DNA of 64,000 bases from Geothrix limicola (GTDB lineage: Bacteria; Acidobacteriota; Holophagae; Holophagales; Holophagaceae): NCBI RefSeq assembly GCF_030268085.1, contig NZ_BSDE01000008.1:1-64000 (forward strand). Direction: 5' to 3'. The stretch's first letter is position 1. The number at the start of each line of letters is the position of its first letter. Below, piece after piece: positions 1-64,000 of this stretch. A program made the translations under genes and the position numbers. The notes below the pieces were generated by a model. It saw nothing but the letters and a program-made list of their open reading frames with translations. It was not told where the DNA came from and searched no databases.

Positions 1-2822
1 ACATCCTGAAGGTGCAGCAGGCCACGGTCGAAGTGGTCTCGGCCACCACCCAGGTGGACAAGACGGAAACGGTCACCCAGACCAACATGGCCATCGAAGA
101 GATCAACCAGCTCATGTCCAGCAACCTGGACGCTGTGACCTTCCTGGCCCCCGGCATCGCCAACCCGGGCGGCTCGCCCCGCATTCGCGGCGGCTCGGGC
201 AACAGCACCAAGTTCATGCTCAACGGCGCCATGATCAACGACCAGGCCTGGGGCTACGACCTGGTGGACACCACCATCCAGGACATGATCGAGTCCGTGG
301 CGGTGATCCAGTCGCCCCTCAACGCCCGCTACGGCAACACGGACAGCGGCATCGTCTCCTTCGTCACCACGAAGGGCTCGAACACCTTCGGCGGCAGCAT
401 CCGCGCCAAGTACTACGCGGGCGGCATGGAAGCCACGCCCGTGGACTACCCCAATCGCCTGGGCGAGCAGTCCGTGCCCTACCCTTACGCCGATGATTCC
501 TCCCGCACCTACGACGTGGTCTTCCACGGCCCCATCTGGAAGGATCACATCACCTTCGCCTTCGGCGGCACCTACTCGCCCATGCATCCCACCACCACCC
601 GCATGGACCAGCTCATCCACGAGCCGGCCCTGCCCACGGATGCCGCGGGCACCTACTTCAAGCTGCCCAACGGATCCGTTCTGCGCCGCGCCAACACCTA
701 CGATCAGAACGTGCTCGAACCCGTGACGTCCAAATCCACCTTCAACCAGTTCGTGCTGTACTGGCAGGTCAATACCAATCACCAGGTGGAGTGGAACTAC
801 ACCCAGAACGACTACCGCGGCACCTGGTACGGCTACAACCCCATCAGCACCGCCGGGGGCGGCCAGGACGGCCTCAGCACCCGCGTCTGGGACCTGGCCT
901 ACAAGGGCATCATCGGCACCTCCGGCGTGCTGGAGGCCCGCTTCGGGCGGACCAACCGCCTCTGGCCCCACCCCACCACGCCCACGGATCCCATCATGGT
1001 CCGCTACGGGAAGAGCTCCATCCCCGACGCCAATGGCAACTACATCGCCAACTCCTACATGGACCTCAACGACAAGGGCTCCGCGGCGAAGTGGACCAAC
1101 GGCGCCACGTCGGATCGCGGTGACAACTTCTTCGACGACACCCTCGTCATCAACTACGAGCACATCCTGAGCAGCGGCTCCTCCACTCACATGATCGATG
1201 TGGGCATGGAGCGGCAGAAGTTCCAGTGGGACACCCAGACCCTGGCCCAGATGCCGCCCCGGAACTTCTACGTGCCCGGCCAGCTGGCCACGGACTACAC
1301 TCTGGCCGAAACCGGCGGCATCGATCCCGCCACGGTGAACGGCAAGTACATCGTCGTGAACTGGCAGGCCCTCTACTCCGATGTGGGCGGCGCGGGTTCC
1401 AAGACCCTCTTCGACAACGGCAAGCGGAACCTGATCCCGCGCGTCCGCGTCTTCACGGGCAACGAGAACGGCACCTACTACCAGCCCTCCACCAGCTTCT
1501 ACATCAACGATCTGTGGACCCTCAACCAGAACCACAGCATCATGGCCGGCCTGCGCAGCGACACCATGAAGCTGCAGGATGACCGCGGAACCCTCCACAG
1601 CTACAGCGTGATCACGCCCCGCTTCGAGTACAAGTGGGACGTCTTCGGCGACCAGAGCCGCGTGTTCAACGCCTCCTATGGCCAGTTCCACAACCGCGTG
1701 CCCGGTGGCCAGTTCCAGCAGTTCGTGGACCGCCGTCTCGCCTACGATTCCACCTATTACTGGACCGGCACCGCCCCCACGGGCAACCCCAACGCCCCCT
1801 ACCTGGTGGACAAGAGCGCCATCCTCGACTTGAACAACTACAAGAAGCTCGCCAGCTACTCGGGCCCGGGCACCTTCATCCTCGATCCGAACTGGAAGGC
1901 GCCCATCGCCACCGAGTACACCGTGGGTCTGCGCCGCAGCTACGCCAGCGGCATGTCCTGGCGCACCACCCTCGTCTACAAGACCTGGAAGAACCTCTAC
2001 GATTCCTTCCCGACCTATGCCAGCTCGCTGCTCGTGAGCCCCACAGATCCGACGATCTCGAAGAGCATCTACCATCGCACCACCATGAACGATCCCCAGG
2101 CCGAGAAGACCTACAAGGGCTTCGAGCTGGAATGGAGCATCCCCTTCACTCAGAAACTGCGCTTCGCCGGCAACTACACCTACGCCCGCACCATGACGAA
2201 CGCCGCATCGGTGAACGACAGCCCCAGCGCCGACCGTACGCCCTACGGCAACTTCCGCGACTTCTATGACACGCTCTACCCGCGCGACGCCTACAACCCC
2301 GTCAAGCTGCAGGACCCCGAGCACAACGCCAAGGCCTGGTTCGTCTATGACCTGAGCCGTCCCAAGGTGAAGTCGAGCATCAGCTTCCGCGTCAACTACA
2401 TCAGCGGTCGCCCGGATTACCGCTCGACCCCCATGCAGGTCGGCTACCCGACCGGCAACTGGGCCCCCGCCACGCCCCAGGCCCTCGGCCTGAGGAACAC
2501 CCTCACCCTCGTCCAGCCGGGCTTCACCCAGGAGGAGGTCTTCACGAACTCCCTGAAGTACGACGTCGAGCTGGAGGTCAAGCGCGGCGCCAAGGTGTTC
2601 GTCTCCATCGAGGTCACCAACCCCTTCAACGTCCGCATGGGCGGCTACAGCGACGGCAGCTGGAACGGTGTCCCCGCCTATACCGACAACACCGAAGTCT
2701 ACGGTTCCCCGAACTACCTCACCCACGGATGGCGCGCCTCGTCGGATCTGTCGAACGTCGCGATCGGGAACGCCCGGAACACGGCGCGCGCCTTCACGAT
2801 TGAAGCCGGCCTGCGGTTCTAA
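1..2822 (+). CDS. TonB-dependent receptor, 5' end outside window
   Basis: Outer-membrane beta-barrel receptor that would import a bulky ligand using TonB energy. The reading frame is open to the left edge, and the residues before the first GTG (position 12) look like the end of a carboxypeptidase-regulatory-like domain, so the true start lies upstream. The plug domain begins almost at once (PRIRGGSGN, then the NARYGNTDSG segment). The rest is a long barrel rich in aromatic and polar strands, and the protein ends in Phe (EAGLRF), the usual outer-membrane insertion signal. At least 936 residues are visible, consistent with the OAR-like receptors common in Acidobacteria. A small outer-membrane protein follows 11 nt later. 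The ligand is not shown by sequence; the glycosidase locus downstream makes a glycan or glycopeptide plausible, which is inference. Confidence 0.9.
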   Translation, partial: ILKVQQATVEVVSATTQVDKTETVTQTNMAIEEINQLMSSNLDAVTFLAPGIANPGGSPRIRGGSGNSTKFMLNGAMINDQAWGYDLVDTTIQDMIESVAVIQSPLNARYGNTDSGIVSFVTTKGSNTFGGSIRAKYYAGGMEATPVDYPNRLGEQSVPYPYADDSSRTYDVVFHGPIWKDHITFAFGGTYSPMHPTTTRMDQLIHEPALPTDAAGTYFKLPNGSVLRRANTYDQNVLEPVTSKSTFNQFVLYWQVNTNHQVEWNYTQNDYRGTWYGYNPISTAGGGQDGLSTRVWDLAYKGIIGTSGVLEARFGRTNRLWPHPTTPTDPIMVRYGKSSIPDANGNYIANSYMDLNDKGSAAKWTNGATSDRGDNFFDDTLVINYEHILSSGSSTHMIDVGMERQKFQWDTQTLAQMPPRNFYVPGQLATDYTLAETGGIDPATVNGKYIVVNWQALYSDVGGAGSKTLFDNGKRNLIPRVRVFTGNENGTYYQPSTSFYINDLWTLNQNHSIMAGLRSDTMKLQDDRGTLHSYSVITPRFEYKWDVFGDQSRVFNASYGQFHNRVPGGQFQQFVDRRLAYDSTYYWTGTAPTGNPNAPYLVDKSAILDLNNYKKLASYSGPGTFILDPNWKAPIATEYTVGLRRSYASGMSWRTTLVYKTWKNLYDSFPTYASSLLVSPTDPTISKSIYHRTTMNDPQAEKTYKGFELEWSIPFTQKLRFAGNYTYARTMTNAASVNDSPSADRTPYGNFRDFYDTLYPRDAYNPVKLQDPEHNAKAWFVYDLSRPKVKSSISFRVNYISGRPDYRSTPMQVGYPTGNWAPATPQALGLRNTLTLVQPGFTQEEVFTNSLKYDVELEVKRGAKVFVSIEVTNPFNVRMGGYSDGSWNGVPAYTDNTEVYGSPNYLTHGWRASSDLSNVAIGNARNTARAFTIEAGLRF

Positions 2823-2833
2823 GACCTGGAGAC

Positions 2834-3424
2834 ATGACCATGAAAAAGATCCTCAGCAGTCTCGCCGCGGTGCTGGCCCTCGCCTCCGCCGCCTCGCTCC
2901 GGGCCCAGGACAAGGACGGCATCGTCCTCTCCGCCGCCATCCTCACACCCCACGGCGACGCCCTCGACCTCAACCGCCAGACCATGAAGGGCTACGGCTT
3001 CCAGGTGGGCTACCTCAGCCATCCCGAAGGCTACGGCGTTTCCTTCCTGACCTACTTCGGCCACCAGATCCTGCCGGGGAAGGAGACAACGGACGCCAGC
3101 ACCTTCAACCTGGCCGCCAACCTGGTGGGTGTCGATCTCAACTACAAGATCGACGGCACGCCCCTCAGCATCTACACGGGCCCCTCCATCCACCAGTGGC
3201 AGGTGGAGCGCCGCGGCGGCGATCCCGTCACCGCCAACCAGGGCGATCAGAACTGGAAGCTGGGTTGGCGCCTCGGCGTGAAATACGTCATCAACGAGGA
3301 CTGGTCCGTGTCCACGGGCTTCACGCAGACCCAGTGGCGCAGCCGCGCCGACCTGGACTACACGCCAGGCCTGAACCCCAGCCGCCCGGCCTACTGGACC
3401 TTCCAGGCCAACTACCGTTTCTGA
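2834..3424 (+). CDS. Small outer-membrane beta-barrel-like protein
   Basis: A 196-residue secreted protein. It begins with a clear Sec signal peptide (Lys-Lys, hydrophobic stretch, cleavage near SLRAQ). The mature part has alternating aromatic and polar residues and ends in a terminal aromatic (FQANYRF), as in eight-stranded outer-membrane barrels. The start ATG lies 9 nt after the receptor's stop codon and the pair ends at a strong hairpin terminator, so the two genes are probably one transcript. The family is not recognised with certainty. A role as a partner or accessory of the preceding receptor is inference from position only. Confidence 0.75.
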   Translation: MTMKKILSSLAAVLALASAASLRAQDKDGIVLSAAILTPHGDALDLNRQTMKGYGFQVGYLSHPEGYGVSFLTYFGHQILPGKETTDASTFNLAANLVGVDLNYKIDGTPLSIYTGPSIHQWQVERRGGDPVTANQGDQNWKLGWRLGVKYVINEDWSVSTGFTQTQWRSRADLDYTPGLNPSRPAYWTFQANYRF

Positions 3425-3434
3425 ACTGAATGCG

Positions 3435-3473
3435 CCACCACGAAGGCTTGGAACCCCCGAGCCTTCGTGGTGG
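3435..3473 (+). terminator. Intrinsic terminator after receptor operon
   Basis: Perfect 14-bp inverted repeat (CCACCACGAAGGCT at 3435-3448, complement at 3460-3473) with an 11-nt loop, starting 10 nt after the stop codon of the small outer-membrane protein. The downstream side is only weakly T-rich (TTCCTT). Confidence 0.8.
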
Positions 3474-3599
3474 TTCCTTGCCCGCCAGGGATTCCCTTCC
3501 CGCCCTCTCGATCGCCCGCGCATGCCCAGCTCCACCCACCAGCACCGCCGCTCCAGTGCCGCGCCCGACACTCCGAAGGCGCCATTCCCCTGGGTTCAG

Positions 3600-3625
3600 G
3601 CCTCGCTCGATGGGCGGGGCTTTTT
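3600..3625 (+). terminator. Hairpin plus T-run upstream of GH109 gene
   Basis: A 7-bp GC-rich hairpin (left arm 3600-3606, right arm 3614-3620, one G-T pair) is followed directly by five T residues at 3621-3625. It ends 15 nt before the start codon of the GH109 gene. It could be a second terminator for the receptor operon or a leader attenuator for the glycan genes. The sequence alone does not decide. Confidence 0.5.
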
Positions 3626-3640
3626 CGTTTCAGAGGTCCC

Positions 3641-5008
3641 ATGAGCCAGTCCGCCATCTCACGCCGTTTCTTCCTGCAGGCCAGCGCCCTGGCAGGTGCC
3701 ACCGCGACCATTGGCCTGGCCGGGGAATCCAAGTCCACCAAGTCTGGCGCGGTGGCCCCCAAGACCATGATGGGCGTGCCCTTTGAGAAGGTCGACAAGG
3801 TCCGCATCGGCATCATCGGCGCGGGCGCCCGCGGGCAGAGCGTGATGAGCGACCTGCTCAACGTGCCCAAGGTGGAGATCCGCGCCGTCTGCGACATCGA
3901 TCCCCGCATGATCGAACTCACGAAGAAGCGGTTCTCCAAGAAGGGCCTGCCGGAGCCCCGGCTCTACGCCAAGGGCCCCCATGACTTCGAGAACCTCTGC
4001 AAGCAGGACGACCTCGATTTCATCTACATCGCCACGCCCTGGGAATGGCACACCGAGATGGCGCTGTGCGCCATGAACCACGGCAAGCATGCGGGCGTGG
4101 AGGTGCCCGCGGGCGTGACGATGCCCCAGCTCTGGGAGCTCGTCCGCACCAGCGAACGCACCCGCAAACACTGCATGATGCTGGAGAACTGCTGCTACGG
4201 CGACAACGAGATGATGGTGCTGGCCATGGCGCGCCAGGGCCTCTTCGGCACCATCACCCATGGCGAAGCCGCCTACATCCACAACCTGCGCATGGTCATG
4301 AACGAGCAGGACAAGGAGGGCCGCTACGTCAGCGAGGCCGCCTGGCGCCGAGCCTGGCACACGAAGGAGAACGGCAACCTCTATCCCACCCACGGCCTCG
4401 GCCCCGTCTGCTGGTACATGGGCATCCACCAGGGCGACCGCCTCGACAGCCTCGTCTCCATGTCCAGCCTCGAAGCCTCCCTCAGCGAGGACCAGCAGGA
4501 GCGCTTCAAGGGCCGCGGCGAGCACTACGTCTGCGGCGACATGAACACCAGCATCCTGCGCACCGTGAAGGGCCGCACCATCCTGCTGCAGCACGACACC
4601 GTCTCGCCCCGCCCCTATACGCGCCACAACATGATCCAGGGCACCAAGGGCGCCTTCGCCGACTACCCCGAGCGCCTCTACCTCGACGAGGTGGCGAAGA
4701 AGACCCGCAAGCACGAATGGATCGAAGGCGAAGACGCCCTGAAGCCCTACCGCGAGCAGTACGTGCATGAACTGTGGAAACGCGTGGGCGACCTGGCCCG
4801 CAAGAACGGTGGCCACGGCGGCATGGACTACATCATGTGCTACCGCGTGGTCGAGTGCATGCTCGAGGGCCTGACGCCGGACTTCAACGTCTACGACGCC
4901 GCCGCCTGGAGTGCGCCCTTCCCCCTCTCCATCGCCAGCGTCAAGGGCGGCGGCTCCCTGCAGAAGTTCCCCGACTTCACGAATGGTCACTGGAGCGGCA
5001 AAGCATGA
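3641..5008 (+). CDS. GH109-type alpha-N-acetylgalactosaminidase (Gfo/Idh/MocA fold)
   Basis: A 455-residue exported enzyme that, in this family, removes alpha-linked terminal GalNAc by an NAD-dependent redox mechanism. ATG at 3641 is chosen because it opens a Tat signal with twin arginine (SRRFFLQASALAG); an upstream extension would bury that signal. Next come a Rossmann motif (IGIIGAGARG, about residues 71-80), the dehydrogenase-fold core and the family-typical segments MMLENCCYG and YPTHGLGP. The length matches GH109. It starts the glycosidase run and overlaps the next gene by 4 nt (ATGA). GH109 also contains uncharacterised oxidoreductases, so exact substrate is inferred, but the neighbouring GH101 and GH112 genes favour mucin-type GalNAc glycans. 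Confidence 0.85.
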   Translation: MSQSAISRRFFLQASALAGATATIGLAGESKSTKSGAVAPKTMMGVPFEKVDKVRIGIIGAGARGQSVMSDLLNVPKVEIRAVCDIDPRMIELTKKRFSKKGLPEPRLYAKGPHDFENLCKQDDLDFIYIATPWEWHTEMALCAMNHGKHAGVEVPAGVTMPQLWELVRTSERTRKHCMMLENCCYGDNEMMVLAMARQGLFGTITHGEAAYIHNLRMVMNEQDKEGRYVSEAAWRRAWHTKENGNLYPTHGLGPVCWYMGIHQGDRLDSLVSMSSLEASLSEDQQERFKGRGEHYVCGDMNTSILRTVKGRTILLQHDTVSPRPYTRHNMIQGTKGAFADYPERLYLDEVAKKTRKHEWIEGEDALKPYREQYVHELWKRVGDLARKNGGHGGMDYIMCYRVVECMLEGLTPDFNVYDAAAWSAPFPLSIASVKGGGSLQKFPDFTNGHWSGKA

Positions 5009-5874
5009 GCTCGATTCTGCGCCGCGGCGCCACCCTCCTCCTCCTGGCGGCCGCGCCGCTCTCCCTCCGCGCCGACGAAAAGCTGAAGGACATCGCCTGC
5101 CGCTCGGTCCACCTCGGCTATCCGGCCCCGGAAAGCCTGGCCTTCTACAACGAAGTGAAGGTCGAGAAGACCGCCCTCGGCACCTACTTCATGGTCTGCG
5201 GCTGGAAGGACGGCTACTTCGGCATCCAGGAAGGCTATGACGGCCATCGCCAGATCATCTTCTCCGTCTGGGACGCCTACAAGGGCGACGACCCGGGCGC
5301 CGTGCCCGACGGCCAGCGTGTGATCCTCCGCCACCAGGACCCCGAAGTCCGCGTGGGCCGCTTCGGCGGCGAAGGCACGGGCGGCCAGAGCTTCCTGCCC
5401 TTCCCCTGGAAAGTGGGCGTGACCTACCGCTTCATGGTCAGCGCCAAGCCCATCGGTCGCCGCACGGAGTTCAGCGGCTGGGTTTTCGATCCCGCACGGA
5501 AGGCCTGGCGAAAGCTTGTCACCTTCAGCACCGTCACCGAAGGCCGGGCCCTGAAGGACTACTATTCCTTCGTCGAGGATTTCAAGCGCGACCGTGCCTC
5601 CACCAAGCTCGTGCGCCAGGCGGCCTACGGGCCCGGATGGGCGCTCGGCCTCGAGGGCGAGTGGCGCCTGCTCGACCGCGCCAAGTTCACCGCGGACCGC
5701 AATCCCGTGTTGAACATCGACGCAGGCATCCGGGATGGCCGCTACTTCCTCGCCACCGGCGGCCCCACCCAGAACCTGGGGACGAAGCTCTGGGACACCA
5801 TGAGTCTGCCTGCGGAACCCCGCCCCGCGAGGCCGGCGGACCTGCCTCAGGTCGTGCCGAACAGCCAGGACTGA
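5005..5874 (+). CDS. Secreted DUF3472-domain protein
   Basis: A 289-residue exported protein with a Sec signal (hydrophobic LLLLAAAPLSL, cleavage near RADE). ATG at 5005 overlaps the GH109 stop codon (ATGA), indicating translational coupling. The body carries the DUF3472 pattern: a YFGIQ segment followed by a FSVWD segment, then VGRFGGEGTGGQS and a TYRF strand, a beta-sandwich layout. DUF3472 proteins accompany polysaccharide-degrading enzymes, but their function is not established. Binding of glycan or of peptide-linked glycan is a reasonable guess from the coupling with GH109, not something the sequence shows. Confidence 0.75.
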   Translation: MSSILRRGATLLLLAAAPLSLRADEKLKDIACRSVHLGYPAPESLAFYNEVKVEKTALGTYFMVCGWKDGYFGIQEGYDGHRQIIFSVWDAYKGDDPGAVPDGQRVILRHQDPEVRVGRFGGEGTGGQSFLPFPWKVGVTYRFMVSAKPIGRRTEFSGWVFDPARKAWRKLVTFSTVTEGRALKDYYSFVEDFKRDRASTKLVRQAAYGPGWALGLEGEWRLLDRAKFTADRNPVLNIDAGIRDGRYFLATGGPTQNLGTKLWDTMSLPAEPRPARPADLPQVVPNSQD

Positions 5875-5933
5875 ATCCGTCCTTTGAACCATCACCTTGC
5901 CCGCCCGCCATCGGGGCGCTGAGGAGCCATCCC

Positions 5934-7361
5934 ATGACCACCACGCATCCCTCTTTCGTTGAAAGCCTGTTCAACGCCGCGCCGAAACGCCGGCCCAGGC
6001 TGGATCCCGGCTTCAGGCCCCTCTCGTTGGGGTTGCGCACCTACCGCCGGGTGCTCGCGGAGGAGAGCAGCCGGGACCGCGTCTGCATCGCCCTGGAACA
6101 GTCCCCCGAGCGCATTTCCAGGAAGGATCTCGACATCTTCCCGAAGGTCGCGGGCCGTGATGCGGACAACCTCCGCTACGTATCGTGGATGCTCAATTTC
6201 ATGCTGTGGTCCTGCGGCGGATGGCGCGTCGTGCTCTCCGGTCCCGACGAGCTGTGCCGGGCCGTGGCGGCCGAATACGCGCCCGACGGCGCCCGCGCCT
6301 TCGACGCCGGTCTCATGGGCCAGGCCTTCGGCAAACCCTTCGAAATTCGCATCGTGCCCGCCCCGGAGATGCCCGAGGCGACCAGCAGTCCTTCGGTATC
6401 GGGCGGCCACTTGGACGGCTGCCGCATCGGCTTCGACCTGGGCGCCAGCGATTACAAGGTGGCGGCCGTGAAAGATGGGGAAGCCGTGTTCAGCACCGAG
6501 CTGCCCTGGAATCCCAAGGTGGAGCCCGACCCGGCCTACCACTACACGCGCATCCAAGAGGGCCTCAGGCTCGCCGCCTCCCACCTTCCGCGCGTGGATG
6601 CCATCGGCGGCAGTTCCGCCGGCATCCTCGTGGACAACCAGGTGATGGTCGCCTCGCTGTTCCGCGCCGTGCCCGAAAGCACCTTCCAGGAGCAGGTGCG
6701 GCCGCTGTTCCAGCGCCTGCAGGCCGAGTGGGGCATCCCCATCGAAGTCATCAACGACGGCGATGTGACGGCCCTGGCCGGGGCCCTGTCCCTGGGCCTT
6801 TCGGGCATCCTCGGCATCGCCATGGGATCGAGCGAAGCCGCCGGATTTCTCGACCGCTCGGGCCGCATCACGGGCTGGCTGAACGAGCTGGCCTTCGCCC
6901 CGGTGGACGCCAATCCCGAGGCGGGCACCGACGACTGGTCCGGCAATCCGGGCATCGGCGCGGCCTACTTCTCGCAGCAGGCCGTGAACAAGCTGGCGGG
7001 GCCCGCGGGCATCACCTTCCCCGATGATATGGGCCTGCCCGAGCGCCTGAAGGTCGTGCAGGAACGCATGGCTGTGGGCGATCCCGCCGCCCAAGCGATC
7101 TTCGAGACCATCGGCATCTACCTGGGCTACGTCATCCCCTGGTACGCAGAGTTCTACGACATGGAGCACGCCATGATCCTGGGCCGCGTGACCTCGGGCC
7201 CCGGCGGCGAACTGATCCTCGCCCAAGCCAAGGAGGTGCTCGCCGCCGAGTTCCCGGAGCTGGCCCAGCGCCTGTCCATCTTCCTGCCCGACGAAAAGAG
7301 CCGCCGGGTGGGCCAGGCCGTGGCCGCCGCCAGCCTGCCCAGGGCCGGAGCATCGCGATGA
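5934..7361 (+). CDS. ROK-like sugar kinase, candidate GalNAc kinase
   Basis: A 475-residue cytoplasmic protein of the actin-like ATPase superfamily. The phosphate-binding loop FDLGASDYK lies near residues 165-173, the catalytic-type segment VINDGDVTALAGAL near 277-290 and the second nucleotide loop GIAMGSSEAAG shortly after, as in ROK kinases. The ROK zinc motif CxCGxxGC is absent and there is an unusual extra N-terminal segment of about 160 residues. ATG at 5934 is preceded by GAGGAG at a suitable distance. The stop overlaps the deacetylase start by 4 nt. In a locus that yields Gal-1-phosphate and GalNAc, a kinase is needed for GalNAc; this gene is the candidate, but substrate is inference. 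Confidence 0.7.
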   Translation: MTTTHPSFVESLFNAAPKRRPRLDPGFRPLSLGLRTYRRVLAEESSRDRVCIALEQSPERISRKDLDIFPKVAGRDADNLRYVSWMLNFMLWSCGGWRVVLSGPDELCRAVAAEYAPDGARAFDAGLMGQAFGKPFEIRIVPAPEMPEATSSPSVSGGHLDGCRIGFDLGASDYKVAAVKDGEAVFSTELPWNPKVEPDPAYHYTRIQEGLRLAASHLPRVDAIGGSSAGILVDNQVMVASLFRAVPESTFQEQVRPLFQRLQAEWGIPIEVINDGDVTALAGALSLGLSGILGIAMGSSEAAGFLDRSGRITGWLNELAFAPVDANPEAGTDDWSGNPGIGAAYFSQQAVNKLAGPAGITFPDDMGLPERLKVVQERMAVGDPAAQAIFETIGIYLGYVIPWYAEFYDMEHAMILGRVTSGPGGELILAQAKEVLAAEFPELAQRLSIFLPDEKSRRVGQAVAAASLPRAGASR

Positions 7362-8218
7362 GCCATCCGTACCGAACCTATGTGCAGGATCTGGCCCGCG
7401 TGCAGGACACCGCCCGCGCCCTGCCCCTCGGTGCCTTCACCTCGCCCGTTCCGGTCCACCCGGGTACGGATGCGCCCCTCGTGATGGTCTTCTCGCCCCA
7501 CCCCGATGACGAATCCATCGTGGGCGCCCTGCCCCTGCGCCTGCTTCGCGAGGCGGGACAGCGCGTGCTGGTGGTGGCGGTCACGCAGGGCAGCAATGCG
7601 GCCCGCCAGGCCGCGCGTCTGGAGGAGATGCGCGGCGCCTGCGCCTTCCTCGGCTTCGACCTGGTCACCACGCAGGAGCATGGCCTCGCGGGCATCAACC
7701 CCAAGGGCCGCCAGGATGCGCCGGAAGCCTGGGCCAAGGCCGTCGCCATCATCGCGAACCTGCTTTCGACCCACCGGCCGAAGACCGTGTGCTTCCCTCA
7801 TCTCGGGGACGCAAACAGCACCCACCAGGGCACCCACCTGCTGGTGGTGGACGCCCTGCGCAGCCTCGGCCCCGACTTCAAGTGCCGCGTGGTGGAAACG
7901 GAATTCTGGGCGCCCATGGAAAAGCCCAACCTGATGATCGAGTCGACGGTGGAAGACGTGGCGGATCTCGTCGCGGCCATCACCTTCCACAAGGGCGAAG
8001 TGGCGCGGAATCCCTACCACCTGCACCTGCCCGCCTGGATGGGCGACAACGTGCGTCGCGGCGGAGAGCTGGTGGGCGGGCAAGGCGGCGCCGCACCCGA
8101 TTTCCATTTCGCCACGCTCTATGGGCTGCGGATCTGGAACGGTGCCGAGCTCCTCCCCGCGGAGCCGGAGACGCGCATCCTCTCCGCTGAAGCCGACCTG
8201 ACGTCCCTTTTCGCATAG
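7358..8218 (+). CDS. LmbE/PIG-L family N-deacetylase
   Basis: A 286-residue zinc-dependent deacetylase of the LmbE/PIG-L family, which removes N-acetyl groups from amino sugars. The metal-binding HPDDE motif is at residues 48-52, and the second metal-ligand region is HLGDANSTHQGTH around residues 148-160. No signal peptide is visible, so the substrate is cytoplasmic. ATG overlaps the sugar-kinase stop (ATGA), so the kinase and deacetylase are translationally coupled. This suggests they act in sequence on GalNAc or GalNAc-phosphate, replacing the usual NagA/AgaA-type deacetylase. The coupling is seen; the substrate is inferred. Confidence 0.85.
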   Translation: MSHPYRTYVQDLARVQDTARALPLGAFTSPVPVHPGTDAPLVMVFSPHPDDESIVGALPLRLLREAGQRVLVVAVTQGSNAARQAARLEEMRGACAFLGFDLVTTQEHGLAGINPKGRQDAPEAWAKAVAIIANLLSTHRPKTVCFPHLGDANSTHQGTHLLVVDALRSLGPDFKCRVVETEFWAPMEKPNLMIESTVEDVADLVAAITFHKGEVARNPYHLHLPAWMGDNVRRGGELVGGQGGAAPDFHFATLYGLRIWNGAELLPAEPETRILSAEADLTSLFA

Positions 8219-8290
8219 CCCCCGCACCGGGCGCCGTCATTCACCGGACCCCGCCCGGTCCCATTCCGCACCGCCGCCGCAGAGACCACC

Positions 8291-11200
8291 ATGACTCCAG
8301 CCCGCGTCCTATTCACATTGGTGGCCCTCAGCGGTCTCCTCCAGGCCGAGACGCTGTCCTCGGACAAGCTCTCCGTGGCCCTGGATCCGGCCTTCCCCGG
8401 CATCCAGAGCTACACGTCGGGACGGGGGAAGATGATCCTGTCGGCCCCGGGAAGCCGCCTGGCCCTCGTCAACGGGAAGGCCTGCGAGCCCCTCGTGACG
8501 TTCCGCCAGGAAGGCCCCGGCAAAGCGAAGTACAGCCTCCGTTTCGAAACGGCCCAAATCAGCTGCACCCTGCGCGTCCAGGTCGAAGGGAACACGGTCC
8601 TCTTCCGCGTCACCGACATCGTGGAAGCGGGCGAGGAGCCGCTCTACACCCTGGCCCTCCCGGGGCTCGTCACCATGGCCGCGAGGGGCGGCGACGAGGC
8701 CGCCGTGGCCCGCCTGCCCTTCCACTCCTACAAGACCGGCAAGAAGGAGGATGACGACGAGATCGGCCCCGTGTCCTCATTCAAGCCCGAGGTCCGGGGC
8801 GCCTCCTACGCCTTCGTCTGCAGCGGCGGCCTGGCCGTGGGCGCCTACGCCAACACGCTCATCGAGAAGGACCGCCTCCAGCTGAAGGTGGAGGGCCAGG
8901 GGGCCGAGGCGACGCTCAGCATCGCCCCCGGCACCTGGACCTGGCGCGCCGTGCGCAAGGAAACCACCTGGGAACCCGAGCTGCGCGTCGTCGTGGTGGA
9001 GGATGTCAACGGCGACGGCCGCGTGACATGGCAGGACGCCGCCGTGGCCAGCCGCGCCATCCTGCCCACGCCCTACGGCGCCCAGACCATCCCCACCCAT
9101 CCCCTGGCCCACATCCTCATGAACTTCGCCAGCCAGGCCACCACGCCCTTCCTGCGCGGCCTCGACCAGCTCAAGAAGGTCTGGCTCTATACGGACGGCC
9201 TGGGCCAGCGGGTGCAGTACAAGGGCTTCGCCGGCGAGGGCCACGACAGCTCGCATCCCGACTACGGTGGCAACGTGGGCCGCCGCCAGGGCGGGCGCGA
9301 GGAGCTGAACCTCGCCATGCGCCGCGGCCACGACTTCGGCGTGCTGTCGGGCGTCCACATCAACGCCCAGGAGTACCACAAGGAGGCCAAGCACTTCCGC
9401 CCCGACCTGGTGGACGAAAAGGCCATTGGCTGGTCCTGGCTGGACGAATCCTACCTCACGAACTACCACAAGGACACGGCCTCGGGCGCCGTGGAATCGC
9501 GCCTGCGCGAGATGCGCGAGGACCTGCCCTTCCTCGATTTCGCCTACCTCGATGTGTACTACGGCATGGGCTGGCCCGGCTGGAAGATGCACACGACGAC
9601 CAACGGCCTCGGCATCATGCAGCACACGGAATTCCCCGGCACCATGGAGCGCGCCGTCATCTGGAACCACGTGGCCAACGACTGGACCCAGGCCATCTGG
9701 GGCGCGGGCGACCAGAGCGTCATCGCGCGCTTCGTCTTCAACCACCAGAAGGACACCTTCGGCCACACGCCCCTGCTGCGCGGCGCCAACAGCGACGGCT
9801 TCCTGGGCTGGCACGCCGAGCACGACATGAACGTCACCATCCGTTCGGCCTTCACCGTCAACCTGCCCACGAAGTACCTGCAGCACTTCCCGCTGATGAG
9901 CCAGACGGAGGCCGAGGCCCGCTTCGCCACCGGCGTGCGTTCCGAAGTGAAGGACGGCGTGGCGCGCCTCTACAGCGCCGAAGGCCACCTCCTCAACAGC
10001 TGCACCTACCCCAAGCCCGCTTCGCGCCCCGAGCACAACCTCTGCTTCATCCCCTGGGATCCGGTCCGGGAAACGAAGATCTACCACTGGAGCGACCAGG
10101 GCGGCGAGTCCACATGGGATCTGCCCGTCTCCTGGAAGGGCCTGAAGGAAGCGCGCCTCTACCGCCTCACGGACCTGGGCCGCACCTTCGAGCGCACCGT
10201 ACCCATCCAGGAGGGCCGCATCACCCTCGGGGGCATCGCCGCTGCCACGCCCTACGTCCTCTACCGCGAGGATCCCGGCTCCCTGCCGGACATGCAGTGG
10301 GGAGAGGGCAGCCTCGTGAAGGATCCCGGCTTCGACAGCCACGGCTTCACCAGTTGGACGAAGACTTCCGGCGGCGAGGCCGTGCGCATCGAGAACGACG
10401 CCTTCGCCCAGACCCACCTCGTGATGGCCGCCCCGGGCGAAGTCCGGCAGGTGGTCAAGGGACTGAAGCCGGGTCAGACCTACGCCGCCTCCGTGTGGGT
10501 GGAGATCGAAAGCCGCCGCCAGGCCACGCTCTCCGTGCGGCCCAGCCAGCCCACGCTCCGGGAGCCCGCCCTGGACCGCCGCGCCTGGACCCTCATCAGC
10601 CAGGGCCGGGGCCAGAACGGCAACGATCCCGAGAAGCTCTTCGACGGCGATCCGAACACCTTCTGGAAATCCCAAGTCAACAAGAAGGAGCCCGCCAAGA
10701 GCGCCAAGTTCCCGCACACCCTCGACGTGTCCCTGGGCGACGCGCATGAGCTGGAGGGCTTCATCCAGACCGCGCGGCCAGGCCTCCCAGAAGGAACCAT
10801 CGACGCCTTCGAAGCCTTCACGAGCCTGGATGGCAAAGCCTGGACCAAGGCCGCGGTTGGCCGCTTCAGCTACGATGCCTCCGGTCGCGCCACTGTTCCC
10901 TTCGCCCGGAAGGCCAAGGCCCGCTTCTTCCGTCTGGTGGCCAAGTCGGCCCTGAAGGGCGGCGACCTCGCCACCTGCGCCGAGCTGGACTTCCTCGGCC
11001 ACCGCCTGCCCGCCCCCCAGACCGCGCTGAGCCCGGTGAGCCGCAGCATCGATCGCACCGTGCTGCCCAACTACACGGACCAGTCCCAGAAGTATCTGCG
11101 CCGCTACCACCGCATGAAGGTGATCTTCCAGGCGCCCTCCAGCGGCGAGGCGGTGCTGGCCCTCAGCGCCGGGGAAGGCCAGGATGCCGTCCGCTTCGAC

Positions 11201-11713
11201 GACGTGCGGCTGGTGGCGACGGAGCTCAGCAAGCCCCCCGCCAAGGCCAAGAGCGTGGTGCTCTTCGAGGATTTCGAACACGTGGACGAGGGCTGGGGCC
11301 CCTTCATGTATGCCTTCGAAGGCCCCATGCAGACCCACCTCTCCGAGACCCACAAGCCCTACACCGACGACACCCTGCGCGGCGACTTCAGCCTCAAGAC
11401 CTGGAACGAGGATGTGGACGGCCTCGTCTACCGCACCGTGCCCGCCACCCTCGCCCTGAAGCCCCGCACCAAGTACCGCGTGAGTTTCAGCTACCTCGCC
11501 AACAGCGCCGACCGGTTCAGCTTCCAGGCGGGCAGCGAGGCGGCCAAGGAGGCCGGCCACACGGCGAAGATCTCGAAGGGCACGTGGAAGCCCGCGACCT
11601 TCACGACCACCTTCAGCACGGGTTCCCAGGACGACTGGTTCGTGGGCATCGCCAAGACCAAGGGCCAGGGCATCCTCGTCATCGATGACCTCCTCATCGA
11701 GGAGGTGCACTGA
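8291..11713 (+). CDS. GH101 endo-alpha-N-acetylgalactosaminidase
   Basis: A 1140-residue secreted enzyme that in this family releases the intact core-1 disaccharide Gal-beta-1,3-GalNAc from Ser/Thr of O-glycoproteins. It has a Sec signal (cleavage near LLQAE), an N-terminal mutarotase-like beta-sandwich, and a catalytic barrel with the hallmark HINAQEYHKEAK and LDFAYLDVYYG segments. Asp421 in the latter fits the GH101 nucleophile, with Glu447 or Glu453 as candidate acid/base. SDGFLGWHAEHD follows. After about residue 680 come carbohydrate-binding-like sandwiches, including a discoidin/F5-8C-type module (KLFDGDPNTFWKS, EAFTSLDGKAWT). The stop overlaps the transporter start (TGATG). This is the key enzyme for calling the locus an O-glycan system. 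Confidence 0.92.
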   Translation: MTPARVLFTLVALSGLLQAETLSSDKLSVALDPAFPGIQSYTSGRGKMILSAPGSRLALVNGKACEPLVTFRQEGPGKAKYSLRFETAQISCTLRVQVEGNTVLFRVTDIVEAGEEPLYTLALPGLVTMAARGGDEAAVARLPFHSYKTGKKEDDDEIGPVSSFKPEVRGASYAFVCSGGLAVGAYANTLIEKDRLQLKVEGQGAEATLSIAPGTWTWRAVRKETTWEPELRVVVVEDVNGDGRVTWQDAAVASRAILPTPYGAQTIPTHPLAHILMNFASQATTPFLRGLDQLKKVWLYTDGLGQRVQYKGFAGEGHDSSHPDYGGNVGRRQGGREELNLAMRRGHDFGVLSGVHINAQEYHKEAKHFRPDLVDEKAIGWSWLDESYLTNYHKDTASGAVESRLREMREDLPFLDFAYLDVYYGMGWPGWKMHTTTNGLGIMQHTEFPGTMERAVIWNHVANDWTQAIWGAGDQSVIARFVFNHQKDTFGHTPLLRGANSDGFLGWHAEHDMNVTIRSAFTVNLPTKYLQHFPLMSQTEAEARFATGVRSEVKDGVARLYSAEGHLLNSCTYPKPASRPEHNLCFIPWDPVRETKIYHWSDQGGESTWDLPVSWKGLKEARLYRLTDLGRTFERTVPIQEGRITLGGIAAATPYVLYREDPGSLPDMQWGEGSLVKDPGFDSHGFTSWTKTSGGEAVRIENDAFAQTHLVMAAPGEVRQVVKGLKPGQTYAASVWVEIESRRQATLSVRPSQPTLREPALDRRAWTLISQGRGQNGNDPEKLFDGDPNTFWKSQVNKKEPAKSAKFPHTLDVSLGDAHELEGFIQTARPGLPEGTIDAFEAFTSLDGKAWTKAAVGRFSYDASGRATVPFARKAKARFFRLVAKSALKGGDLATCAELDFLGHRLPAPQTALSPVSRSIDRTVLPNYTDQSQKYLRRYHRMKVIFQAPSSGEAVLALSAGEGQDAVRFDDVRLVATELSKPPAKAKSVVLFEDFEHVDEGWGPFMYAFEGPMQTHLSETHKPYTDDTLRGDFSLKTWNEDVDGLVYRTVPATLALKPRTKYRVSFSYLANSADRFSFQAGSEAAKEAGHTAKISKGTWKPATFTTTFSTGSQDDWFVGIAKTKGQGILVIDDLLIEEVH

Positions 11714-13527
11714 TGCGGTCCCCCTCGGAACAGGCCGGCGCCCGACCGGGCTACCTGCCCTTCCTCCTCCTCATCTCGGGCCTCGGCGGTCTGCTGGCGG
11801 GCGTCGATTTCGGCATCATCGGCAGCGCCCTGGAGTTCCTCAACAAGACCATCAAGGTCAGCGAGGCCCAGCTTTCCTTCATCGTCGCCATCTACACGGG
11901 CGGCGGCGTGCTGGCCAGCTTCTTCGCGGGTTTCTTCGCCGACTGGCTGGGCCGCAAGAAGCTGATGGTCGCGGGCGGCGCCGCCTTCGTGCTCAGCATC
12001 TTCCTCATCTACACCTCGCAGGGCTTCCTGCCTCTGCTGCTGGGCCGCGTGCTCATGGGCCTCTCCGGCGGCATCATCTGCGTGGTGGTGCCCCTCTACA
12101 TGGCCGAATGCCTGCCCGCGGGCATCCGCGGACGCGGCACGGCCATCTTCCAGTTCATGCTCACCCTGGGCATGGTGGCCGCCGGCGCCATCGGCGTCTT
12201 CTTCACCAACCGCAACGCCGCGAGCCTCGCCCTGGCCCAGCAGCTGCACACGGCGGATCCCGCCGCCCTCCAGGCCGCCACCTTCAAGGCCAACAGCGAG
12301 GCCTGGCGCAACATGTTCCTCGTGGCGGCCGTGCCCGGCCTGATCTTCAGCCTGGGCGCCTTGCTCGTGAAGGAAAGCCCCCGCTGGCTCTTCCGCCGCG
12401 GCCGCGCCGACGAAGCCGAGCGCATCCTGCGCCTCTCCCGCTCCGCCGAGCAGACCGCGCTCGAAATGGCCGAGATGGGCCAGCACACGGACTCGCAGGC
12501 GGGGAAAGGTTCCGCCAAGGACAGCCTCTTCCAGCGCAAATACGTCATCCCCTTCCTCCTCGCCTGCGTCGTGCTGGCCGCCACCCAGGCCACTGGGATC
12601 AATTCCATCATCGCCTACGCCGTCATCATCCTGCGGGGCGCCGGATTGGATGCCGTGAGCGCCACGCTGGGCTTCACGATCATCACGGCCCTCAACTGCG
12701 CCATGACGCTGGTCGGCGCGGCCCTGGTGGACAGGGTCGGCCGCCGCTTCCTGCTCAAGCTCGGCACCCTCGGCATCATCGCCACCCTGTGCGGCGCGGC
12801 CTTCGTCTACCGGGGATTCGAGGCCCAGCGCAAGGACGTGGATGCGGAGATCCGGGCCCTGGTGCAGGACAACCAGCTCGAGGTGGACCTCCACCGCGTG
12901 GCCCTGCCCGGGGTCGATGACCGACCCATGGCCCTGACCGTGCTCTACACCCTGGGCGCCGAGCAGAAGGTCGTCCGCGCCTTCATGCCCACCGCCGAGG
13001 ACCTCAGGGTGGTCGCCGCCGCGGAGCCCCTGCGCGCCATTCCCGAAGCCCAGTGGAGCGCCGACCAGCGGCGGGCCCTGGCCCAGGCCGACGGCATCCT
13101 CGCCGCGCAGAAGCTCAAGGTACAGTCCGACCCCCGGAATCCCGTCCGCCTGGAGATCGCCCGCGCCAAGTGGGGGCCCACGCCCACGCCGACCACGGGC
13201 TGGCTGGTCACGGCCCTGCTCTGCCTCTTCGTGGCCTTCTTCGCCGTGGGCCCTGGCGTGTGCGTGTGGCTCGCGCTCACGGAGCTGATGCCCACGCGCA
13301 TCCGCTCCACGGGCATGGGCGTGGCCATGGTGCTCAACAACGGCGTGCAGTTCGTGAGCGCCCTCGTCTTCCTGCCCGTCGTGGGCCGCTACGGCTTCCA
13401 CGCCATGTTCTTCGCCTGGGCGGGATGCACGGTCATCTACTTCCTCACCGCGGCCTTCTTCATGCCCGAAACCAAGGGCCGCACCCTCGAAGAGATCGAA
13501 GACCACTTCGCCGGGAAGCACGCCTGA
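11713..13527 (+). CDS. MFS sugar-porter family transporter
   Basis: A 604-residue inner-membrane symporter of the sugar porter family. Signatures are DWLGRKK after helix 2, KESPRWLFRRGR before the central loop, QATGIN in helix 7, and the C-terminal PETKGRTLEEIE. Twelve hydrophobic segments can be traced. An insertion of about 125 polar residues (about 368-492) lies between helices 9 and 10, which by topology would face the periplasm; ordinary sugar porters have a short loop here. The start overlaps the GH101 stop by one base, so import of the GH101 product, galacto-N-biose, is the natural proposal. Substrate is inferred from context. Confidence 0.88.
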   Translation: MRSPSEQAGARPGYLPFLLLISGLGGLLAGVDFGIIGSALEFLNKTIKVSEAQLSFIVAIYTGGGVLASFFAGFFADWLGRKKLMVAGGAAFVLSIFLIYTSQGFLPLLLGRVLMGLSGGIICVVVPLYMAECLPAGIRGRGTAIFQFMLTLGMVAAGAIGVFFTNRNAASLALAQQLHTADPAALQAATFKANSEAWRNMFLVAAVPGLIFSLGALLVKESPRWLFRRGRADEAERILRLSRSAEQTALEMAEMGQHTDSQAGKGSAKDSLFQRKYVIPFLLACVVLAATQATGINSIIAYAVIILRGAGLDAVSATLGFTIITALNCAMTLVGAALVDRVGRRFLLKLGTLGIIATLCGAAFVYRGFEAQRKDVDAEIRALVQDNQLEVDLHRVALPGVDDRPMALTVLYTLGAEQKVVRAFMPTAEDLRVVAAAEPLRAIPEAQWSADQRRALAQADGILAAQKLKVQSDPRNPVRLEIARAKWGPTPTPTTGWLVTALLCLFVAFFAVGPGVCVWLALTELMPTRIRSTGMGVAMVLNNGVQFVSALVFLPVVGRYGFHAMFFAWAGCTVIYFLTAAFFMPETKGRTLEEIEDHFAGKHA

Positions 13528-13559
13528 ATGCGACGTCTCGGCTCATCTCAAAAAACGTC

Positions 13560-13689
13560 AACCGCGGATGGCGCGAATCGCCCTTCGGGCGTGCGAAGGT
13601 CGACCGGGAATCCTTCCGCCGAGTCCCAAGCCGCGCCCTCAGATCATTTCCGTTTCATTCGCGCCCATTCGCGTCATTCGCGGTTTCAG
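13560..13689. repeat. Intergenic inverted repeat, family A copy 1
   Basis: The left arm (13560-13578) pairs imperfectly, with two mismatches, with the right arm ending at 13685, which reads CATTCGCG-CCCATTCGCG-TCATTCGCGGTT. About 80 nt separate the arms. It lies between the MFS gene and the GH112 gene, that is inside the apparent operon. Three further copies with the same right-arm layout occur in the window (18970, 29034 and 36985). Confidence 0.8.
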
Positions 13690-13713
13690 TTCTGATTTTA
13701 GAAGGAGTCTGAG

Positions 13714-15900
13714 ATGACCACTTCGAAGCCCGCGCTCACGGGATCCATCACCCTCCCCGCCGAGGTCGGCGAAGAGGCGATGGTGGTGGAACTGGCACGA
13801 CAGTGGGGCGCGGACGCCATCCGCGATAGCGATGGCACCGAGCTCTCCGGGGAGGTGATGGACCTGGGCCTGGAGGTCTATTCCCTCACCTGCCTCGTGC
13901 GCGCGGACCAGGATTACCCGCACACGCACATGGATCAGCTCCCCCAGAAATTCCTCATGAGCGATCCCCTCACCGCCACCGGTCCCGGCCTCGTGATCGA
14001 TCCCATGGCGGGCTTCTACCGGGAGAAGTACATCCTCGATACGAAGCACGACGCCAAGGCGCTCTGGGAGGTCATCGACCGCACCACGGGCGAGGTCGTG
14101 CCCGTCGAGAAGTGGGTCTTCGACCCGGCCACGGGGCTCGTGACGCTCAGCGGCATCACGCCCTTCCACGTCTACACCGTGAACTTCCTCGTGTTCCAGA
14201 TCTGGGATACGACGTCGATGTACAACCACCTCACCAACGGCTGGACCAAGCCCCACGTCATCAGCGTGGATCCCTACCACCCCGAGTGCTGGGATCACCT
14301 GATGGCCTTCTTCGACCGCTTCCTGGAGGAGCACCCGCACACGGACGTGGTGCGTCTCACGACGCTCGCCTACCACTTCGCCGTGGATTCCGATCAGGAC
14401 TCGGTCGACAAATTCCGCGACTGGACCGGCTACCAGGACACCATCAGCGTGCTGGCGCTGGAGGACTTCGCAAAGGAATACGGCTACCGCCTGCGGGCGG
14501 AGGATTTCGTCGACCAGGGCTACTACAACGCCGCCTGCCGCGTGCCCTCCAAGGGCTACCGCGACTGGATGGCCTTCATCCATCGCTTCGTCGTGAAGTA
14601 CGGCAAGGCCCTGGTGGACAAGTGCAAGGCCCGCGGCAAGCGCACGGCCATCTTCTGGGGCGATCACTGGATCGGCGTGGAGCCCTTCCAGGAGAGCTTC
14701 CTCGAGATGGGCATCGATATCCACGTGGGCGCCGCCGAGGACGGCGTGGCCCTGCGCCGCATCTCCGACACGCCCGGCGGGCTCGTGAAGGAGCTGCGCC
14801 TCTACCCCTACTTCTTCCCCGACGTCTTCCGCGAGGGCGGCGACCCGCTGGGCGAAAGCCTCAGCAACTGGATCAAAATCCGCCGCGCCCTCATGCGCAA
14901 GCCCGTGGACCGCCTGGGCTACGGCGGCTACCTGAGCCTGGCCCTGAAGTTCCCGGACTTCGTCGAACACGTGGCTGACCTCTGCCACGAGTTCCGCACC
15001 TTCAAGGCCAACTCCGGCGGGGGCGAATCCCTCAAGGCGCCCATCAAGGTCGCCGTGCTCAACTGCTGGGGCACCTGGAAGGCCTGGATCAACAGCTTCG
15101 GCGCCCCGCAGAAGTTCCTCGTCAAGCGCCCCGACGTCATCCAGGTGGCCGGCACCAACCTGCTGGAATGCCTGGCGGGCCTGCCCGTGGAGGTGGTCTT
15201 CCTCAGCTTCGACGAGGTGGCCGAAGACGGCATCCCCGCCGACGTGGACGTGGTCATCAACGATGGCGATGCCGAAACCGCCTGGAGCGGCGGCCGGCGC
15301 TGGGCCGAACCGAAGATCGTCGAGGCCCTGCGCGCCTTCGTGCACCGCGGCGGCGGCTTCATCGGCTGCCGCGGCCCCAGTGCCTTCCAGCACCAGGGCC
15401 GCTACTTCCAACTGGCGGACGTCATGGGTGTCGACAAGGAAGTGGGGCACACCCTGCAATCGGCCACCGTCAAGGCCGAGGTGCTGCCCGCCCACTTCAT
15501 CACCGCCGACCTCCAGGGACAGCCTGATTTCGGGAATCCCGAGACCTTCGTCTACGTCTGCGATCCCGCCACCCAGCTGCTGGCGGCCAACGGCCTGCAC
15601 GTGATGGTCGCCGCCAAGACCTTCGGCGAGGGCCGTTCGGTCTACTTCGGCGCCCTGCCCTACGACCTCACGAACAGCCGCCTGCTTCACCGCGCCATCT
15701 TCTGGGCGGCCAACCGGGAGCGTGAATTCGGCCGCTGGTTCAGCGAGAATCCGAATACCGAGTGCGCCTACTACCCCGCCACAGGCCAGTTCGTGGTGGT
15801 CAACAACAGCGGCCATCCCCAGCGCACCCTCGTGCACCGCGGGGATGGCACCACCACTGAAGTCGTGCTGGCACCCTATGAAAGCATGTGGTTCGACTGA
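13714..15900 (+). CDS. GH112 1,3-beta-galactosyl-N-acetylhexosamine phosphorylase
   Basis: A 728-residue cytoplasmic enzyme that splits galacto-N-biose or lacto-N-biose with phosphate into Gal-1-phosphate and the N-acetylhexosamine. The N-terminal signature is typical (GSITLPAE, then WGADAIRDSDGTELSG), and GDHWIGVEPF carries Asp317, at the position of the proposed general acid (Asp313) of the Bifidobacterium enzyme. The length equals the family norm and there is no signal peptide, as expected for an intracellular phosphorylase. ATG is preceded by GAAGGAG. It directly complements GH101, which makes galacto-N-biose outside the cell, so the family assignment and the locus logic support each other. 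Preference for GalNAc over GlcNAc is inferred from GH101. Confidence 0.94.
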   Translation: MTTSKPALTGSITLPAEVGEEAMVVELARQWGADAIRDSDGTELSGEVMDLGLEVYSLTCLVRADQDYPHTHMDQLPQKFLMSDPLTATGPGLVIDPMAGFYREKYILDTKHDAKALWEVIDRTTGEVVPVEKWVFDPATGLVTLSGITPFHVYTVNFLVFQIWDTTSMYNHLTNGWTKPHVISVDPYHPECWDHLMAFFDRFLEEHPHTDVVRLTTLAYHFAVDSDQDSVDKFRDWTGYQDTISVLALEDFAKEYGYRLRAEDFVDQGYYNAACRVPSKGYRDWMAFIHRFVVKYGKALVDKCKARGKRTAIFWGDHWIGVEPFQESFLEMGIDIHVGAAEDGVALRRISDTPGGLVKELRLYPYFFPDVFREGGDPLGESLSNWIKIRRALMRKPVDRLGYGGYLSLALKFPDFVEHVADLCHEFRTFKANSGGGESLKAPIKVAVLNCWGTWKAWINSFGAPQKFLVKRPDVIQVAGTNLLECLAGLPVEVVFLSFDEVAEDGIPADVDVVINDGDAETAWSGGRRWAEPKIVEALRAFVHRGGGFIGCRGPSAFQHQGRYFQLADVMGVDKEVGHTLQSATVKAEVLPAHFITADLQGQPDFGNPETFVYVCDPATQLLAANGLHVMVAAKTFGEGRSVYFGALPYDLTNSRLLHRAIFWAANREREFGRWFSENPNTECAYYPATGQFVVVNNSGHPQRTLVHRGDGTTTEVVLAPYESMWFD

Positions 15901-15980
15901 GACATCCACCCAGCCCCACGCCCATCCCGTGTCCTCAATCCGGGCCCTCGGCGGCTGATGCCGCCCCTGCAGTGCCCCGC

Positions 15981-16583
15981 ATGCTGGCCCGCCCACTCGC
16001 CCTCCTGCTCCTGCTCGTCTGGCCCCTCGCCGGAGCCACGCCGGTCCTTCGAGGCCGGGAGCACGGACTGCTTCCGGACCAGGGACGGGATGTCACCGCC
16101 GCGCTGCAGCACCTGCTGGACGAGGCCCGCCGCGTGCCCGGCGATGCCAACGGCTGGTTCGAATCCGGCGGCGTGGCCGACATCCTCTTGAAGCAGAACG
16201 TCTTCGAGAACTGCCTCATCGCCGACAGCCAGTTCTCCGAAGCCGTGGTTGTGGTCTACCCGGAGGCGAAGCGCCGCGAGCCGGGCCGCTTCGTCCACCG
16301 CAACATCCGCGTGGAGGACAACACCTTCCAGGTCTTCGACGCGCCCATTCTCTATGCGGACAACACCTCGGGCCTGAGCTTCCGGAACAACCGCATCCAG
16401 CGCACCCGCGCCTTCACCCCCTGGCTGGCGGACCGGCCTGCGATCCGCCTGATCCATTGCGAAGACGTGGAGATCTGCGGTAACAGCGCCGAAGGCAATC
16501 TGCTGAGCCGCGACATCCGCTGCGAGGACATGGCGCCGGGAGCCCTGAACCTCGCGCCTGGGGACCTGTTCCGCAGACCCTGA
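15981..16583 (+). pseudogene. Internally deleted beta-helix glycosidase (GH110-like) remnant
   Basis: A 200-residue reading frame with a good Sec signal (LLLLLVWPLAGA) and a short N-terminal segment like that of pectate-lyase-fold glycosidases (GRDVTAALQHLLDEARRVPG). It then jumps at about residue 53 (near 16139) to what looks like the C-terminal rungs of a right-handed beta-helix (LLKQNVFENC, NIRVEDNTF, LSFRNNRIQ, EICGNSAEG). Full-length GH110 alpha-1,3-galactosidases are about 600 residues, so roughly two thirds of the domain, including any active site, is missing without loss of frame. The family call is tentative. It sits directly after GH112 and fits a former alpha-galactosidase of the same glycan locus. 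Confidence 0.6.
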
Positions 16584-16586
16584 ATC

Positions 16587-17384
16587 TCAGGTCCTCACCT
16601 CCAGCAGGGCCATGCTCCGCGACATCAGAGCACGGCGCAGATCCGCGTCGTCAAGCAGGGGATTGGCGGCCCGCGGCCGGCCCTCCACCCACCACTGGCC
16701 CGTGGGCAGGGGGCGCGGCTCATCCAGGGCCAGGGCCAGCACGCGGGCCACGGCGGCATCGGGAGCGGGGTCGCCCCCGCCGCCCCAGCCCGCCACCTGG
16801 AGCTTGGTGAGGATGCTGCCCGGGTGCAGGGCCTGGAGGGTGATGTCGCGTTCCCACAGGCGCGGCGCCAGTTCCAGGGCCGCGGCGAGCTGCGCCAGCT
16901 TGGCCAGGCCGTAGGCCGGATAGCCCGCGAAATCGCGGTGCCAGTCCAGGTTGTCCAGATCCACGGCGCGCACCTTGTCGTGGCTGGTGGAGGCCACCAC
17001 CACGACGCGCCCGCCCGGCCGCAGAGCGGGCAGCAGGTCCAGCATCAGGCGCAGGTGGGCCAGGTGGTTGACCTGGAAGGTGGTCTCGCAGCCATCCACC
17101 GTGAGCACCCGCTCGGTCATGAAGACCCCTGCGTTGGCGATGAGCACGTCGATGGGTTCGCGCCGCGCGGCGAGCTGCGCGCCCATGGCCCGCACCTCGG
17201 TGAGATCCGCGAAGTCGGCCCGCAGGGTTTCGCAGCCCGGCAATTCCCCGGCGAGGCGTGCCAGCTTGGCTTCGGAACGCCCATGCAGGAGGAGCCTGGC
17301 GCCGCGCAACGCCAGGGCCGAGGCCAGGGCCCGTCCGATACCATCCGTGGCGCCCGTGAGAAGAACGGTGGGAACGTGGTTCAT
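16587..17384 (-). CDS. Short-chain dehydrogenase/reductase
   Basis: A 265-residue classical SDR. The cofactor motif TGATDGIG follows the first strand, NAGV marks the central sheet, and the catalytic YxxxK is present as YGLAK with a Ser about 14 residues earlier (VVASTSHD). The pattern resembles retinol-dehydrogenase-like SDRs that use NADP(H). Substrate cannot be told. Its ATG overlaps by 4 nt the stop of a small upstream frame on the same strand. It converges with the glycosidase remnant, whose stop is 3 nt away. Confidence 0.88.
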   Translation of the reverse strand: MNHVPTVLLTGATDGIGRALASALALRGARLLLHGRSEAKLARLAGELPGCETLRADFADLTEVRAMGAQLAARREPIDVLIANAGVFMTERVLTVDGCETTFQVNHLAHLRLMLDLLPALRPGGRVVVVASTSHDKVRAVDLDNLDWHRDFAGYPAYGLAKLAQLAAALELAPRLWERDITLQALHPGSILTKLQVAGWGGGGDPAPDAAVARVLALALDEPRPLPTGQWWVEGRPRAANPLLDDADLRRALMSRSMALLEVRT

Positions 17385-17629
17385 GAATGGCCCTCAAGGG
17401 TGTCGCCGGCCTGAAACATTAGTTCCCAAAAGCCTACGCGATCCCGCACCGGACGGTTCCAATGAATGTGTTCCAGGCCCGTGCGGCTCACCCGCAGGCG
17501 GCCCTTGCGGGTCGCGGTGATCCGCACGGCCACGGTGCGTCCGCCCTGGCGGCGGGGGGAGGCTCGACGCCCCGCGGACAAGGCCGTGCACAGGACCAGG
17601 GAAAGGAACCCACGCCACGGGCCCTGCAT
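17381..17629 (-). CDS. Small basic protein coupled to SDR gene (tentative)
   Basis: An 82-residue frame from ATG at 17629, with a hydrophobic N-terminal stretch (FLSLVLCTALSAG) followed by a very Arg-rich region. It fills the gap between the SDR gene and the divergent ROK regulator, and its TGA overlaps the SDR start codon (ATGA), a common sign of translational coupling. No family is recognised and high-GC DNA produces such frames by chance, so it may not be real. Confidence 0.35.
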   Translation of the reverse strand: MQGPWRGFLSLVLCTALSAGRRASPRRQGGRTVAVRITATRKGRLRVSRTGLEHIHWNRPVRDRVGFWELMFQAGDTLEGHS

Positions 17630-17704
17630 CTTGATGATGTCATAGGGAACGCGCCTGAAGCGGAGGGCTTCGATGAAGAGACAGGAACCGGGTATGGTTA
17701 AGGC

Positions 17705-18970
17705 ATGAGGGCACGGAAGAAAAAAGAGCTGCCAGCCTATATCCGCGAGCGGATCAGCCTGGATGAGATGCTGGCATCCCGCCGGGTGCTGCAGCTGGTG
17801 CATGAAAAGGGGCCCATCACCCAGGGCGAGGCGAGCGAGGCGCTGGGGCTCTCCCAGGGCGCCTGCAACCTCCACTTCCAGCGTCTGGAATACGAGGGTC
17901 TGCTGCGCGCGCTGCGCATCGAGCCCGAGGGCCGCGGCCCCGGAAGGCCCAGCAATCACTGGGAGGTGGCCCGCGAGCAGAACGCCACCCTCGGCCTCGT
18001 CTTCGATCCGCCCCACGTCCACGTGCAGCTGGAGGATTTCACCGGCACCATCCTCTTCACCCAGGGGGCCAGCCTGCGGGCCTGCCGCCGCAGCGAGAAG
18101 ATCGGCGAAAAAGTCTGCACCCTCGTGGCCCGCGCCATGGAAGAGGTGAAGGCCCGCCGCCTGCTGCTGCGCAACGCCTTCGCCGCCCTGCCCGGTGTGC
18201 TGGATTCCAGCACCGGCGCCGTGCGGCGGGCCGTGAACTTCCCGGCCCTGGAGGGCCTGGATGTCTCCGAGCTCATGCAGAGGACCTTCAAGCTGCCCAC
18301 CCTCGCGAACTCACTGGGCGCCGCCTACTACTACGGCGAGGTCGCGAGCATCCCCGCCAACAACACGGCCCTCGTGATGTACTGGGACCTGGGCCTGGGC
18401 TTCGCCTTCGGGCGCAACCGCCAGTTGCTCACGGTGCACGGTGGCGAGGACGGCGGCCGGATGATCTCCGAACTGGGACACATCAGCATCGACGCCCAGG
18501 GCCCGCGCTGCCACTGCGGGGAGAAGGGCTGCATCGAGGCCTACGCCGGTGGCTGGGTGCTGCTGCAGAAATTCGCCGACCAGAAGGTGAGCACGCTCGA
18601 AGACCTGGTGGCCCTCGCCCAATCGGGGCATCCCGAATTTCTCAAGACCCTGCGGGAGATCTCGCGCCTCCTCGGCCATCACCTGGCCGGCGCCATCCAG
18701 ATGCTCGGCGTCTCCGAAGTGCGCATCACGGGCGCCCTCGCACCGCTCTTCCAATTCGGCCGCATCGAATTCTTCGAGGGCCTCTCCGAGGTCATCGGCA
18801 TCCACCGCTCGGCCGGCATCCAGGTGCAGGTCACGGAGGATCCCAAGGCCAGCCTGCTGGCAGGCGCCACCCGCGCGGCCCGCCGCGCCTACCTCTACCC
18901 CGACGAATTCAACCGCCTGTCCCGCCTTTCGATCACCCTCCAGGGCCAGCGGATGGCCGAAAAGCTTTAA
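17705..18970 (+). CDS. ROK-family (NagC/Mlc-type) transcriptional regulator
   Basis: A 421-residue DNA-binding regulator. The N-terminal winged helix (about residues 20-75) includes ITQGEASEALGLSQGACN, the recognition region. It is followed by a ROK sugar-sensing domain with the zinc motif CHCGEKGCIEAYAGG near residues 257-271. ROK regulators of this layout respond to sugars or sugar phosphates such as GlcNAc-6-phosphate. It is the only regulator near the GH101/GH112 genes and lies on the same strand, so control of that locus by an amino-sugar ligand is a good inference. No operator was identified by eye. Its stop codon lies in the left arm of a family A repeat. Confidence 0.88.
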   Translation: MRARKKKELPAYIRERISLDEMLASRRVLQLVHEKGPITQGEASEALGLSQGACNLHFQRLEYEGLLRALRIEPEGRGPGRPSNHWEVAREQNATLGLVFDPPHVHVQLEDFTGTILFTQGASLRACRRSEKIGEKVCTLVARAMEEVKARRLLLRNAFAALPGVLDSSTGAVRRAVNFPALEGLDVSELMQRTFKLPTLANSLGAAYYYGEVASIPANNTALVMYWDLGLGFAFGRNRQLLTVHGGEDGGRMISELGHISIDAQGPRCHCGEKGCIEAYAGGWVLLQKFADQKVSTLEDLVALAQSGHPEFLKTLREISRLLGHHLAGAIQMLGVSEVRITGALAPLFQFGRIEFFEGLSEVIGIHRSAGIQVQVTEDPKASLLAGATRAARRAYLYPDEFNRLSRLSITLQGQRMAEKL

Positions 18971-19030
18971 CCGCGAAAGACGTTGTTTTCCTATTCGCGT
19001 TCATTCGTGCCATTCGCGGTTCAGCTTTTT
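18970..19030. repeat. Intergenic inverted repeat, family A copy 2
   Basis: A short copy. The left arm (AACCGCGAA from 18970) overlaps the regulator's stop codon, and the right arm runs 18994-19022 with three CATTCG-type units, then CAGCTTTT. The flanks AAAAGCTTTAACCGCGAA and TTCGCGGTTCAGCTTTT are nearly complementary, giving a stem of about 17 bp. It lies between convergent genes and could act as a bidirectional terminator. Confidence 0.75.
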
Positions 19031-19052
19031 CTCGAACCGCCTGAGTGAACGC

Positions 19053-19856
19053 CTAGGGCCGGCCCAGGCTGGGGCCTCCCACCATGCGGCGCCTCACGCC
19101 GCCGTTGGCCTGGGCGAAGTAGCGGCGCACGCCGAGGGTGATGGCGTCGGCCACCTTGGCGCGGAAGGCCGCGTCCTTCAGCTTTTCTTCTTCTTTGGGA
19201 TTGGAGATGAAGGCCACCTCGACCAGCACGGCGGGCATGGCCGCGCCGCGCAGCACGACGAAGGGGGCCTGCTTGACGCCGCGCTCCTTGATGCCCGCCA
19301 GGCGGTTGAGCTGACCCTGGATGGCCACGGCGAGGCGCTCGGAATCCTGCAAGAAGGCCTTCTGGGCGAGATCGTCGAGGATGCTGGCCACCACGCTGTC
19401 TTCGGCGCCCGGCGCCGCGCCGGCCCCGGCGTTCTCGGTGGCGGCCACCTCGTCGTCATCCCCCTGGCCCAGGCTCAGGAAATAGACTTCAGAGCCCCGG
19501 GCGGCCTTGGCCCGGGCCGCATTGAGGTGAAGGCTGATGAAGAGGTCGGCGCCTTGCGCATTGGCGGCCTTGGCCCGGTCCCAGAGGGGGATGAAGGTGT
19601 CGTCCTCCCGGGTGAACAGGGGTTCGAAGCCCGCCGCCTGCAGCTTGGCCGCCACGGCCCTGCCGATCTCGAGGGCCGCGGCCTTCTCCTTCAGGCCCTT
19701 GGTCCCCTTGGCGCCACCGTCATCGCCCCCGTGGCCCGGGTCCACCATCACCTTGAGACGCGGGGCTGAAGCCGGGACCGGGGCGGCGGATTTGGGAGTC
19801 TGGCTCCAAGACAGTAGGCTGAAGGTGGCGAGCAGAAGGCTCGGGAGTTTGATCAT
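19053..19856 (-). CDS. N-acetylmuramoyl-L-alanine amidase (Amidase_3)
   Basis: A 267-residue exported zinc amidase that cuts the bond between MurNAc and L-alanine in peptidoglycan. A Sec signal (LLLATFSLLSW) is followed by the catalytic domain with zinc ligands in DPGHGGDDGG (His), the Glu of the helix region, FISLHLNAA (His) and the catalytic Glu in VEVAFISN. There is no AMIN or LysM module, so it is a minimal AmiC-type enzyme. A poorly conserved loop of about 30 residues between FLSLGQ and VASILDD is typical of the regulatory insert. Its start codon overlaps that of hisS on the other strand. Confidence 0.9.
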   Translation of the reverse strand: MIKLPSLLLATFSLLSWSQTPKSAAPVPASAPRLKVMVDPGHGGDDGGAKGTKGLKEKAAALEIGRAVAAKLQAAGFEPLFTREDDTFIPLWDRAKAANAQGADLFISLHLNAARAKAARGSEVYFLSLGQGDDDEVAATENAGAGAAPGAEDSVVASILDDLAQKAFLQDSERLAVAIQGQLNRLAGIKERGVKQAPFVVLRGAAMPAVLVEVAFISNPKEEEKLKDAAFRAKVADAITLGVRRYFAQANGGVRRRMVGGPSLGRP

Positions 19857-21102
19857 GGCCCAGTCGGTGAAAGGTATGCGGGATCTCTTCGGTACAGAGC
19901 TGCGATGGTTCCAGCATATCGAGGAAACCGCCCGCCGCGTGTTCGGACGCCACGGCTACGGCGAGATCCGCACCCCCATCCTCGAAGAGCTCGACGTCTT
20001 CAAGCGCAGCGTGGGCGAAAGCTCCGACATCGTGAACAAGGAGATGTACGAGTTCACGGACAAGGGCGGCCGCCAGGTGGTGATGCGCCCTGAGAACACC
20101 GCGGGCGTGGTGCGGGCCGCCATCCAGCACAAGCTGCTGAACTCCAGCGATCCCGTGCTGTTCTATTACATCGGCCAGCAGTTCCGCTACGAGCGCATGC
20201 AGACGGGCCGCTACCGCCAGTTCTGGCAGATCGGCGCCGAAAGCTTCGGCGTGGCCACGCCCGAAAGCGAGGCCGAAAGCCTGCTCATGCTCCACAGTTT
20301 CCTCACGGAACTGGGCCTTAAGAACCTGACCTTCTCCATCAACAGCGTGGGCACGCCGGAATCCCGGCCCGCCTTCCACGCGGCCTTCCGGGCCTTCTTC
20401 GCGGCGCGCGAAGCCCAGTTCTGCGAGGACTGCCACCGCCGCATCGAAACCAACCCGCTGCGCGTGCTGGACTGCAAGAACGAGAAGTGCCAGGCAGCTC
20501 TGGAAGGGCACCCTGTCATCACTGATCATCTGGACGAGGCCTCGGCCAAGCATCACGCGCGGCTCAAGGTGCTGCTCACCGAACTGGGCATCCCCTTCGA
20601 GGAGAATCCTCGCCTGGTGCGCGGCCTGGACTACTACACCCGCACGGCCTTCGAGGTGCTCAGCTCCGACCTCGGCGCGCAAAGCGCGCTGCTGGGCGGC
20701 GGGCGCTATGACCTGCTGGTCAAGCACCTGGGCGGCCCCGACGTGCCAGCCTTCGGTTGGGCCATCGGCCTGGACCGCCTGGCCATGGTGCTCCAGCAGG
20801 TGCGCGGCGAAGCGCCCCACAGCACCCCGGCCCTGCTGATCCCCCTCGGCGACCGCGCCACCCTGGAGGCCCTGAAGCTCGCCCGCAACCTCTGGGATGC
20901 GGGCGTGGCCCTGCAGCTCGAAACCCGCGGCGGCGCCCTGAAGAAGGCCATGGCCTCGGCCAACCGCCTGGGCATCCGGACCGTGCTCATCCTCGGAGAT
21001 GGCGAGCTGGAAGGCGGTACGGTCACCGTCAAGCACATGGCCACCGGCGAACAGGAAAGCTGGCCCCTGGGCGAGGTGGCCTCGCGGTTGGCCAGTCGAT
21101 AG
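19855..21102 (+). CDS. hisS: Histidyl-tRNA synthetase
   Basis: A 415-residue class II synthetase that charges tRNA-His. KGMRDLFGTE is the usual N-terminal motif and fixes ATG at 19855, preceded by GGGAG. Motif 2 is in QFRYERMQTGRYRQFWQ, the histidine-specific loop is LVRGLDYYTRTAFEV, and motif 3 is in FGWAIGLDRLAM. A C-terminal anticodon-binding domain follows from about residue 325. Length is close to the bacterial norm of about 420. The promoter must lie inside the divergent amidase gene because the two start codons share bases. Confidence 0.97.
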   Translation: MAQSVKGMRDLFGTELRWFQHIEETARRVFGRHGYGEIRTPILEELDVFKRSVGESSDIVNKEMYEFTDKGGRQVVMRPENTAGVVRAAIQHKLLNSSDPVLFYYIGQQFRYERMQTGRYRQFWQIGAESFGVATPESEAESLLMLHSFLTELGLKNLTFSINSVGTPESRPAFHAAFRAFFAAREAQFCEDCHRRIETNPLRVLDCKNEKCQAALEGHPVITDHLDEASAKHHARLKVLLTELGIPFEENPRLVRGLDYYTRTAFEVLSSDLGAQSALLGGGRYDLLVKHLGGPDVPAFGWAIGLDRLAMVLQQVRGEAPHSTPALLIPLGDRATLEALKLARNLWDAGVALQLETRGGALKKAMASANRLGIRTVLILGDGELEGGTVTVKHMATGEQESWPLGEVASRLASR

Positions 21103-21253
21103 CACCCCCACATTTGTGATTTAGGCCCGCGGAATCCTGCCGATTCCATGGGGGTGGGCTGCCGGTCCCCGAGCGGGGCGGGCGGCCGTCGGACCTTGCA
21201 CGGGGATCCTCCGATCCCTTTCCCGGCCTCTGCAAACGCCGCCCCGAGGATGG

Positions 21254-22864
21254 ATGAACCGGATCCCGAGCACATCCCTGGCGGCCCTCCTGCTCCTGCT
21301 CGTCCCGGGCTGCGGCGGGGGCTCCCGGAACGGGGCCGCCTCGGACCCGGCCGCCCCCGCCCAGGTCTTCCAGGTGGAAACGCTCCAGGCCACGGGTGAT
21401 GCCGCAAACCGGATCAACCTGGTCCTGCTGGGAGACGGTTACAGGGCGCAGGATCAGGCCAAGCTCACCCGGGATGCCCGGGCCTGGCTGGCGGCCTTCA
21501 GGGACACGGCGCCCTACGGCAACTACGCCGGGTATTTCAACGTCAAGCTGGTGCACGTCGAATCCCAGGAGGACGGGGCCGACAACGGTATGCACGGCCT
21601 CGGCGTCACGCGCCCCACGGCCCTGGGCGCGGCCTTCCAGAACGCCAACCCCGCGGGCCAGCCCCCCGACTACCGCCTGCTGGTGGTGGACAATGCCCGG
21701 GCCCAGGCCGTGGCCTTCGCCCACGTGCCCGAATGCACGAAGGCCCTCGTCATCGTCAACGATGCGAACTACGGCGGCTCCGGCGGGGCCGTCCCCGTGT
21801 TTTCCGTGAATCCGGATTCGGGCCTCATCGCCCTGCATGAACTCGGGCATTCCTTCGGCGGGCTGGCGGACGAATACGCCTCCGGCGACACCAGCCCCCT
21901 GCCGGAAAACCTCGAGGCCTATCCCAACGTCACGACGCGGCAGAGCCCGGACCTCATCAAGTGGAATCTCTGGATCGAGGCCGGGACGCCGCTCCCCACG
22001 CCGGTGACCTGGGGCGACGCGGACTGCCTGGGCCTCTTCGAAGGGGCCTACTACCACGCCTGCGGCGTCTTCCGCCCGCGCCACGCCTGCCGCATGCGCT
22101 CGCTGAACGACAGCTTCTGCGACGTGTGCAGCGAGGCCATCGTGCGGGGCGTCTACGGACGGGTGAGCCCCATCGACGCAGCCACGCCAGCCTCGCCAGT
22201 CCACCTCGCGGCGGGGGCGGCCCAGACCTTCACCCTCGCGCACCCCACCCCGAACCCCGGCACCCTGCAGGTGGCCTGGTTTGTGGACGGGATCGCCGTG
22301 GAGGAAACCGGTGATCGCTACGACCTGCCCGCAATGAAGCCCGGCGTCCACGAAGTCCGCGCCAGTCTGAGCGATGCGACCCCCCTGGTCCGGCAGGGCC
22401 GGGAAGGTCTGGTCCAGTCCCACACCTGGACAGTGACGGTGGCCAGTCCGGACGAGGCCGTGGCCGCCGCGCCCCTGGCGGCGAAACCGGCCGCGCAGCA
22501 CCTGCTGCTGCGCATCGCCCGGGATGGGGCCGGGTTCCACGTGGCGGAGCGCCGGATCGTCGACCTCCCCCTGCCGCCCGAACCGCTGCCAAACCCGGCC
22601 GCGTGGCAGGTCGAGGTCCATGGCCCGGAAGGCCAGGTCCTGTTCAGCCAGGCCGTCGAGGATCCGACCCTCCTCCGCGGCGAATTCCAGAACGCGGCCG
22701 ACCCGGCGCGCATCGATGGCTACCGCCCGGGTGGAGAGCGGCCCACGGGCTTCCTCCTCCGGATGCCGCTGGTGGAGGCCCAGCGCCTCGAGATCTTCTC
22801 GGTGCACGCGGGTGGGCGGCGGGTGCGGCTGGGTGGAATCTCCAACCTGAATCCGGCCCCCTGA
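21254..22864 (+). CDS. M64-family (IgA-peptidase-like) metallopeptidase lipoprotein
   Basis: A 536-residue secreted zinc peptidase. It has a lipoprotein signal (LLLLLVPGCGGG), then the M64 N-terminal signature INLVLLGDGY and the catalytic zinc motif HELGHSFGGLADEY around residues 196-209, which gives HExxH plus the downstream Glu typical of M64. The C-terminal third looks like beta-sandwich domains. M64 is named for an IgA-cleaving enzyme, but environmental members are general secreted peptidases, and no immunoglobulin specificity can be read here. It stands alone between hisS and the CHRD gene. Confidence 0.88.
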   Translation: MNRIPSTSLAALLLLLVPGCGGGSRNGAASDPAAPAQVFQVETLQATGDAANRINLVLLGDGYRAQDQAKLTRDARAWLAAFRDTAPYGNYAGYFNVKLVHVESQEDGADNGMHGLGVTRPTALGAAFQNANPAGQPPDYRLLVVDNARAQAVAFAHVPECTKALVIVNDANYGGSGGAVPVFSVNPDSGLIALHELGHSFGGLADEYASGDTSPLPENLEAYPNVTTRQSPDLIKWNLWIEAGTPLPTPVTWGDADCLGLFEGAYYHACGVFRPRHACRMRSLNDSFCDVCSEAIVRGVYGRVSPIDAATPASPVHLAAGAAQTFTLAHPTPNPGTLQVAWFVDGIAVEETGDRYDLPAMKPGVHEVRASLSDATPLVRQGREGLVQSHTWTVTVASPDEAVAAAPLAAKPAAQHLLLRIARDGAGFHVAERRIVDLPLPPEPLPNPAAWQVEVHGPEGQVLFSQAVEDPTLLRGEFQNAADPARIDGYRPGGERPTGFLLRMPLVEAQRLEIFSVHAGGRRVRLGGISNLNPAP

Positions 22865-23011
22865 CCGAACTCCGGACCGGATCCATGGGCAGCGCAGCCT
22901 CGGGCGGACCGGCACCGGATGGGTCTCTATTTCACAACCGGAGCTGTCCCGGGCCCGGCGGAATCCCCATCGTTGGATCGGCCCTTCCCGGCCGCATCCT
23001 CGGAGTCCGCC

Positions 23012-24256
23012 ATGATCTCCACCCGAATCCCAGCTCGGCTCTCCCTCGTCTCCTTCGCCGGAAGTCTCCTCCTCTCCCTGGCCTGTGGCGGTGGAGGCGG
23101 GGGCTCCAGCTACTCCGCTCCCCCGCCGCCTCCTCCCCCGCCTCCGGCGCCCTATGTGCGCGCCGCGGCCCTGCGCGGGGCCGATGAGGTGCCCTCCACA
23201 CCGTCCGCGGCCGCCGCCACGGGCACCATTTCGGTGGATCCTTCCACCCTGGCCATCACGGGTACCCTGGTCTCCAGCGGCATCGCGGGCACGGCGGCCC
23301 ACATCCATGAAGGTGCCGACGGGGTCGCGGGCCCCATCGTCATCCCCCTCAGCGGCGGAACGGGCGGCGTCTGGACCATCCCCGGCGGCACCGTGCTGAC
23401 CAGCGCCCAGTACGCCAGCCTCCAGGCCGGCCACTACTACTTCAACATCCACACCCCGGCCTACCCCTCGGGCGAGATCCGCGGCCAGATCGAGCTGGTC
23501 ACCCGCTTCGCTGCCCTGGACGGAACCCAGGAAACCCCGGCCACGGGCAGCACGGGCGTGGGCGCCGGAATCCTGTCCGTGAATCCCACCACCGGTGAGG
23601 CCTACGGCAGCCTCCGCTCCGAGGGTTTCACGGGCGTGGCCTCCCACATCCACCAGGGCGACGTGGGGGTGAGCGGGCCCATCATCCTGCCCCTGGCCGA
23701 TGGCGGAGGGGGCGTCTGGAACGTGCCTGACGGATCCATGTTCACCGCTGCCCAGGTGACCAGCTTCCAGGCCGGCGGACTCTACGGCAACGTCCACAGC
23801 GCGGCCTTCGTCAACGGCGAGATCCGGGGACAATTCAACCTCAGCCTCAGCCTGACCCGCTCCACCACCCTCAGCGGCGCCAACGAAACGCCCGCCAACA
23901 CCTCCACAGCCACAGGGACCGGCACCTTCTCCTTCGATCCCTACACCATGGCCCTGCGCGGCGGCGTCGTCGTATCGGGAATCACCGGCACCGGAGCCCA
24001 CATCCACATGGCGGCCACGGGCGTGGCGGGGCCCATCATCATCCCCCTGGTGCTGGATGCGGATGGCGCGTGGGTGGTGCCGCCCGACACCTTCCTCACG
24101 GCGGCCCAGTTCGCCGCCTTCCGCAGCGGCGGCCTGTACGTGAACGTGCACAGTGCGGCCTTCCCCAGCGGTGAGATCCGCGGCCAGATCCCGGCCGACA
24201 GCGTCGGCGGGACGGGCGGTGGGGGCACCGGTGGCGGAGGGGGCGGCGGCTACTGA
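23012..24256 (+). CDS. Lipoprotein with three CHRD domains
   Basis: A 414-residue secreted lipoprotein. ATG at 23012 opens a signal ending in a lipobox-like LSLACGGGGGG. A proline-rich linker is followed by three tandem CHRD (chordin) repeats of about 115 residues, each with a GTxSxDP strand, an AHIHxGxxGxxGPI segment and the closing SGEIRGQ-type motif. It ends in a Gly/Thr-rich tail. CHRD domains are found in extracellular proteins of many phyla, with unknown bacterial function. The start was moved downstream of an upstream GTG/ATG because of the signal peptide. Confidence 0.88.
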   Translation: MISTRIPARLSLVSFAGSLLLSLACGGGGGGSSYSAPPPPPPPPPAPYVRAAALRGADEVPSTPSAAAATGTISVDPSTLAITGTLVSSGIAGTAAHIHEGADGVAGPIVIPLSGGTGGVWTIPGGTVLTSAQYASLQAGHYYFNIHTPAYPSGEIRGQIELVTRFAALDGTQETPATGSTGVGAGILSVNPTTGEAYGSLRSEGFTGVASHIHQGDVGVSGPIILPLADGGGGVWNVPDGSMFTAAQVTSFQAGGLYGNVHSAAFVNGEIRGQFNLSLSLTRSTTLSGANETPANTSTATGTGTFSFDPYTMALRGGVVVSGITGTGAHIHMAATGVAGPIIIPLVLDADGAWVVPPDTFLTAAQFAAFRSGGLYVNVHSAAFPSGEIRGQIPADSVGGTGGGGTGGGGGGGY

Positions 24257-24276
24257 TATCAAAACCCCAAGGCTCC

Positions 24277-24304
24277 ACATGCGCCGGGTCCGCCCGGCGC
24301 ATGT
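24277..24304 (+). terminator. Hairpin terminator after CHRD gene
   Basis: Perfect 12-bp stem (24277-24288 with 24293-24304) closed by a TCCG tetraloop, 20 nt after the stop codon. There is no clear T-run, so it may rely on stem strength. Confidence 0.7.
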
Positions 24305-24397
24305 GCATCTGAGCCTCATGATCTATACCCCAACATTTGATGCTTTTTTCGGTTCAGGGCCGGACCAACCCACCCGATAGGAGTTTGAGGGGGCCCC

Positions 24398-24799
24398 GTG
24401 AGCCGGATTTTCGTCATCGATGACGTCAAATTGTGCCGACTACCCGCCAAATCAGCCCTGATGGGAGCGGGTCATGTGGTGGAGGAGCCCGAGCCCACCT
24501 GCGTGTTCGACCTCATGTGCGCGCTGCGCCAGGGCCGGCCGGACCTCGTCATCACCGATCTGGAGATGCCGGGCTGCAACGGCGTCAGCCTCATCCGCAC
24601 GATCCGCGAGGACCCGGTCCTGGAGAAGACGCCCATCCTGGTGGTCTCGGTCCACCGGGAGGAATCCATGGTGGCGGGCCTCAGCCAGATGGATATCCAG
24701 GGCTTTCTCATCAAGCCCGTGGATGTGCGCCGCCTCGTCCAGGAGAGCATCAACATCCTGGAATGGGAGGAGATGTCGAAAATGGCACCGGCCCGATAA
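24398..24799 (+). CDS. Single-domain response regulator (CheY-like)
   Basis: A 133-residue stand-alone receiver domain. The acidic pair IDD (residues 8-9), phospho-acceptor Asp54 in TDLEMPG, Ser in VVSVHRE and Lys in FLIKPV match all conserved receiver positions. There is no output domain and no neighbouring kinase, so it would act as a phospho-relay intermediate or by binding a partner protein. GTG at 24398 is the start; upstream TAGGAG is somewhat far (about 11 nt) but no better start exists. Expression is likely monocistronic because a terminator precedes it. Confidence 0.9.
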   Translation: MSRIFVIDDVKLCRLPAKSALMGAGHVVEEPEPTCVFDLMCALRQGRPDLVITDLEMPGCNGVSLIRTIREDPVLEKTPILVVSVHREESMVAGLSQMDIQGFLIKPVDVRRLVQESINILEWEEMSKMAPAR

Positions 24800-24969
24800 G
24801 GCATTCGGCGGCGGGGCCCATGGCCAAATCCTGACTGGCATGGTAAGGTAAATCCTTCGTGATCGCAGGCGACCCCCGGTCTCCGCCGCTTCTCAATCCG
24901 AACATCCCCTTCTTGCCCTGACCGGGCCTCCGGAATGATTCCGTGGGCGGGCCCTTCCAGGAGCAAGTC

Positions 24970-26265
24970 ATGTCCTTCGAATCCCTCGGGCTGCTGCCCG
25001 AGCTCCTGCGCGCCGTACGCGAGCAGGGCTACGAACACCCCACCCCCATCCAGGCCCAGGCGATTCCGCTGGTGCTGGAGGGCCGCGACCTGCTGGCCCG
25101 CGCCCAGACGGGCACCGGCAAGACCGCCGGTTTCACCCTGCCCCTGCTGCAGCTCCTGGCGCCCCACGCCAGCAGTTCGGCCTCGCCCGCGCGCCATCCC
25201 ATCCGCGCCCTCATCCTCACGCCCACCCGCGAGCTGGCCATGCAGGTGGAAGAAAGCGTCCGCACCTACGGCAAGCACATCCCCCTGCGCTCGGCGACCA
25301 TCTTCGGCGGCGTGAACATCAACCCCCAGACCAAGGCCCTGCGCGCCGGCGTTGAGATCCTCGTGGCCACGCCGGGCCGCCTGCTGGACCACCATCAGCA
25401 GGGCAACCTGAACTTCAGCCAGCTCGAGATCCTCGTGCTGGACGAAGCGGACCGCATGCTCGACATGGGCTTCATCCGCGACATCCAGAAGATCATCTCG
25501 CTGCTGCCCACCAGCCGTCAGACCCTGCTCTTCTCGGCCACCTTCACGGACGAGATCAAGCAGCTGGCCTCCAAGTTCCTGAAGAATCCCGCCTCCGTGC
25601 AGATCACGCCGCAGAACACCGCGGCGGAGCTGGTGCGGCAGGTGGTCCATCCCGTGGACCGCGAACGCAAGCGCGCCCTGCTCGCCCACCTCATCACGTC
25701 CCGCAAACTGGAACAGGTGCTGGTCTTCACCCGCACCAAGCACGGCGCCAACCGCCTGTCCGAACAGCTCGACAAGGACGGCATCAGCTCCATGGCCATC
25801 CACGGCAACAAGAGCCAGCCCCAGCGCATCAAGGCCCTCGAGGAGTTCAAGAAGGGCTCCGTTCGCGTGCTCGTCGCCACGGACATCGCCGCCCGCGGCC
25901 TGGACATCGACCAGCTGCCCCATGTCGTGAACTACGAGCTGCCCCAGGTGCCCGAGGACTACATCCACCGCATCGGCCGCACGGGCCGCGCGGGCAGCGA
26001 GGGCGAGGCCCTCTCCCTGGTCTGCGTGGATGAGCACAAGCTCCTCAAGGACATCGAGAAGCTGCTTCGCAAGGAGCTGCCCAAGGACGTGATCCACGGC
26101 TACGCCCCGGACCCGAGCATCCCCGCCGAGCCCATCCAGACCGGCCGCCAGGGCGGCGGTGGCCGCAGCCGCGGACCGGCCCGCGCGCCGCGCCCCTCGG
26201 CGGGTGCGGCCCCCCGCGGCGAACGGGGACGCCACCCCGCCCGGCCTAGCAACCGCGGAAAATAA
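24970..26265 (+). CDS. DEAD-box ATP-dependent RNA helicase (RhlE-type)
   Basis: A 431-residue RNA helicase. The Q motif ([10 protein letters not shown]), Walker [13 protein letters not shown] in [16 protein letters not shown] in LFSATF, and [10 protein letters not shown] are all intact in order, so it should be an active unwinding enzyme for ribosome assembly or RNA turnover. A basic Gly/Arg/Pro-rich tail of about 45 residues follows, as in RhlE-like proteins. ATG at 24970 has AGGAG 7 nt upstream. It is probably transcribed alone. Confidence 0.95.
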
Positions 26266-26283
26266 GACCACACCCTATACCCC

Positions 26284-26329
26284 TTGACACGAGGCTAATC
26301 GAAGACCAGGATTCTTGCTTATGCAAGAA
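26284..26329 (+). promoter_or_regulatory. Promoter and palindromic operator of MarR gene
   Basis: A consensus -35 box TTGACA (26284-26289) is followed about 22 nt later by a perfect 7-bp inverted repeat, TTCTTGC-TTAT-GCAAGAA (26312-26329), which overlaps the -10/start region and the ATG at 26321. MarR proteins bind such palindromes, so this is a good candidate autoregulatory operator for the efflux cluster. The -10 box itself is weak. Confidence 0.7.
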
Positions 26330-26815
26330 CCCATGCCCGATCTCCTCACCCACGCGGGCCTCGGCACCCTGGCCGCCGCCGTAAGGCGACGCCTGAAGCA
26401 CGTGGTGGCAGCCCGGCTTGCGCCCTACGACCTCAGCCTCCAACAGTTCTGGGTCATCCTGGTACTGCTGGAGAAGGGTCCATCTTCCCTGCACCCGCTG
26501 GCCCAGCAGGTCTGGATGGATGACCCCACGGCCAGCCGCGTGGTCAAGGCCATGGTCGGTCGCGGCCTGCTGCGCACGCAGCCGGACCCCAAGCACGGCC
26601 GCCGCATCCTCATCAGCCTGGCCCCCACGGCCCTGCCCCTGGCCCAGGAACTCCAGCGCCTCTCCGCCGAGATCAAGTCGAGCCTGGTCGAGGGCATCGA
26701 CCTCAATGAGCAGGCCATGATGCGCCGCGGGCTACTCGCCATGATCGGCAACCTCGATGAGATGATGATCGGCCTTCCGGCTTCGGAAGCCGGAGACGAA
26801 TCCGCCGCTTCCTGA
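26321..26815 (+). CDS. MarR-family transcriptional regulator
   Basis: A 164-residue winged-helix repressor. The fold core runs from DLSLQQFWVILVLLEKG through the recognition helix (DPTASRVVKAMVGRGLL) to the wing, where DPKHGRRILISL matches the MarR D-x-R-x-x-x-x-x-L-T signature. Dimerisation helices lie at both ends. ATG at 26321 has AGGA 9 nt upstream; a second ATG at 26333 is possible. It heads a cluster with an MBL hydrolase and a complete RND efflux set, the usual arrangement of a drug-responsive repressor and its targets. The ligand is unknown. Confidence 0.9.
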   Translation: MQEPMPDLLTHAGLGTLAAAVRRRLKHVVAARLAPYDLSLQQFWVILVLLEKGPSSLHPLAQQVWMDDPTASRVVKAMVGRGLLRTQPDPKHGRRILISLAPTALPLAQELQRLSAEIKSSLVEGIDLNEQAMMRRGLLAMIGNLDEMMIGLPASEAGDESAAS

Positions 26816-26864
26816 GCGGTTCCGCCCCTTTGATCTTTCCATCCTGCCCAGCTGTGGAGGTGCC

Positions 26865-27806
26865 ATGCGTGTCCTGACCGCCCTCGGCCTTGCCTTCGCG
26901 GTGGGCCTGTCCCTGCCGCTCGCGGCCCATGCCAAGCATCGCGCCGCGCAACCCCTTGGATCCGCCGACGCCGCCAAGATCCACAAGGTGGAGAAGGTGG
27001 CCGAGAACGTCTACTGCATCTTCGGGCAGGGCGGAAACATCGGCCTCGTCGTCACCGCCAAGCACGCCGTGCTCATCGACGACCAGTTCGAGCGTCTCGT
27101 GCCGGGCCTTCTCGACGCCGTGCGCTCCGTCACCGACAAGCCCATCAAATACCTCGTCAACACCCACGGCCACCCCGACCACGTCGGCGGCAACGTCGTG
27201 CTGGAGAAGCAGGTGTCAGCCATCATCGCCCACGCCAACGTCCGCCGCCGCATGATCACGGAACAGGCCAAGCTCGACCCCGCCAAGCGGGGTGGCCTGC
27301 CGGAGCTCTCGCTGGGATCCGAAGACACGAAGGAACGGGCCCGCCTGAACATCCACCTGGACGAGGCCGAGATCCACCTGCTGCACCTGGGGCCGGGCCA
27401 CACGGACGGCGATGTCCTCGTGGGCATCCCCTCCGTCCACGTGATGCACATGGGCGACCTCTTCTTCCTCGGGATGCTGCCCTTCATCGATGTCGAAGGC
27501 GGGGGCAGCTTCGAGGGACTGGCCGCGCAGATCACTTCGGTGGCCTCCTGGATCCCCGAGGATTCCCGCATCATCCCCGGCCACGGCCCCGTCTGCGGCA
27601 AGAAGGAGCTGCTCCGCTATCGCGATTTCCTGCAGGCCGTGCAGGCCCACGTGAAGGCCCACCCCGGCCAGGATGGGGCGGCCCTCGCCAAGACTTTCGA
27701 TACGGCCGCCTGGCCCGAATGGAAACCCGTGAGCGAATTCGTCACCTGGGAAACCTTCTTCTCAGTGGCCTCGGGCAAAGGCCCCGGCCGTGTCGCCCGG
27801 CCCTGA
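26865..27806 (+). CDS. Secreted metallo-beta-lactamase-fold hydrolase
   Basis: A 313-residue exported zinc hydrolase. It has a Sec signal (cleavage near AAHA-K), the metal-binding HGHPDHVGG (HxHxDH) near residues 105-113, the HTDGD ligand, and a C-terminal GHGPV His. Its layout is that of periplasmic MBL proteins annotated as cyclase- or SoxH-like, not the classical B1-B3 lactamases. A good ribosome site (GGAGG) precedes ATG. It lies between the MarR repressor and the efflux genes, 49 nt and 27 nt from its neighbours, so co-regulation is likely. A role in inactivating the same toxic compound that is pumped out is inference. Confidence 0.9.
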   Translation: MRVLTALGLAFAVGLSLPLAAHAKHRAAQPLGSADAAKIHKVEKVAENVYCIFGQGGNIGLVVTAKHAVLIDDQFERLVPGLLDAVRSVTDKPIKYLVNTHGHPDHVGGNVVLEKQVSAIIAHANVRRRMITEQAKLDPAKRGGLPELSLGSEDTKERARLNIHLDEAEIHLLHLGPGHTDGDVLVGIPSVHVMHMGDLFFLGMLPFIDVEGGGSFEGLAAQITSVASWIPEDSRIIPGHGPVCGKKELLRYRDFLQAVQAHVKAHPGQDGAALAKTFDTAAWPEWKPVSEFVTWETFFSVASGKGPGRVARP

Positions 27807-27833
27807 GCCCCCACCTGATTGTTTGGAATCCCT

Positions 27834-29015
27834 ATGGACGCTTCTGAATCCACCTTCACCGACCTGACCTCGAACCGCCCGCTGCTCCTCCGCGGCTGGC
27901 GGCCCTGGGCCCTCGCCGGCGGCGTCCTGCTGCTGGGCTTCTTCCTCTTCCGTGGGGGCAAGAAGGATGCGGCCGCGAATCCCGGCGGACGCGCCGTGCC
28001 CGTGGCCGTGGCCAAGGCGCGAAAGGGCGACATGGCCGTGCATCTCACCGGACTGGGCACCGTCACGGCCCTCAGCAACGTCACGGTGAAGAGCCGCGTG
28101 GATGGCCAGCTGGAACGCATCGCCTTCACCGAGGGCCAGATGGTGCGCGAAGGCGAACTCCTCGCCGAGATCGATCCCCGCCCTTTCCAGGTCCAGCTCA
28201 TGCAGGCCGAGGGCCAGTACGCCAAGGACCAGGCCGCCTACCAGAACGCCCAGGCGGACCTGAGGCGCCTCGAAGGTCTCGTGCAGCAGGGCATCATCTC
28301 CCGCCAGCAGCTGGATACCCAGGTCACCTCCGTGGCCCAGTACCAGGCGGCCCTCAAGTCGGACCAGGCCCAGGTGGAGAACGCCAAGCTGAACCTCGTC
28401 TACAGCCACATCACGGCGCCCATCTCAGGGCGGGTGGGCCTGCGGCTCGTGGACGCAGGCAACATCGTGCACGCCTCCGACGCCAACGGCATCGCGACCA
28501 TCGCGCCGATCCAGCCCATCAACGTCCTCTTCGCGGTGCCCGCCGACAACATCCAGAAGGTGCTCAGCCAGAACGCGAAGGCCGGCAAACTCCCCGTGGA
28601 AGCCTGGGACCGGGACCTCAAGACCCGCCTGGCCACGGGATCCCTGGCCGCCATCGACAATCAGGTGGACATAACCACCGGCACCGTGCGGCTCAAGGCC
28701 ATCTTCACCAATGACGACCGCGTGCTCTTCCCCAACCAGTTCGTGAACGCCCAGCTGCTGGTGGACACCCTGCACGACGTCGTCATCGTGCCCACCGCCG
28801 CCATCCAGCGCGGTCCCCAGGGCGCCTTCGTCTACGTCGTGAAGCCCGACAACACCGTGGAGCTGCGCTTCATCGAGGTGCAGGGCACCGACGGCGATGA
28901 CACGGCCCTCACCAAGGGCCTGAGCGGCGGGGAGACCGTCGTCACCGACGGCCTCGAGAAACTCCGCCCCGGCAGCAAGGTGTCCCTCCCCAAGGCCCCC
29001 GGCGCGAAGGGGTGA
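27834..29015 (+). CDS. RND efflux periplasmic adaptor (MdtA-like)
   Basis: A 393-residue membrane-fusion protein. An N-terminal anchor (WALAGGVLLLGFFLF) is followed by the lipoyl half-motifs (VKSRVDGQLERIAFTEGQ and ITAPISGRVGLR), a coiled-coil hairpin between them (about residues 105-170) and the beta-barrel and membrane-proximal domains. It joins the two RND pumps downstream to an outer-membrane channel, which is not in the window. ATG at 27834 is preferred over the TTG at 27819. It is separated from the first pump by a family A repeat. Confidence 0.92.
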   Translation: MDASESTFTDLTSNRPLLLRGWRPWALAGGVLLLGFFLFRGGKKDAAANPGGRAVPVAVAKARKGDMAVHLTGLGTVTALSNVTVKSRVDGQLERIAFTEGQMVREGELLAEIDPRPFQVQLMQAEGQYAKDQAAYQNAQADLRRLEGLVQQGIISRQQLDTQVTSVAQYQAALKSDQAQVENAKLNLVYSHITAPISGRVGLRLVDAGNIVHASDANGIATIAPIQPINVLFAVPADNIQKVLSQNAKAGKLPVEAWDRDLKTRLATGSLAAIDNQVDITTGTVRLKAIFTNDDRVLFPNQFVNAQLLVDTLHDVVIVPTAAIQRGPQGAFVYVVKPDNTVELRFIEVQGTDGDDTALTKGLSGGETVVTDGLEKLRPGSKVSLPKAPGAKG

Positions 29016-29033
29016 GCCCCATGAAAACCATGA

Positions 29034-29180
29034 AACCGCGAATGACGCGAATGGGCGCGAATGAGGCTGGGCTGATGGTTTGGGGCACTCGAACCGTCCG
29101 TTCTTCTCTTCTGGGCTTGGCTCCTTTTCCTTTGTTCGCGCGCCCGCAGGGCGATTCGCGTCATTCGCGGTTCAAGCTTT
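29034..29180. repeat. Intergenic inverted repeat, family A copy 3
   Basis: The best-preserved copy. The 19-nt arm 29034-29052 pairs perfectly with 29154-29172 (ATTCGCGTCATTCGCGGTT), enclosing about 100 nt, and the right arm is followed by CAAGCTTTTT. It separates the adaptor gene from the first RND pump gene within an apparent operon. Confidence 0.88.
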
Positions 29181-29196
29181 TTGATTCGAGTTGCCT

Positions 29197-32100
29197 GTGA
29201 ATCCGTCACGGCCCTTCATCCTCCGGCCCATCGCGACCTCGCTGCTCATGGCGGGGCTGCTGCTGGTGGGCATGCTGGCCTTCCGGCAATTGCCGGTCTC
29301 GGCCCTGCCCCAGGTGGACTACCCCACCATCCAGGTGGTCACCTTCTATCCCGGCGCCAGCCCCGACGTCATGGCCTCGGCCATCACGGCCCCGCTGGAG
29401 CGCCAGTTCGGCCAGCTGCCGGGCCTCAACCGCATGTCCTCCACCAGCTCCGGCGGCAGCTCGGTCATCACGCTGCAGTTCGTGCTGGACCTGAACATCG
29501 ACGTGGCCGAGCAGCAGGTGCAGGCGGCCGTCAACGCGGCGGGCACCTACCTGCCCCGGGACCTCCCCAATCCACCCATCTACAGCAAGATCAACCCCGC
29601 CGACGCGCCCATCCTCACCCTGGCCCTCACATCGAGGACCCTGCCCCTGTCGAAGGTGGAGGACTTCGCCGACACGCGCCTGGCCCAGAAGATCTCCCAG
29701 CTGCCCGGCGTGGGCCTCGTCAGCATCAGCGGCGGACAGAAGCCCGCCGTGCGCATCCAGGCCAATCCCGCGGCCCTCGCCATCAAGGGCCTCACCCTGG
29801 GCGATGTGCGCACCGCCGTCGCGCAGAGCAACGTGAACCAGGCCAAGGGCAGCTTCGACGGCCTGCGCCAGGCCTACGCCATCGGCGCCAACGACCAGCT
29901 GCTCACCAGCGACGACTACCGGCCCCTCGTCGTGGCCTACAAGAACGGCGCCCCCGTGACGATCTCCGAGATCGCCACCGTCACCGACGGCATCGAGAAC
30001 GCGCGACTCGCCGCCTGGGAGAACACGACCCCCGCCGTCATCCTCAACATCCAGCGCCAGCCCGGGGCCAACATCATCGCCGTGGTGGACCGGGTGAAGA
30101 GCCTCATGCCCCAGCTCCGCGCCTCCCTGCCCGCGGCGGTGGAGCTCAACATCCTCACGGACCGCACCGTCACCATCCGCGCCTCGGTGGAGGACGTCGA
30201 ATTCGAGCTGATGCTCACCATCGCCCTCGTGGTCATGGTGATCTTCCTCTTCCTGCGCACCCTCGCCGCCACCATCATCCCCAGCGTGGCCGTGCCGCTG
30301 TCGCTGGTGGGAACGTTCGGCGTGATGTACCTGCTGGGCTACAGCCTGAACAACCTCACCCTCATGGCGCTGACGATCTCGACGGGCTTCGTGGTGGACG
30401 ACGCCATCGTGATGATCGAAAACATCATGCGCTACATCGAGGAGGGCGAGGCCCCGCTCCAGGCGGCGCTGAAGGGCGCCGGGCAGATCGGCTTCACCAT
30501 CCTGTCGCTGACCGTTTCGCTCATCGCCGTGCTCATCCCCCTGCTCTTCATGGGCGACATCGTGGGCCGCCTCTTCCGCGAATTCGCCGTCACCCTCAGC
30601 GTGACCATCCTCGTCTCAGCCGTGGTCTCGCTGACGCTCACGCCCATGATGTGCGCCAAGCTGCTCAAGCACACGCCGCCCGAGGAACAGGGCCGCTTCT
30701 ACCAGTCCTCGGAGCGCGTCTTCCAGCGGATCATCGCCTTCTACGGGCGCACCCTGGCCTGGGTGCTCAAGCACCAGACCGGCACCCTCATCGTCGCCGT
30801 CGCCACCTTGGCCTCCACCATCCTGCTCTACCTCGCCGTGCCCAAGGGATTCTTCCCCGTGCAGGACACGGGCGTGATCCTCGGCATCTCCGAAGGGCCG
30901 CAGACGGTTTCTTTCGCCGCCATGTCCGAGCGCCAGCAGGCGCTCTCCGCCGAGATCCTGAAGGATCCCGCCGTGGAAAGCCTGTCTTCCTTCATCGGCA
31001 TCGACGGCACCAACACCACGCTCAACAGCGGCCGCATCCAGATCAACCTGAAGCCCCTTGACGAGCGCAAGCTGGACGCCAACGAAGTCATCCACCGGCT
31101 CCAGCCCCGACTGGCCAAGATCGAAGGCATCCGCCTCTACCTGCAGCCCGTGCAGGACCTCACGGTGGAAGACCGCGTCAGCCGCACCCAGTACCAGTAC
31201 ACGCTGGAGGACGCGGACGCCAAGGAGCTGGGCGAATGGGTGCCCCGTTTCGTCGAGCGGTTCTCCGCCCTGCCCGAATTGCGGGAGGTCGCCAGCGACC
31301 AGCAGAACGCCGGTCTCCAGGTGCGCATCAGCCTCGACCGCACCACAGCCTCGCGCCTGGGCATCACGCCCCAGATGCTGGACGACGCCCTCTACGACGC
31401 CTTCGGCCAGCGCCAGGTATCCACCATGTTCACCCAGCTGAACCAGTACCGCGTGGTGCTCGAGGCCCACCCCAACCAGTACCAGCGCCCCGAGGATCTG
31501 CAGAACATCTACGTCCGTTCAGGCTCCGGCGGCTCCGTGCCCCTCAGCGCCTTTACCCGCATCGAGACCCTGCCCGCGCCCCTGGCCGTCAACCACCAGG
31601 GCCAGTTCCCCACGGCCACCCTGTCCTTCAACCTGGCCCCGGGCGTGTCGCTGGGCGATGCGGTGAAGGCCGTCCAGAAGGCCCGGCAGGAGATGGACGT
31701 TCCGCCCAGCATCAAGGCGGGATTCCAGGGCACGGCCCAGGCCTTCGGCGCCTCGCTCACCAACACGCCCCTCCTCATCCTCGCGGCGGTGCTGACGGTC
31801 TACATCCTGCTGGGTGTGCTGTATGAAAGCTACATCCACCCCATCACGATCCTCTCGACCCTGCCCTCGGCGGGCGTGGGCGCCCTGCTTTCGCTCATGC
31901 TCTGCCGCACGGATTTCAGCGTCATCGCCCTCATCGGCATCATCCTGCTCATCGGCATCGTCGAGAAGAACGCCATCATGATGATCGACTTCGCGCTGGA
32001 CGCCGAACGCAAGGAGGGCCTGCCGCCGCAGGAGGCCATCTACCAGGCCTCCCTGCTGCGCTTCCGCCCCATCATCATGACCACCCTGGCGGCCATGCTG

Positions 32101-32307
32101 GGCGGCGTGCCCCTGGCCCTGGGAACGGGCGTGGGCGCCGAATTGCGGCGCCCGCTGGGCATCGTCATCGTGGGTGGCCTCATCTTCAGCCAGGTACTCA
32201 CGCTCTACACGACACCCGTCATTTATCTCGCGTTCGACCGGGTGGCGCGGAAGCTGCGCCGCGGGCGCGGCGCAGCTACGGCTCCGCCTGCGGCGGAGCA
32301 GGCATGA
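29197..32307 (+). CDS. RND multidrug efflux permease (MdtB-like)
   Basis: A proton-driven inner-membrane pump of about 1036 residues. The start is GTG 29197 or TTG 29191; ribosome signals are weak for both. The HAE1-type layout is complete: helix 1 ([15 protein letters not shown]), porter domain with [11 protein letters not shown], helix 4 with the proton-relay Asp pair in [13 protein letters not shown], a second porter half with [13 protein letters not shown], and the C-terminal membrane half ending near LYTTPVIYL. The close similarity to the next pump and the single adaptor match the MdtABC arrangement, where B and C form mixed trimers. Substrates are not readable. Confidence 0.92.
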
Positions 32308-32355
32308 ACGGCTTTTCCCCCTCAAGCCCTTCCCGCCGCGCCAGCGGCGCACATC

Positions 32356-32374
32356 TCCAAACGGGACGTTTGGA
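32356..32374. repeat. Small inverted repeat between the two pump genes
   Basis: A perfect 8-bp stem TCCAAACG / CGTTTGGA with a 3-nt loop in the 88-nt gap between the pump genes. It is too short and lacks a T-run for a confident terminator call; an mRNA stability element is possible. Confidence 0.5.
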
Positions 32375-32395
32375 GCAAGCGACGCAGGCCCAACG

Positions 32396-35300
32396 GTGAG
32401 CCTCTCCACCCCCTTCATCCGAAGGCCCGTGGCCACCACGCTGCTAACGGTGGCCCTGGCCCTGCTCGGCGCCATCGCCTACCAGTTCCTGCCGGTGGCG
32501 CCCCTGCCCCAGGTGGAGTTCCCCACCATCCAGGTCTCGGCGGGCCTGCCGGGCGCCAGTCCGGAGACCATGGCGTCTTCGGTCGCCACGCCCCTGGAAC
32601 GCCAGTTCGGGCGCATCGCGGGCATCACGGAGATGACCTCGGCCAGTTCCCTGGGCGGCACGAATATCACGCTCCAGTTCGACCTCAGCCGCAACATCGA
32701 CGCGGCGGGACGCGATGTGCAGGCGGCCATCAACGCCGCCCGCGGCGACCTGCCCGCGAACCTGCCCAACAATCCGAACTACCGCAAGGTGAATCCCGCG
32801 GATTCCCCCATCCTCATCCTGGCGCTGACGTCCAAGCTGATCCCCCGCGAACGGATGTACGACATCGCCTCGTCGGTGCTGCAGCAGAAGCTCTCGCAGA
32901 TCGAGGGCGTGGGCCAGGTCTTCGTGTGGGGCGGTGCCCTCCCCGCCGTGCGCGTGGATGTGAACCCCGCCCTGCTGAACGCCCAGGGTCTGGCCCTCGA
33001 CGACGTCCGCCTGGCCATCGCCGCCGCCAACCTGAACCAGCCCAAGGGCGATCTGTCGGGTTCATCGACCACCTGGTCCATCGCCACGACGGACCAGCTT
33101 AAGAGCGCGGCGGACTACCGCCCCCTCATCCTGCGCTACCGGAGCGGCAGCGCCGTGCGCCTCGCGGACGTGGCCAACGTCTCGGATTCCGTGGAGAACG
33201 TGCGCAACAGCGGCCTCTCCAACGGCATCCCCGCCATCATGGTGCCCATCTTCCGCCAGCCGGACGCCAACATCATCGATACGGTGGATCGCGTGAAGGC
33301 CATCCTGCCGCAGATGCAGGCCTCGCTGCCCCCCACCATGGAACTGAAGGTCCTCATCGACGCCACCCGCACCATCCGGGCCTCGGTGAAGGACGTGCAA
33401 CTGGCCCTGGCCATCTCCATCGCCCTCGTCATCCTCGTCGTCTTCATCTTCCTTCGCAGCGTGCGATCCACCCTCATTCCCAGCGTGGCCGTGCCCATCT
33501 CGCTCATCGGCACCTTCGGGGCCATGTACCTGCTGGGCTACACCATCGACAACCTGTCGCTCATGGCCCTCACCGTGGCCACGGGCTTCGTGGTGGACGA
33601 CGCCATCGTGGTGGTGGAGAACATCACCCGCCACCTCGAGCACGGCATGCAGCCCATGGAGGCGGCCCTCCACGGCGCCAAGGAGATCGGCTTCACCGTC
33701 GTATCCATCAGCATCTCGCTCATCGCCGTCTTCATCCCCATCCTGCTGATGGGCGGCATCGTCGGGCGCCTCTTCCGCGAATTCGCCGTCACCCTTTCCG
33801 TCGCCATCCTCATCTCCATGGTGGTATCGCTCACCACCACGCCCATGATGTGTTCACGGCTCCTGCGGCCCCATTCCGAAGAGCAGCACGGCCGCTCCTT
33901 CCAGGCCAGCGAGCGGGTCTTCCAGTGGATCATGCGCCACTACGAGACCTCCCTCGCCTGGGTCATCCGGCACAAGTTCGTCACGCTCATGACCTGGATC
34001 CTGACCGTCCTCACGACGGTGGCCCTCTACTGGTTCATCCCCAAGGGCTTCTTCCCCCAGCAGGACACGGGGCGTATCACTGGATCCATCGTGGCGGACC
34101 AGGATATTTCCTTCGCCGGCATGGAGAAGCTGATGACCCAGTACGTGGCCATCGTGCAGACCGACCCGGCCATTGAGAACGTCACGGCCTTCGTCGGCGG
34201 CGGCAACACCGGCCGACTCTTCGCCTCGCTGAAGCCCAACGATCAGCGCAAGGACACGCCGGACCAGATCATCGCGCGCCTGCGGGGGAAGACCTCCCAC
34301 CTGCCTGGGGGGGCCCTCTACATGCAGCCGGTGCAGGATCTGCGGCTGGGCGGACGGCCCTCCAGCACCCAGTACCAGTACACGCTGCAGGGCGACGACG
34401 CCCGCGAACTCTTCGAATGGGCGCCGAAGGTGCTGGAGAAGCTCAAGACCGTCAAGCAGCTGGCGGATGTGAATTCGGACCTGCAGAACAAGGGGCTCGA
34501 AGCCTCCCTCGTCATCGACCGGGCCACAGCCTCGCGGCTGGGCGTCACGCCCCAGGCCATCGACAGCACCCTCTACGACGCCTTCGGCCAGCGCTTCGTC
34601 TCCACCATCTACACGGCCCTGAACCAGTACCACGTGGTAATGGAGGTGGACTCGCCCTTCATGCAGACGCCCGACGGCCTGCGCCACACCTACGTCCGCT
34701 CCAACACCGGCAACCTGGTGCCCCTCAGCGCCTTCACGACGCTGGAACGCCGGAACACGGCCCTTTCCGTGAACCACCAGGGCCAGCAGCCTTCGGTCAC
34801 CCTCTCCTTCAACCTGCCGGTGGGTGTGGCCCTGGGCGATGCGGTGGCGGCCATCGACAAGGCCCAGCAGGAGATCCGCATGCCGGGCACCCTGCGCGGC
34901 AGCTTCATGGGCACGGCCCAGGCATTCAAGGCCTCGCTCTCGAACATGCCCCTGCTGCTCGTGGCGGCCCTGCTGGTGGTCTACATCGTGCTGGGCATGC
35001 TTTATGAGAGCCTCATCCACCCGCTGACGATCCTCTCCACCCTGCCTTCGGCGGGCGTGGGCGCCCTGCTGGCCCTCCTCGCCTGCGGCATGGACCTGAG
35101 CGTCATCGCCTTCATCGGCATCATCCTGCTCATCGGCATCGTGAAGAAGAACGCCATCCTCATGATCGATTTCGCCATCGAGGTGGAACGCCGCGAGGGC
35201 AGCACGCCCGAACGGGCCATCTTCCAGGCCTGCCTCCTGCGCTTCCGCCCCATCACCATGACCACCATGGCGGCCCTGCTGGGTGGCCTGCCCCTGGCCA

Positions 35301-35458
35301 TCGGCCTGGGCACCGGCGCCGAGCTGCGGCGTCCCCTCGGCGTCGCCATCGTGGGCGGCCTGCTCTTCAGCCAGTTGCTCACGCTCTACACGACACCGGT
35401 CATCTACCTCTACATGGACCGCGCGCGGCTGCGCTGGGCGCGGTGGCGGGGCCGGTGA
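32396..35458 (+). CDS. RND multidrug efflux permease (MdtC-like)
   Basis: A 1020-residue second RND pump. GTG at 32396 is chosen because it places the canonical N-terminus (STPFIRRPVATTLLTVAL) at the start, although an open frame extends 74 codons upstream. It has the same order of domains as the preceding pump, with LPQVEFPTIQVS, the helix 4 Asp pair in [13 protein letters not shown], and porter repeat DRATASRLGVTPQ. Two adjacent pumps with one adaptor suggest a heterotrimeric MdtBC-type exporter. The order regulator, hydrolase, adaptor, pump, pump reads as one inducible resistance cluster. Confidence 0.92.
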   Translation: MSLSTPFIRRPVATTLLTVALALLGAIAYQFLPVAPLPQVEFPTIQVSAGLPGASPETMASSVATPLERQFGRIAGITEMTSASSLGGTNITLQFDLSRNIDAAGRDVQAAINAARGDLPANLPNNPNYRKVNPADSPILILALTSKLIPRERMYDIASSVLQQKLSQIEGVGQVFVWGGALPAVRVDVNPALLNAQGLALDDVRLAIAAANLNQPKGDLSGSSTTWSIATTDQLKSAADYRPLILRYRSGSAVRLADVANVSDSVENVRNSGLSNGIPAIMVPIFRQPDANIIDTVDRVKAILPQMQASLPPTMELKVLIDATRTIRASVKDVQLALAISIALVILVVFIFLRSVRSTLIPSVAVPISLIGTFGAMYLLGYTIDNLSLMALTVATGFVVDDAIVVVENITRHLEHGMQPMEAALHGAKEIGFTVVSISISLIAVFIPILLMGGIVGRLFREFAVTLSVAILISMVVSLTTTPMMCSRLLRPHSEEQHGRSFQASERVFQWIMRHYETSLAWVIRHKFVTLMTWILTVLTTVALYWFIPKGFFPQQDTGRITGSIVADQDISFAGMEKLMTQYVAIVQTDPAIENVTAFVGGGNTGRLFASLKPNDQRKDTPDQIIARLRGKTSHLPGGALYMQPVQDLRLGGRPSSTQYQYTLQGDDARELFEWAPKVLEKLKTVKQLADVNSDLQNKGLEASLVIDRATASRLGVTPQAIDSTLYDAFGQRFVSTIYTALNQYHVVMEVDSPFMQTPDGLRHTYVRSNTGNLVPLSAFTTLERRNTALSVNHQGQQPSVTLSFNLPVGVALGDAVAAIDKAQQEIRMPGTLRGSFMGTAQAFKASLSNMPLLLVAALLVVYIVLGMLYESLIHPLTILSTLPSAGVGALLALLACGMDLSVIAFIGIILLIGIVKKNAILMIDFAIEVERREGSTPERAIFQACLLRFRPITMTTMAALLGGLPLAIGLGTGAELRRPLGVAIVGGLLFSQLLTLYTTPVIYLYMDRARLRWARWRGR

Positions 35459-35466
35459 AAACAACC

Positions 35467-35578
35467 CACCACGGAGACACGGAGAGCACGGAGGGGGCAC
35501 GGAACAGAGGCCGATCACAGCGTGCCTCCATGCTTTTCTCCGTGTTCTTTTCTCCGTGAACTCCGTGTCTCCGTGGTG
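35467..35578. repeat. Intergenic inverted repeat, family B
   Basis: Perfect 18-bp arms (CACCACGGAGACACGGAG at 35467-35484, complement at 35561-35578) enclose further CACGGAG and CTCCGTG units. It lies between the second pump and the APC permease gene. It has the same design as family A (short units repeated in each arm, arms inverted) but a different unit. Confidence 0.85.
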
Positions 35579-35604
35579 AAGGTTTTCTGGGCGATGATGG
35601 GGGT

Positions 35605-36981
35605 ATGACCTCCCAGCCCAGCCTGCGCCGGACCCTTTCGTCCATCGAATACTTCGCCTTCGGCTTCGGCTCCATGGTGGGCGTGGCCTGGGTGGTGCTC
35701 ATCGACGACTGGCTGGCGCGAGGCGGCCCGGCGGGCGGCATGCTGGCCTTCCTCCTCGGCGGCCTGGCCCTGCTGCCCGTGGCCCTCACCTACGGGCGCC
35801 TGGCCCGCGTGGTGCAGGATGCGGGCGCGGAGGTGGCCTACACGGAAGGCGTCTTCCCGCCCTCCCTCAGCTACGCGGCGGGCTGGATGATGGTGCTGGC
35901 CTACGGCATCGTCTGCCCCTGGGAGGCCGTGGCCATCGGCAACCTCCTGGCCCGGGCCCTGCCGGGCATGAACCAGATCCCGCTTTACGTCGTCGGCGGC
36001 AAGACCATCTTCCTGCCCCGGCTGCTGGCGGGCCTGGGCCTGGTGACCTTCCTCGGCGCGCTGAACTACCGAGGCATGCAGTTCAGCTCGCGGTTCCAGA
36101 ACCTCGCCACCTACGGCATGCTCGCCCTCTTCCTCGGCTTCACCACCCTGGGCCTCTTCAGGGGTGAGGCCCGCAACCTGCAGCCCCTCTTCGCCCACGC
36201 GGGCCCCGCGGGCACTGGCCTGGCGGGCGCGGGCCTGTCCATCCTGCTCATGCTCCAGGTCATGCCCTACTTCATGACGGGCTTCGAAACGGTGGTGAAG
36301 GGTTCGGAAGAAGCCAAGGAGGGCTACGATCCCCGGGGCTTCGGCCGCTCCATGGTGCTGTCCCTGGGGGCGGGCGCCCTCTTCTACACGCTGGTGATCT
36401 TCGTGGTGGCCTGGATCGTGCCCTGGCGCGACCTGGTGGCCGGGAAGTTCGGCACCGAGCAGGCCTTCCAGCGGGCCTTCGGTTCGCGCCTCCTGGCCCA
36501 GGTGATCCTCTTCGCGGCCCTGCTCTCCCTGCTCAAGGTCTTCAACGCCATGTTCGTGGCCGCCACCCGTCTGGTCTACGCCCTGGGCCACAAGGGGATG
36601 GTCCACGCCGCCATGGGCACCGTCCACCCCCGCTACCGGACCCCCAGCGCCGCCGTCCTCCTCGTCGCCGGCCTGACGGGGCTCGCGAGCTTCCTGGGAG
36701 ACGCGGCCCTCATCCCCATCATCGACGTGGGCTCCCTGGCCGTGACCCTGGGCTGGCAGGCGGCTTCCCTGGCGGCCCTGGGGCGGCTCCGGAGGGCCGC
36801 GACGCCTGATCCGACGGGCCTGGCCCTGGCCGGCCTCAGCGCCGTGGTGAGCCTGGCCCTCATCGCCATGAAGGCCCTGCCCGGCATCCCCGGCAGCTTC
36901 ACACGCACCGAATGGACCGCCTTCGGCGCCTGGGTCGCCCTGGGGGCCCTGCTTTGGACCGGCTGGCGCAAAGCCAGGTAA
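35605..36981 (+). CDS. APC-family amino acid/amine permease
   Basis: A 458-residue integral membrane transporter with about twelve hydrophobic helices. The N-terminal segment with FGFGSMVGVAW corresponds to the substrate-binding bend of helix 1 in amino acid-polyamine-organocation (APC) permeases, and FETVVKGSEEAKEG after helix 6 is also typical. It ends with a basic cytoplasmic tail. Substrate cannot be predicted. It follows a family B repeat and precedes a family A repeat, so it is probably transcribed on its own. Confidence 0.85.
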   Translation: MTSQPSLRRTLSSIEYFAFGFGSMVGVAWVVLIDDWLARGGPAGGMLAFLLGGLALLPVALTYGRLARVVQDAGAEVAYTEGVFPPSLSYAAGWMMVLAYGIVCPWEAVAIGNLLARALPGMNQIPLYVVGGKTIFLPRLLAGLGLVTFLGALNYRGMQFSSRFQNLATYGMLALFLGFTTLGLFRGEARNLQPLFAHAGPAGTGLAGAGLSILLMLQVMPYFMTGFETVVKGSEEAKEGYDPRGFGRSMVLSLGAGALFYTLVIFVVAWIVPWRDLVAGKFGTEQAFQRAFGSRLLAQVILFAALLSLLKVFNAMFVAATRLVYALGHKGMVHAAMGTVHPRYRTPSAAVLLVAGLTGLASFLGDAALIPIIDVGSLAVTLGWQAASLAALGRLRRAATPDPTGLALAGLSAVVSLALIAMKALPGIPGSFTRTEWTAFGAWVALGALLWTGWRKAR

Positions 36982-36984
36982 AGC

Positions 36985-37099
36985 AACCGCGAAACACGCG
37001 AAAGACGCGAAAAAACAACACATGCCCCGGAGCCCGGCCCTCCGCCCGTGCGAGTCTTCATTTCGCGCCCATTCGCGCCATTCGCGGTTCCAGCTTTTC
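36985..37099. repeat. Intergenic inverted repeat, family A copy 4
   Basis: Left arm 36985-37012 (AACCGCGAAACACGCG units) and right arm 37059-37089 (three CATTCGCG-type units ending GCGGTT), followed by CCAGCTTTT. It starts 4 nt after the stop codon of the permease gene and ends 67 nt before aspS. Confidence 0.82.
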
Positions 37100-37165
37100 G
37101 GCCCCATCGCCCGGCCTCACCCCATGGCTTGAGCCCCGGCCCCCCGGGTGCGATCCTGGAAGGCT

Positions 37166-39136
<1,971 letters not shown>

Positions 39137-39238
39137 CCGCGCCCGCCAAGGAACCTTCCAGGTCCACTCCCCATCCATCATGGGATCCTGGCTTTCGGCG
39201 AAAGACCCGCTTCACCGTTAAACTAGGCCTCGCCCCTC

Positions 39239-39265
39239 GGGGTGTCCTTCACCCCCGGCGTTTTT
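39239..39265 (+). terminator. Hairpin with T-run between aspS and NHL gene
   Basis: A 6-bp GC-rich stem (GGGGTG 39239-39244, CACCCC 39250-39255) is followed by CGGCGTTTTT. It lies about 100 nt after aspS and ends 18 nt before the next start codon, so it may end aspS transcripts or act as a leader element of the next gene. The stem is short. Confidence 0.45.
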
Positions 39266-39282
39266 GATCTCTTGGAGGTTCA

Positions 39283-40683
39283 ATGTTTCAGGAATTCCCC
39301 GCCCCCGGGGGAAGGCTCGAGCCGATGCGGCCCCAGGCCAACTCAGGCCGGGCCGCGCGATGGATGCGCATGTCCCGCAGACTGGTCCTCCCCCTCCTGC
39401 TCCTGAGCTTGCCCCTGGGCCTGGGCCTCGGTTGCAGCCACCACCACGACACGTCTTCCGATCCCGGCACGCCCCCCGCCATCACCACCAATCCCACGAG
39501 CGTCGAAATCGTGTCGGGGCGCCAGGTGAGCTTCACCGTGACCGCCACCGGCGAGGCCACGCTCCGCTACCAGTGGGCCAAGGACGGCGTCAACATCCTG
39601 GGCGCCATCAACTCGACCTACACGATCTACAACCCCAAGGGTTCGGATTCCGGCAGCTACACGGTGACCGTGACCAATCCGAACGGCACCGCGACAAGCA
39701 CGGCGGCCACCCTGAAGGTGGATGTCGCCCTGCCCTTCAACACGCCCACGGGCATCGCCGCGGATGCCGCGGGCAACCTCTACGTCTCTGACTCGGCCGA
39801 TCACACCATCTGGAAGGTGAGCCCCACCCGCCAGATGACGCTGCTCGCCGGCGGCTCCGGCCTGCCCGGTTCCAACGATGGCCTAGGCGGCCTCGCCCGC
39901 TTCAACACCCCCGGCGGTCTGGCCCTCGATCCCGCCGGCAACCTGCTGGTGGCCGACACCGGCAACCACACCATCCGCCGCATCGCCCCCGATGGCACCG
40001 TCACCACGGTGGCCGGTACCGCGGGCGCCCCCGGCAGCGCCGACGGCCTCGGGGCCGCCGCCCGGTTCTACGCCCCCTCCGGCCTGGCCGTGAACGCGAC
40101 GGGCCAGGTCTACATCGCCGATTCCCTCAACCACACCGTCCGCCTCATGGCGACGGATGGCACCGTCAGCACCTATGCGGGCCTCGCCGGCCTGCCGGGC
40201 CAGACGGATGGCGCCCGCGCCTCGGCCCAGTTCAACCAGCCCAACGGGCTGGCGCTCGCCGCCGACGGCACCCTCTACATTGCGGACTTCGGCAACTCCG
40301 TCATCCGCGCCATCTCCCCGGGCGGGACCACCTCCCTCTTCTCCGGCAAGTACAACAACCGTGGCTACCTCGATGGCAGCGCGACCACGGCCATGTTCAG
40401 CCAGCCCGTGGGACTCGCCCTCGATGCCGCCAGCGGCACCCTGTATGTGGCGGATTCGAGCAACCACGCCATTCGCAAGGTCAGCGCCACGGGCACGGTC
40501 AGCCTCCTGGCCGGTTCGGGAACGCTCGGAAACCAGGACGGACAGGGTTCGGCCGGCCTGTTCAACCTGCCCTGTGGCCTCGCGGTTACGCCCGGCGGCA
40601 GCCTCGCCATCGCGGACACGGACAATCACCTGCTGCGCAACGTGACCTCCGCCGGGCTCGTGTCCACCTACCTCGTCCCCTGA
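39283..40683 (+). CDS. Secreted Ig-like and NHL-repeat lipoprotein
   Basis: A 466-residue exported protein. ATG at 39283 is backed by GGAGG, giving about 28 residues before a hydrophobic signal that ends in a lipobox-like LGLGCSHH. An Ig-like domain follows (about 65-145, with YQWAKDG and SGSYTVTVTN), then a beta-propeller of NHL repeats, each with a GLA-type strand, DxxGNLYVAD and HTIRRI-type closing. Such proteins bind ligands or partners at the cell surface; no enzyme motif is seen. The unusually long segment before the signal may mean that the real start is ATG 39364, within MRMSRRLVLP. Confidence 0.85.
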   Translation: MFQEFPAPGGRLEPMRPQANSGRAARWMRMSRRLVLPLLLLSLPLGLGLGCSHHHDTSSDPGTPPAITTNPTSVEIVSGRQVSFTVTATGEATLRYQWAKDGVNILGAINSTYTIYNPKGSDSGSYTVTVTNPNGTATSTAATLKVDVALPFNTPTGIAADAAGNLYVSDSADHTIWKVSPTRQMTLLAGGSGLPGSNDGLGGLARFNTPGGLALDPAGNLLVADTGNHTIRRIAPDGTVTTVAGTAGAPGSADGLGAAARFYAPSGLAVNATGQVYIADSLNHTVRLMATDGTVSTYAGLAGLPGQTDGARASAQFNQPNGLALAADGTLYIADFGNSVIRAISPGGTTSLFSGKYNNRGYLDGSATTAMFSQPVGLALDAASGTLYVADSSNHAIRKVSATGTVSLLAGSGTLGNQDGQGSAGLFNLPCGLAVTPGGSLAIADTDNHLLRNVTSAGLVSTYLVP

Positions 40684-40712
40684 CGCGCGTCCAAACCAGC
40701 GTTCCGACCTGC

Positions 40713-40750
40713 CACGGGGCCGAACCGGATGAACCCGGCTCGGCCCCGTG
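40713..40750 (+). terminator. Intrinsic terminator after NHL-repeat gene
   Basis: A 10-bp perfect outer stem (CACGGGGCCG / CGGCCCCGTG) with a partly paired inner CCGG/CCGG, 30 nt after the stop codon. Confidence 0.75.
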
Positions 40751-40789
40751 TCACACTTGGGTAGCCCCACCTGTTCGGGAAGGAACCTC

Positions 40790-41356
40790 ATGACGTCAGC
40801 TTCTGGCAGCGCCCCCAAGAAGGTGAAGGAGAAGCGGCAGACGCCCGAGGAACGCCAGGCGGCCCTGCGCTACAACCACATGATGTACGGCCCCACGGCT
40901 GGCGAATTCCGCCCCGCGGCCAAGAAGATCAACCTGGGCGGGGCCTACCTCAACCACCCCAAGTTCCAGGCCCTCATGGCGGCCTTCAAGAAGGGCACGG
41001 CCTACCAGTTCGACGTCAATGACAAAGGCCGGGCCTACACCGTGTCCACGGATGGCACCCAGATCCTCTTCGACGGCCGCACCCTCTACTACTCTAGGCC
41101 CTGCAACCGCTTCGAGGATCACCTGCTGCTCGACCGGAGCGTGGCGGTGCAGTACCAGAACCTCGACGCCCTCGTGCATCTCGCGGTCGCCGTGCTGCGC
41201 AGCCTCTCCGACCTGGGCAGCCCGCAGCTCAGCTTCTTCAACCACGAGTTCATCTACGGCGACGAGCCGCTGGAAGCCGGCATCGCCAGCCAGGGCCCGA
41301 ACCTGCTCATCGGCTCCTTCAAGCACCAGAAGGTGCAGGAGAAGCCCAGGAAGTAG
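40790..41356 (+). CDS. Conserved-looking hypothetical cytoplasmic protein
   Basis: A 188-residue protein of unknown family. ATG at 40790 follows GAAGGAAC. It begins with a Lys-rich segment (APKKVKEKRQTPEERQ), has no signal or membrane helix, and has a mixed alpha/beta look with LFDGRTLYYSRPC and a late SFFNHEFIYGDEP segment. It is flanked by terminators on both sides, so it is a single-gene unit. No function can be proposed. Confidence 0.75.
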   Translation: MTSASGSAPKKVKEKRQTPEERQAALRYNHMMYGPTAGEFRPAAKKINLGGAYLNHPKFQALMAAFKKGTAYQFDVNDKGRAYTVSTDGTQILFDGRTLYYSRPCNRFEDHLLLDRSVAVQYQNLDALVHLAVAVLRSLSDLGSPQLSFFNHEFIYGDEPLEAGIASQGPNLLIGSFKHQKVQEKPRK

Positions 41357-41359
41357 GAC

Positions 41360-41383
41360 GGAAGGGGCCTTCGCCCCGTTTCC
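41360..41383 (+). terminator. Hairpin after hypothetical gene
   Basis: A GGGGC-CTTC-GCCCC hairpin extended by GGAA/TTTCC with a one-base bulge, starting 3 nt after the stop codon. Confidence 0.6.
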
Positions 41384-41428
41384 ACCCCTGCCATGGCTGT
41401 GTCCCTCGATGGGCCTATTTTGTAAGGC

Positions 41429-41971
41429 GTGACTCCCGCGCTGCTGCTCCCCGTTCTGCTGTCCCTGGTTGCCGATCCCGGGCCGGGCGGTGCGCCGGGC
41501 GGGAAGGAGGCCCGCATGGAACTCCGGACATCAGCCTTTCCCAATGGCGGGGCCATTCCCCGGGTGCACACCGCGGACGGCGCCGACCGCTCCCCGGCCC
41601 TCCAGTGGACCGATCCGCCCACGGGCACCCAGGCCTTCGCCCTGATCGTGGATGATCCCGACGCCCCAGCGGGCACCTGGGTCCACTGGGTGCTCTACGA
41701 TCTGCCGGGCACCGTGCGAACCCTGGCGGAGGACCAGCCCCGCAAGGCTGACCTTCCCGGTGGCGCCAAACAAGGGAAGAACAGCTGGGGCAGGCTGGGC
41801 TGGAACGGCCCTTCGCCACCGCCGGGACGGCCCCACCGCTACTTCTTCCGCCTCAAGGCCCTGTCGACGTCCCTGGGCCTGCCCCCGGGCGCGACGTGTT
41901 CCCAGGTGGATGCGACCCTGAAGGGCAAGGTGCTGGCCGAAGCGGCCTGGATGGGCACCTACGGGCGCTGA
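41429..41971 (+). CDS. PEBP-family (YbhB/YbcL) Raf-kinase-inhibitor-like protein
   Basis: A 180-residue exported protein of the phosphatidylethanolamine-binding family. A short signal (LLLPVLLSLVADPG) is followed by the conserved ligand-site motifs: SPALQW, DDPDAPAGTWVHWVLYD and GRPHRYFFRLKAL. GTG at 41429 is the only start that keeps the signal. Bacterial members are poorly characterised. This is the last clearly high-GC gene before a lower-GC stretch. Confidence 0.9.
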   Translation: MTPALLLPVLLSLVADPGPGGAPGGKEARMELRTSAFPNGGAIPRVHTADGADRSPALQWTDPPTGTQAFALIVDDPDAPAGTWVHWVLYDLPGTVRTLAEDQPRKADLPGGAKQGKNSWGRLGWNGPSPPPGRPHRYFFRLKALSTSLGLPPGATCSQVDATLKGKVLAEAAWMGTYGR

Positions 41972-42364
41972 GGCTTGACGCTGGCGGCTGGGCGGGTTGA
42001 TTTGTCGGATCACCCAAAAGCTCCCATTCGAATGCGCGGCTCACGACCTGCCAGCTCAACCTAAAGCCAGGTTCGCATTCTTGGATGGGCTCACCCGAAA
42101 ATTCCTTATTTCCGATCCAAGAAAAGGAACACTCCAACCATGTACCGTTTTTCTTGGATCTAAATTCTCTACCCTTGCACTCAGGATGGCCTGAAACCTG
42201 CCGAAGCCGAAGAACGCATCCAGATGAACTCGGCCATTAGGGAGACCCAAAATCTCTTCACGCGTTTCGTATACGATGGTGAAGAACAAACCAAGTATTC
42301 AGGTTCAGCGTTTAGGCCCGTTTCTCATTTTTCAAATCCCGGCTCATCAAGATGAAGGGGTCTC
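41972..42364. other. Gene-poor lower-GC stretch with a 12-bp inverted repeat
   Basis: No convincing gene was found. A 77-codon frame on the minus strand (42056-42289) and a 65-codon frame on the plus strand lack ribosome sites and recognisable domains. The stretch contains a perfect 12-bp inverted repeat, GATCCAAGAAAA (42114-42125) with its complement at 42149-42160, separated by 23 nt. Base composition falls here relative to the left side, which may mark an old insertion edge. Confidence 0.6.
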
Positions 42365-44128
42365 ATGCGTTGGAATGAAACAGTTCTGGGATTGGTTTGT
42401 GCCGCTGTTGTTTCGAGCGGATGCGGAGGTGGTGGCAAAGGCTCCTCGAATCCCGGCCCCCAACCGCCCAGCCTCACGGTTTCCACCACTGCGGTTACGG
42501 TGACCACCTTCCCTCAGAATCTATCCACGACTGCATCGGCGACGGTCGACCTCACGATTTCGGGGACCATTCCCACCGGTGGAATCTATATCGGGGGTAA
42601 CGCCACCAACAACGGCATTCAAACCATTGCGTCGAGCCAAACCAGCAGCAAATCACTCACGCTTACCATCACCTTCAAAGATGCGAGTTCCCTGGCCCCG
42701 GGAATATACGGCGACACCATCACCGTGGTCGCAGCGACCGATCAGGCAGGCAACAACCAAATCCAAAACAGCCCTCAATCCATTAGCACCACCTACAAGG
42801 TGCTCTACCCACAACCCCAGGTGGCCTTGATGAGTCCGGCTTCGGCCTACGTGGGAGGGCCCGCCTTCACGCTGAGCCTCACGGGTACTGGTTTCAGGCC
42901 GAACGCGCAGGTTTTTTGGGATGGGACTCCCATGCCGACCACCTACCTGTCGGACACCAGCATCACGGCTGCCATTCCGGCCCAGGCGGTTGCCGCGGCT
43001 GGCTCGCCACGTATTACGGTCGGGGGGCCGGATGTTGGGACCAGCGTCCCGATGCCGTTTCCCATCGCCAATGCCCAGGCAGCTTTCCTCAATGTTCCGG
43101 CCATGGACATCGTGTGGGATCGCATCCATCAGGTCATCTATGCCGCCAATGCGACCATCGCTGCCTCGGGCCCCAATACCGTCGCCCCCAACACCATTCT
43201 CGCCATCGATCCGGTGAGTGGCCAGGTCAAGACATCTGCCTCCACGCTCGGAACCGCCTACCCGGCCCCCGCGGGTCCAATGCGCCTTGCCCTTTCCGAA
43301 GACTGCAACTTCCTCTACGCGTACATCATTGAGAACCCGGCCAATGGGAATCTTCTTTCAGAATGGTCCACCATTCAGCGATTCACCCTCCCTTCCCTGA
43401 CCCTAGATACCAGTTTCTCCATCCCATTCGGGTCCAACAGCCTCGGCGGGGAATACGACGTTTCTGCCATGGCTGTTGCTCCTGGTGCGCCGCATACCCT
43501 CGCGATCGGCAGGGCCTCATCGGGTTGGCGCGATGCAGGAGTGGCCGTCTTCGACGATGCCATCCAAAGAGGCCCCGCCCTGGTGGCTTCCAGCAATGGC
43601 CTTCCACCGAACGATCTCGCGTGGGGAACGAACGCCTCCACCCTCTACGCAACCAATTCTTGGTCCCCGGTCTGTGAATTCATGATCCTGAATGTGAATA
43701 CCGGCGGCTCGACCCTTCAGCTGGACCTGACAAACACCTTGACCGAAGGTGTTCACGACATTCACATGATTCCCTCTACAGGAAAAATCTACGTCGGCAA
43801 TGGCCAGATTCTCGATGCCGCCACAGGTCAAATCGTGGGGGCCTGCGGGAGTGGATGGTCAGGGGTGGCCCTTGATCCAGCATTGGGCCTCGCTTTCTTC
43901 CTCGACTTCTCTTCACCGCAACCGGGCGGTTGGTCATTCAACATCCGCTCCTATGACCTGGCCCATTCCACCCCGGTTTCTACGACCTTTGTTCCCACAC
44001 TCCAATTCCAGTACGCCCCCGAATACCGCCCTCGCAAGATCATTCGATGCGGCCCCTCGACACTGGCCTTGGGGGGGAATGGATTCCCCATCTGCCTGGT
44101 CACAGGACCGTTCGCGCAAGGGAAATGA
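42365..44128 (+). CDS. Lipoprotein with IPT/TIG-like domain and predicted beta-propeller
   Basis: A 587-residue secreted protein. The signal ends in a lipobox-like VVSSGCGGGG. A domain of beta strands follows, then an IPT/TIG-like segment (about 150-235: LMSPASAYVGGPAFTLSLTG, FWDGTPMPTTYLSD). The C-terminal 350 residues have YVTN-like propeller repeats (VIYAANATI, ILAIDPVSGQV, LAFFLDFSSP). No enzyme motif is present. Its GC content is lower than that of the flanking housekeeping genes, and it stands alone between a gene-poor stretch and the ArsR operon. Confidence 0.8.
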   Translation: MRWNETVLGLVCAAVVSSGCGGGGKGSSNPGPQPPSLTVSTTAVTVTTFPQNLSTTASATVDLTISGTIPTGGIYIGGNATNNGIQTIASSQTSSKSLTLTITFKDASSLAPGIYGDTITVVAATDQAGNNQIQNSPQSISTTYKVLYPQPQVALMSPASAYVGGPAFTLSLTGTGFRPNAQVFWDGTPMPTTYLSDTSITAAIPAQAVAAAGSPRITVGGPDVGTSVPMPFPIANAQAAFLNVPAMDIVWDRIHQVIYAANATIAASGPNTVAPNTILAIDPVSGQVKTSASTLGTAYPAPAGPMRLALSEDCNFLYAYIIENPANGNLLSEWSTIQRFTLPSLTLDTSFSIPFGSNSLGGEYDVSAMAVAPGAPHTLAIGRASSGWRDAGVAVFDDAIQRGPALVASSNGLPPNDLAWGTNASTLYATNSWSPVCEFMILNVNTGGSTLQLDLTNTLTEGVHDIHMIPSTGKIYVGNGQILDAATGQIVGACGSGWSGVALDPALGLAFFLDFSSPQPGGWSFNIRSYDLAHSTPVSTTFVPTLQFQYAPEYRPRKIIRCGPSTLALGGNGFPICLVTGPFAQGK

Positions 44129-44214
44129 ACACTTTTATTACACTGGCACTTGGGCGCTTCTGACTTCAGCCACCCCGCCCTTCTCCAATGGAGGTGTAAG
44201 AAGGTTTTCAAAAA

Positions 44215-44274
44215 ATGCAACCAAGGGGTTGCATCAAAACCTGGATGCCCTAACATGCAACCAGGAGGTTACAC
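44215..44274 (+). promoter_or_regulatory. Two palindromic operators of the SRPBCC-ArsR operon
   Basis: Site 1 is a perfect 8-4-8 palindrome, ATGCAACC-AAGG-GGTTGCAT (44215-44234). Site 2, ATGCAACC-AGGA-GGTTACAC (44255-44274), has the same left arm and a two-base-changed right arm, and it contains the ribosome site AGGAGG of the SRPBCC gene. Centres are 40 bp apart. The downstream ArsR protein is the natural binder; occupancy of site 2 would also cover the ribosome-site DNA. Confidence 0.8.
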
Positions 44275-44733
44275 ATGAACCCATCGACCACCGATTGCAT
44301 CCGGAAGGAGATCCACCTTCGCGCGCCGCGGACGCGGGTCTGGAAGGCGCTTTCAGATGCCACGGAATTCGGCACCTGGTTCGGAATGAAGCTGGAAGGC
44401 CCCTTTGTGCCCGGCCAGCCGGTCTTCGGACGGATCACGCACAAAGACTACGAGCACATCCACCTGGAGATGAGGGTCGAGCGCATGGAGCCCGAATCCC
44501 TCTTCTCCTACCGCTGGCACCCCTACCCCATGGACCTGAAGCGGGATTACACGCAGGAGCCCATGACCCTCGTGGAATTCCACCTGGAGGCCGTGGAGGA
44601 CGGCACCCGGCTCAGCGTCGTGGAATCCGGCTTCGACCAGTTGCCCGCCGATCGCCGCGACGAGGCCTTCCGCATGAACGAGGGCGGCTGGACGGGCCAG
44701 ATGGCCCGCATCGAACGCTATGTCGCGAGCTGA
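44275..44733 (+). CDS. SRPBCC (AHSA1-like) family protein
   Basis: A 152-residue protein of the START-like SRPBCC fold, which forms a hydrophobic ligand pocket. The N-terminal strand and helix IRKEIHLRAPRTRVWKALSD, then FGTWFG, and late TLVEFHLEAVEDGTRLSVVESGF and the C-terminal helix GGWTGQMARIERYV match the AHSA1/YndB type. It overlaps the ArsR gene by 14 nt. Pairing of AHSA1-like proteins with ArsR regulators is common in bacteria; the ligand is unknown. Tight control is suggested by the two upstream palindromes. Confidence 0.9.
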   Translation: MNPSTTDCIRKEIHLRAPRTRVWKALSDATEFGTWFGMKLEGPFVPGQPVFGRITHKDYEHIHLEMRVERMEPESLFSYRWHPYPMDLKRDYTQEPMTLVEFHLEAVEDGTRLSVVESGFDQLPADRRDEAFRMNEGGWTGQMARIERYVAS

Positions 44734-45064
44734 AGCCCTCTCCCCCGCGCGCCTGAAGGATGCCGCGCCGCTCTTCGCCGCCCTGGGCGACGCCACGCGC
44801 CTGGGCCTGCTCGTCAGCCTCTGTTCCGGCGGCCCCGTCACGGTGACGCATCTGAGCGGCCAGTTCGCCGTGTCGCGCCAGGCCATCACCAAGCATCTCG
44901 AAGTGCTGTCCGAGGCGGGCCTCGTCAAGAGCACCCGCGAGGGCCGGGAACGCATCTGGGCCTTCGAACCCAAGCGCCTGGATGACGCCCACGCCTACCT
45001 GGAGCGCCTGTCCAAGCAGTGGGATGTCGCCCTGGGCCGCCTCAAAGCCTTCGTCGAAACCTAG
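44720..45064 (+). CDS. ArsR-family transcriptional regulator
   Basis: A 114-residue winged-helix regulator. The recognition region VTHLSGQFAVSRQAITKHLEVL (residues 36-57) and the wing STREGRERIWAFEP are typical. The metal-binding ELCVCDL motif of arsenic sensors is absent, so it belongs to the non-metal subgroup that accompanies SRPBCC proteins. The start lies inside the SRPBCC gene, so translation is coupled. It is the likely binder of the ATGCAACC palindromes upstream. Confidence 0.92.
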   Translation: MSRAEALSPARLKDAAPLFAALGDATRLGLLVSLCSGGPVTVTHLSGQFAVSRQAITKHLEVLSEAGLVKSTREGRERIWAFEPKRLDDAHAYLERLSKQWDVALGRLKAFVET

Positions 45065-45156
45065 AAAGCGAACGCAACCTCCGCCCATATCCGATGGGCC
45101 CACGCCCCACTTCGCGGGAGGGCCTCGCCCTGCCTGCTTTTCTCAAGGAGTACCCC

Positions 45157-45609
45157 ATGTCCCAACCCTGGACCGCCCTCTTCGGCATCCATCGGGATGT
45201 CCTGCTGGAGAAGAACCTCGCCGACGTCACCCAAAGCCAGGCGGATCAACCGCCCGCTGACGACGTGAACAGCATCACGTGGATCCTCGATCACATCCTG
45301 GAATACCGCCACGAACTCCTCAGGGACGTGTTCAAGTCTCCCTACAGGCCGGCGGCGACCGCGCCCAAAACGTTGGCCCAATTCAAAGCCGCCGTGGCGG
45401 ACACGCAGGCGGCCCTGGACGAAGCCTTCGGCTCCGCCGAATGGGATGCATCGCATTTCCATCCCGCGTTCCAGGCCTCCCTGCCCCTGGCCCAGATCGT
45501 AGGCACGTATTTCATGCACGAGACCTACCACCTGGGCCAGTTGGGCACAGCCCGAAAGCTCCTGGGATTGCCCGGCGCAATCAAACCGCCCGCGAAAGCG
45601 AAGGCCTAA
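45157..45609 (+). CDS. DinB-like four-helix-bundle protein
   Basis: A 150-residue protein of the DinB/YfiT-like fold. The early helix with DVNSITWILDHILEYRHELL carries the first His, and the C-terminal HETYHLGQLGTARKLLGL supplies the His pair of the usual metal triad. ATG at 45157 has AAGGAG 7 nt upstream. DinB-like proteins include thiol-dependent transferases and stress proteins; the exact role is unknown. It is followed by a strong terminator. Confidence 0.85.
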   Translation: MSQPWTALFGIHRDVLLEKNLADVTQSQADQPPADDVNSITWILDHILEYRHELLRDVFKSPYRPAATAPKTLAQFKAAVADTQAALDEAFGSAEWDASHFHPAFQASLPLAQIVGTYFMHETYHLGQLGTARKLLGLPGAIKPPAKAKA

Positions 45610-45612
45610 TTG

Positions 45613-45658
45613 GAGGGCCCGTGCCGGCCGGAAGATATCCGCGTCGGCACGGGCCCTC
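45613..45658 (+). terminator. Strong hairpin after DinB-like gene
   Basis: A perfect 14-bp stem (45613-45626 with 45645-45658) and an 18-nt loop, 3 nt after the stop codon, with no T-run. Confidence 0.75.
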
Positions 45659-45692
45659 ACACCCATCTCGAACGACAAGGGAGGCATGGGGC

Positions 45693-46418
45693 ATGGCCCA
45701 TCTCAAGATCGGAATCATCGGCTCAGGCAGCATGGGTAGCACCCTGGCCCGCCACCTCACCAGACTCGATCACCGCGTCATGCTCTCGAATGCGCGGGGG
45801 CCTGAAAGCCTGAAATCCCTGACCGACGAGATCGGCGCGACGCCCGTGTCCGTGGCCGAAGCCGCCCGGGCCGGAGACATCGTCATCCTCGCGATCCCCA
45901 CGAAAGCCATTCCTATCCTTCCGGCGGGGATGTTCTCGAACCTGCGGGAAGGGGTCATCGTCGTCGATATCGGCAACTACCATCCCGAACTCCGCGATGG
46001 CCGCATCGAGGCCATCGACCGGGGCCTGCTCGACAGCCAGTGGGTCGCGCAGCAGATCGGCCGTCCCGTAATCAAGGTCTTCAACAACATCTTCGCCCAG
46101 AGCCTACTCGAGAAGGGTACGCCCAAGGGAACGCCCGGGCGGATCGCGCTTTCCGTCTGCGGAGACGCAACGGACGCCAAGGCCACCGTGCTCCACCTCG
46201 TCGACGACCTCGGCTTCGATCCCGTCGATGCTGGAACCCTGGACGACTCCTGGCGCCAGCAACCCGGAACACCCGCCTACTGCCGGGATCTCGACGCCGC
46301 CTCCCTCCGCCGCGCCCTCACCGAAGCGGATCGAAGCCGAATCTCCGCCTACCGCAGAGAGCAGGAGGCTCGCATCAGAAGGTCCATGCGGGCCGAGGAC
46401 CGTCCCGCCAGCAACTGA
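45693..46418 (+). CDS. F420H2:NADP oxidoreductase-like NAD(P)-binding protein
   Basis: A 241-residue Rossmann-fold oxidoreductase. The dinucleotide motif KIGIIGSGSMGSTLARHL is at the N-terminus, followed by SNARGPESL, where the basic/polar contact for NADP lies, and by IVILAIPTKAIP. VIKVFNNI and the acidic C-terminal segment match the family of F420-dependent NADP reductases and the NADPH-dependent reductases derived from it. GGGAGG lies upstream of ATG 45693. Whether it uses F420 cannot be told. Confidence 0.82.
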   Translation: MAHLKIGIIGSGSMGSTLARHLTRLDHRVMLSNARGPESLKSLTDEIGATPVSVAEAARAGDIVILAIPTKAIPILPAGMFSNLREGVIVVDIGNYHPELRDGRIEAIDRGLLDSQWVAQQIGRPVIKVFNNIFAQSLLEKGTPKGTPGRIALSVCGDATDAKATVLHLVDDLGFDPVDAGTLDDSWRQQPGTPAYCRDLDAASLRRALTEADRSRISAYRREQEARIRRSMRAEDRPASN

Positions 46419-46478
46419 GCCATACTGCAAGCTCCCAATGGCGGAGATACCAGGCAGGATCTACTTCAGAATGAAGGC

Positions 46479-46775
46479 ATGACCCTCACCCTCCGCCACA
46501 AAGCCCAGGCCATCCTCCGTGAGGCGGGCTGGGAGATCCCGCCGCCGCCCTGCATCTGGTCGCCACGCATGGTGCGGTGCGCAGGGCTGTTCGTGGTGGA
46601 GAAGGATGCGCGGGGGAAGTGGCATCCGGAGATCCGCCTCAGCATCCCGCTGCTGCGTCGCCGGGACTGGCCCTGGCCGCAGCAGGTCTGCGGGATGAAC
46701 TGCCACGATCCGCTCCAGGTGCAGCAGCGCATCCTCGAGCACGAGCTCATCCACTACAAGCTATGTAGGGTTTGA
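46479..46775 (+). pseudogene. SprT-like zinc protease, truncated after HExxH
   Basis: A 98-codon frame. The C-terminus holds the zinc motif EHELIHYKL at about residues 86-94, then stops 3 residues later at TGA. SprT-like proteins need about 50 further residues for the third zinc ligand and core, so the gene is cut here. The upstream part has the usual WSPRMVRCAGLFVVE and HPEIRLSIPLL strands and high GC, like the chromosome to the left, whereas the DNA after the stop is different. The simplest reading is that the accessory region to the right replaced its 3' end. Confidence 0.6.
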
Positions 46776-47125
46776 ACCCTTCTTGAATCAGCTGGTTTGG
46801 ACTCGCCTTGGAGAGCCGGGACAGTCTCGGTTACAGGCGCAAACTCTAGGCCAAACCACTGATCGGAACCCAACTGATGACCGGCATTTCCAGGTTGTGG
46901 CGAAATACAGAGAATTCATCGGGGTTCCCACTTAGGGTGGACATGTACCAAGAGAAGGGTCGGCATGGAAGGTGAGTAGGGCAACACCCCATACCATGTC
47001 ACGGGGATGCTGGATTGCCTGCCTCACACAAGCACGCAGGCACGCACCGCAACTCAAGCCACCGCCTTTCCTGTGACGTGCCCCCAGAATCGTCCTCGGA
47101 AAACATCCAGCGAGCATCCGTATGA
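46776..47125. other. Non-coding boundary region
   Basis: About 350 nt without a credible gene. A 69-codon frame on the minus strand (46932-47141) has no family resemblance. Short GGGTTTGAACCC dyad at 46767-46778. It separates the cut SprT-like gene from the RHS operon terminator. Inspection showed no intact tRNA, integrase or insertion-sequence ends. Confidence 0.5.
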
Positions 47126-47158
47126 ACGAGAAACGCCCCACGATGGGGCGTTTCTCGT
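47126..47158 (-). terminator. Strong terminator of RHS operon
   Basis: A perfect 15-bp stem (47126-47140 with 47144-47158) and a 3-nt loop, 16 nt beyond the stop codon of the last gene of the minus-strand RHS operon. The symmetry would let it work from both sides. Confidence 0.85.
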
Positions 47159-47174
47159 GGGAAATGGATTGAAA

Positions 47175-47729
47175 CTACTTTCTAGAAAAGGGCTGAGAGA
47201 TGGGTATTTTCCCATCTGACTGAATGTCTATCTCGAAATTTAGCGCCTTTACTTTCTGCTCCTTTGAGGCCGGATCACGCTCCTCCGAGAATTCCAACTT
47301 GGTGATTTTCAGAACAATATTCATCCCATAGCCAGTAAAGACAACGGGGTTGTTCCGAATTGATCTCTGAAGAAAATCTTCAAGCTCGGCCTTCGTGATA
47401 ACCCCAAAACAGCCGGTCGGAGAATAGGTTCTTTCTCCATTGTTTTTGCAAAGCAGGCATCCTGGAATATACCTTCCGCCTGCTTTGTTGATTCTTAAGC
47501 ACAGAGCCCCACCAAGCTGATCATCCGGCCCATCGATTTCCCATCCGTCCAGATAGGCTTCCAGGATGTAGCGGACGATCTTCTTGTCGTTTTTTAGTCG
47601 GACCACATTTGCTCGATTGTTGCGAGAAAGAGCAAATTTTAACTCTGACGATTCCACGTTACCGTCCGCCTGAAGCACGGAAAACGCAGATAAAAACAGC
47701 AATGCGACCGTTATGTAAATTGCCCTCAT
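47175..47729 (-). CDS. Candidate periplasmic immunity protein for RHS toxin
   Basis: A 184-residue exported protein of no recognised family. It has a Sec signal (IYITVALLFLSAFSVLQA) and a mature part with two Cys pairs (CLLC and a later single Cys), Lys-rich segments, and a C-terminal beta-like stretch (NIVLKITKLEFSE). Its ATG overlaps the RHS stop codon (ATGA), so it is translationally coupled to the toxin gene and last before the terminator. Small genes directly after RHS genes commonly encode immunity proteins. An exported one would imply a toxin that acts in the periplasm, which is inference. Confidence 0.7.
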   Translation of the reverse strand: MRAIYITVALLFLSAFSVLQADGNVESSELKFALSRNNRANVVRLKNDKKIVRYILEAYLDGWEIDGPDDQLGGALCLRINKAGGRYIPGCLLCKNNGERTYSPTGCFGVITKAELEDFLQRSIRNNPVVFTGYGMNIVLKITKLEFSEERDPASKEQKVKALNFEIDIQSDGKIPISQPFSRK

Positions 47730-50700
47730 GGCTTCTCCGTTGTGCCTTGCGGACAAGGCATGCTCGACGGCACCGTGATACGGACCCATGCCGAATTGAT
47801 CTGCGACATGCCTGGAATCTCGATATACAGAGCTTGATTACCGCCATTCAATCCAGAAACCTTATTAATCTGGTAGTTCTCAAATTGACGCAGGCTCCAG
47901 CCCTTTCTCTTTCGAGTTCCTGCGTCATCGGCCCTGTCTCTGACGTCAGAGAAGAGTGATCCGAATCCGGTTGGCCCCATACCACCAGCTCCGGCTGGCC
48001 ACCAAATCTGCCCAGAAATCTGGGATGCGTATGGCGCCATTGCATCTTTGCTGTCAAAACCAAACTGCGATGGAATGACTGCGGCAGAATCAGCCGTAAT
48101 GGTGTTTCCAAAAGCGCCTGTGGCTCGACCGATGAAATTACTATTGCCTCCAATGATGGTGGCCAAGCCTTCGCAGTGCCTCACCTGCGGTGTTTGCGGC
48201 TGGCCTTCGCCTCCGCTTCCTTCCTCTTCTCCATCGTTATAAATATCTAAAATGCTGCTTCGGCATGATTCCCAGAGAACTCTTCCATCCGCATCAAAAA
48301 TTCTAGTACAAGATGTCAGTACATTCATCATCCATTTCATTCCCGATGGATCCGTTCCCATAAACGGACTCCCACCTAGGTAAGCGCGCTGATTCCAAGT
48401 GCTGGGGTCGACACCCTGATCGCTGTTCACGAAGGCGTGCCAGGCGGGGCTGTAGTAGCGGCCGCGCATGTAAATGAGACCTGAGGCATCTGTCTGGGTG
48501 TGGCCCGTGTAGCCCGTGAGGGGCGCGTAGCCCGTCTGGGAGATCATTTCCCCGTAGGGACCAAACGCCTGAGTTCCATCGACAGTGCCGTTTTGACTTG
48601 AAGCCCAGGTCCCGGCTCCTTTCGTGACTAGCCTAGGCGTCCCCAAATGATCGCTGTGAAGTTCATGCACACCATTCGCATCAATTTCAGCAATCGCCTG
48701 ATCACCCAGATAAATCACTTCCCGCCGAAGTGGGTTTCCTGCGGATCCCTTCCAATAAGCGACGTTATCAAAAATGCCTTGGGCTCCAGGATTGCTCGGC
48801 CCCACATCTAGAAAGAGATACGCCTTCGTCGCACCGGCCGGAGCGGTTCCGATGGTCGTGAGTTTGACTCGGTTCGCACTATGGGTCATGCCGGTCCAAC
48901 TCCCCCATCCGATGCCCGTCTGGGTGTCTGAATCGAATCGGATCCCGAGGATCGCGCTCCCGGGCGGTAGGCCGACGGTACGCGCAAAGCTTTCTCCGGA
49001 AATTATGTCTCCGGGGTTACATGGAATCGAACGCGCGACTTCACCCCATTGGGTCGGGACTGTGACCGTGGCGCTGGTCGCCCCTGACCAAAGATTTGGA
49101 TTTGATGAGCCTGCCGCCCAAACCACATCCTGCTCCAGAAGGAGCCCCGAACTGGTGTAGGTATTGTTAAATGTCTTCCCACTACTGGAATCGTTGACAT
49201 TCACCCGCATCCCGGAGGGCGCATACAGGTAGGCTTGCCCCCCCGAGCTCCAAGCAACGGACTTAAGGAGCCCCAGGCCGTCCCAGGCCAGCCCTAGGGC
49301 CGTTCCACTCGAGGTGGCGGTGCCAACCTGCGTAGCCTCACCACGAAGGTTTGTGTTCCAACCCGTCAAGGCACCATTGGCTTCAACGCCAGGAATCTGG
49401 TTGTTGACCATAGGATTGAAGGTGAAATTATTGAACGCCGATGGAACAGAGGCTCCATTGGGAGTCGCCAAATGAGAAATGGCATTCCCGAATCCATCGT
49501 ACGTGTGAGCCGTTTTTATCCCGAACCCATCAGCCTCCAGCAGACGCCCTGTGTTCGGGTCATTTGTGAGTTTCCATTCTCCGGCGGTCTTCAGGATGTT
49601 GGTCGCGTCGTCGTAGGTATATCCTCTGCTGTCTGGGCCACCCCCCACGTACCCAATGCTCCAATTGTTTAGCTTGGTACCTGTCAGATCGGCAGTCCAC
49701 TGGTCCTGGGCGCCTGAGGCGAATTGGATCTGATCGCGATTGCCCCAATCATCGAATTTGATGTTGTTGACGATGGACGATCCATTATTGGTGATACTCG
49801 TAATTCGCCCGAGAGCGTCGTATCCATACCCAACCACACGTCCACTCGGGTAGGTCAGGCCGGTTAAAAACCCAGTCACGGAATCATAGGCATATCCGAT
49901 GGTGGAACTGAATCCTGGCTGAGTGGTCGTTTCGGAATCCAGAACGCTACCAGGTGCATTGTAGGTGAAGGTCTGGCTAACACTCACTCCTCCCACTGTC
50001 TTGATGGCGGAAGTTAGAAGAGCCCCTGTATAGGTGTTTGATACGGAGTCCGAGCCATTGGTCATGCTGACCAAACGCCCAAAACCGTCGTAGGAGAGTG
50101 AACGCGAACGTGCATCTGCCGTTCCCGCAGCCTCCGTTACCGTAGAAGGCTGACCGAAAGCATTGAATCCCGAGAAGGTTTGAGTGTTCGTCTCTGGTTC
50201 AGTTTTAGAAGTAAGGCGACCCAATGCATCGAACGACCAGGTTCGTGTTTGCACGCGTCGAACATCCGATCCAGGATCAGTGGCGCTTACATCAACCTCA
50301 ACAGTGCGCCCAGCACCGTCAAAGTAGGCATCGGTGATGGTTCCATTGGGAGCAATTTGCTCGACGACTTGGCCGAAAGGATCGATCCGTTTACTCGAAC
50401 TGACCTGATTGGTGAGGGTGGTCGTGATGATCCGATTAAGACCATTGACAGAGTAGGAGGTCGTAGATCCACCCCCAGCGAATGGTGTCTGACTTGTGAT
50501 GCGATCCAACGAATCATAGGAGGTGGATGCATTCCTTACCGTACCAGCCGGATTGGTCTCTCGAACGCTGACCACTCGCCCATAAACGTCGTAGGTTGGC
50601 ACTTGGGTGGTGTAACTGACAGCGCCTGTAGACGTGAACCCAGTGGGTTTCTGGACAGAGCTGATCCGCCCGAAACCGTCAAACTTGGTCGTGGTGGTCA

Positions 50701-52975
50701 ATCCATTGACAGTTGAGGTAGCTGTAAGTTCGTCGGGATAGCCGTAGCTGACAGCCGGTGAGCCGGGTCGTGAAACGGAAAGCTTCCGGCCGCGATCGTC
50801 GTAGGAAGATGTTGTGGTGACTCCAGAGGGATCCGTTGATGTTGTCGGCCGGCTCGCAGAATCAAAGCCACCCGCGGTCGTATTGAGGTATTGGTTCGGA
50901 GAAACCAACGTATTGGTAAGACTCTGAGAGGACGGCGCACCAGTCGTAGCGTCATAGCCCAGAGCCAGGTAGTTCGGAGCCGTAACTTCCGTGCTCCCCT
51001 CTACGTGGTAGGCCTGCTGGGTGGAGGGTCGGCCTTGAGTATCATAGGTATAAGAGACCCCGTGTTTTCCCGTTGTCCCACCATCGAGGTAGCTCTTCTG
51101 AAGCTGCAGCAAAGGCACACCGGAGGAGGCCGGATCGAAGACATTTGCCTGAGTGACCGTGGACAATGGAGTCGTGCCGTCAGATGCGTACCTGGTGGTA
51201 GCGACATTGGTCAGTTGGTGCCCTTCCAACATGTCCCAGCGAGCTGCATAGGTATTAGTCGTCTTTGAAATCCATAAAGAATTGGAGGAGACGTTCTGCT
51301 GGGTAGCCTGCAAATTCAGGCTATTGGGATAACCCAGAGATGTTGTGATGGTGGGCGCATTGTCTTGCTGAACTGTCACGGACTGCACGCTGGAGAGGCT
51401 CGCATTCACACCCGCCCCCGTCGTGTTGTACCCATAGGTCGTGGTGCTCCAAGTCTTCCCAGAGCTATCCATCAGGGTGTCGACCTGAATGACGCCGTTC
51501 CCAGAATTCAGCGTATCCGCCGGGAAGGTGATCTGATGGTACCGATCCGGATTCGCCATCTGATTCGGATCCCACCAGCCCTCCACTTTGGCGCTGGCGG
51601 GAACACCCGCTGTTGCGAAAGTTCTCGTCCATCGCTTGTTCAGTTTGGCTCCAGAGGCATCTGTCATTTCCACACGAGAGACGCCGCGGAAAGCAATTTG
51701 GGATCCGAAGGAGGCAACCGCCACGACTGGAGCGTTGGTATAAAAGAAGCTGCTCACCAAGCCATTGGGTTGATTGATCGACATAAGTTCCGCTTGAGCT
51801 GTGTCATAAGCGAAGCCCCAAGTTCGTGTGAGCGAATCGGTCGTGCCATCAGATGGCGGGGCCCCAGGAGCTGCCGCCGCCGTTGAACCTGAACCATCCC
51901 AGCTCGGCTTTGCCAGACTGCCGTATGGCCCAATTTGAATGCTCAAAGGGCGGCAGGTGGCTCCTATCGTGCTCGGAACCACGGTCCATTCATTGGTTGC
52001 GTTGAAGGGATAACCGATTCCCGAAGGGGGAGTGTAGGCATATCCCGGATAGCCCTGAACGATCACGGATGGCGCATGCATCCCAACAAAATCTGCACGT
52101 AGGATATCTCTGGAAATCTGATTTGAGGCGTAGTCAGCCCATCGAAGCACCAAGCCTTGGGAGTGCTGATTCATGGCCGTCACTTTGGTGATCGCCGTGA
52201 TGCCGCTCGGAAGGCCCGTGGTGGATCGAAGCCACTGGAAGGTCACGTAGTGATTGAATCGGTCCGCCCATACGATGGGCACATAGGCCTGGACCGAAGT
52301 TGCGTAGGCATAGATCCTCGCCCTATTTTTATCCAGCACCACCTTGTAGTTCGAGCTGAGCGCACCGAAGCCTGAAGGCGCCAGTCCCTGCACGATAGAT
52401 TGATACGTGGTTCCCAGCCCTGATCCCGTGGTCGTGTAGGTGAGGTACGTCGCGGTCGGATCAACCATGGCAGTGCTCGTACCCACCGCAGCGAAGCCAT
52501 AAGCCTGGGGGAGGTTGAGTACTGTGCCCAGCGTCGGGTTGGCAGAAAAGGCTGTCCAATCGCGGTCTGCAATCTGAGTCCCATCTTCCAGCACCGTCAC
52601 ACCATCAACGGTCAAACCGTCGTACGTGGCCTGGTCCGAGACGTACCCGAAGTGAACGCCACCAACCATCGGGCGATCAATTACGTCAGTCACCGATTCC
52701 CGCAGCCGAGTCACTGGGTCATACACATTATGGGTTGTTGCCTTAGAGGTATAAGTCGCGTTCATGCCATAAGAAAGCCGAATGGGCACTTCCCCTGGAA
52801 CGGCTGCAATCGGCAACCCGAATGTCAGGTTCCCCTCCTGCGTAGTGACATCCCACCCAGACATATTCATGTTTACCGGTGGAGGCATCAGTAGGTTCTT
52901 GCTGATTTGAGCCTGAACCTTTGTCCAAGACAAACCAAGGCAGACAGCCAGACAGAACTTAAGCCAACGATTCAT
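47726..52975 (-). CDS. RHS-repeat polymorphic toxin with variable C-terminus
   Basis: A 1749-residue secreted giant. The Sec signal (FCLAVCLGLSW) is followed by an N-terminal region, then many YD/RHS repeats (RPTTSTDPSGVTTTSSYDDR, YDSLDRITS, YGYDALGRITSI). The conserved core follows, with HSDHLGTPRLVT, FGPYGEMI and GRYYSPAWHAFVNSDQ. The core closes at FMGTDPSGM (about residue 1546), and the 203 residues after it are unlike the repeats and match nothing I recognise; they should be the toxin. The gene is second of three on one transcript: small secreted protein, RHS, candidate immunity protein. No Type VI partner is nearby; delivery by Sec and the cell envelope is more likely. Confidence 0.9.
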   Translation of the reverse strand: MNRWLKFCLAVCLGLSWTKVQAQISKNLLMPPPVNMNMSGWDVTTQEGNLTFGLPIAAVPGEVPIRLSYGMNATYTSKATTHNVYDPVTRLRESVTDVIDRPMVGGVHFGYVSDQATYDGLTVDGVTVLEDGTQIADRDWTAFSANPTLGTVLNLPQAYGFAAVGTSTAMVDPTATYLTYTTTGSGLGTTYQSIVQGLAPSGFGALSSNYKVVLDKNRARIYAYATSVQAYVPIVWADRFNHYVTFQWLRSTTGLPSGITAITKVTAMNQHSQGLVLRWADYASNQISRDILRADFVGMHAPSVIVQGYPGYAYTPPSGIGYPFNATNEWTVVPSTIGATCRPLSIQIGPYGSLAKPSWDGSGSTAAAAPGAPPSDGTTDSLTRTWGFAYDTAQAELMSINQPNGLVSSFFYTNAPVVAVASFGSQIAFRGVSRVEMTDASGAKLNKRWTRTFATAGVPASAKVEGWWDPNQMANPDRYHQITFPADTLNSGNGVIQVDTLMDSSGKTWSTTTYGYNTTGAGVNASLSSVQSVTVQQDNAPTITTSLGYPNSLNLQATQQNVSSNSLWISKTTNTYAARWDMLEGHQLTNVATTRYASDGTTPLSTVTQANVFDPASSGVPLLQLQKSYLDGGTTGKHGVSYTYDTQGRPSTQQAYHVEGSTEVTAPNYLALGYDATTGAPSSQSLTNTLVSPNQYLNTTAGGFDSASRPTTSTDPSGVTTTSSYDDRGRKLSVSRPGSPAVSYGYPDELTATSTVNGLTTTTKFDGFGRISSVQKPTGFTSTGAVSYTTQVPTYDVYGRVVSVRETNPAGTVRNASTSYDSLDRITSQTPFAGGGSTTSYSVNGLNRIITTTLTNQVSSSKRIDPFGQVVEQIAPNGTITDAYFDGAGRTVEVDVSATDPGSDVRRVQTRTWSFDALGRLTSKTEPETNTQTFSGFNAFGQPSTVTEAAGTADARSRSLSYDGFGRLVSMTNGSDSVSNTYTGALLTSAIKTVGGVSVSQTFTYNAPGSVLDSETTTQPGFSSTIGYAYDSVTGFLTGLTYPSGRVVGYGYDALGRITSITNNGSSIVNNIKFDDWGNRDQIQFASGAQDQWTADLTGTKLNNWSIGYVGGGPDSRGYTYDDATNILKTAGEWKLTNDPNTGRLLEADGFGIKTAHTYDGFGNAISHLATPNGASVPSAFNNFTFNPMVNNQIPGVEANGALTGWNTNLRGEATQVGTATSSGTALGLAWDGLGLLKSVAWSSGGQAYLYAPSGMRVNVNDSSSGKTFNNTYTSSGLLLEQDVVWAAGSSNPNLWSGATSATVTVPTQWGEVARSIPCNPGDIISGESFARTVGLPPGSAILGIRFDSDTQTGIGWGSWTGMTHSANRVKLTTIGTAPAGATKAYLFLDVGPSNPGAQGIFDNVAYWKGSAGNPLRREVIYLGDQAIAEIDANGVHELHSDHLGTPRLVTKGAGTWASSQNGTVDGTQAFGPYGEMISQTGYAPLTGYTGHTQTDASGLIYMRGRYYSPAWHAFVNSDQGVDPSTWNQRAYLGGSPFMGTDPSGMKWMMNVLTSCTRIFDADGRVLWESCRSSILDIYNDGEEEGSGGEGQPQTPQVRHCEGLATIIGGNSNFIGRATGAFGNTITADSAAVIPSQFGFDSKDAMAPYASQISGQIWWPAGAGGMGPTGFGSLFSDVRDRADDAGTRKRKGWSLRQFENYQINKVSGLNGGNQALYIEIPGMSQINSAWVRITVPSSMPCPQGTTEKP

Positions 52976-52993
52976 GGGATCCCCTGATTCGCG

Positions 52994-53386
52994 TTAAGAG
53001 GCGGACGAGGTGGTTGTTTTGGGTTCGCTCACGACGCATTCGACAATGCGCACCTGGATTGGCCCCTGTGTTCCGGGTTCGACCTGGATCTTTAAGGGCC
53101 CAGCCTGGCTGCCAGGCTTTAGATAGACGTGTCCATTGGCAGATATCGAATTTGAAGTCTGGAGACCTTCGAGGTAGAAGCCAAAGTGGACCGACGTAGT
53201 TCCAAAGTTCTTGAAGAAGACTTGGTAACCGCTAGGACCAGACTGGATGAAGGCCCGAACATCACCCGATACATTTGAGCCAAGATCCACGGAGGTCCAA
53301 CCAGAAAAATCCGCTCCCGCGATTCCAGTGGCACAGGCCACGAGAGCGCCCGAATAGAACCCAAGAGATCGAAGATTGATAGTCAT
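52994..53386 (-). CDS. Small secreted beta-rich protein heading RHS operon
   Basis: A 130-residue exported protein from ATG 53386, preceded by AAAGGTG; a GTG/ATG four codons upstream is less well placed. A signal peptide (LGFYSGALVACATGIAGA) is followed by a beta-sandwich-like body (GYQVFFKNFGTTSVHFGFYL, VYLKPGSQAGPLKIQVEP) and a Ser/Thr tail. No family is recognised. It ends 18 nt before the RHS start codon. A role as a chaperone or surface partner of the RHS protein is inference from gene order. Confidence 0.75.
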   Translation of the reverse strand: MTINLRSLGFYSGALVACATGIAGADFSGWTSVDLGSNVSGDVRAFIQSGPSGYQVFFKNFGTTSVHFGFYLEGLQTSNSISANGHVYLKPGSQAGPLKIQVEPGTQGPIQVRIVECVVSEPKTTTSSAS

Positions 53387-53599
53387 CGGTTGACACACCT
53401 TTACAAAATATAGACTTCATTCGTGTCTTTGACAGTTTGAGCCAAGTTTTATACATATCCTGCAAGGAATTTGCACGATACATCAGGGTCGGCTTGCTGA
53501 ACTAGAAACAGCTCCCAAACTATTCGGAGTGCATTGAGCGTGTCTAGGGGGTTTTTAAAAAATTCACAAAAAAGATTAATGCAAATATGAAATTTTCGC

Positions 53600-53663
53600 C
53601 GCATGCATGCGATTTACAATTTTCATTCAGTTTGCCGAAATGGACGTCCTTGAGGTCACCTCA
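53600..53663 (+). promoter_or_regulatory. Two palindromes upstream of HTH gene
   Basis: A perfect 12-nt palindrome CGCATGCATGCG (53600-53611) and a 6-1-6 inverted repeat TGAGGT-C-ACCTCA (53651-53663) lie in the AT-rich gap between the RHS operon and the divergent HTH gene. The second ends 12 nt before the start codon. They are candidate operators for the HTH protein, which could also control the RHS operon. Confidence 0.45.
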
Positions 53664-53675
53664 CGTGGAGCCGCC

Positions 53676-54131
53676 ATGCCCAACATTGCCTCACTCTTGA
53701 AATCCGAAATTCTCCGGCTCGCCCGGAAAGAAGTCCGCGCAGAGGTTGAATCACTCAAGAAAGCCTCAGCAGCCTACCGATCCGAGATTAGTCAGCTGAA
53801 GCACAGAGTAGAAACACTCGAGAAGCAACTATCCCGAGCAGAGAAGAAATCTATGAAAGCCAGGGAAACATCGGAAACCCCGGAAACGACCACAAAGATT
53901 CGATTCAGCGCAAAGCGCTTTGCAGCTCTGCGGAAGAAGTTAGGGCTCAGCGCCGCCGATATGGGACTGCTTATCGGTGTTTCAGGCCAGACCATCTACC
54001 ACTGGGAGTCCGAGAAGAGCCGCCCAAGGCAGGCACAGCTGGAGGCGATTGCAGCACTCCGGGGGATCGGGAAGCGTGAGGTAAAGAGGCGCCTCGAGGC
54101 AACCGTGGACCAGCCGAACCTAGAGGGCTGA
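53676..54131 (+). CDS. Coiled-coil and HTH (XRE-type) DNA-binding protein
   Basis: A 151-residue protein. ATG at 53676 is chosen because GTGGAG lies 6 nt upstream and the protein then begins with its conserved-looking helix (MPNIASLLKSEILRLARKE). A long coiled coil (about residues 10-60: VESLKKASAA, ISQLKHRVETLEKQL) is followed by a basic linker and a C-terminal helix-turn-helix (RFAALRKKLGLSAADMGLL, SGQTIYHWESEKSRP). This architecture resembles XRE-like regulators with added dimerisation helices. It is divergent from the RHS operon and near the reverse transcriptase. Confidence 0.85.
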   Translation: MPNIASLLKSEILRLARKEVRAEVESLKKASAAYRSEISQLKHRVETLEKQLSRAEKKSMKARETSETPETTTKIRFSAKRFAALRKKLGLSAADMGLLIGVSGQTIYHWESEKSRPRQAQLEAIAALRGIGKREVKRRLEATVDQPNLEG

Positions 54132-54281
54132 ACCGATGGTTTTAATTGATCTCGGTAATTCGGTCATGTCGGTTTCCCTTTTCCCTTTACCCTCGTTACC
54201 CAGAAACCAATGATTAAAATCAAGGTGTGACTTGATCCATGGTCACGCTTCAGGTTCTTCATTCGGGGAAGACTCCTCAGG

Positions 54282-54330
54282 CGAGGAAGCGAGAAGTTGA
54301 GAGAGAGCCTAAGGCAACGCAGGCGGGGTC
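54282..54330. repeat. 49-nt direct repeat, copy downstream of reverse transcriptase
   Basis: Matches 55958-56006 without gaps at 40 of 49 positions by hand count. It lies just beyond the stop codon of the reverse transcriptase. It carries only one arm of the GC stem seen in the other copy (GCAGGCG without a matching partner), so it looks like half of the structure. Confidence 0.75.
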
Positions 54331-54346
54331 GGATTTGAGCGGAGGG

Positions 54347-55885
54347 TCAGCTACCCTTTACCCACTTTGCAAGCGCTTTATCAAATGGACGAATAAATGA
54401 TTGACGAGCAATGAAGTATTTTTTCTCGTCTCTGGGGAGGCCGGCAATAGTGAATAAGTACGCACGCTGTTGCCATGGGTCCATCGTTGGGAACGATTCC
54501 TTCAGCTCCCTGGCCCAATCGAAGGCCTTGTTTACTTTCGCTGCAAGGATAATTTCGCGTCTGACAATAGCATCGCTTTGCTGGAATGCACCATGCAGCT
54601 GCGCAAAATGGTTGATGTATTCATTTCTAGTAAAAAGGCTCAGGATCAGTAGACGGAAATATTCACTTGATTGAATCTCAGGCTTACGAATAAATTCTAG
54701 AAGCCTGCCACCAATGCTTTTCCATATGTCCGGCGTAATAGATTGAATGGAAGCAAGATAAAAACAAATATTAGCAAAACAGGGCCCAAGGGCATCAAGA
54801 TTATCGAGTGAGATCTCGATTGCGCCGGGATGGCCTATTTGTGCCAATCTTCGATAAAACCAACGTAATCGTATATAGTCGATAGATTCCTGCTGGATGT
54901 AATCATTAATCACATTGCATATGGATGCATCAGAGATCGAAGCCCAGTCATCGGGTGTTATTTGAGCATATGAAATCGTTTTGTATGGGTCTCCACCTGT
55001 ATATTTTTTAATCAAAGCAAGAAGCGTTTTTTCATCGGAATTGATAGGACGATCCTCAATCATCTGCAAACAAAGCTTTTGAAATTCAGATGGATCATAG
55101 AATTTTGTCTTGTGTCTTTGCAACATCAATCGTTGTTGTTTGTCGAGAACAGTTGCAACTGTGGCGAGAGCTGACTTGCCCTCCTGCAATGACTCGCAAA
55201 ATATCAGGATGTCATCCGCATACCGAATGAAGTTCAATCCTGCTGCTTGAAGACTATTGTCTACGGGAATCAGCGTCGCTTCCGCGATTAGGTGAATTGG
55301 ATGCGGACCGACGGGCACCCCACGAGAAACACCTGCCGTAGTTGATTCCAATAATGAAATGAGCCACTTGACCGCCTGATTTGGAAGGCCCGCTGCAAAT
55401 AATTGGTTTTCAACTGTATGGTGGTAGACCTGATTATAAAAATCAGCAATATCGCAATAGAGAACGTGCCCTGAACGCTTGGCAAGCAGGCCGGCCCTTG
55501 TCCAAAACTGATTCCACGCTGTTTTGCTGCCATATAGACCATCTTCTAGTGTCGGTTGAAATCTATAGCTAAATATTTTATCATTTGTCAATCGCCTGCT
55601 TTCGATCAAAGAACCGTACTCGTAAACAAGAGCGGATAGGATAATCGAATCCTGTGGATCAAGTTGTGTTGCCTGTCTGTATGAAATATCGTCTTTTGGA
55701 ACAATGAAGCGACGACAACTGCCAGGTTGAAATGTGCTGAGGTCAACTCCCGTCAATTGGCTAACGAAAGCAGATTTGTCGGCAGAAATGGCTTCGACCT
55801 CTAGGATTTTTGGGAATAGATCCCCATCAGAATGCAGTTGGAGGAAGTCTATAGCCCATTCAAGAGATGTTGCGCGTAGTGTCAT
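54347..55885 (-). CDS. Reverse transcriptase of the defence/Abi (DRT-like) kind
   Basis: A 512-residue RNA-directed DNA polymerase. Motifs in order are SCRRFIVPKDDISYRQATQL, the first catalytic Asp in CDIADFYNQVYHH, GVPVGPHPIHLIAE, the active-site YADD in FIRYADDILIFCE (about residue 220), and QRHKTKFYDP. The C-terminal 230 residues are alpha-helical with no group II intron maturase, endonuclease or retron VTG motif, which points to the unknown-group/Abi reverse transcriptases used in phage defence. ATG at 55885 is preferred over a GTG seven codons upstream that lies in the attC-like site. It is AT-richer than the chromosome. Exact DRT class is not assigned. Confidence 0.87.
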   Translation of the reverse strand: MTLRATSLEWAIDFLQLHSDGDLFPKILEVEAISADKSAFVSQLTGVDLSTFQPGSCRRFIVPKDDISYRQATQLDPQDSIILSALVYEYGSLIESRRLTNDKIFSYRFQPTLEDGLYGSKTAWNQFWTRAGLLAKRSGHVLYCDIADFYNQVYHHTVENQLFAAGLPNQAVKWLISLLESTTAGVSRGVPVGPHPIHLIAEATLIPVDNSLQAAGLNFIRYADDILIFCESLQEGKSALATVATVLDKQQRLMLQRHKTKFYDPSEFQKLCLQMIEDRPINSDEKTLLALIKKYTGGDPYKTISYAQITPDDWASISDASICNVINDYIQQESIDYIRLRWFYRRLAQIGHPGAIEISLDNLDALGPCFANICFYLASIQSITPDIWKSIGGRLLEFIRKPEIQSSEYFRLLILSLFTRNEYINHFAQLHGAFQQSDAIVRREIILAAKVNKAFDWARELKESFPTMDPWQQRAYLFTIAGLPRDEKKYFIARQSFIRPFDKALAKWVKGS

Positions 55886-55904
55886 AGCGCTGCTCGCATC
55901 GGGC

Positions 55905-56030
55905 ACCTAACGAGAGAAGCTAACCAGCCCCGCCTGCACCGAGGTGATGAACGAAGCCGAGGTAGCGAAAGGTTGAGAGAGATCGGAAGACAATGCAGGC
56001 GAGGTCTAAGTAAGGTGCGTTCATCACCTC
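55905..56030 (-). repeat. attC-like structured element upstream of reverse transcriptase
   Basis: On the minus strand it runs from the stop of the preceding small gene to about 20 nt before the reverse transcriptase ATG. GTTAGGT (55911-55905) fits the integron R' consensus GTTRRRY, ACCTTAC at 56016-56010 is a 6/7 match to the paired RYYYAAC box, and CGCCTGCA/TGCAGGCG (55931-55938 with 55994-56001) makes a perfect inner stem, as in attC hairpins of about 110 nt. An alternative, mutually exclusive 13-bp pairing joins 55941-55953 and 56018-56030. It holds the second copy of the 49-nt repeat (55958-56006). An RNA structure used by the reverse transcriptase is the alternative. Confidence 0.5.
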
Positions 56031-56460
56031 AAACCTCGAAGAAGAAGCATTTGTGTGTTTCGCAGTACCACTGCTTGTAATATTTGGCTTTCGACCGTGT
56101 GTATTTGGGAATCCACCACACTTTGATTGTTGTGGCAATGAGACCAAAAAACACCCCAATGAGTAATGGCTGCCAGTCCAGGAGGATATCGACTAGTTTC
56201 GCCAAATGGTTCGCCACGAACCATTGATGAATACTGAAGAAGTTGCCCCTGAGCAGAGTAGGTACAATCACGAGGATAGCCGATAAAATTGCCGCAAGAA
56301 TGAACCAAAACCAAGGACTGGCTGGCGGTTCATGTTTTCTGGATTCCTTGGTGTGATAGATGTTTCCTTTTTCGTCTTTTCGCATTCCTTTTTTCCAAAG
56401 ATTAGAAGACTTCATTGCTTCGCACATCTCACCAGTAGTAGCTTGCGGACATATCGCCAT
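56029..56460 (-). CDS. Small two-helix membrane protein of unknown function
   Basis: A 143-residue protein. ATG at 56460 is chosen because GGAGG lies 6 nt upstream; an ATG seven codons earlier lacks a site. A polar N-terminal part with two Cys (ICPQATTGEMC) is followed by two hydrophobic segments (FWFILAAILSAILVIVPTLL and LLIGVFFGLIATTIKVWW) and a short basic/Cys tail (YCETHKCFFFEV). No family is recognised. The stop codon abuts the attC-like element, as in an integron cassette. Confidence 0.65.
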   Translation of the reverse strand: MAICPQATTGEMCEAMKSSNLWKKGMRKDEKGNIYHTKESRKHEPPASPWFWFILAAILSAILVIVPTLLRGNFFSIHQWFVANHLAKLVDILLDWQPLLIGVFFGLIATTIKVWWIPKYTRSKAKYYKQWYCETHKCFFFEV

Positions 56461-56543
56461 AAATCCTCCGTAATCGATCACTCAAACATCTATCCGAGTG
56501 GTATTTAACAATTGAATTCATCGCATCACTATCTATTTATGAT

Positions 56544-56984
56544 TCAATCTGACGCTACTTCGTCAATGTTCCCACGATAAAATGAGGCGTAGCATTCACC
56601 TGTTCCCCAATCCTCAACCTTTGCCCAGCGAATTTTTGAATCTACTTGCTGTTCTAAATACCAACCAGCGGCATCTTTGCCTGGATGAGCAGCAAGATCT
56701 TCAGTTGGATTTGACCCAATAATGCACCAACTGAGTTTGCACCTCGCTCCAGGAGCTATGTTTCGCAAGGGAATCTCTTCAAAAATCTCTCGATCCTTGA
56801 TCCAATCGTAGGCATCTTTATCAAATTGATCCCATTCTGATTCGGCCTGAGTAATTCCTTTTAGCATCATATCGTGGGCCGATGCTAAATCCATTTTAGC
56901 GGATTCTATTTCACTTTCTTTGCCCCGACGAAGCACCATAAGGGCCTTAATATGGAGTTTCAAACCGTTGAATAGAATTCCCAT
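56544..56984 (-). CDS. Small acidic hypothetical protein
   Basis: A 146-residue protein from ATG 56984, preceded by AAGGA; an upstream start at 57077 would overlap the next gene. It begins with a weakly hydrophobic helix, then a charged helical stretch (RGKESEIESAKMDLASAHDM), and ends with a mixed segment containing two Trp-rich motifs (KIRWAKVEDWGTGEC). No domain is recognised. It may be expressed together with the DUF3892 gene 83 nt upstream on the same strand. Confidence 0.6.
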   Translation of the reverse strand: MGILFNGLKLHIKALMVLRRGKESEIESAKMDLASAHDMMLKGITQAESEWDQFDKDAYDWIKDREIFEEIPLRNIAPGARCKLSWCIIGSNPTEDLAAHPGKDAAGWYLEQQVDSKIRWAKVEDWGTGECYASFYRGNIDEVASD

Positions 56985-57067
56985 TTGTAGTCCTTTTAGG
57001 AAGGGATGGACCATGGGTCTGGATCGATGGGAACCCAGCACACCTGTACCAAGACGATGAGCAAATC

Positions 57068-57364
57068 CTATGAACACTGCCCAAGCGAAAGCAAGTTGTC
57101 GTTCCAGGTCCCGTCAGCGTGGGTCCGAAGAAATGGTGCGCGCCCATCAGAAGGATGCACCACACCAACGTAGGCCCTCTTCTTCGTCTTGGAATCCACA
57201 ACATAGAAACTATGCGTCTTGGAGTCGATGTACTTGATAGCCTCTTCCCTGCTGATTTTCCAGGGTCTGCCCTGCCCTCCATCGGGACCGCCGATGTGTG
57301 TGATGTGTTCGTGCGCAGACTGAGGATGAGGCTTGGTAATGCAGGTGACTTGGTACTCGGGCAT
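57068..57364 (-). CDS. DUF3892-domain protein
   Basis: A 98-residue small cytoplasmic protein. The DUF3892 pattern is clear: an N-terminal strand (YQVTCITK), HITHIGGPDGG, REEAIKYID, a SFYVVDSKTKKRAYVGVV strand pair and the closing PFLRTHADGTWNDNLLSL. AAAGGATG precedes ATG. DUF3892 proteins are widespread small genes with no known function, frequent in accessory and phage-related regions. Confidence 0.88.
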   Translation of the reverse strand: MPEYQVTCITKPHPQSAHEHITHIGGPDGGQGRPWKISREEAIKYIDSKTHSFYVVDSKTKKRAYVGVVHPSDGRAPFLRTHADGTWNDNLLSLGQCS

Positions 57365-57571
57365 GGAAGCATCCTTTCCGGAATCCCTTTGATTCCTTAC
57401 GGGAGCCTATACCAGAGCGATATATCATCATTTATTTCCGCCGAACGGTGTAGCCCTCACCCCTGAACGGCGTGATCTCATCACCAAATCCACTACCAAC
57501 ACGTCTTACTGAGTCTTAATCACAAATATAATACAAAATCACGCATGAGATCTTCGGTCCCTTGGATCATG

Positions 57572-58060
57572 TCAGACATTCGGCTTTGCCTGATCCCCAA
57601 TCACCAACCACACGGCCCTTCCTTGCTTCTTAGCCTCACGGATCGCAGCCAAAGCCTGGGTCAGCGGAACCAACGCAGCATCCTCAGCGAGCGTATCGAC
57701 CTGAAGGATCTCGCCCTCTTTGAGCCCGGGAAGTAGATTTCGCAAATCCTGAATGTCCCGCTTACTCATAGCGGCTCCCTCGGACACCCCAGGAAGCTCT
57801 GGAATCTTGAAGCCCTTTCCTGATTCCAACGCGGGCATGGAAAGGTGAAACAGCTTGGCCAAGGCCGTAAGCGAGGCCCCGCTGGGCCTGCTGACATCCT
57901 TCTCCCATTCGCTGATGAGGCTCTGAGCACTGCCGAGTGCCTTTGCGAGAGTGCCTTGGGTCCAACCCCAGGCGAGACGAACAGCACGAATGCGTTGCCC
58001 CAGCGTGGTCAATCGACCCACTGGTTTCAGGGATTGGTACGCGCCCCGACTGGAAGTCAT
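57572..58060 (-). CDS. XRE-family regulator
   Basis: A 162-residue DNA-binding protein. ATG at 58060 is chosen because AGGAG is 7 nt upstream; the GTG at 58066 is too close. The Cro/C1-type HTH is at about residues 20-75 (LGQRIRAVRLAWGWTQ, SAQSLISEWEKDVSRPSGASL), followed by a C-terminal helical region of unknown type. A perfect palindrome lies 26 nt upstream of the gene, consistent with autoregulation. Confidence 0.9.
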   Translation of the reverse strand: MTSSRGAYQSLKPVGRLTTLGQRIRAVRLAWGWTQGTLAKALGSAQSLISEWEKDVSRPSGASLTALAKLFHLSMPALESGKGFKIPELPGVSEGAAMSKRDIQDLRNLLPGLKEGEILQVDTLAEDAALVPLTQALAAIREAKKQGRAVWLVIGDQAKPNV

Positions 58061-58085
58061 GGACACGCTCCTGAGAATTCAATAC

Positions 58086-58100
58086 TATCGGATTCCGATA
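58086..58100 (-). promoter_or_regulatory. Palindromic operator upstream of XRE gene
   Basis: TATCGGA-T-TCCGATA is a perfect 7-1-7 inverted repeat, 26 nt upstream of the XRE start codon, beside a T-rich tract. XRE repressors usually bind such sites, so self-control is the likely role. Confidence 0.65.
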
Positions 58101-58418
58101 TTCTGTTTTTCCCACCCCTCAACCCTTTCACGTTAGGGCGGGTTCGGTGGGCCTGAGCCATGATCCAACGTTACCAGAAGGTCCAGCCCAGGCCTGCTTT
58201 CGCCCGCAGGGAAACCCTCCTGTATGGCCTCGATCTCATCCACACGGTTTGATCTTTCGTCGGCTCACCTCCCCTGGCTTCTAGGGAGGGTCAACAGGGT
58301 TTTTCATTCTTTTCCGGATTCCTGGGTAACTCAGGTCATGGGTCATGAGTCCGTTGTCCTCGTGGTTCTGCCATTGGAAGGTCCCCGGGTGCCCAAGAGC
58401 ACTCCAAGGAGACCCACC
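58101..58418. other. Divergent intergenic region
   Basis: About 320 nt between the XRE gene and the four-gene operon. It contains no convincing frame; the open frame running from 58224 has no ribosome site before ATG 58419. It should hold promoters for both sides, but I see no clear -35/-10 pair. Confidence 0.55.
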
Positions 58419-58961
58419 ATGAGCAAGCTGTTCAGTTCCGGTTCCTCGAAGCAGGACCCGCCTGCTGTTTCCACTTCCAAGAAGAAATCCCAGATGGAGT
58501 TCTATCCCGGCAAGGGCCTGGGGAGCTACCACTGCTTCGGTCCCACCGAGGACAAGCAGCGCAAGCTGTTCCGCTCTGCCGTGCTCCAGTACGGTTCGCT
58601 CGCCACGCTTCCCAATGCGGACCAGGCCCTGGCTTCGGTCCTGCCTCGTGGCTTCGTCGATGAGGTCTCGGCTCAGGGTTGGACGCTCAAGGAAGCGATG
58701 CAGGAGGCCCAGGCCCACTACGCGGCGATGCCTGCCTCCTCGAAGCCCAAGCGCGATTCGGTGGATTTCGATACCCGGCGTCTCGCTGGGATCTTGGCTG
58801 CCCTGTCTCCGAACGATCCCCCTGCGGCACTGCTGACGGAACTGAAGGGGCTCATCGAGACCAAGGGCGAATCGGCATTGAAACACCTAGCCCGCATGGC
58901 CGAGGAAGCCGGGCGTGATCAAGAAGGCTTCATCTACCTCCGCAGGGTGGCCCGGTCCTAG
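58419..58961 (+). CDS. Hypothetical protein heading a four-gene operon
   Basis: A 180-residue cytoplasmic protein of unknown family. ATG at 58419 has AAGGAG 8 nt upstream. It starts with a Ser/Lys-rich tail (KLFSSGSSKQ), then GKGLGSYHCFGPTEDKQ and helices separated by DFDTRRLAGILAALSPNDPP. No membrane segment is present. The next gene starts 46 nt later on the same strand, so it probably forms one transcript with the three membrane proteins that follow. Confidence 0.75.
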   Translation: MSKLFSSGSSKQDPPAVSTSKKKSQMEFYPGKGLGSYHCFGPTEDKQRKLFRSAVLQYGSLATLPNADQALASVLPRGFVDEVSAQGWTLKEAMQEAQAHYAAMPASSKPKRDSVDFDTRRLAGILAALSPNDPPAALLTELKGLIETKGESALKHLARMAEEAGRDQEGFIYLRRVARS

Positions 58962-59007
58962 ACCGGGCTTTCCCATTTCCCACCAAACCCACCATCTGGA
59001 GAACCTC

Positions 59008-59568
59008 GTGCGAGTCCTGAAGAACATCCTCATCGCGGTTGGCCTGCTCATCGCGGCCCTGATCCTCGGTGGCCTCATCGACCGGATCAGCCCGCCTCGC
59101 CCCGGTGGTGATGGCATGGCATCGAGCATCGTTGGGCTCCTCATTTTCGGAACCACCCTATGGGCCAGCATCAGTACGAGCCGCCTCGAATTCCGTCGCT
59201 ACAAGACCGGCATGTCCTACCACCCGGTGACGATTTTCGTCCTTCACCTGATGTTCTGGATCGTCGTCTTCCCCTACTTCCTGACGGTCCGAGACAACAT
59301 TCGGGACGGTTCTTCCGAATTGAAGGATGAGTTCAAACACGAGGCGGTGCCGCCCGTGGCGGCTCCTGCTTTCCAGCGCATGCCCACCTCGGTGGTGCCT
59401 CCCCCGATTCCGACGGCACTGCCAGTGCCACCGCTCCTGCCGAGGCCTCAGGCCAGCACGGAGGATCGCTTCGAGCAGCTTCGGAAGCTGGCACAACTGA
59501 AGGACCAGGGAATCCTGAACGACCAGGAGTTCCAGGCAGAGAAACAGAAGATCCTGGGGCAGGCATGA
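59008..59568 (+). CDS. Membrane protein with C-terminal SHOCT domain
   Basis: A 186-residue protein from GTG 59008 (TGGAG upstream). Three hydrophobic segments lie in the first half (ILIAVGLLIAALILGGLI; IVGLLIFGTTLW; VTIFVLHLMFWIVVFPYFL). After a Pro-rich linker it ends in a SHOCT domain (FEQLRKLAQLKDQGILNDQE), a short helical hairpin that mediates protein contacts. Its stop overlaps the next start (ATGA), so the two membrane proteins are translationally coupled. Confidence 0.85.
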   Translation: MRVLKNILIAVGLLIAALILGGLIDRISPPRPGGDGMASSIVGLLIFGTTLWASISTSRLEFRRYKTGMSYHPVTIFVLHLMFWIVVFPYFLTVRDNIRDGSSELKDEFKHEAVPPVAAPAFQRMPTSVVPPPIPTALPVPPLLPRPQASTEDRFEQLRKLAQLKDQGILNDQEFQAEKQKILGQA

Positions 59569-60167
59569 GCCACCAGGATCCCTGGTACTACGCCACACCC
59601 CAGGGTGAACGCATAGGACCGATCAGCTATCAGGAGCTTCGAGCCCTGATCCAGGGCGGCAGGGTCTATCGAACCGACCTGGTGTGGGCCGCCCACATGC
59701 AGGAGTGGACCCCACTTGAGCGGGTTCCAGAGCTTGCTGGATGGGGGCGCCAGCTACCGCCTTCGGTGCCAGCCGGAGCCTCGTGGCAGACCACCCAGGA
59801 AATCATCGACACGATCCGGAAGCTGGAGGTGGCTTCCGGCGTGGTGTGGAGCATCATCGGCGGACTTCAAGTCCTTGTCCCGGTGCTGTGCCTGATCGTG
59901 CCGTTCCTGAGCTTCTCTACCGAGATGCTGGTGCTCCTGATCGCCGGGATCTGGAACATCTATGCCGCTCTGTCCCGGTTCAATCGGGCCAAGCTGGTTC
60001 AGGCCCGCCGCGCCTCCGTGGTTTCGTCCTTCGAAGGGATCACCCAACTCATCGTCATCGGGGTAGTGAACCTGCTCTTTGGAGCGGTGATCGGAGCCCT
60101 GTGGGTGATCGTCGACTTCATCAATCGAGACAAGGTGCTGCGGAACCGGCACCTCTTTGACCAATAG
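59565..60167 (+). CDS. GYF_2-domain membrane protein
   Basis: A 200-residue protein. The N-terminal GYF_2 (DUF4339) domain is clear (WYYATPQGERIGPISYQELR, then VWAAHMQEWTPLE). It is followed by two or three hydrophobic helices (LQVLVPVLCLIVPFLSF, MLVLLIAGIWNIYAAL and IVIGVVNLLFGAVIGALWVI). GYF_2 domains bind Pro-rich sequences; the preceding gene's product has a Pro-rich linker that could be its partner. It is coupled at the start to the SHOCT gene and lies 8 nt from the TonB-like gene. Confidence 0.88.
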   Translation: MSHQDPWYYATPQGERIGPISYQELRALIQGGRVYRTDLVWAAHMQEWTPLERVPELAGWGRQLPPSVPAGASWQTTQEIIDTIRKLEVASGVVWSIIGGLQVLVPVLCLIVPFLSFSTEMLVLLIAGIWNIYAALSRFNRAKLVQARRASVVSSFEGITQLIVIGVVNLLFGAVIGALWVIVDFINRDKVLRNRHLFDQ

Positions 60168-60175
60168 GGGCCGAC

Positions 60176-60766
60176 ATGGATAGCAAACCGAAGTACCGAA
60201 TGGGGCGAGGGGAGAAGGTCTTTCTCTGGGGAGTAGGAATCCTCGCCGGGTTGGTCGTCGCGGTGGCGTTACCGGCGCTGCTCCACCAACGCGAGCGGAC
60301 ACAGGCCAAAGCGGCCCAGGAGGAGGCAGCGAGGCAGGCCCAACCACCCATGCCATCGCTCGCACAGTCTTCACCAGCTCCAGTACCGGTCCAGACGGAT
60401 CCTTCACCGAATGGTGAGGTCCACCCCCAGCACCTAGGCGGCACAGATATGAACGACCACTGTGAGGGCATCCCCCAGGGCATGATCCCGTTGGTTCCCA
60501 TTACGTCTTTGGTGGAGATCCTTCCGAGGCCTGAGCTGGTCTACCCCGCTGAAGCCCAGGCCAAGAAAATTCAAGGCAAGATCCAGGTCGAAGTGACGAT
60601 CTCCACGGCTGGTATTCCCGTCACGGCCGTATCCCAGAATGGCCCCATCGTTCTCCGAATCGCAGCCGAGAACTGGCAGCTGAAACGGAGATTCAAGCCG
60701 CCCGTGTTCGAGGGCCTGGTCCAGCCTGTGAAGGTGGTCAACAACGTGACATTTGCGATCCAGTAG
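60176..60766 (+). CDS. TonB-family C-terminal domain protein
   Basis: A 196-residue protein with a single N-terminal membrane anchor (FLWGVGILAGLVVAVALPALL), a Pro/Gln-rich spacer of about 60 residues and a TonB-like C-terminal domain (VEILPRPELVYPAEAQAKKIQGKIQVE, then VTISTAGIPVTAV and KPPVFEG). In canonical TonB this domain contacts outer-membrane receptors. There is no ExbB/ExbD gene here, so energy coupling is uncertain. It is the last gene before a strong terminator. Confidence 0.85.
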   Translation: MDSKPKYRMGRGEKVFLWGVGILAGLVVAVALPALLHQRERTQAKAAQEEAARQAQPPMPSLAQSSPAPVPVQTDPSPNGEVHPQHLGGTDMNDHCEGIPQGMIPLVPITSLVEILPRPELVYPAEAQAKKIQGKIQVEVTISTAGIPVTAVSQNGPIVLRIAAENWQLKRRFKPPVFEGLVQPVKVVNNVTFAIQ

Positions 60767-60800
60767 ACGAACCGAGAGTCCAGGCAACAGCACCCCTCAT

Positions 60801-60833
60801 GAGAATGACCTCCACCTAACGGAGGTCATTCTC
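60801..60833 (+). terminator. Terminator of the four-gene operon
   Basis: A perfect 13-bp stem (60801-60813 with 60821-60833), a 7-nt loop and a T-containing tail (CTCTTTGG), 35 nt after the TonB-like gene. Confidence 0.88.
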
Positions 60834-60976
60834 CTCTTTGGCTATATTTCTCCTAGTGGTTTGAGCCATGACCAGGGAAGATGACGAAATTCTTGTTGCA
60901 TCTTCATACCTGATGGCCAATCACTCGACATCATAAAGGCCCAAGATCGGAGAGAGCCAAATGGGGGTCATATTCA

Positions 60977-62497
60977 ATGGCTGACTACTCACTAGACAGT
61001 CCCTTCGAATCAACGGGAACTTGGTGGCTACCGTCTGATCCTGATCGGAAGATTAATGGAACTATTCGGTACTCCGAGGAGGGAGCGCGTCTTGAGTTAG
61101 ACGATTCCTTCACTTCAATCGTGGGCCCTGTCTTTGGAGATCAATCAACCACCTTTGAGCGCATAGACGGCGAGACAGCTCTTGGTGTTCCGATGATTCT
61201 GTTTCATGTCCATCAGACTGGAAGGCACATGAACTTTGGCCCATCGGGTCTAAGACAGCAGGACCGCATGATCAGCAGTCGATTACTAATCGGCCATCAG
61301 ATTCCCGATGATGCTCGCTTCAAAAAGGTGCGATTCCGAATCCCGGGCTTACAGCACTGGCTTTCATCTCCCCTCGTTCAACGTGGGATCGAGAGGAAAG
61401 AGAATGATGGGTCAATCGTCTTTCATTACCGAGTGGAAGGTTCAGCAGATGAGTCCTTCAGACTCCCTTCCATAGCCTCTGATGTCACCTTCACCACCAC
61501 ATGGATCGAATCACGTGCACTCGATCCGTTTTCATGTTCTGTCGCCTCAGAAGCATGGGTAGAGTTATGCCCGGATGAGCCCCAACCACTAGATTGGCAT
61601 TTGAAACAATTCGCCACTCTCAACTACATGCTTTCGTGGCTTTCGAGCTGGTCTATGTCGCCAGACAAGATCGAGGGAATCAATGACCCACACTCATCCG
61701 TCTCCGTTCTGTACAGATTTCAGGACAGAAAGCCAAATCTATCACCGAGTCAGATCGATCTCTTCATCCCACGCCCTTTGCTCGGGATTGAGCTTGGGGT
61801 AGCACTTGTCAACTGGTTCGAGATCTACTCAAAAATTGAAGATCCATGCCGGCTAGCCATCAGCACCTCAGGCTCGAAAGAGTTATGGATTCACGTCGAA
61901 TTTTTGTCTTGGATGCAAGCTTTGGAGGGGCTCCACCGGTCAATCCTCGATGGGAATTACATGGACCCGAAGGCGTACGAACCTGTAAAGAAGAGCCTGG
62001 TTGACGCCATCCCCAACATTGTTGAGCAGGCGCATAGGGAATCACTCCGATCCCGAATCCGCTATGGATACCAATACTCTCTGAGGAAGCGTCTTGATGA
62101 ATTGACCAAGCGGCTTTCGGAACCGCTTCGGACAATCATCCTCGGCGAAGGAGGCCAATTCCCTGGATCTTGGGTTGAGACCAGAAATTATTACACCCAT
62201 TGGGACGTAGCTCTCCAACCTACTATTCTTGAACCCCCAAAAATGTACGAAGCTAGCTTCCGGATTAGCATTTTTGCTAGGGTGCTATTCCTTCAATTGA
62301 TGGGAATTTCTGATGAAGTTGTAATCCAAGCGTTAGGAGGCAGTTGTCACTTAGCCCAGTACCTTATCCAGCTCAATGCTCGTGAGCACCGAAAGCGCTT
62401 CCCGGATAGCACAGCTGGAGCCTTGATGTATGTTTCTGAGGCCTCCGCACCAATACAAGAAGTAGCTGATCCCGACTCGAAAGAGCCTGAAGTGTAG
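60977..62497 (+). CDS. ApeA-like HEPN abortive-infection protein
   Basis: A 506-residue protein. The N-terminal part has the ApeA_NTD1 appearance (TGTWWLPSDPDRKINGTIRYS) and the C-terminal helical domain carries the HEPN nuclease signature RxxxxH, Arg403-Asn-Tyr-Tyr-Thr-His408, next to a conserved-looking polar stretch. ApeA is a phage-defence protein thought to cut RNA through its HEPN domain. The gene is AT-richer than the chromosome and follows a terminator, so it is its own unit. The family call rests on pattern recognition, and the RX4H motif is directly visible. Confidence 0.82.
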   Translation: MADYSLDSPFESTGTWWLPSDPDRKINGTIRYSEEGARLELDDSFTSIVGPVFGDQSTTFERIDGETALGVPMILFHVHQTGRHMNFGPSGLRQQDRMISSRLLIGHQIPDDARFKKVRFRIPGLQHWLSSPLVQRGIERKENDGSIVFHYRVEGSADESFRLPSIASDVTFTTTWIESRALDPFSCSVASEAWVELCPDEPQPLDWHLKQFATLNYMLSWLSSWSMSPDKIEGINDPHSSVSVLYRFQDRKPNLSPSQIDLFIPRPLLGIELGVALVNWFEIYSKIEDPCRLAISTSGSKELWIHVEFLSWMQALEGLHRSILDGNYMDPKAYEPVKKSLVDAIPNIVEQAHRESLRSRIRYGYQYSLRKRLDELTKRLSEPLRTIILGEGGQFPGSWVETRNYYTHWDVALQPTILEPPKMYEASFRISIFARVLFLQLMGISDEVVIQALGGSCHLAQYLIQLNAREHRKRFPDSTAGALMYVSEASAPIQEVADPDSKEPEV

Positions 62498-62500
62498 GCT

Positions 62501-62854
62501 TCAATACTCGCCTGCCAGCATGCAGGTGTAGACGCGGGTTGTCATTTCATCGTTGGCGGGGTCCTCGCTGGCTTCGTTTGGCCCCCAGCTTCGGGCGTAG
62601 CAGTCCACCTTGAGATAGAACGTGTCGCCATCCAGAACCACCTTGAGCATGTCGCAATCGCCCCAGGGGTTGATGCCATCATCAGTCTGGGTCGGGCACG
62701 TTAACAGCCAGCGGAGAGCTTCGTATCCCCGTGGGTGATGGTGAACACCCCTCGTCACATATAGGCGGGCATACAGCGGCGAGACCGGATGCTCCTGTGA
62801 GAGCAAGCGTCGCCACCGTTCATTCTGGATACCGGCGCGGGTGATCATGACCAT
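62501..62854 (-). CDS. DUF3768-like protein, copy 1
   Basis: A 117-residue protein from ATG 62854, with GGGAGG 5 nt upstream. The C-terminal signature (NPWGDCDMLKV, DTFYLKVDCYAR, then SEDPANDEMTTRVYTCMLAG) follows the DUF3768 pattern. It is paralogous to the next gene on the same strand: both begin with an ITxxGxxNExWRR-type segment. Converges with the ApeA-like gene, stop to stop 3 nt apart. DUF3768 has no known function and is common in plasmids and accessory regions. Confidence 0.75.
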   Translation of the reverse strand: MVMITRAGIQNERWRRLLSQEHPVSPLYARLYVTRGVHHHPRGYEALRWLLTCPTQTDDGINPWGDCDMLKVVLDGDTFYLKVDCYARSWGPNEASEDPANDEMTTRVYTCMLAGEY

Positions 62855-62905
62855 CGGTGCCTCCCGCGACACCTTCGGCGCGGGCCGCACACTGGAACAA
62901 CGGCA

Positions 62906-63283
62906 TCACTCCGGACTGGAGCGAGACTCGCTGTATTCTTCCGTCAGCATGCAGCTGTAGATACGGGTCGTCAGGTCGTCATCCGAGGGGTCGTCGCTTC
63001 CGCGCCTCCGTCCCTCGCCTTGGGCAAAGCAGCTCACTAACAGATCGAATGACTCCCCGGCCACGACAACCCGGAGCCAGTCGCAATCACCCTCGGCATT
63101 GACCACTGGATCCAGTTGAGCCGGGCCCGTGAGGAGTCGGGCCAGTGCTTCCTGGCCGTGTGGGTGGCTCTGCATCTCATCTGAAACGATCACCCTGGCG
63201 TAACGCTCCGGCACCATGAGGCCGCACAGGAGCCGCCTTCGCCAGTATTCGTTCCGCATGCCGGTTGGTGTGATTTGGACCAT
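62906..63283 (-). CDS. DUF3768-like protein, copy 2
   Basis: A 125-residue protein from ATG 63283, with GGAGA upstream. It aligns by eye with the preceding copy along its length: MVQITPTGMRNEYWRR, then GDCDWLRVVVAGESFDLLVS and SDDPSDDDLTTRIYSCML. Only 51 nt separate the two genes, so this is a tandem duplication that has diverged strongly. Confidence 0.75.
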   Translation of the reverse strand: MVQITPTGMRNEYWRRRLLCGLMVPERYARVIVSDEMQSHPHGQEALARLLTGPAQLDPVVNAEGDCDWLRVVVAGESFDLLVSCFAQGEGRRRGSDDPSDDDLTTRIYSCMLTEEYSESRSSPE

Positions 63284-63887
63284 GGTGCTGTCTCCAGATC
63301 CAGCATCCGTGAGGCTTTCACTGAGGGGTACGGCTGGATTTGAAGCAGTTGATTGCTACGTCGAGAAGCCTGCCTGAGCCGTGTCTACGCAATGAATCCG
63401 TCGAAGACGCAGATCCGAATCGACTGCTCAAAAATCCAGCATCGGATGCAGGGAAGGATCACCCGTTCAAGCACTGATGCGGCTTTTGCTCTCCCCGCCA
63501 ATTCTGGAATCAAAGGAACGAAATCCATCAGGCCAGCGTCAAGGCAGAAAATCAAACCATGCGCAACAAAAAATGTTTGACTTTTCAGTGGTTTCATGAT
63601 CAAATTATGTTCTCGTAATTGTGCCCTGCATCGAACAAGCAGCCTCGGAGCCTTTTTATTAAGTTGCCTTAAACCACCTTTCACCAGGGGTCGGACATGT
63701 GCGCTCATTTTTCGATTTTTCAAGGCTACAGGCCCATTCAGTGGTTGATTCCCGGCCATTTCATAGGTCCGGATTCGACGTAGACCCCAAAATTACCCAG
63801 CTACATAAACCGGGAATGAAAATAGGTCACCGCCCAAAGGGCTGACCCTCTCATTCAAATTCTCTCGGTTGATTCAAAGCAGGCCAA
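63284..63887. other. Gene-poor stretch near right edge
   Basis: About 600 nt. A 124-codon minus-strand frame (63385-63759) has no clear ribosome site and no recognised domain, and an overlapping plus-strand frame is no better. I see no tRNA, insertion-sequence ends or CRISPR repeats. Confidence 0.5.
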
Positions 63888-64000
63888 ATGCTGGCCACCG
63901 GCGTTAGCTCTGCCTGCGAGTGCGGGCACCCCTTCCACCTCAACCGCGACACCCGAGTCCACCCGGCCTCCTGGGGAACCTCTGTCGCAAAACCACCAAA
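63888..64000 (+). CDS. Possible CDS running off right edge
   Basis: From ATG 63888 the frame stays open to the window end (37 codons). It has a CxCGHPFHLNRD segment reminiscent of a zinc-binding motif. There is only weak AGCAGG upstream. Too little is visible to assign a function, and it may be spurious. Confidence 0.3.
   Translation, partial: MLATGVSSACECGHPFHLNRDTRVHPASWGTSVAKPP

Follow-up and report, generated by a model that had tools for sequence, protein, structure and literature searches.

A DRT8-type reverse transcriptase gene as the probable cargo of a stranded integron cassette with decayed attC sites in Geothrix limicola

The locus examined here raises the question of why a lone reverse transcriptase (RT) gene should lie between two copies of the same repeat. 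The first-pass annotation had proposed either a defence gene moved as an integron cassette, with no integrase nearby, or a structured RNA used by the enzyme; this two-way interpretation is partly supported, the cassette alternative being right and the RNA alternative unsupported. We conclude that the RT is very probably the gene of a stranded integron cassette, with decayed attC sites and away from the main array. The window, that is, the whole 64,000-nt stretch analysed, is positions 1-64000 of contig C8 (173.7 kb) of the genome (4.23 Mb, 20 contigs).

The RT gene (54347..55885, minus strand) is an intact ORF of 512 aa with a YADD motif and a TGA stop at 54349-54347. It has a Pfam RVT_1 match, and the PADLOC Drt8 profile is matched from position 2 to 490 of 493 with 523 bits (E 2.3e-157), the next family reaching 134 bits. 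On this full-length family match the protein is assigned to DRT8, and it is a probable virus-defence gene. Both the ATG start and the end agree with those of six relatives at 62-73% identity, from Piscinibacter, Rhodanobacter, Limnobacter, Citrobacter, a Planctomycetes MAG and Vibrio mimicus. A GTG at 55906 was considered as the start and rejected, as translation would begin within an attC core box and the relatives start at the ATG. The closest relatives are proteobacterial, homologues on Rhizobium plasmids are 59% identical, and DRT8 is rare in the phylum of the host (4/396 genomes). The GC content of the gene is 43.9%, as compared with 63.2% for the window, and differences from the closest relatives are concentrated at third codon positions (63%, against 25% and 12%). 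Rarity, low GC and third-position differences together fit a transferred gene that has been kept under selection. A search for a promoter gave nothing better than chance, and no DRT8 was found in the phage records and viral contigs searched. Another genome of the genus (G029, locus L067) encodes a further DRT8-like RT of greater divergence (412 bits; 26% identity to the one in the window), and the examined stretch of its flanks held no attC remnants.

The repeat itself is as first described. It is gapless over 49 nt (54282-54330 and 55958-56006), recomputation again giving 40/49 identical positions, and stretched to 52 nt it retains 81% identity; the RT is the sole long minus-strand gene between the copies. 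When the rest of the genome was searched for an integrase and for further copies, as had been suggested, both were found: the integrase on contig C4, in keeping with a cassette whose integrase is not nearby, and about 90 copies on eight other contigs. A search with the upstream copy (attC1) gave at least 41 matches including itself, the others being 83-88% identical, and the examined contigs (C4, C9 and C12-C17) carry 90 copies besides those of the window, with one short gene between each. All copies within a contig are on one strand, 79 of 82 cassette ORFs are on the array strand, and the median gap is 523 nt. The integron integrase IntI, at C4:18756, scores 463.8 bits (cut-off 265); its gene looks intact and is divergent from the adjacent array.

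The family consensus, R'' GCCTAAC ... R' GTTAGGC, fits the RYYYAAC / GTTRRRY core boxes. Bottom strands of intact array copies fold into an R stem, an unpaired central spacer, an L stem with three extrahelical bases and a long terminal structure, and thus show the canonical attC fold of R and L stems with extrahelical bases on one arm. The L stem covaries among three states (GCTCAAG/CTTAGC, GCTCAAC/GTTAGC and GCTGCAC/GTGAGC), with 97.3% of cells paired and 23 cells changed on both sides, compared with 10.4 in shuffles; none of 500 shuffles reached the score, and slid controls were far lower. By these features the element is classed as the attC site of a large chromosomal integron, with an intI gene and a homogeneous attC array. 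The same attC family is found in 44/47 genomes of the genus, and an integrase above the cut-off in 29/47.

This integron comprises at least 90 cassettes, split by the assembly across the eight contigs C4, C9 and C12-C17 (L017, L019 and L023-L028). Most of its cassette proteins lack a Pfam match, the single matches including a BrnT toxin, a glyoxalase/bleomycin-resistance-like protein and a TfoX C-terminal domain. In four relatives with one- or two-contig genomes (G007, G014, G017 and G030), copies of the attC family are spread over several sites of one chromosome, separated by hundreds of kb, for example near 0.70, 1.98, 2.17 and 2.60 Mb in G014, which has one integrase, at 0.71 Mb. Dispersed arrays therefore seem usual in the genus.

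Taxon-specific attC models are available for several phyla (PMC8352920); the profile used here was built from the array copies of this genome. A covariance model, a check that had also been proposed, matches both window copies, and both prove to be damaged. The upstream site, attC1 (55905..56025, minus strand), matches the profile at 56011-55903(-) over positions 16-124 (E ~1e-27) and the covariance model at 55905-56025(-) with 93.7 bits. It keeps R' (GTTAGGT, 55911-55905), L' and the central part, its R''/L'' arm having been replaced. The downstream site, attC2 (54278..54352, minus strand), is the left half of an attC, with a degenerate R'' and neither L' nor R'. It matches the profile at 54349-54278(-) over positions 2-73 (E ~6e-13), and the covariance model at 54205-54352(-) with 27.2 bits, real homology being confined to the first half. 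The view of the downstream copy as half a structure is thus borne out, the homology stopping near the middle of the site; the damage to the upstream copy goes beyond that remark.

The upstream copy had been read as a 112-nt attC-like structure closed by GTTAGGT and ACCTTAC (56016-56010, minus strand). The boxes and the end-to-end length of 112 nt hold, but the ancestral R'' box was not ACCTTAC. Intact copies have R'' (GCCTAAC) at a distance of 15 nt from a conserved GACC that follows it; the corresponding distance for ACCTTAC is 3 nt, which sets it 12 nt away from where R'' originally stood, within the segment that replaces the R''/L'' arm. This segment carries an inverted copy of part of the attC body, giving a perfect 13-nt inverted repeat with its left arm GAGGTGATGAACG where the R'' arm was lost (56018..56030, minus strand) and its right arm CGTTCATCACCTC within the conserved attC body (55941..55953, minus strand); such a repeat occurs in ~1% of random 135-nt stretches. 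The bottom strand of attC1 misfolds, pairing around the 13-nt stem and not through the R and L stems. In attC2, the R'' homologue is AGCTGAC as against GCCTAAC in the family, the stop codon of the RT falls exactly there, and no stable fold is formed. Neither copy is a complete site, and both are attC remnants. Elsewhere on the 173.7-kb contig the profile and the covariance model gave no attC, and the RT thus lies away from the array. A putative third remnant at 57068-57039 was dropped, as its 23/35 matches compare with 22 reached by chance sites in the window.

The RT has the geometry of a cassette gene with respect to these remnants. The cleavage point G^TTAGGT is 25 nt before the ATG, which, as noted in the first-pass annotation, stands close behind the box (55885, 19 nt past it); the TGA stop lies in the R'' homologue of attC2, and gene and sites share one orientation. 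A cassette preceding attC1 can also be inferred. The 144-aa ORF that ends at the left edge of attC1 (56029..56463, minus strand, 44% GC) is probably its gene, judging by position, strand and GC content; a search of the 46 other genomes of the genus gave no homologue, so its cassette nature is deduced from these features.

With both attC sites broken and the gene off the array, the structure points to a stranded cassette that has probably been immobilised. In the sequence of events that we propose, IntI would have captured a promoterless DRT8 cassette, which would have reached contig C8 either through a secondary (attG-type) site or as part of a small array that subsequently became separated from the main array; once both attC sites had decayed, excision would have ceased, fixing the gene with its ORF still intact. 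Cassette insertion at attG sites, which are neither attC nor attI, has been reported by Loot et al. 2024, as cited in PMC11023631 and mentioned in PMC12444791. No clean empty-site counterpart of the insertion was found in the genus; homologues of the window flanks are scattered there and limited to the HTH gene and the genes on the right.

Clusters of attC sites lacking a nearby integrase (CALINs) are common away from the integrase in Xanthomonas (PMC12444791), and the present locus likewise is an attC-bearing cassette locus far from an intI gene that lies elsewhere in the genome. The usual threshold for a CALIN is two attC sites; here there are two remnants, both incomplete, and no integrase was seen in the part of the contig scanned by attC proximity. 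It is very unlikely that the locus is a small functional CALIN, its cassette still open to excision in trans by the C4 integrase. Such mobilisation of CALINs is stated to occur (PMC12444791), and the genome does offer an intact-looking integrase gene and an intact R' in attC1. However, excision requires both sites, and the missing L'/R' of attC2, together with the missing R''/L'' and the misfolding of attC1, argue against it.

Other genomes repeat the stranded-cassette arrangement. In Rhodanobacter sp. C05, the first base of TTAGGCGCTCT precedes the DRT8 start by 24 nt; the gene runs into AGAGCGCCTAA, the inverted copy of that sequence, and has its stop codon within GCCTAAC. It is followed by a degenerate attC (4-nt spacer deletion, GTTGGAC core) of that genome's own family, of which the examined stretches hold ~50 copies; the integrase of this genome scores 495 bits. 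Here too DRT8 stands alone, since its own attC is the one match on that contig out of the 40 scored, and the locus is a decayed cassette. The empty site, in the form of the joined flanks, gave no match across the junction in 45 genomes of its genus. In Vibrio mimicus, DRT8 lies between GTTATATTTTT and AAAAATATAACAAACG, the latter resembling the start of the VCR sites ~3-6 kb downstream, a likeness that ends after a few bases; inverted repeats of at least 11 nt at such distances arise in 0.28% of random placements. This DRT8 is probably also a decayed cassette. All three cassette-type loci (window, Rhodanobacter and V. mimicus), whose attC families differ, have a leader no longer than 25 nt and a stop codon that overlaps the R'' box.

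No attC-type ends were seen at the other DRT8 loci examined, and cassette carriage is therefore not general among DRT8 genes. A generic detector of attC sites, based on R boxes and an L stem, recovers 21/25 array sites of L017 and likewise gave nothing beside other DRT8 genes; as it also misses the degenerate Rhodanobacter site, its silence means little. In V. mimicus CAIM 602 (L039, 2530-10057), DRT8 stands behind two genes, which we take from their sequences to resemble a DUF4297-HerA pair, and before what is presumably, again as read from its sequence, a tyrosine integrase gene, adjoining the VCR array.

In V. mimicus, DRT8 and what is probably the gene of a site-specific integrase occupy one segment beside the integron array, and most DRT8 loci show no attC; DRT8 might instead have been delivered to the window by another mobile element (an island, transposon or phage remnant) that landed beside or inside an attC remnant. 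We consider this very unlikely, as the two remnants adjoin the RT, one on each side, share one orientation and are spaced as in a cassette, the stop lies inside the R'' homologue, and the same geometry is found again in Rhodanobacter.

Does the enzyme need an RNA partner from its flanks? Reviews describe the mechanism of DRT8 as unresolved, DRT2/3/9 as ncRNA-containing and DRT4/6 as single-gene systems (PMC13213688, PMC13314766). In the predicted structure of the RT (mean pLDDT 82), the top Foldseek matches and the whole-length alignments are to DRT6, DRT4/UG15, AbiK, AbiA and Abi-P2. The whole-length architecture of DRT4, DRT6 and AbiK, an RT domain followed by a C-terminal helical domain, is present, with 445-454 residues aligned at an rmsd of 4.6-4.9, whereas the match to DRT9 and DRT2 is confined to the RT domain. 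The Z order of VIA-align is led by group II intron and DGR RT domains because the RT domain alone is aligned there; our comparison therefore used whole-length matches. DRT8 shares whole-length fold and single-gene organisation with DRT4, DRT6, AbiK and Abi-P2; the likeness is one of predicted fold, at 12-16% identity. A DRT4/AbiK-like activity of DRT8 may be inferred from this model. During infection the enzyme would make DNA with no dedicated RNA template, as do DRT4, DRT6 and AbiK, and would stop phage growth by abortive infection.

The conserved structured RNA beside the RT that marks ncRNA-dependent systems of the DRT2/DRT3/DRT9 type was not seen in relatives: the flanks of eight DRT8 loci had no sequence in common at E 0.01, and the repeat element had no match in Rfam. 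Short leaders (25 nt or less), stops within the R'' box and differing attC families make a dedicated RNA outside the ORF unlikely. Thus, with the cassette ends fixed at three loci with different attC families, DRT8 is implied to be a one-gene system that can travel as a cassette without room for a flanking ncRNA. That the repeat is an RNA template or scaffold for DRT8 as in DRT2, DRT3 and DRT9, its attC likeness being coincidental or an attC having been co-opted, is highly improbable: the upstream copy does fold, directly before a gene whose mechanism is open (PMC13314766), but ~90 copies adjoin unrelated genes, the conserved fold is lost in attC1, and the absence of an Rfam match, the lack of a common DRT8 flank, the tight cassette ends and the RT-domain-only match to DRT9 and DRT2 all speak against it.

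That integrons store antiphage genes is established for Vibrio and for mobile integrons (PMC12409362; cited in PMC12444791), and such storage in sedentary chromosomal integrons is attributed to Darracq et al. 2025, Getz et al. 2025 and Kieffer et al. 2025 where these are cited in PMC12409362 and PMC12444791. The locus resembles such stores in that a predicted defence gene, a small one-gene system, is the cassette of a large chromosomal integron; it differs in that the gene is a DRT8 outside the array with both attC sites broken. Nor is the array itself a rich defence store, as 1/79 of its cassettes matches a known defence family in PADLOC (PD-T7-4, 7e-8). We found no mention of integron carriage of DRT8 in the literature covered, which leaves out the original DRT survey (10.1093/nar/gkac467). 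What is new here is a putative DRT8 cassette neither of whose sites is intact, and the fact that this state recurs. An RT-based defence gene would thereby be added to the known cargo of chromosomal integrons, in a cassette probably fixed through losing its own recombination sites, and the one-gene reading is a directly testable statement on DRT8.

More tentatively, and with considerable doubt, DRT8 may have been captured repeatedly by unrelated integrons and repeatedly stranded with decayed attC sites, in this genome, in Rhodanobacter C05 and probably in V. mimicus, because expressed copies that cannot be excised are kept. If true, integrons would seed permanent defence genes, beyond storing shuffled ones.

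As to the surroundings of the RT, PADLOC gave nothing beyond a generic HTH when the adjoining ORFs were searched for partner effectors. An ORF of 1749 aa at 47726-52975 (minus strand), presumably an RHS/YD-repeat protein as judged by reading its sequence, is followed by a short ORF. The HTH gene at 53607-54131 (plus strand) converges on the RT, and related DNA is found in 36/47 genomes of the genus, frequently with two or more copies per genome. In genome G018, a shortened attC (L055, 58-125) has lost its middle and kept both R boxes; behind it come a cassette, a complete attC site and, in the opposite orientation, an HTH gene related to that of the window.
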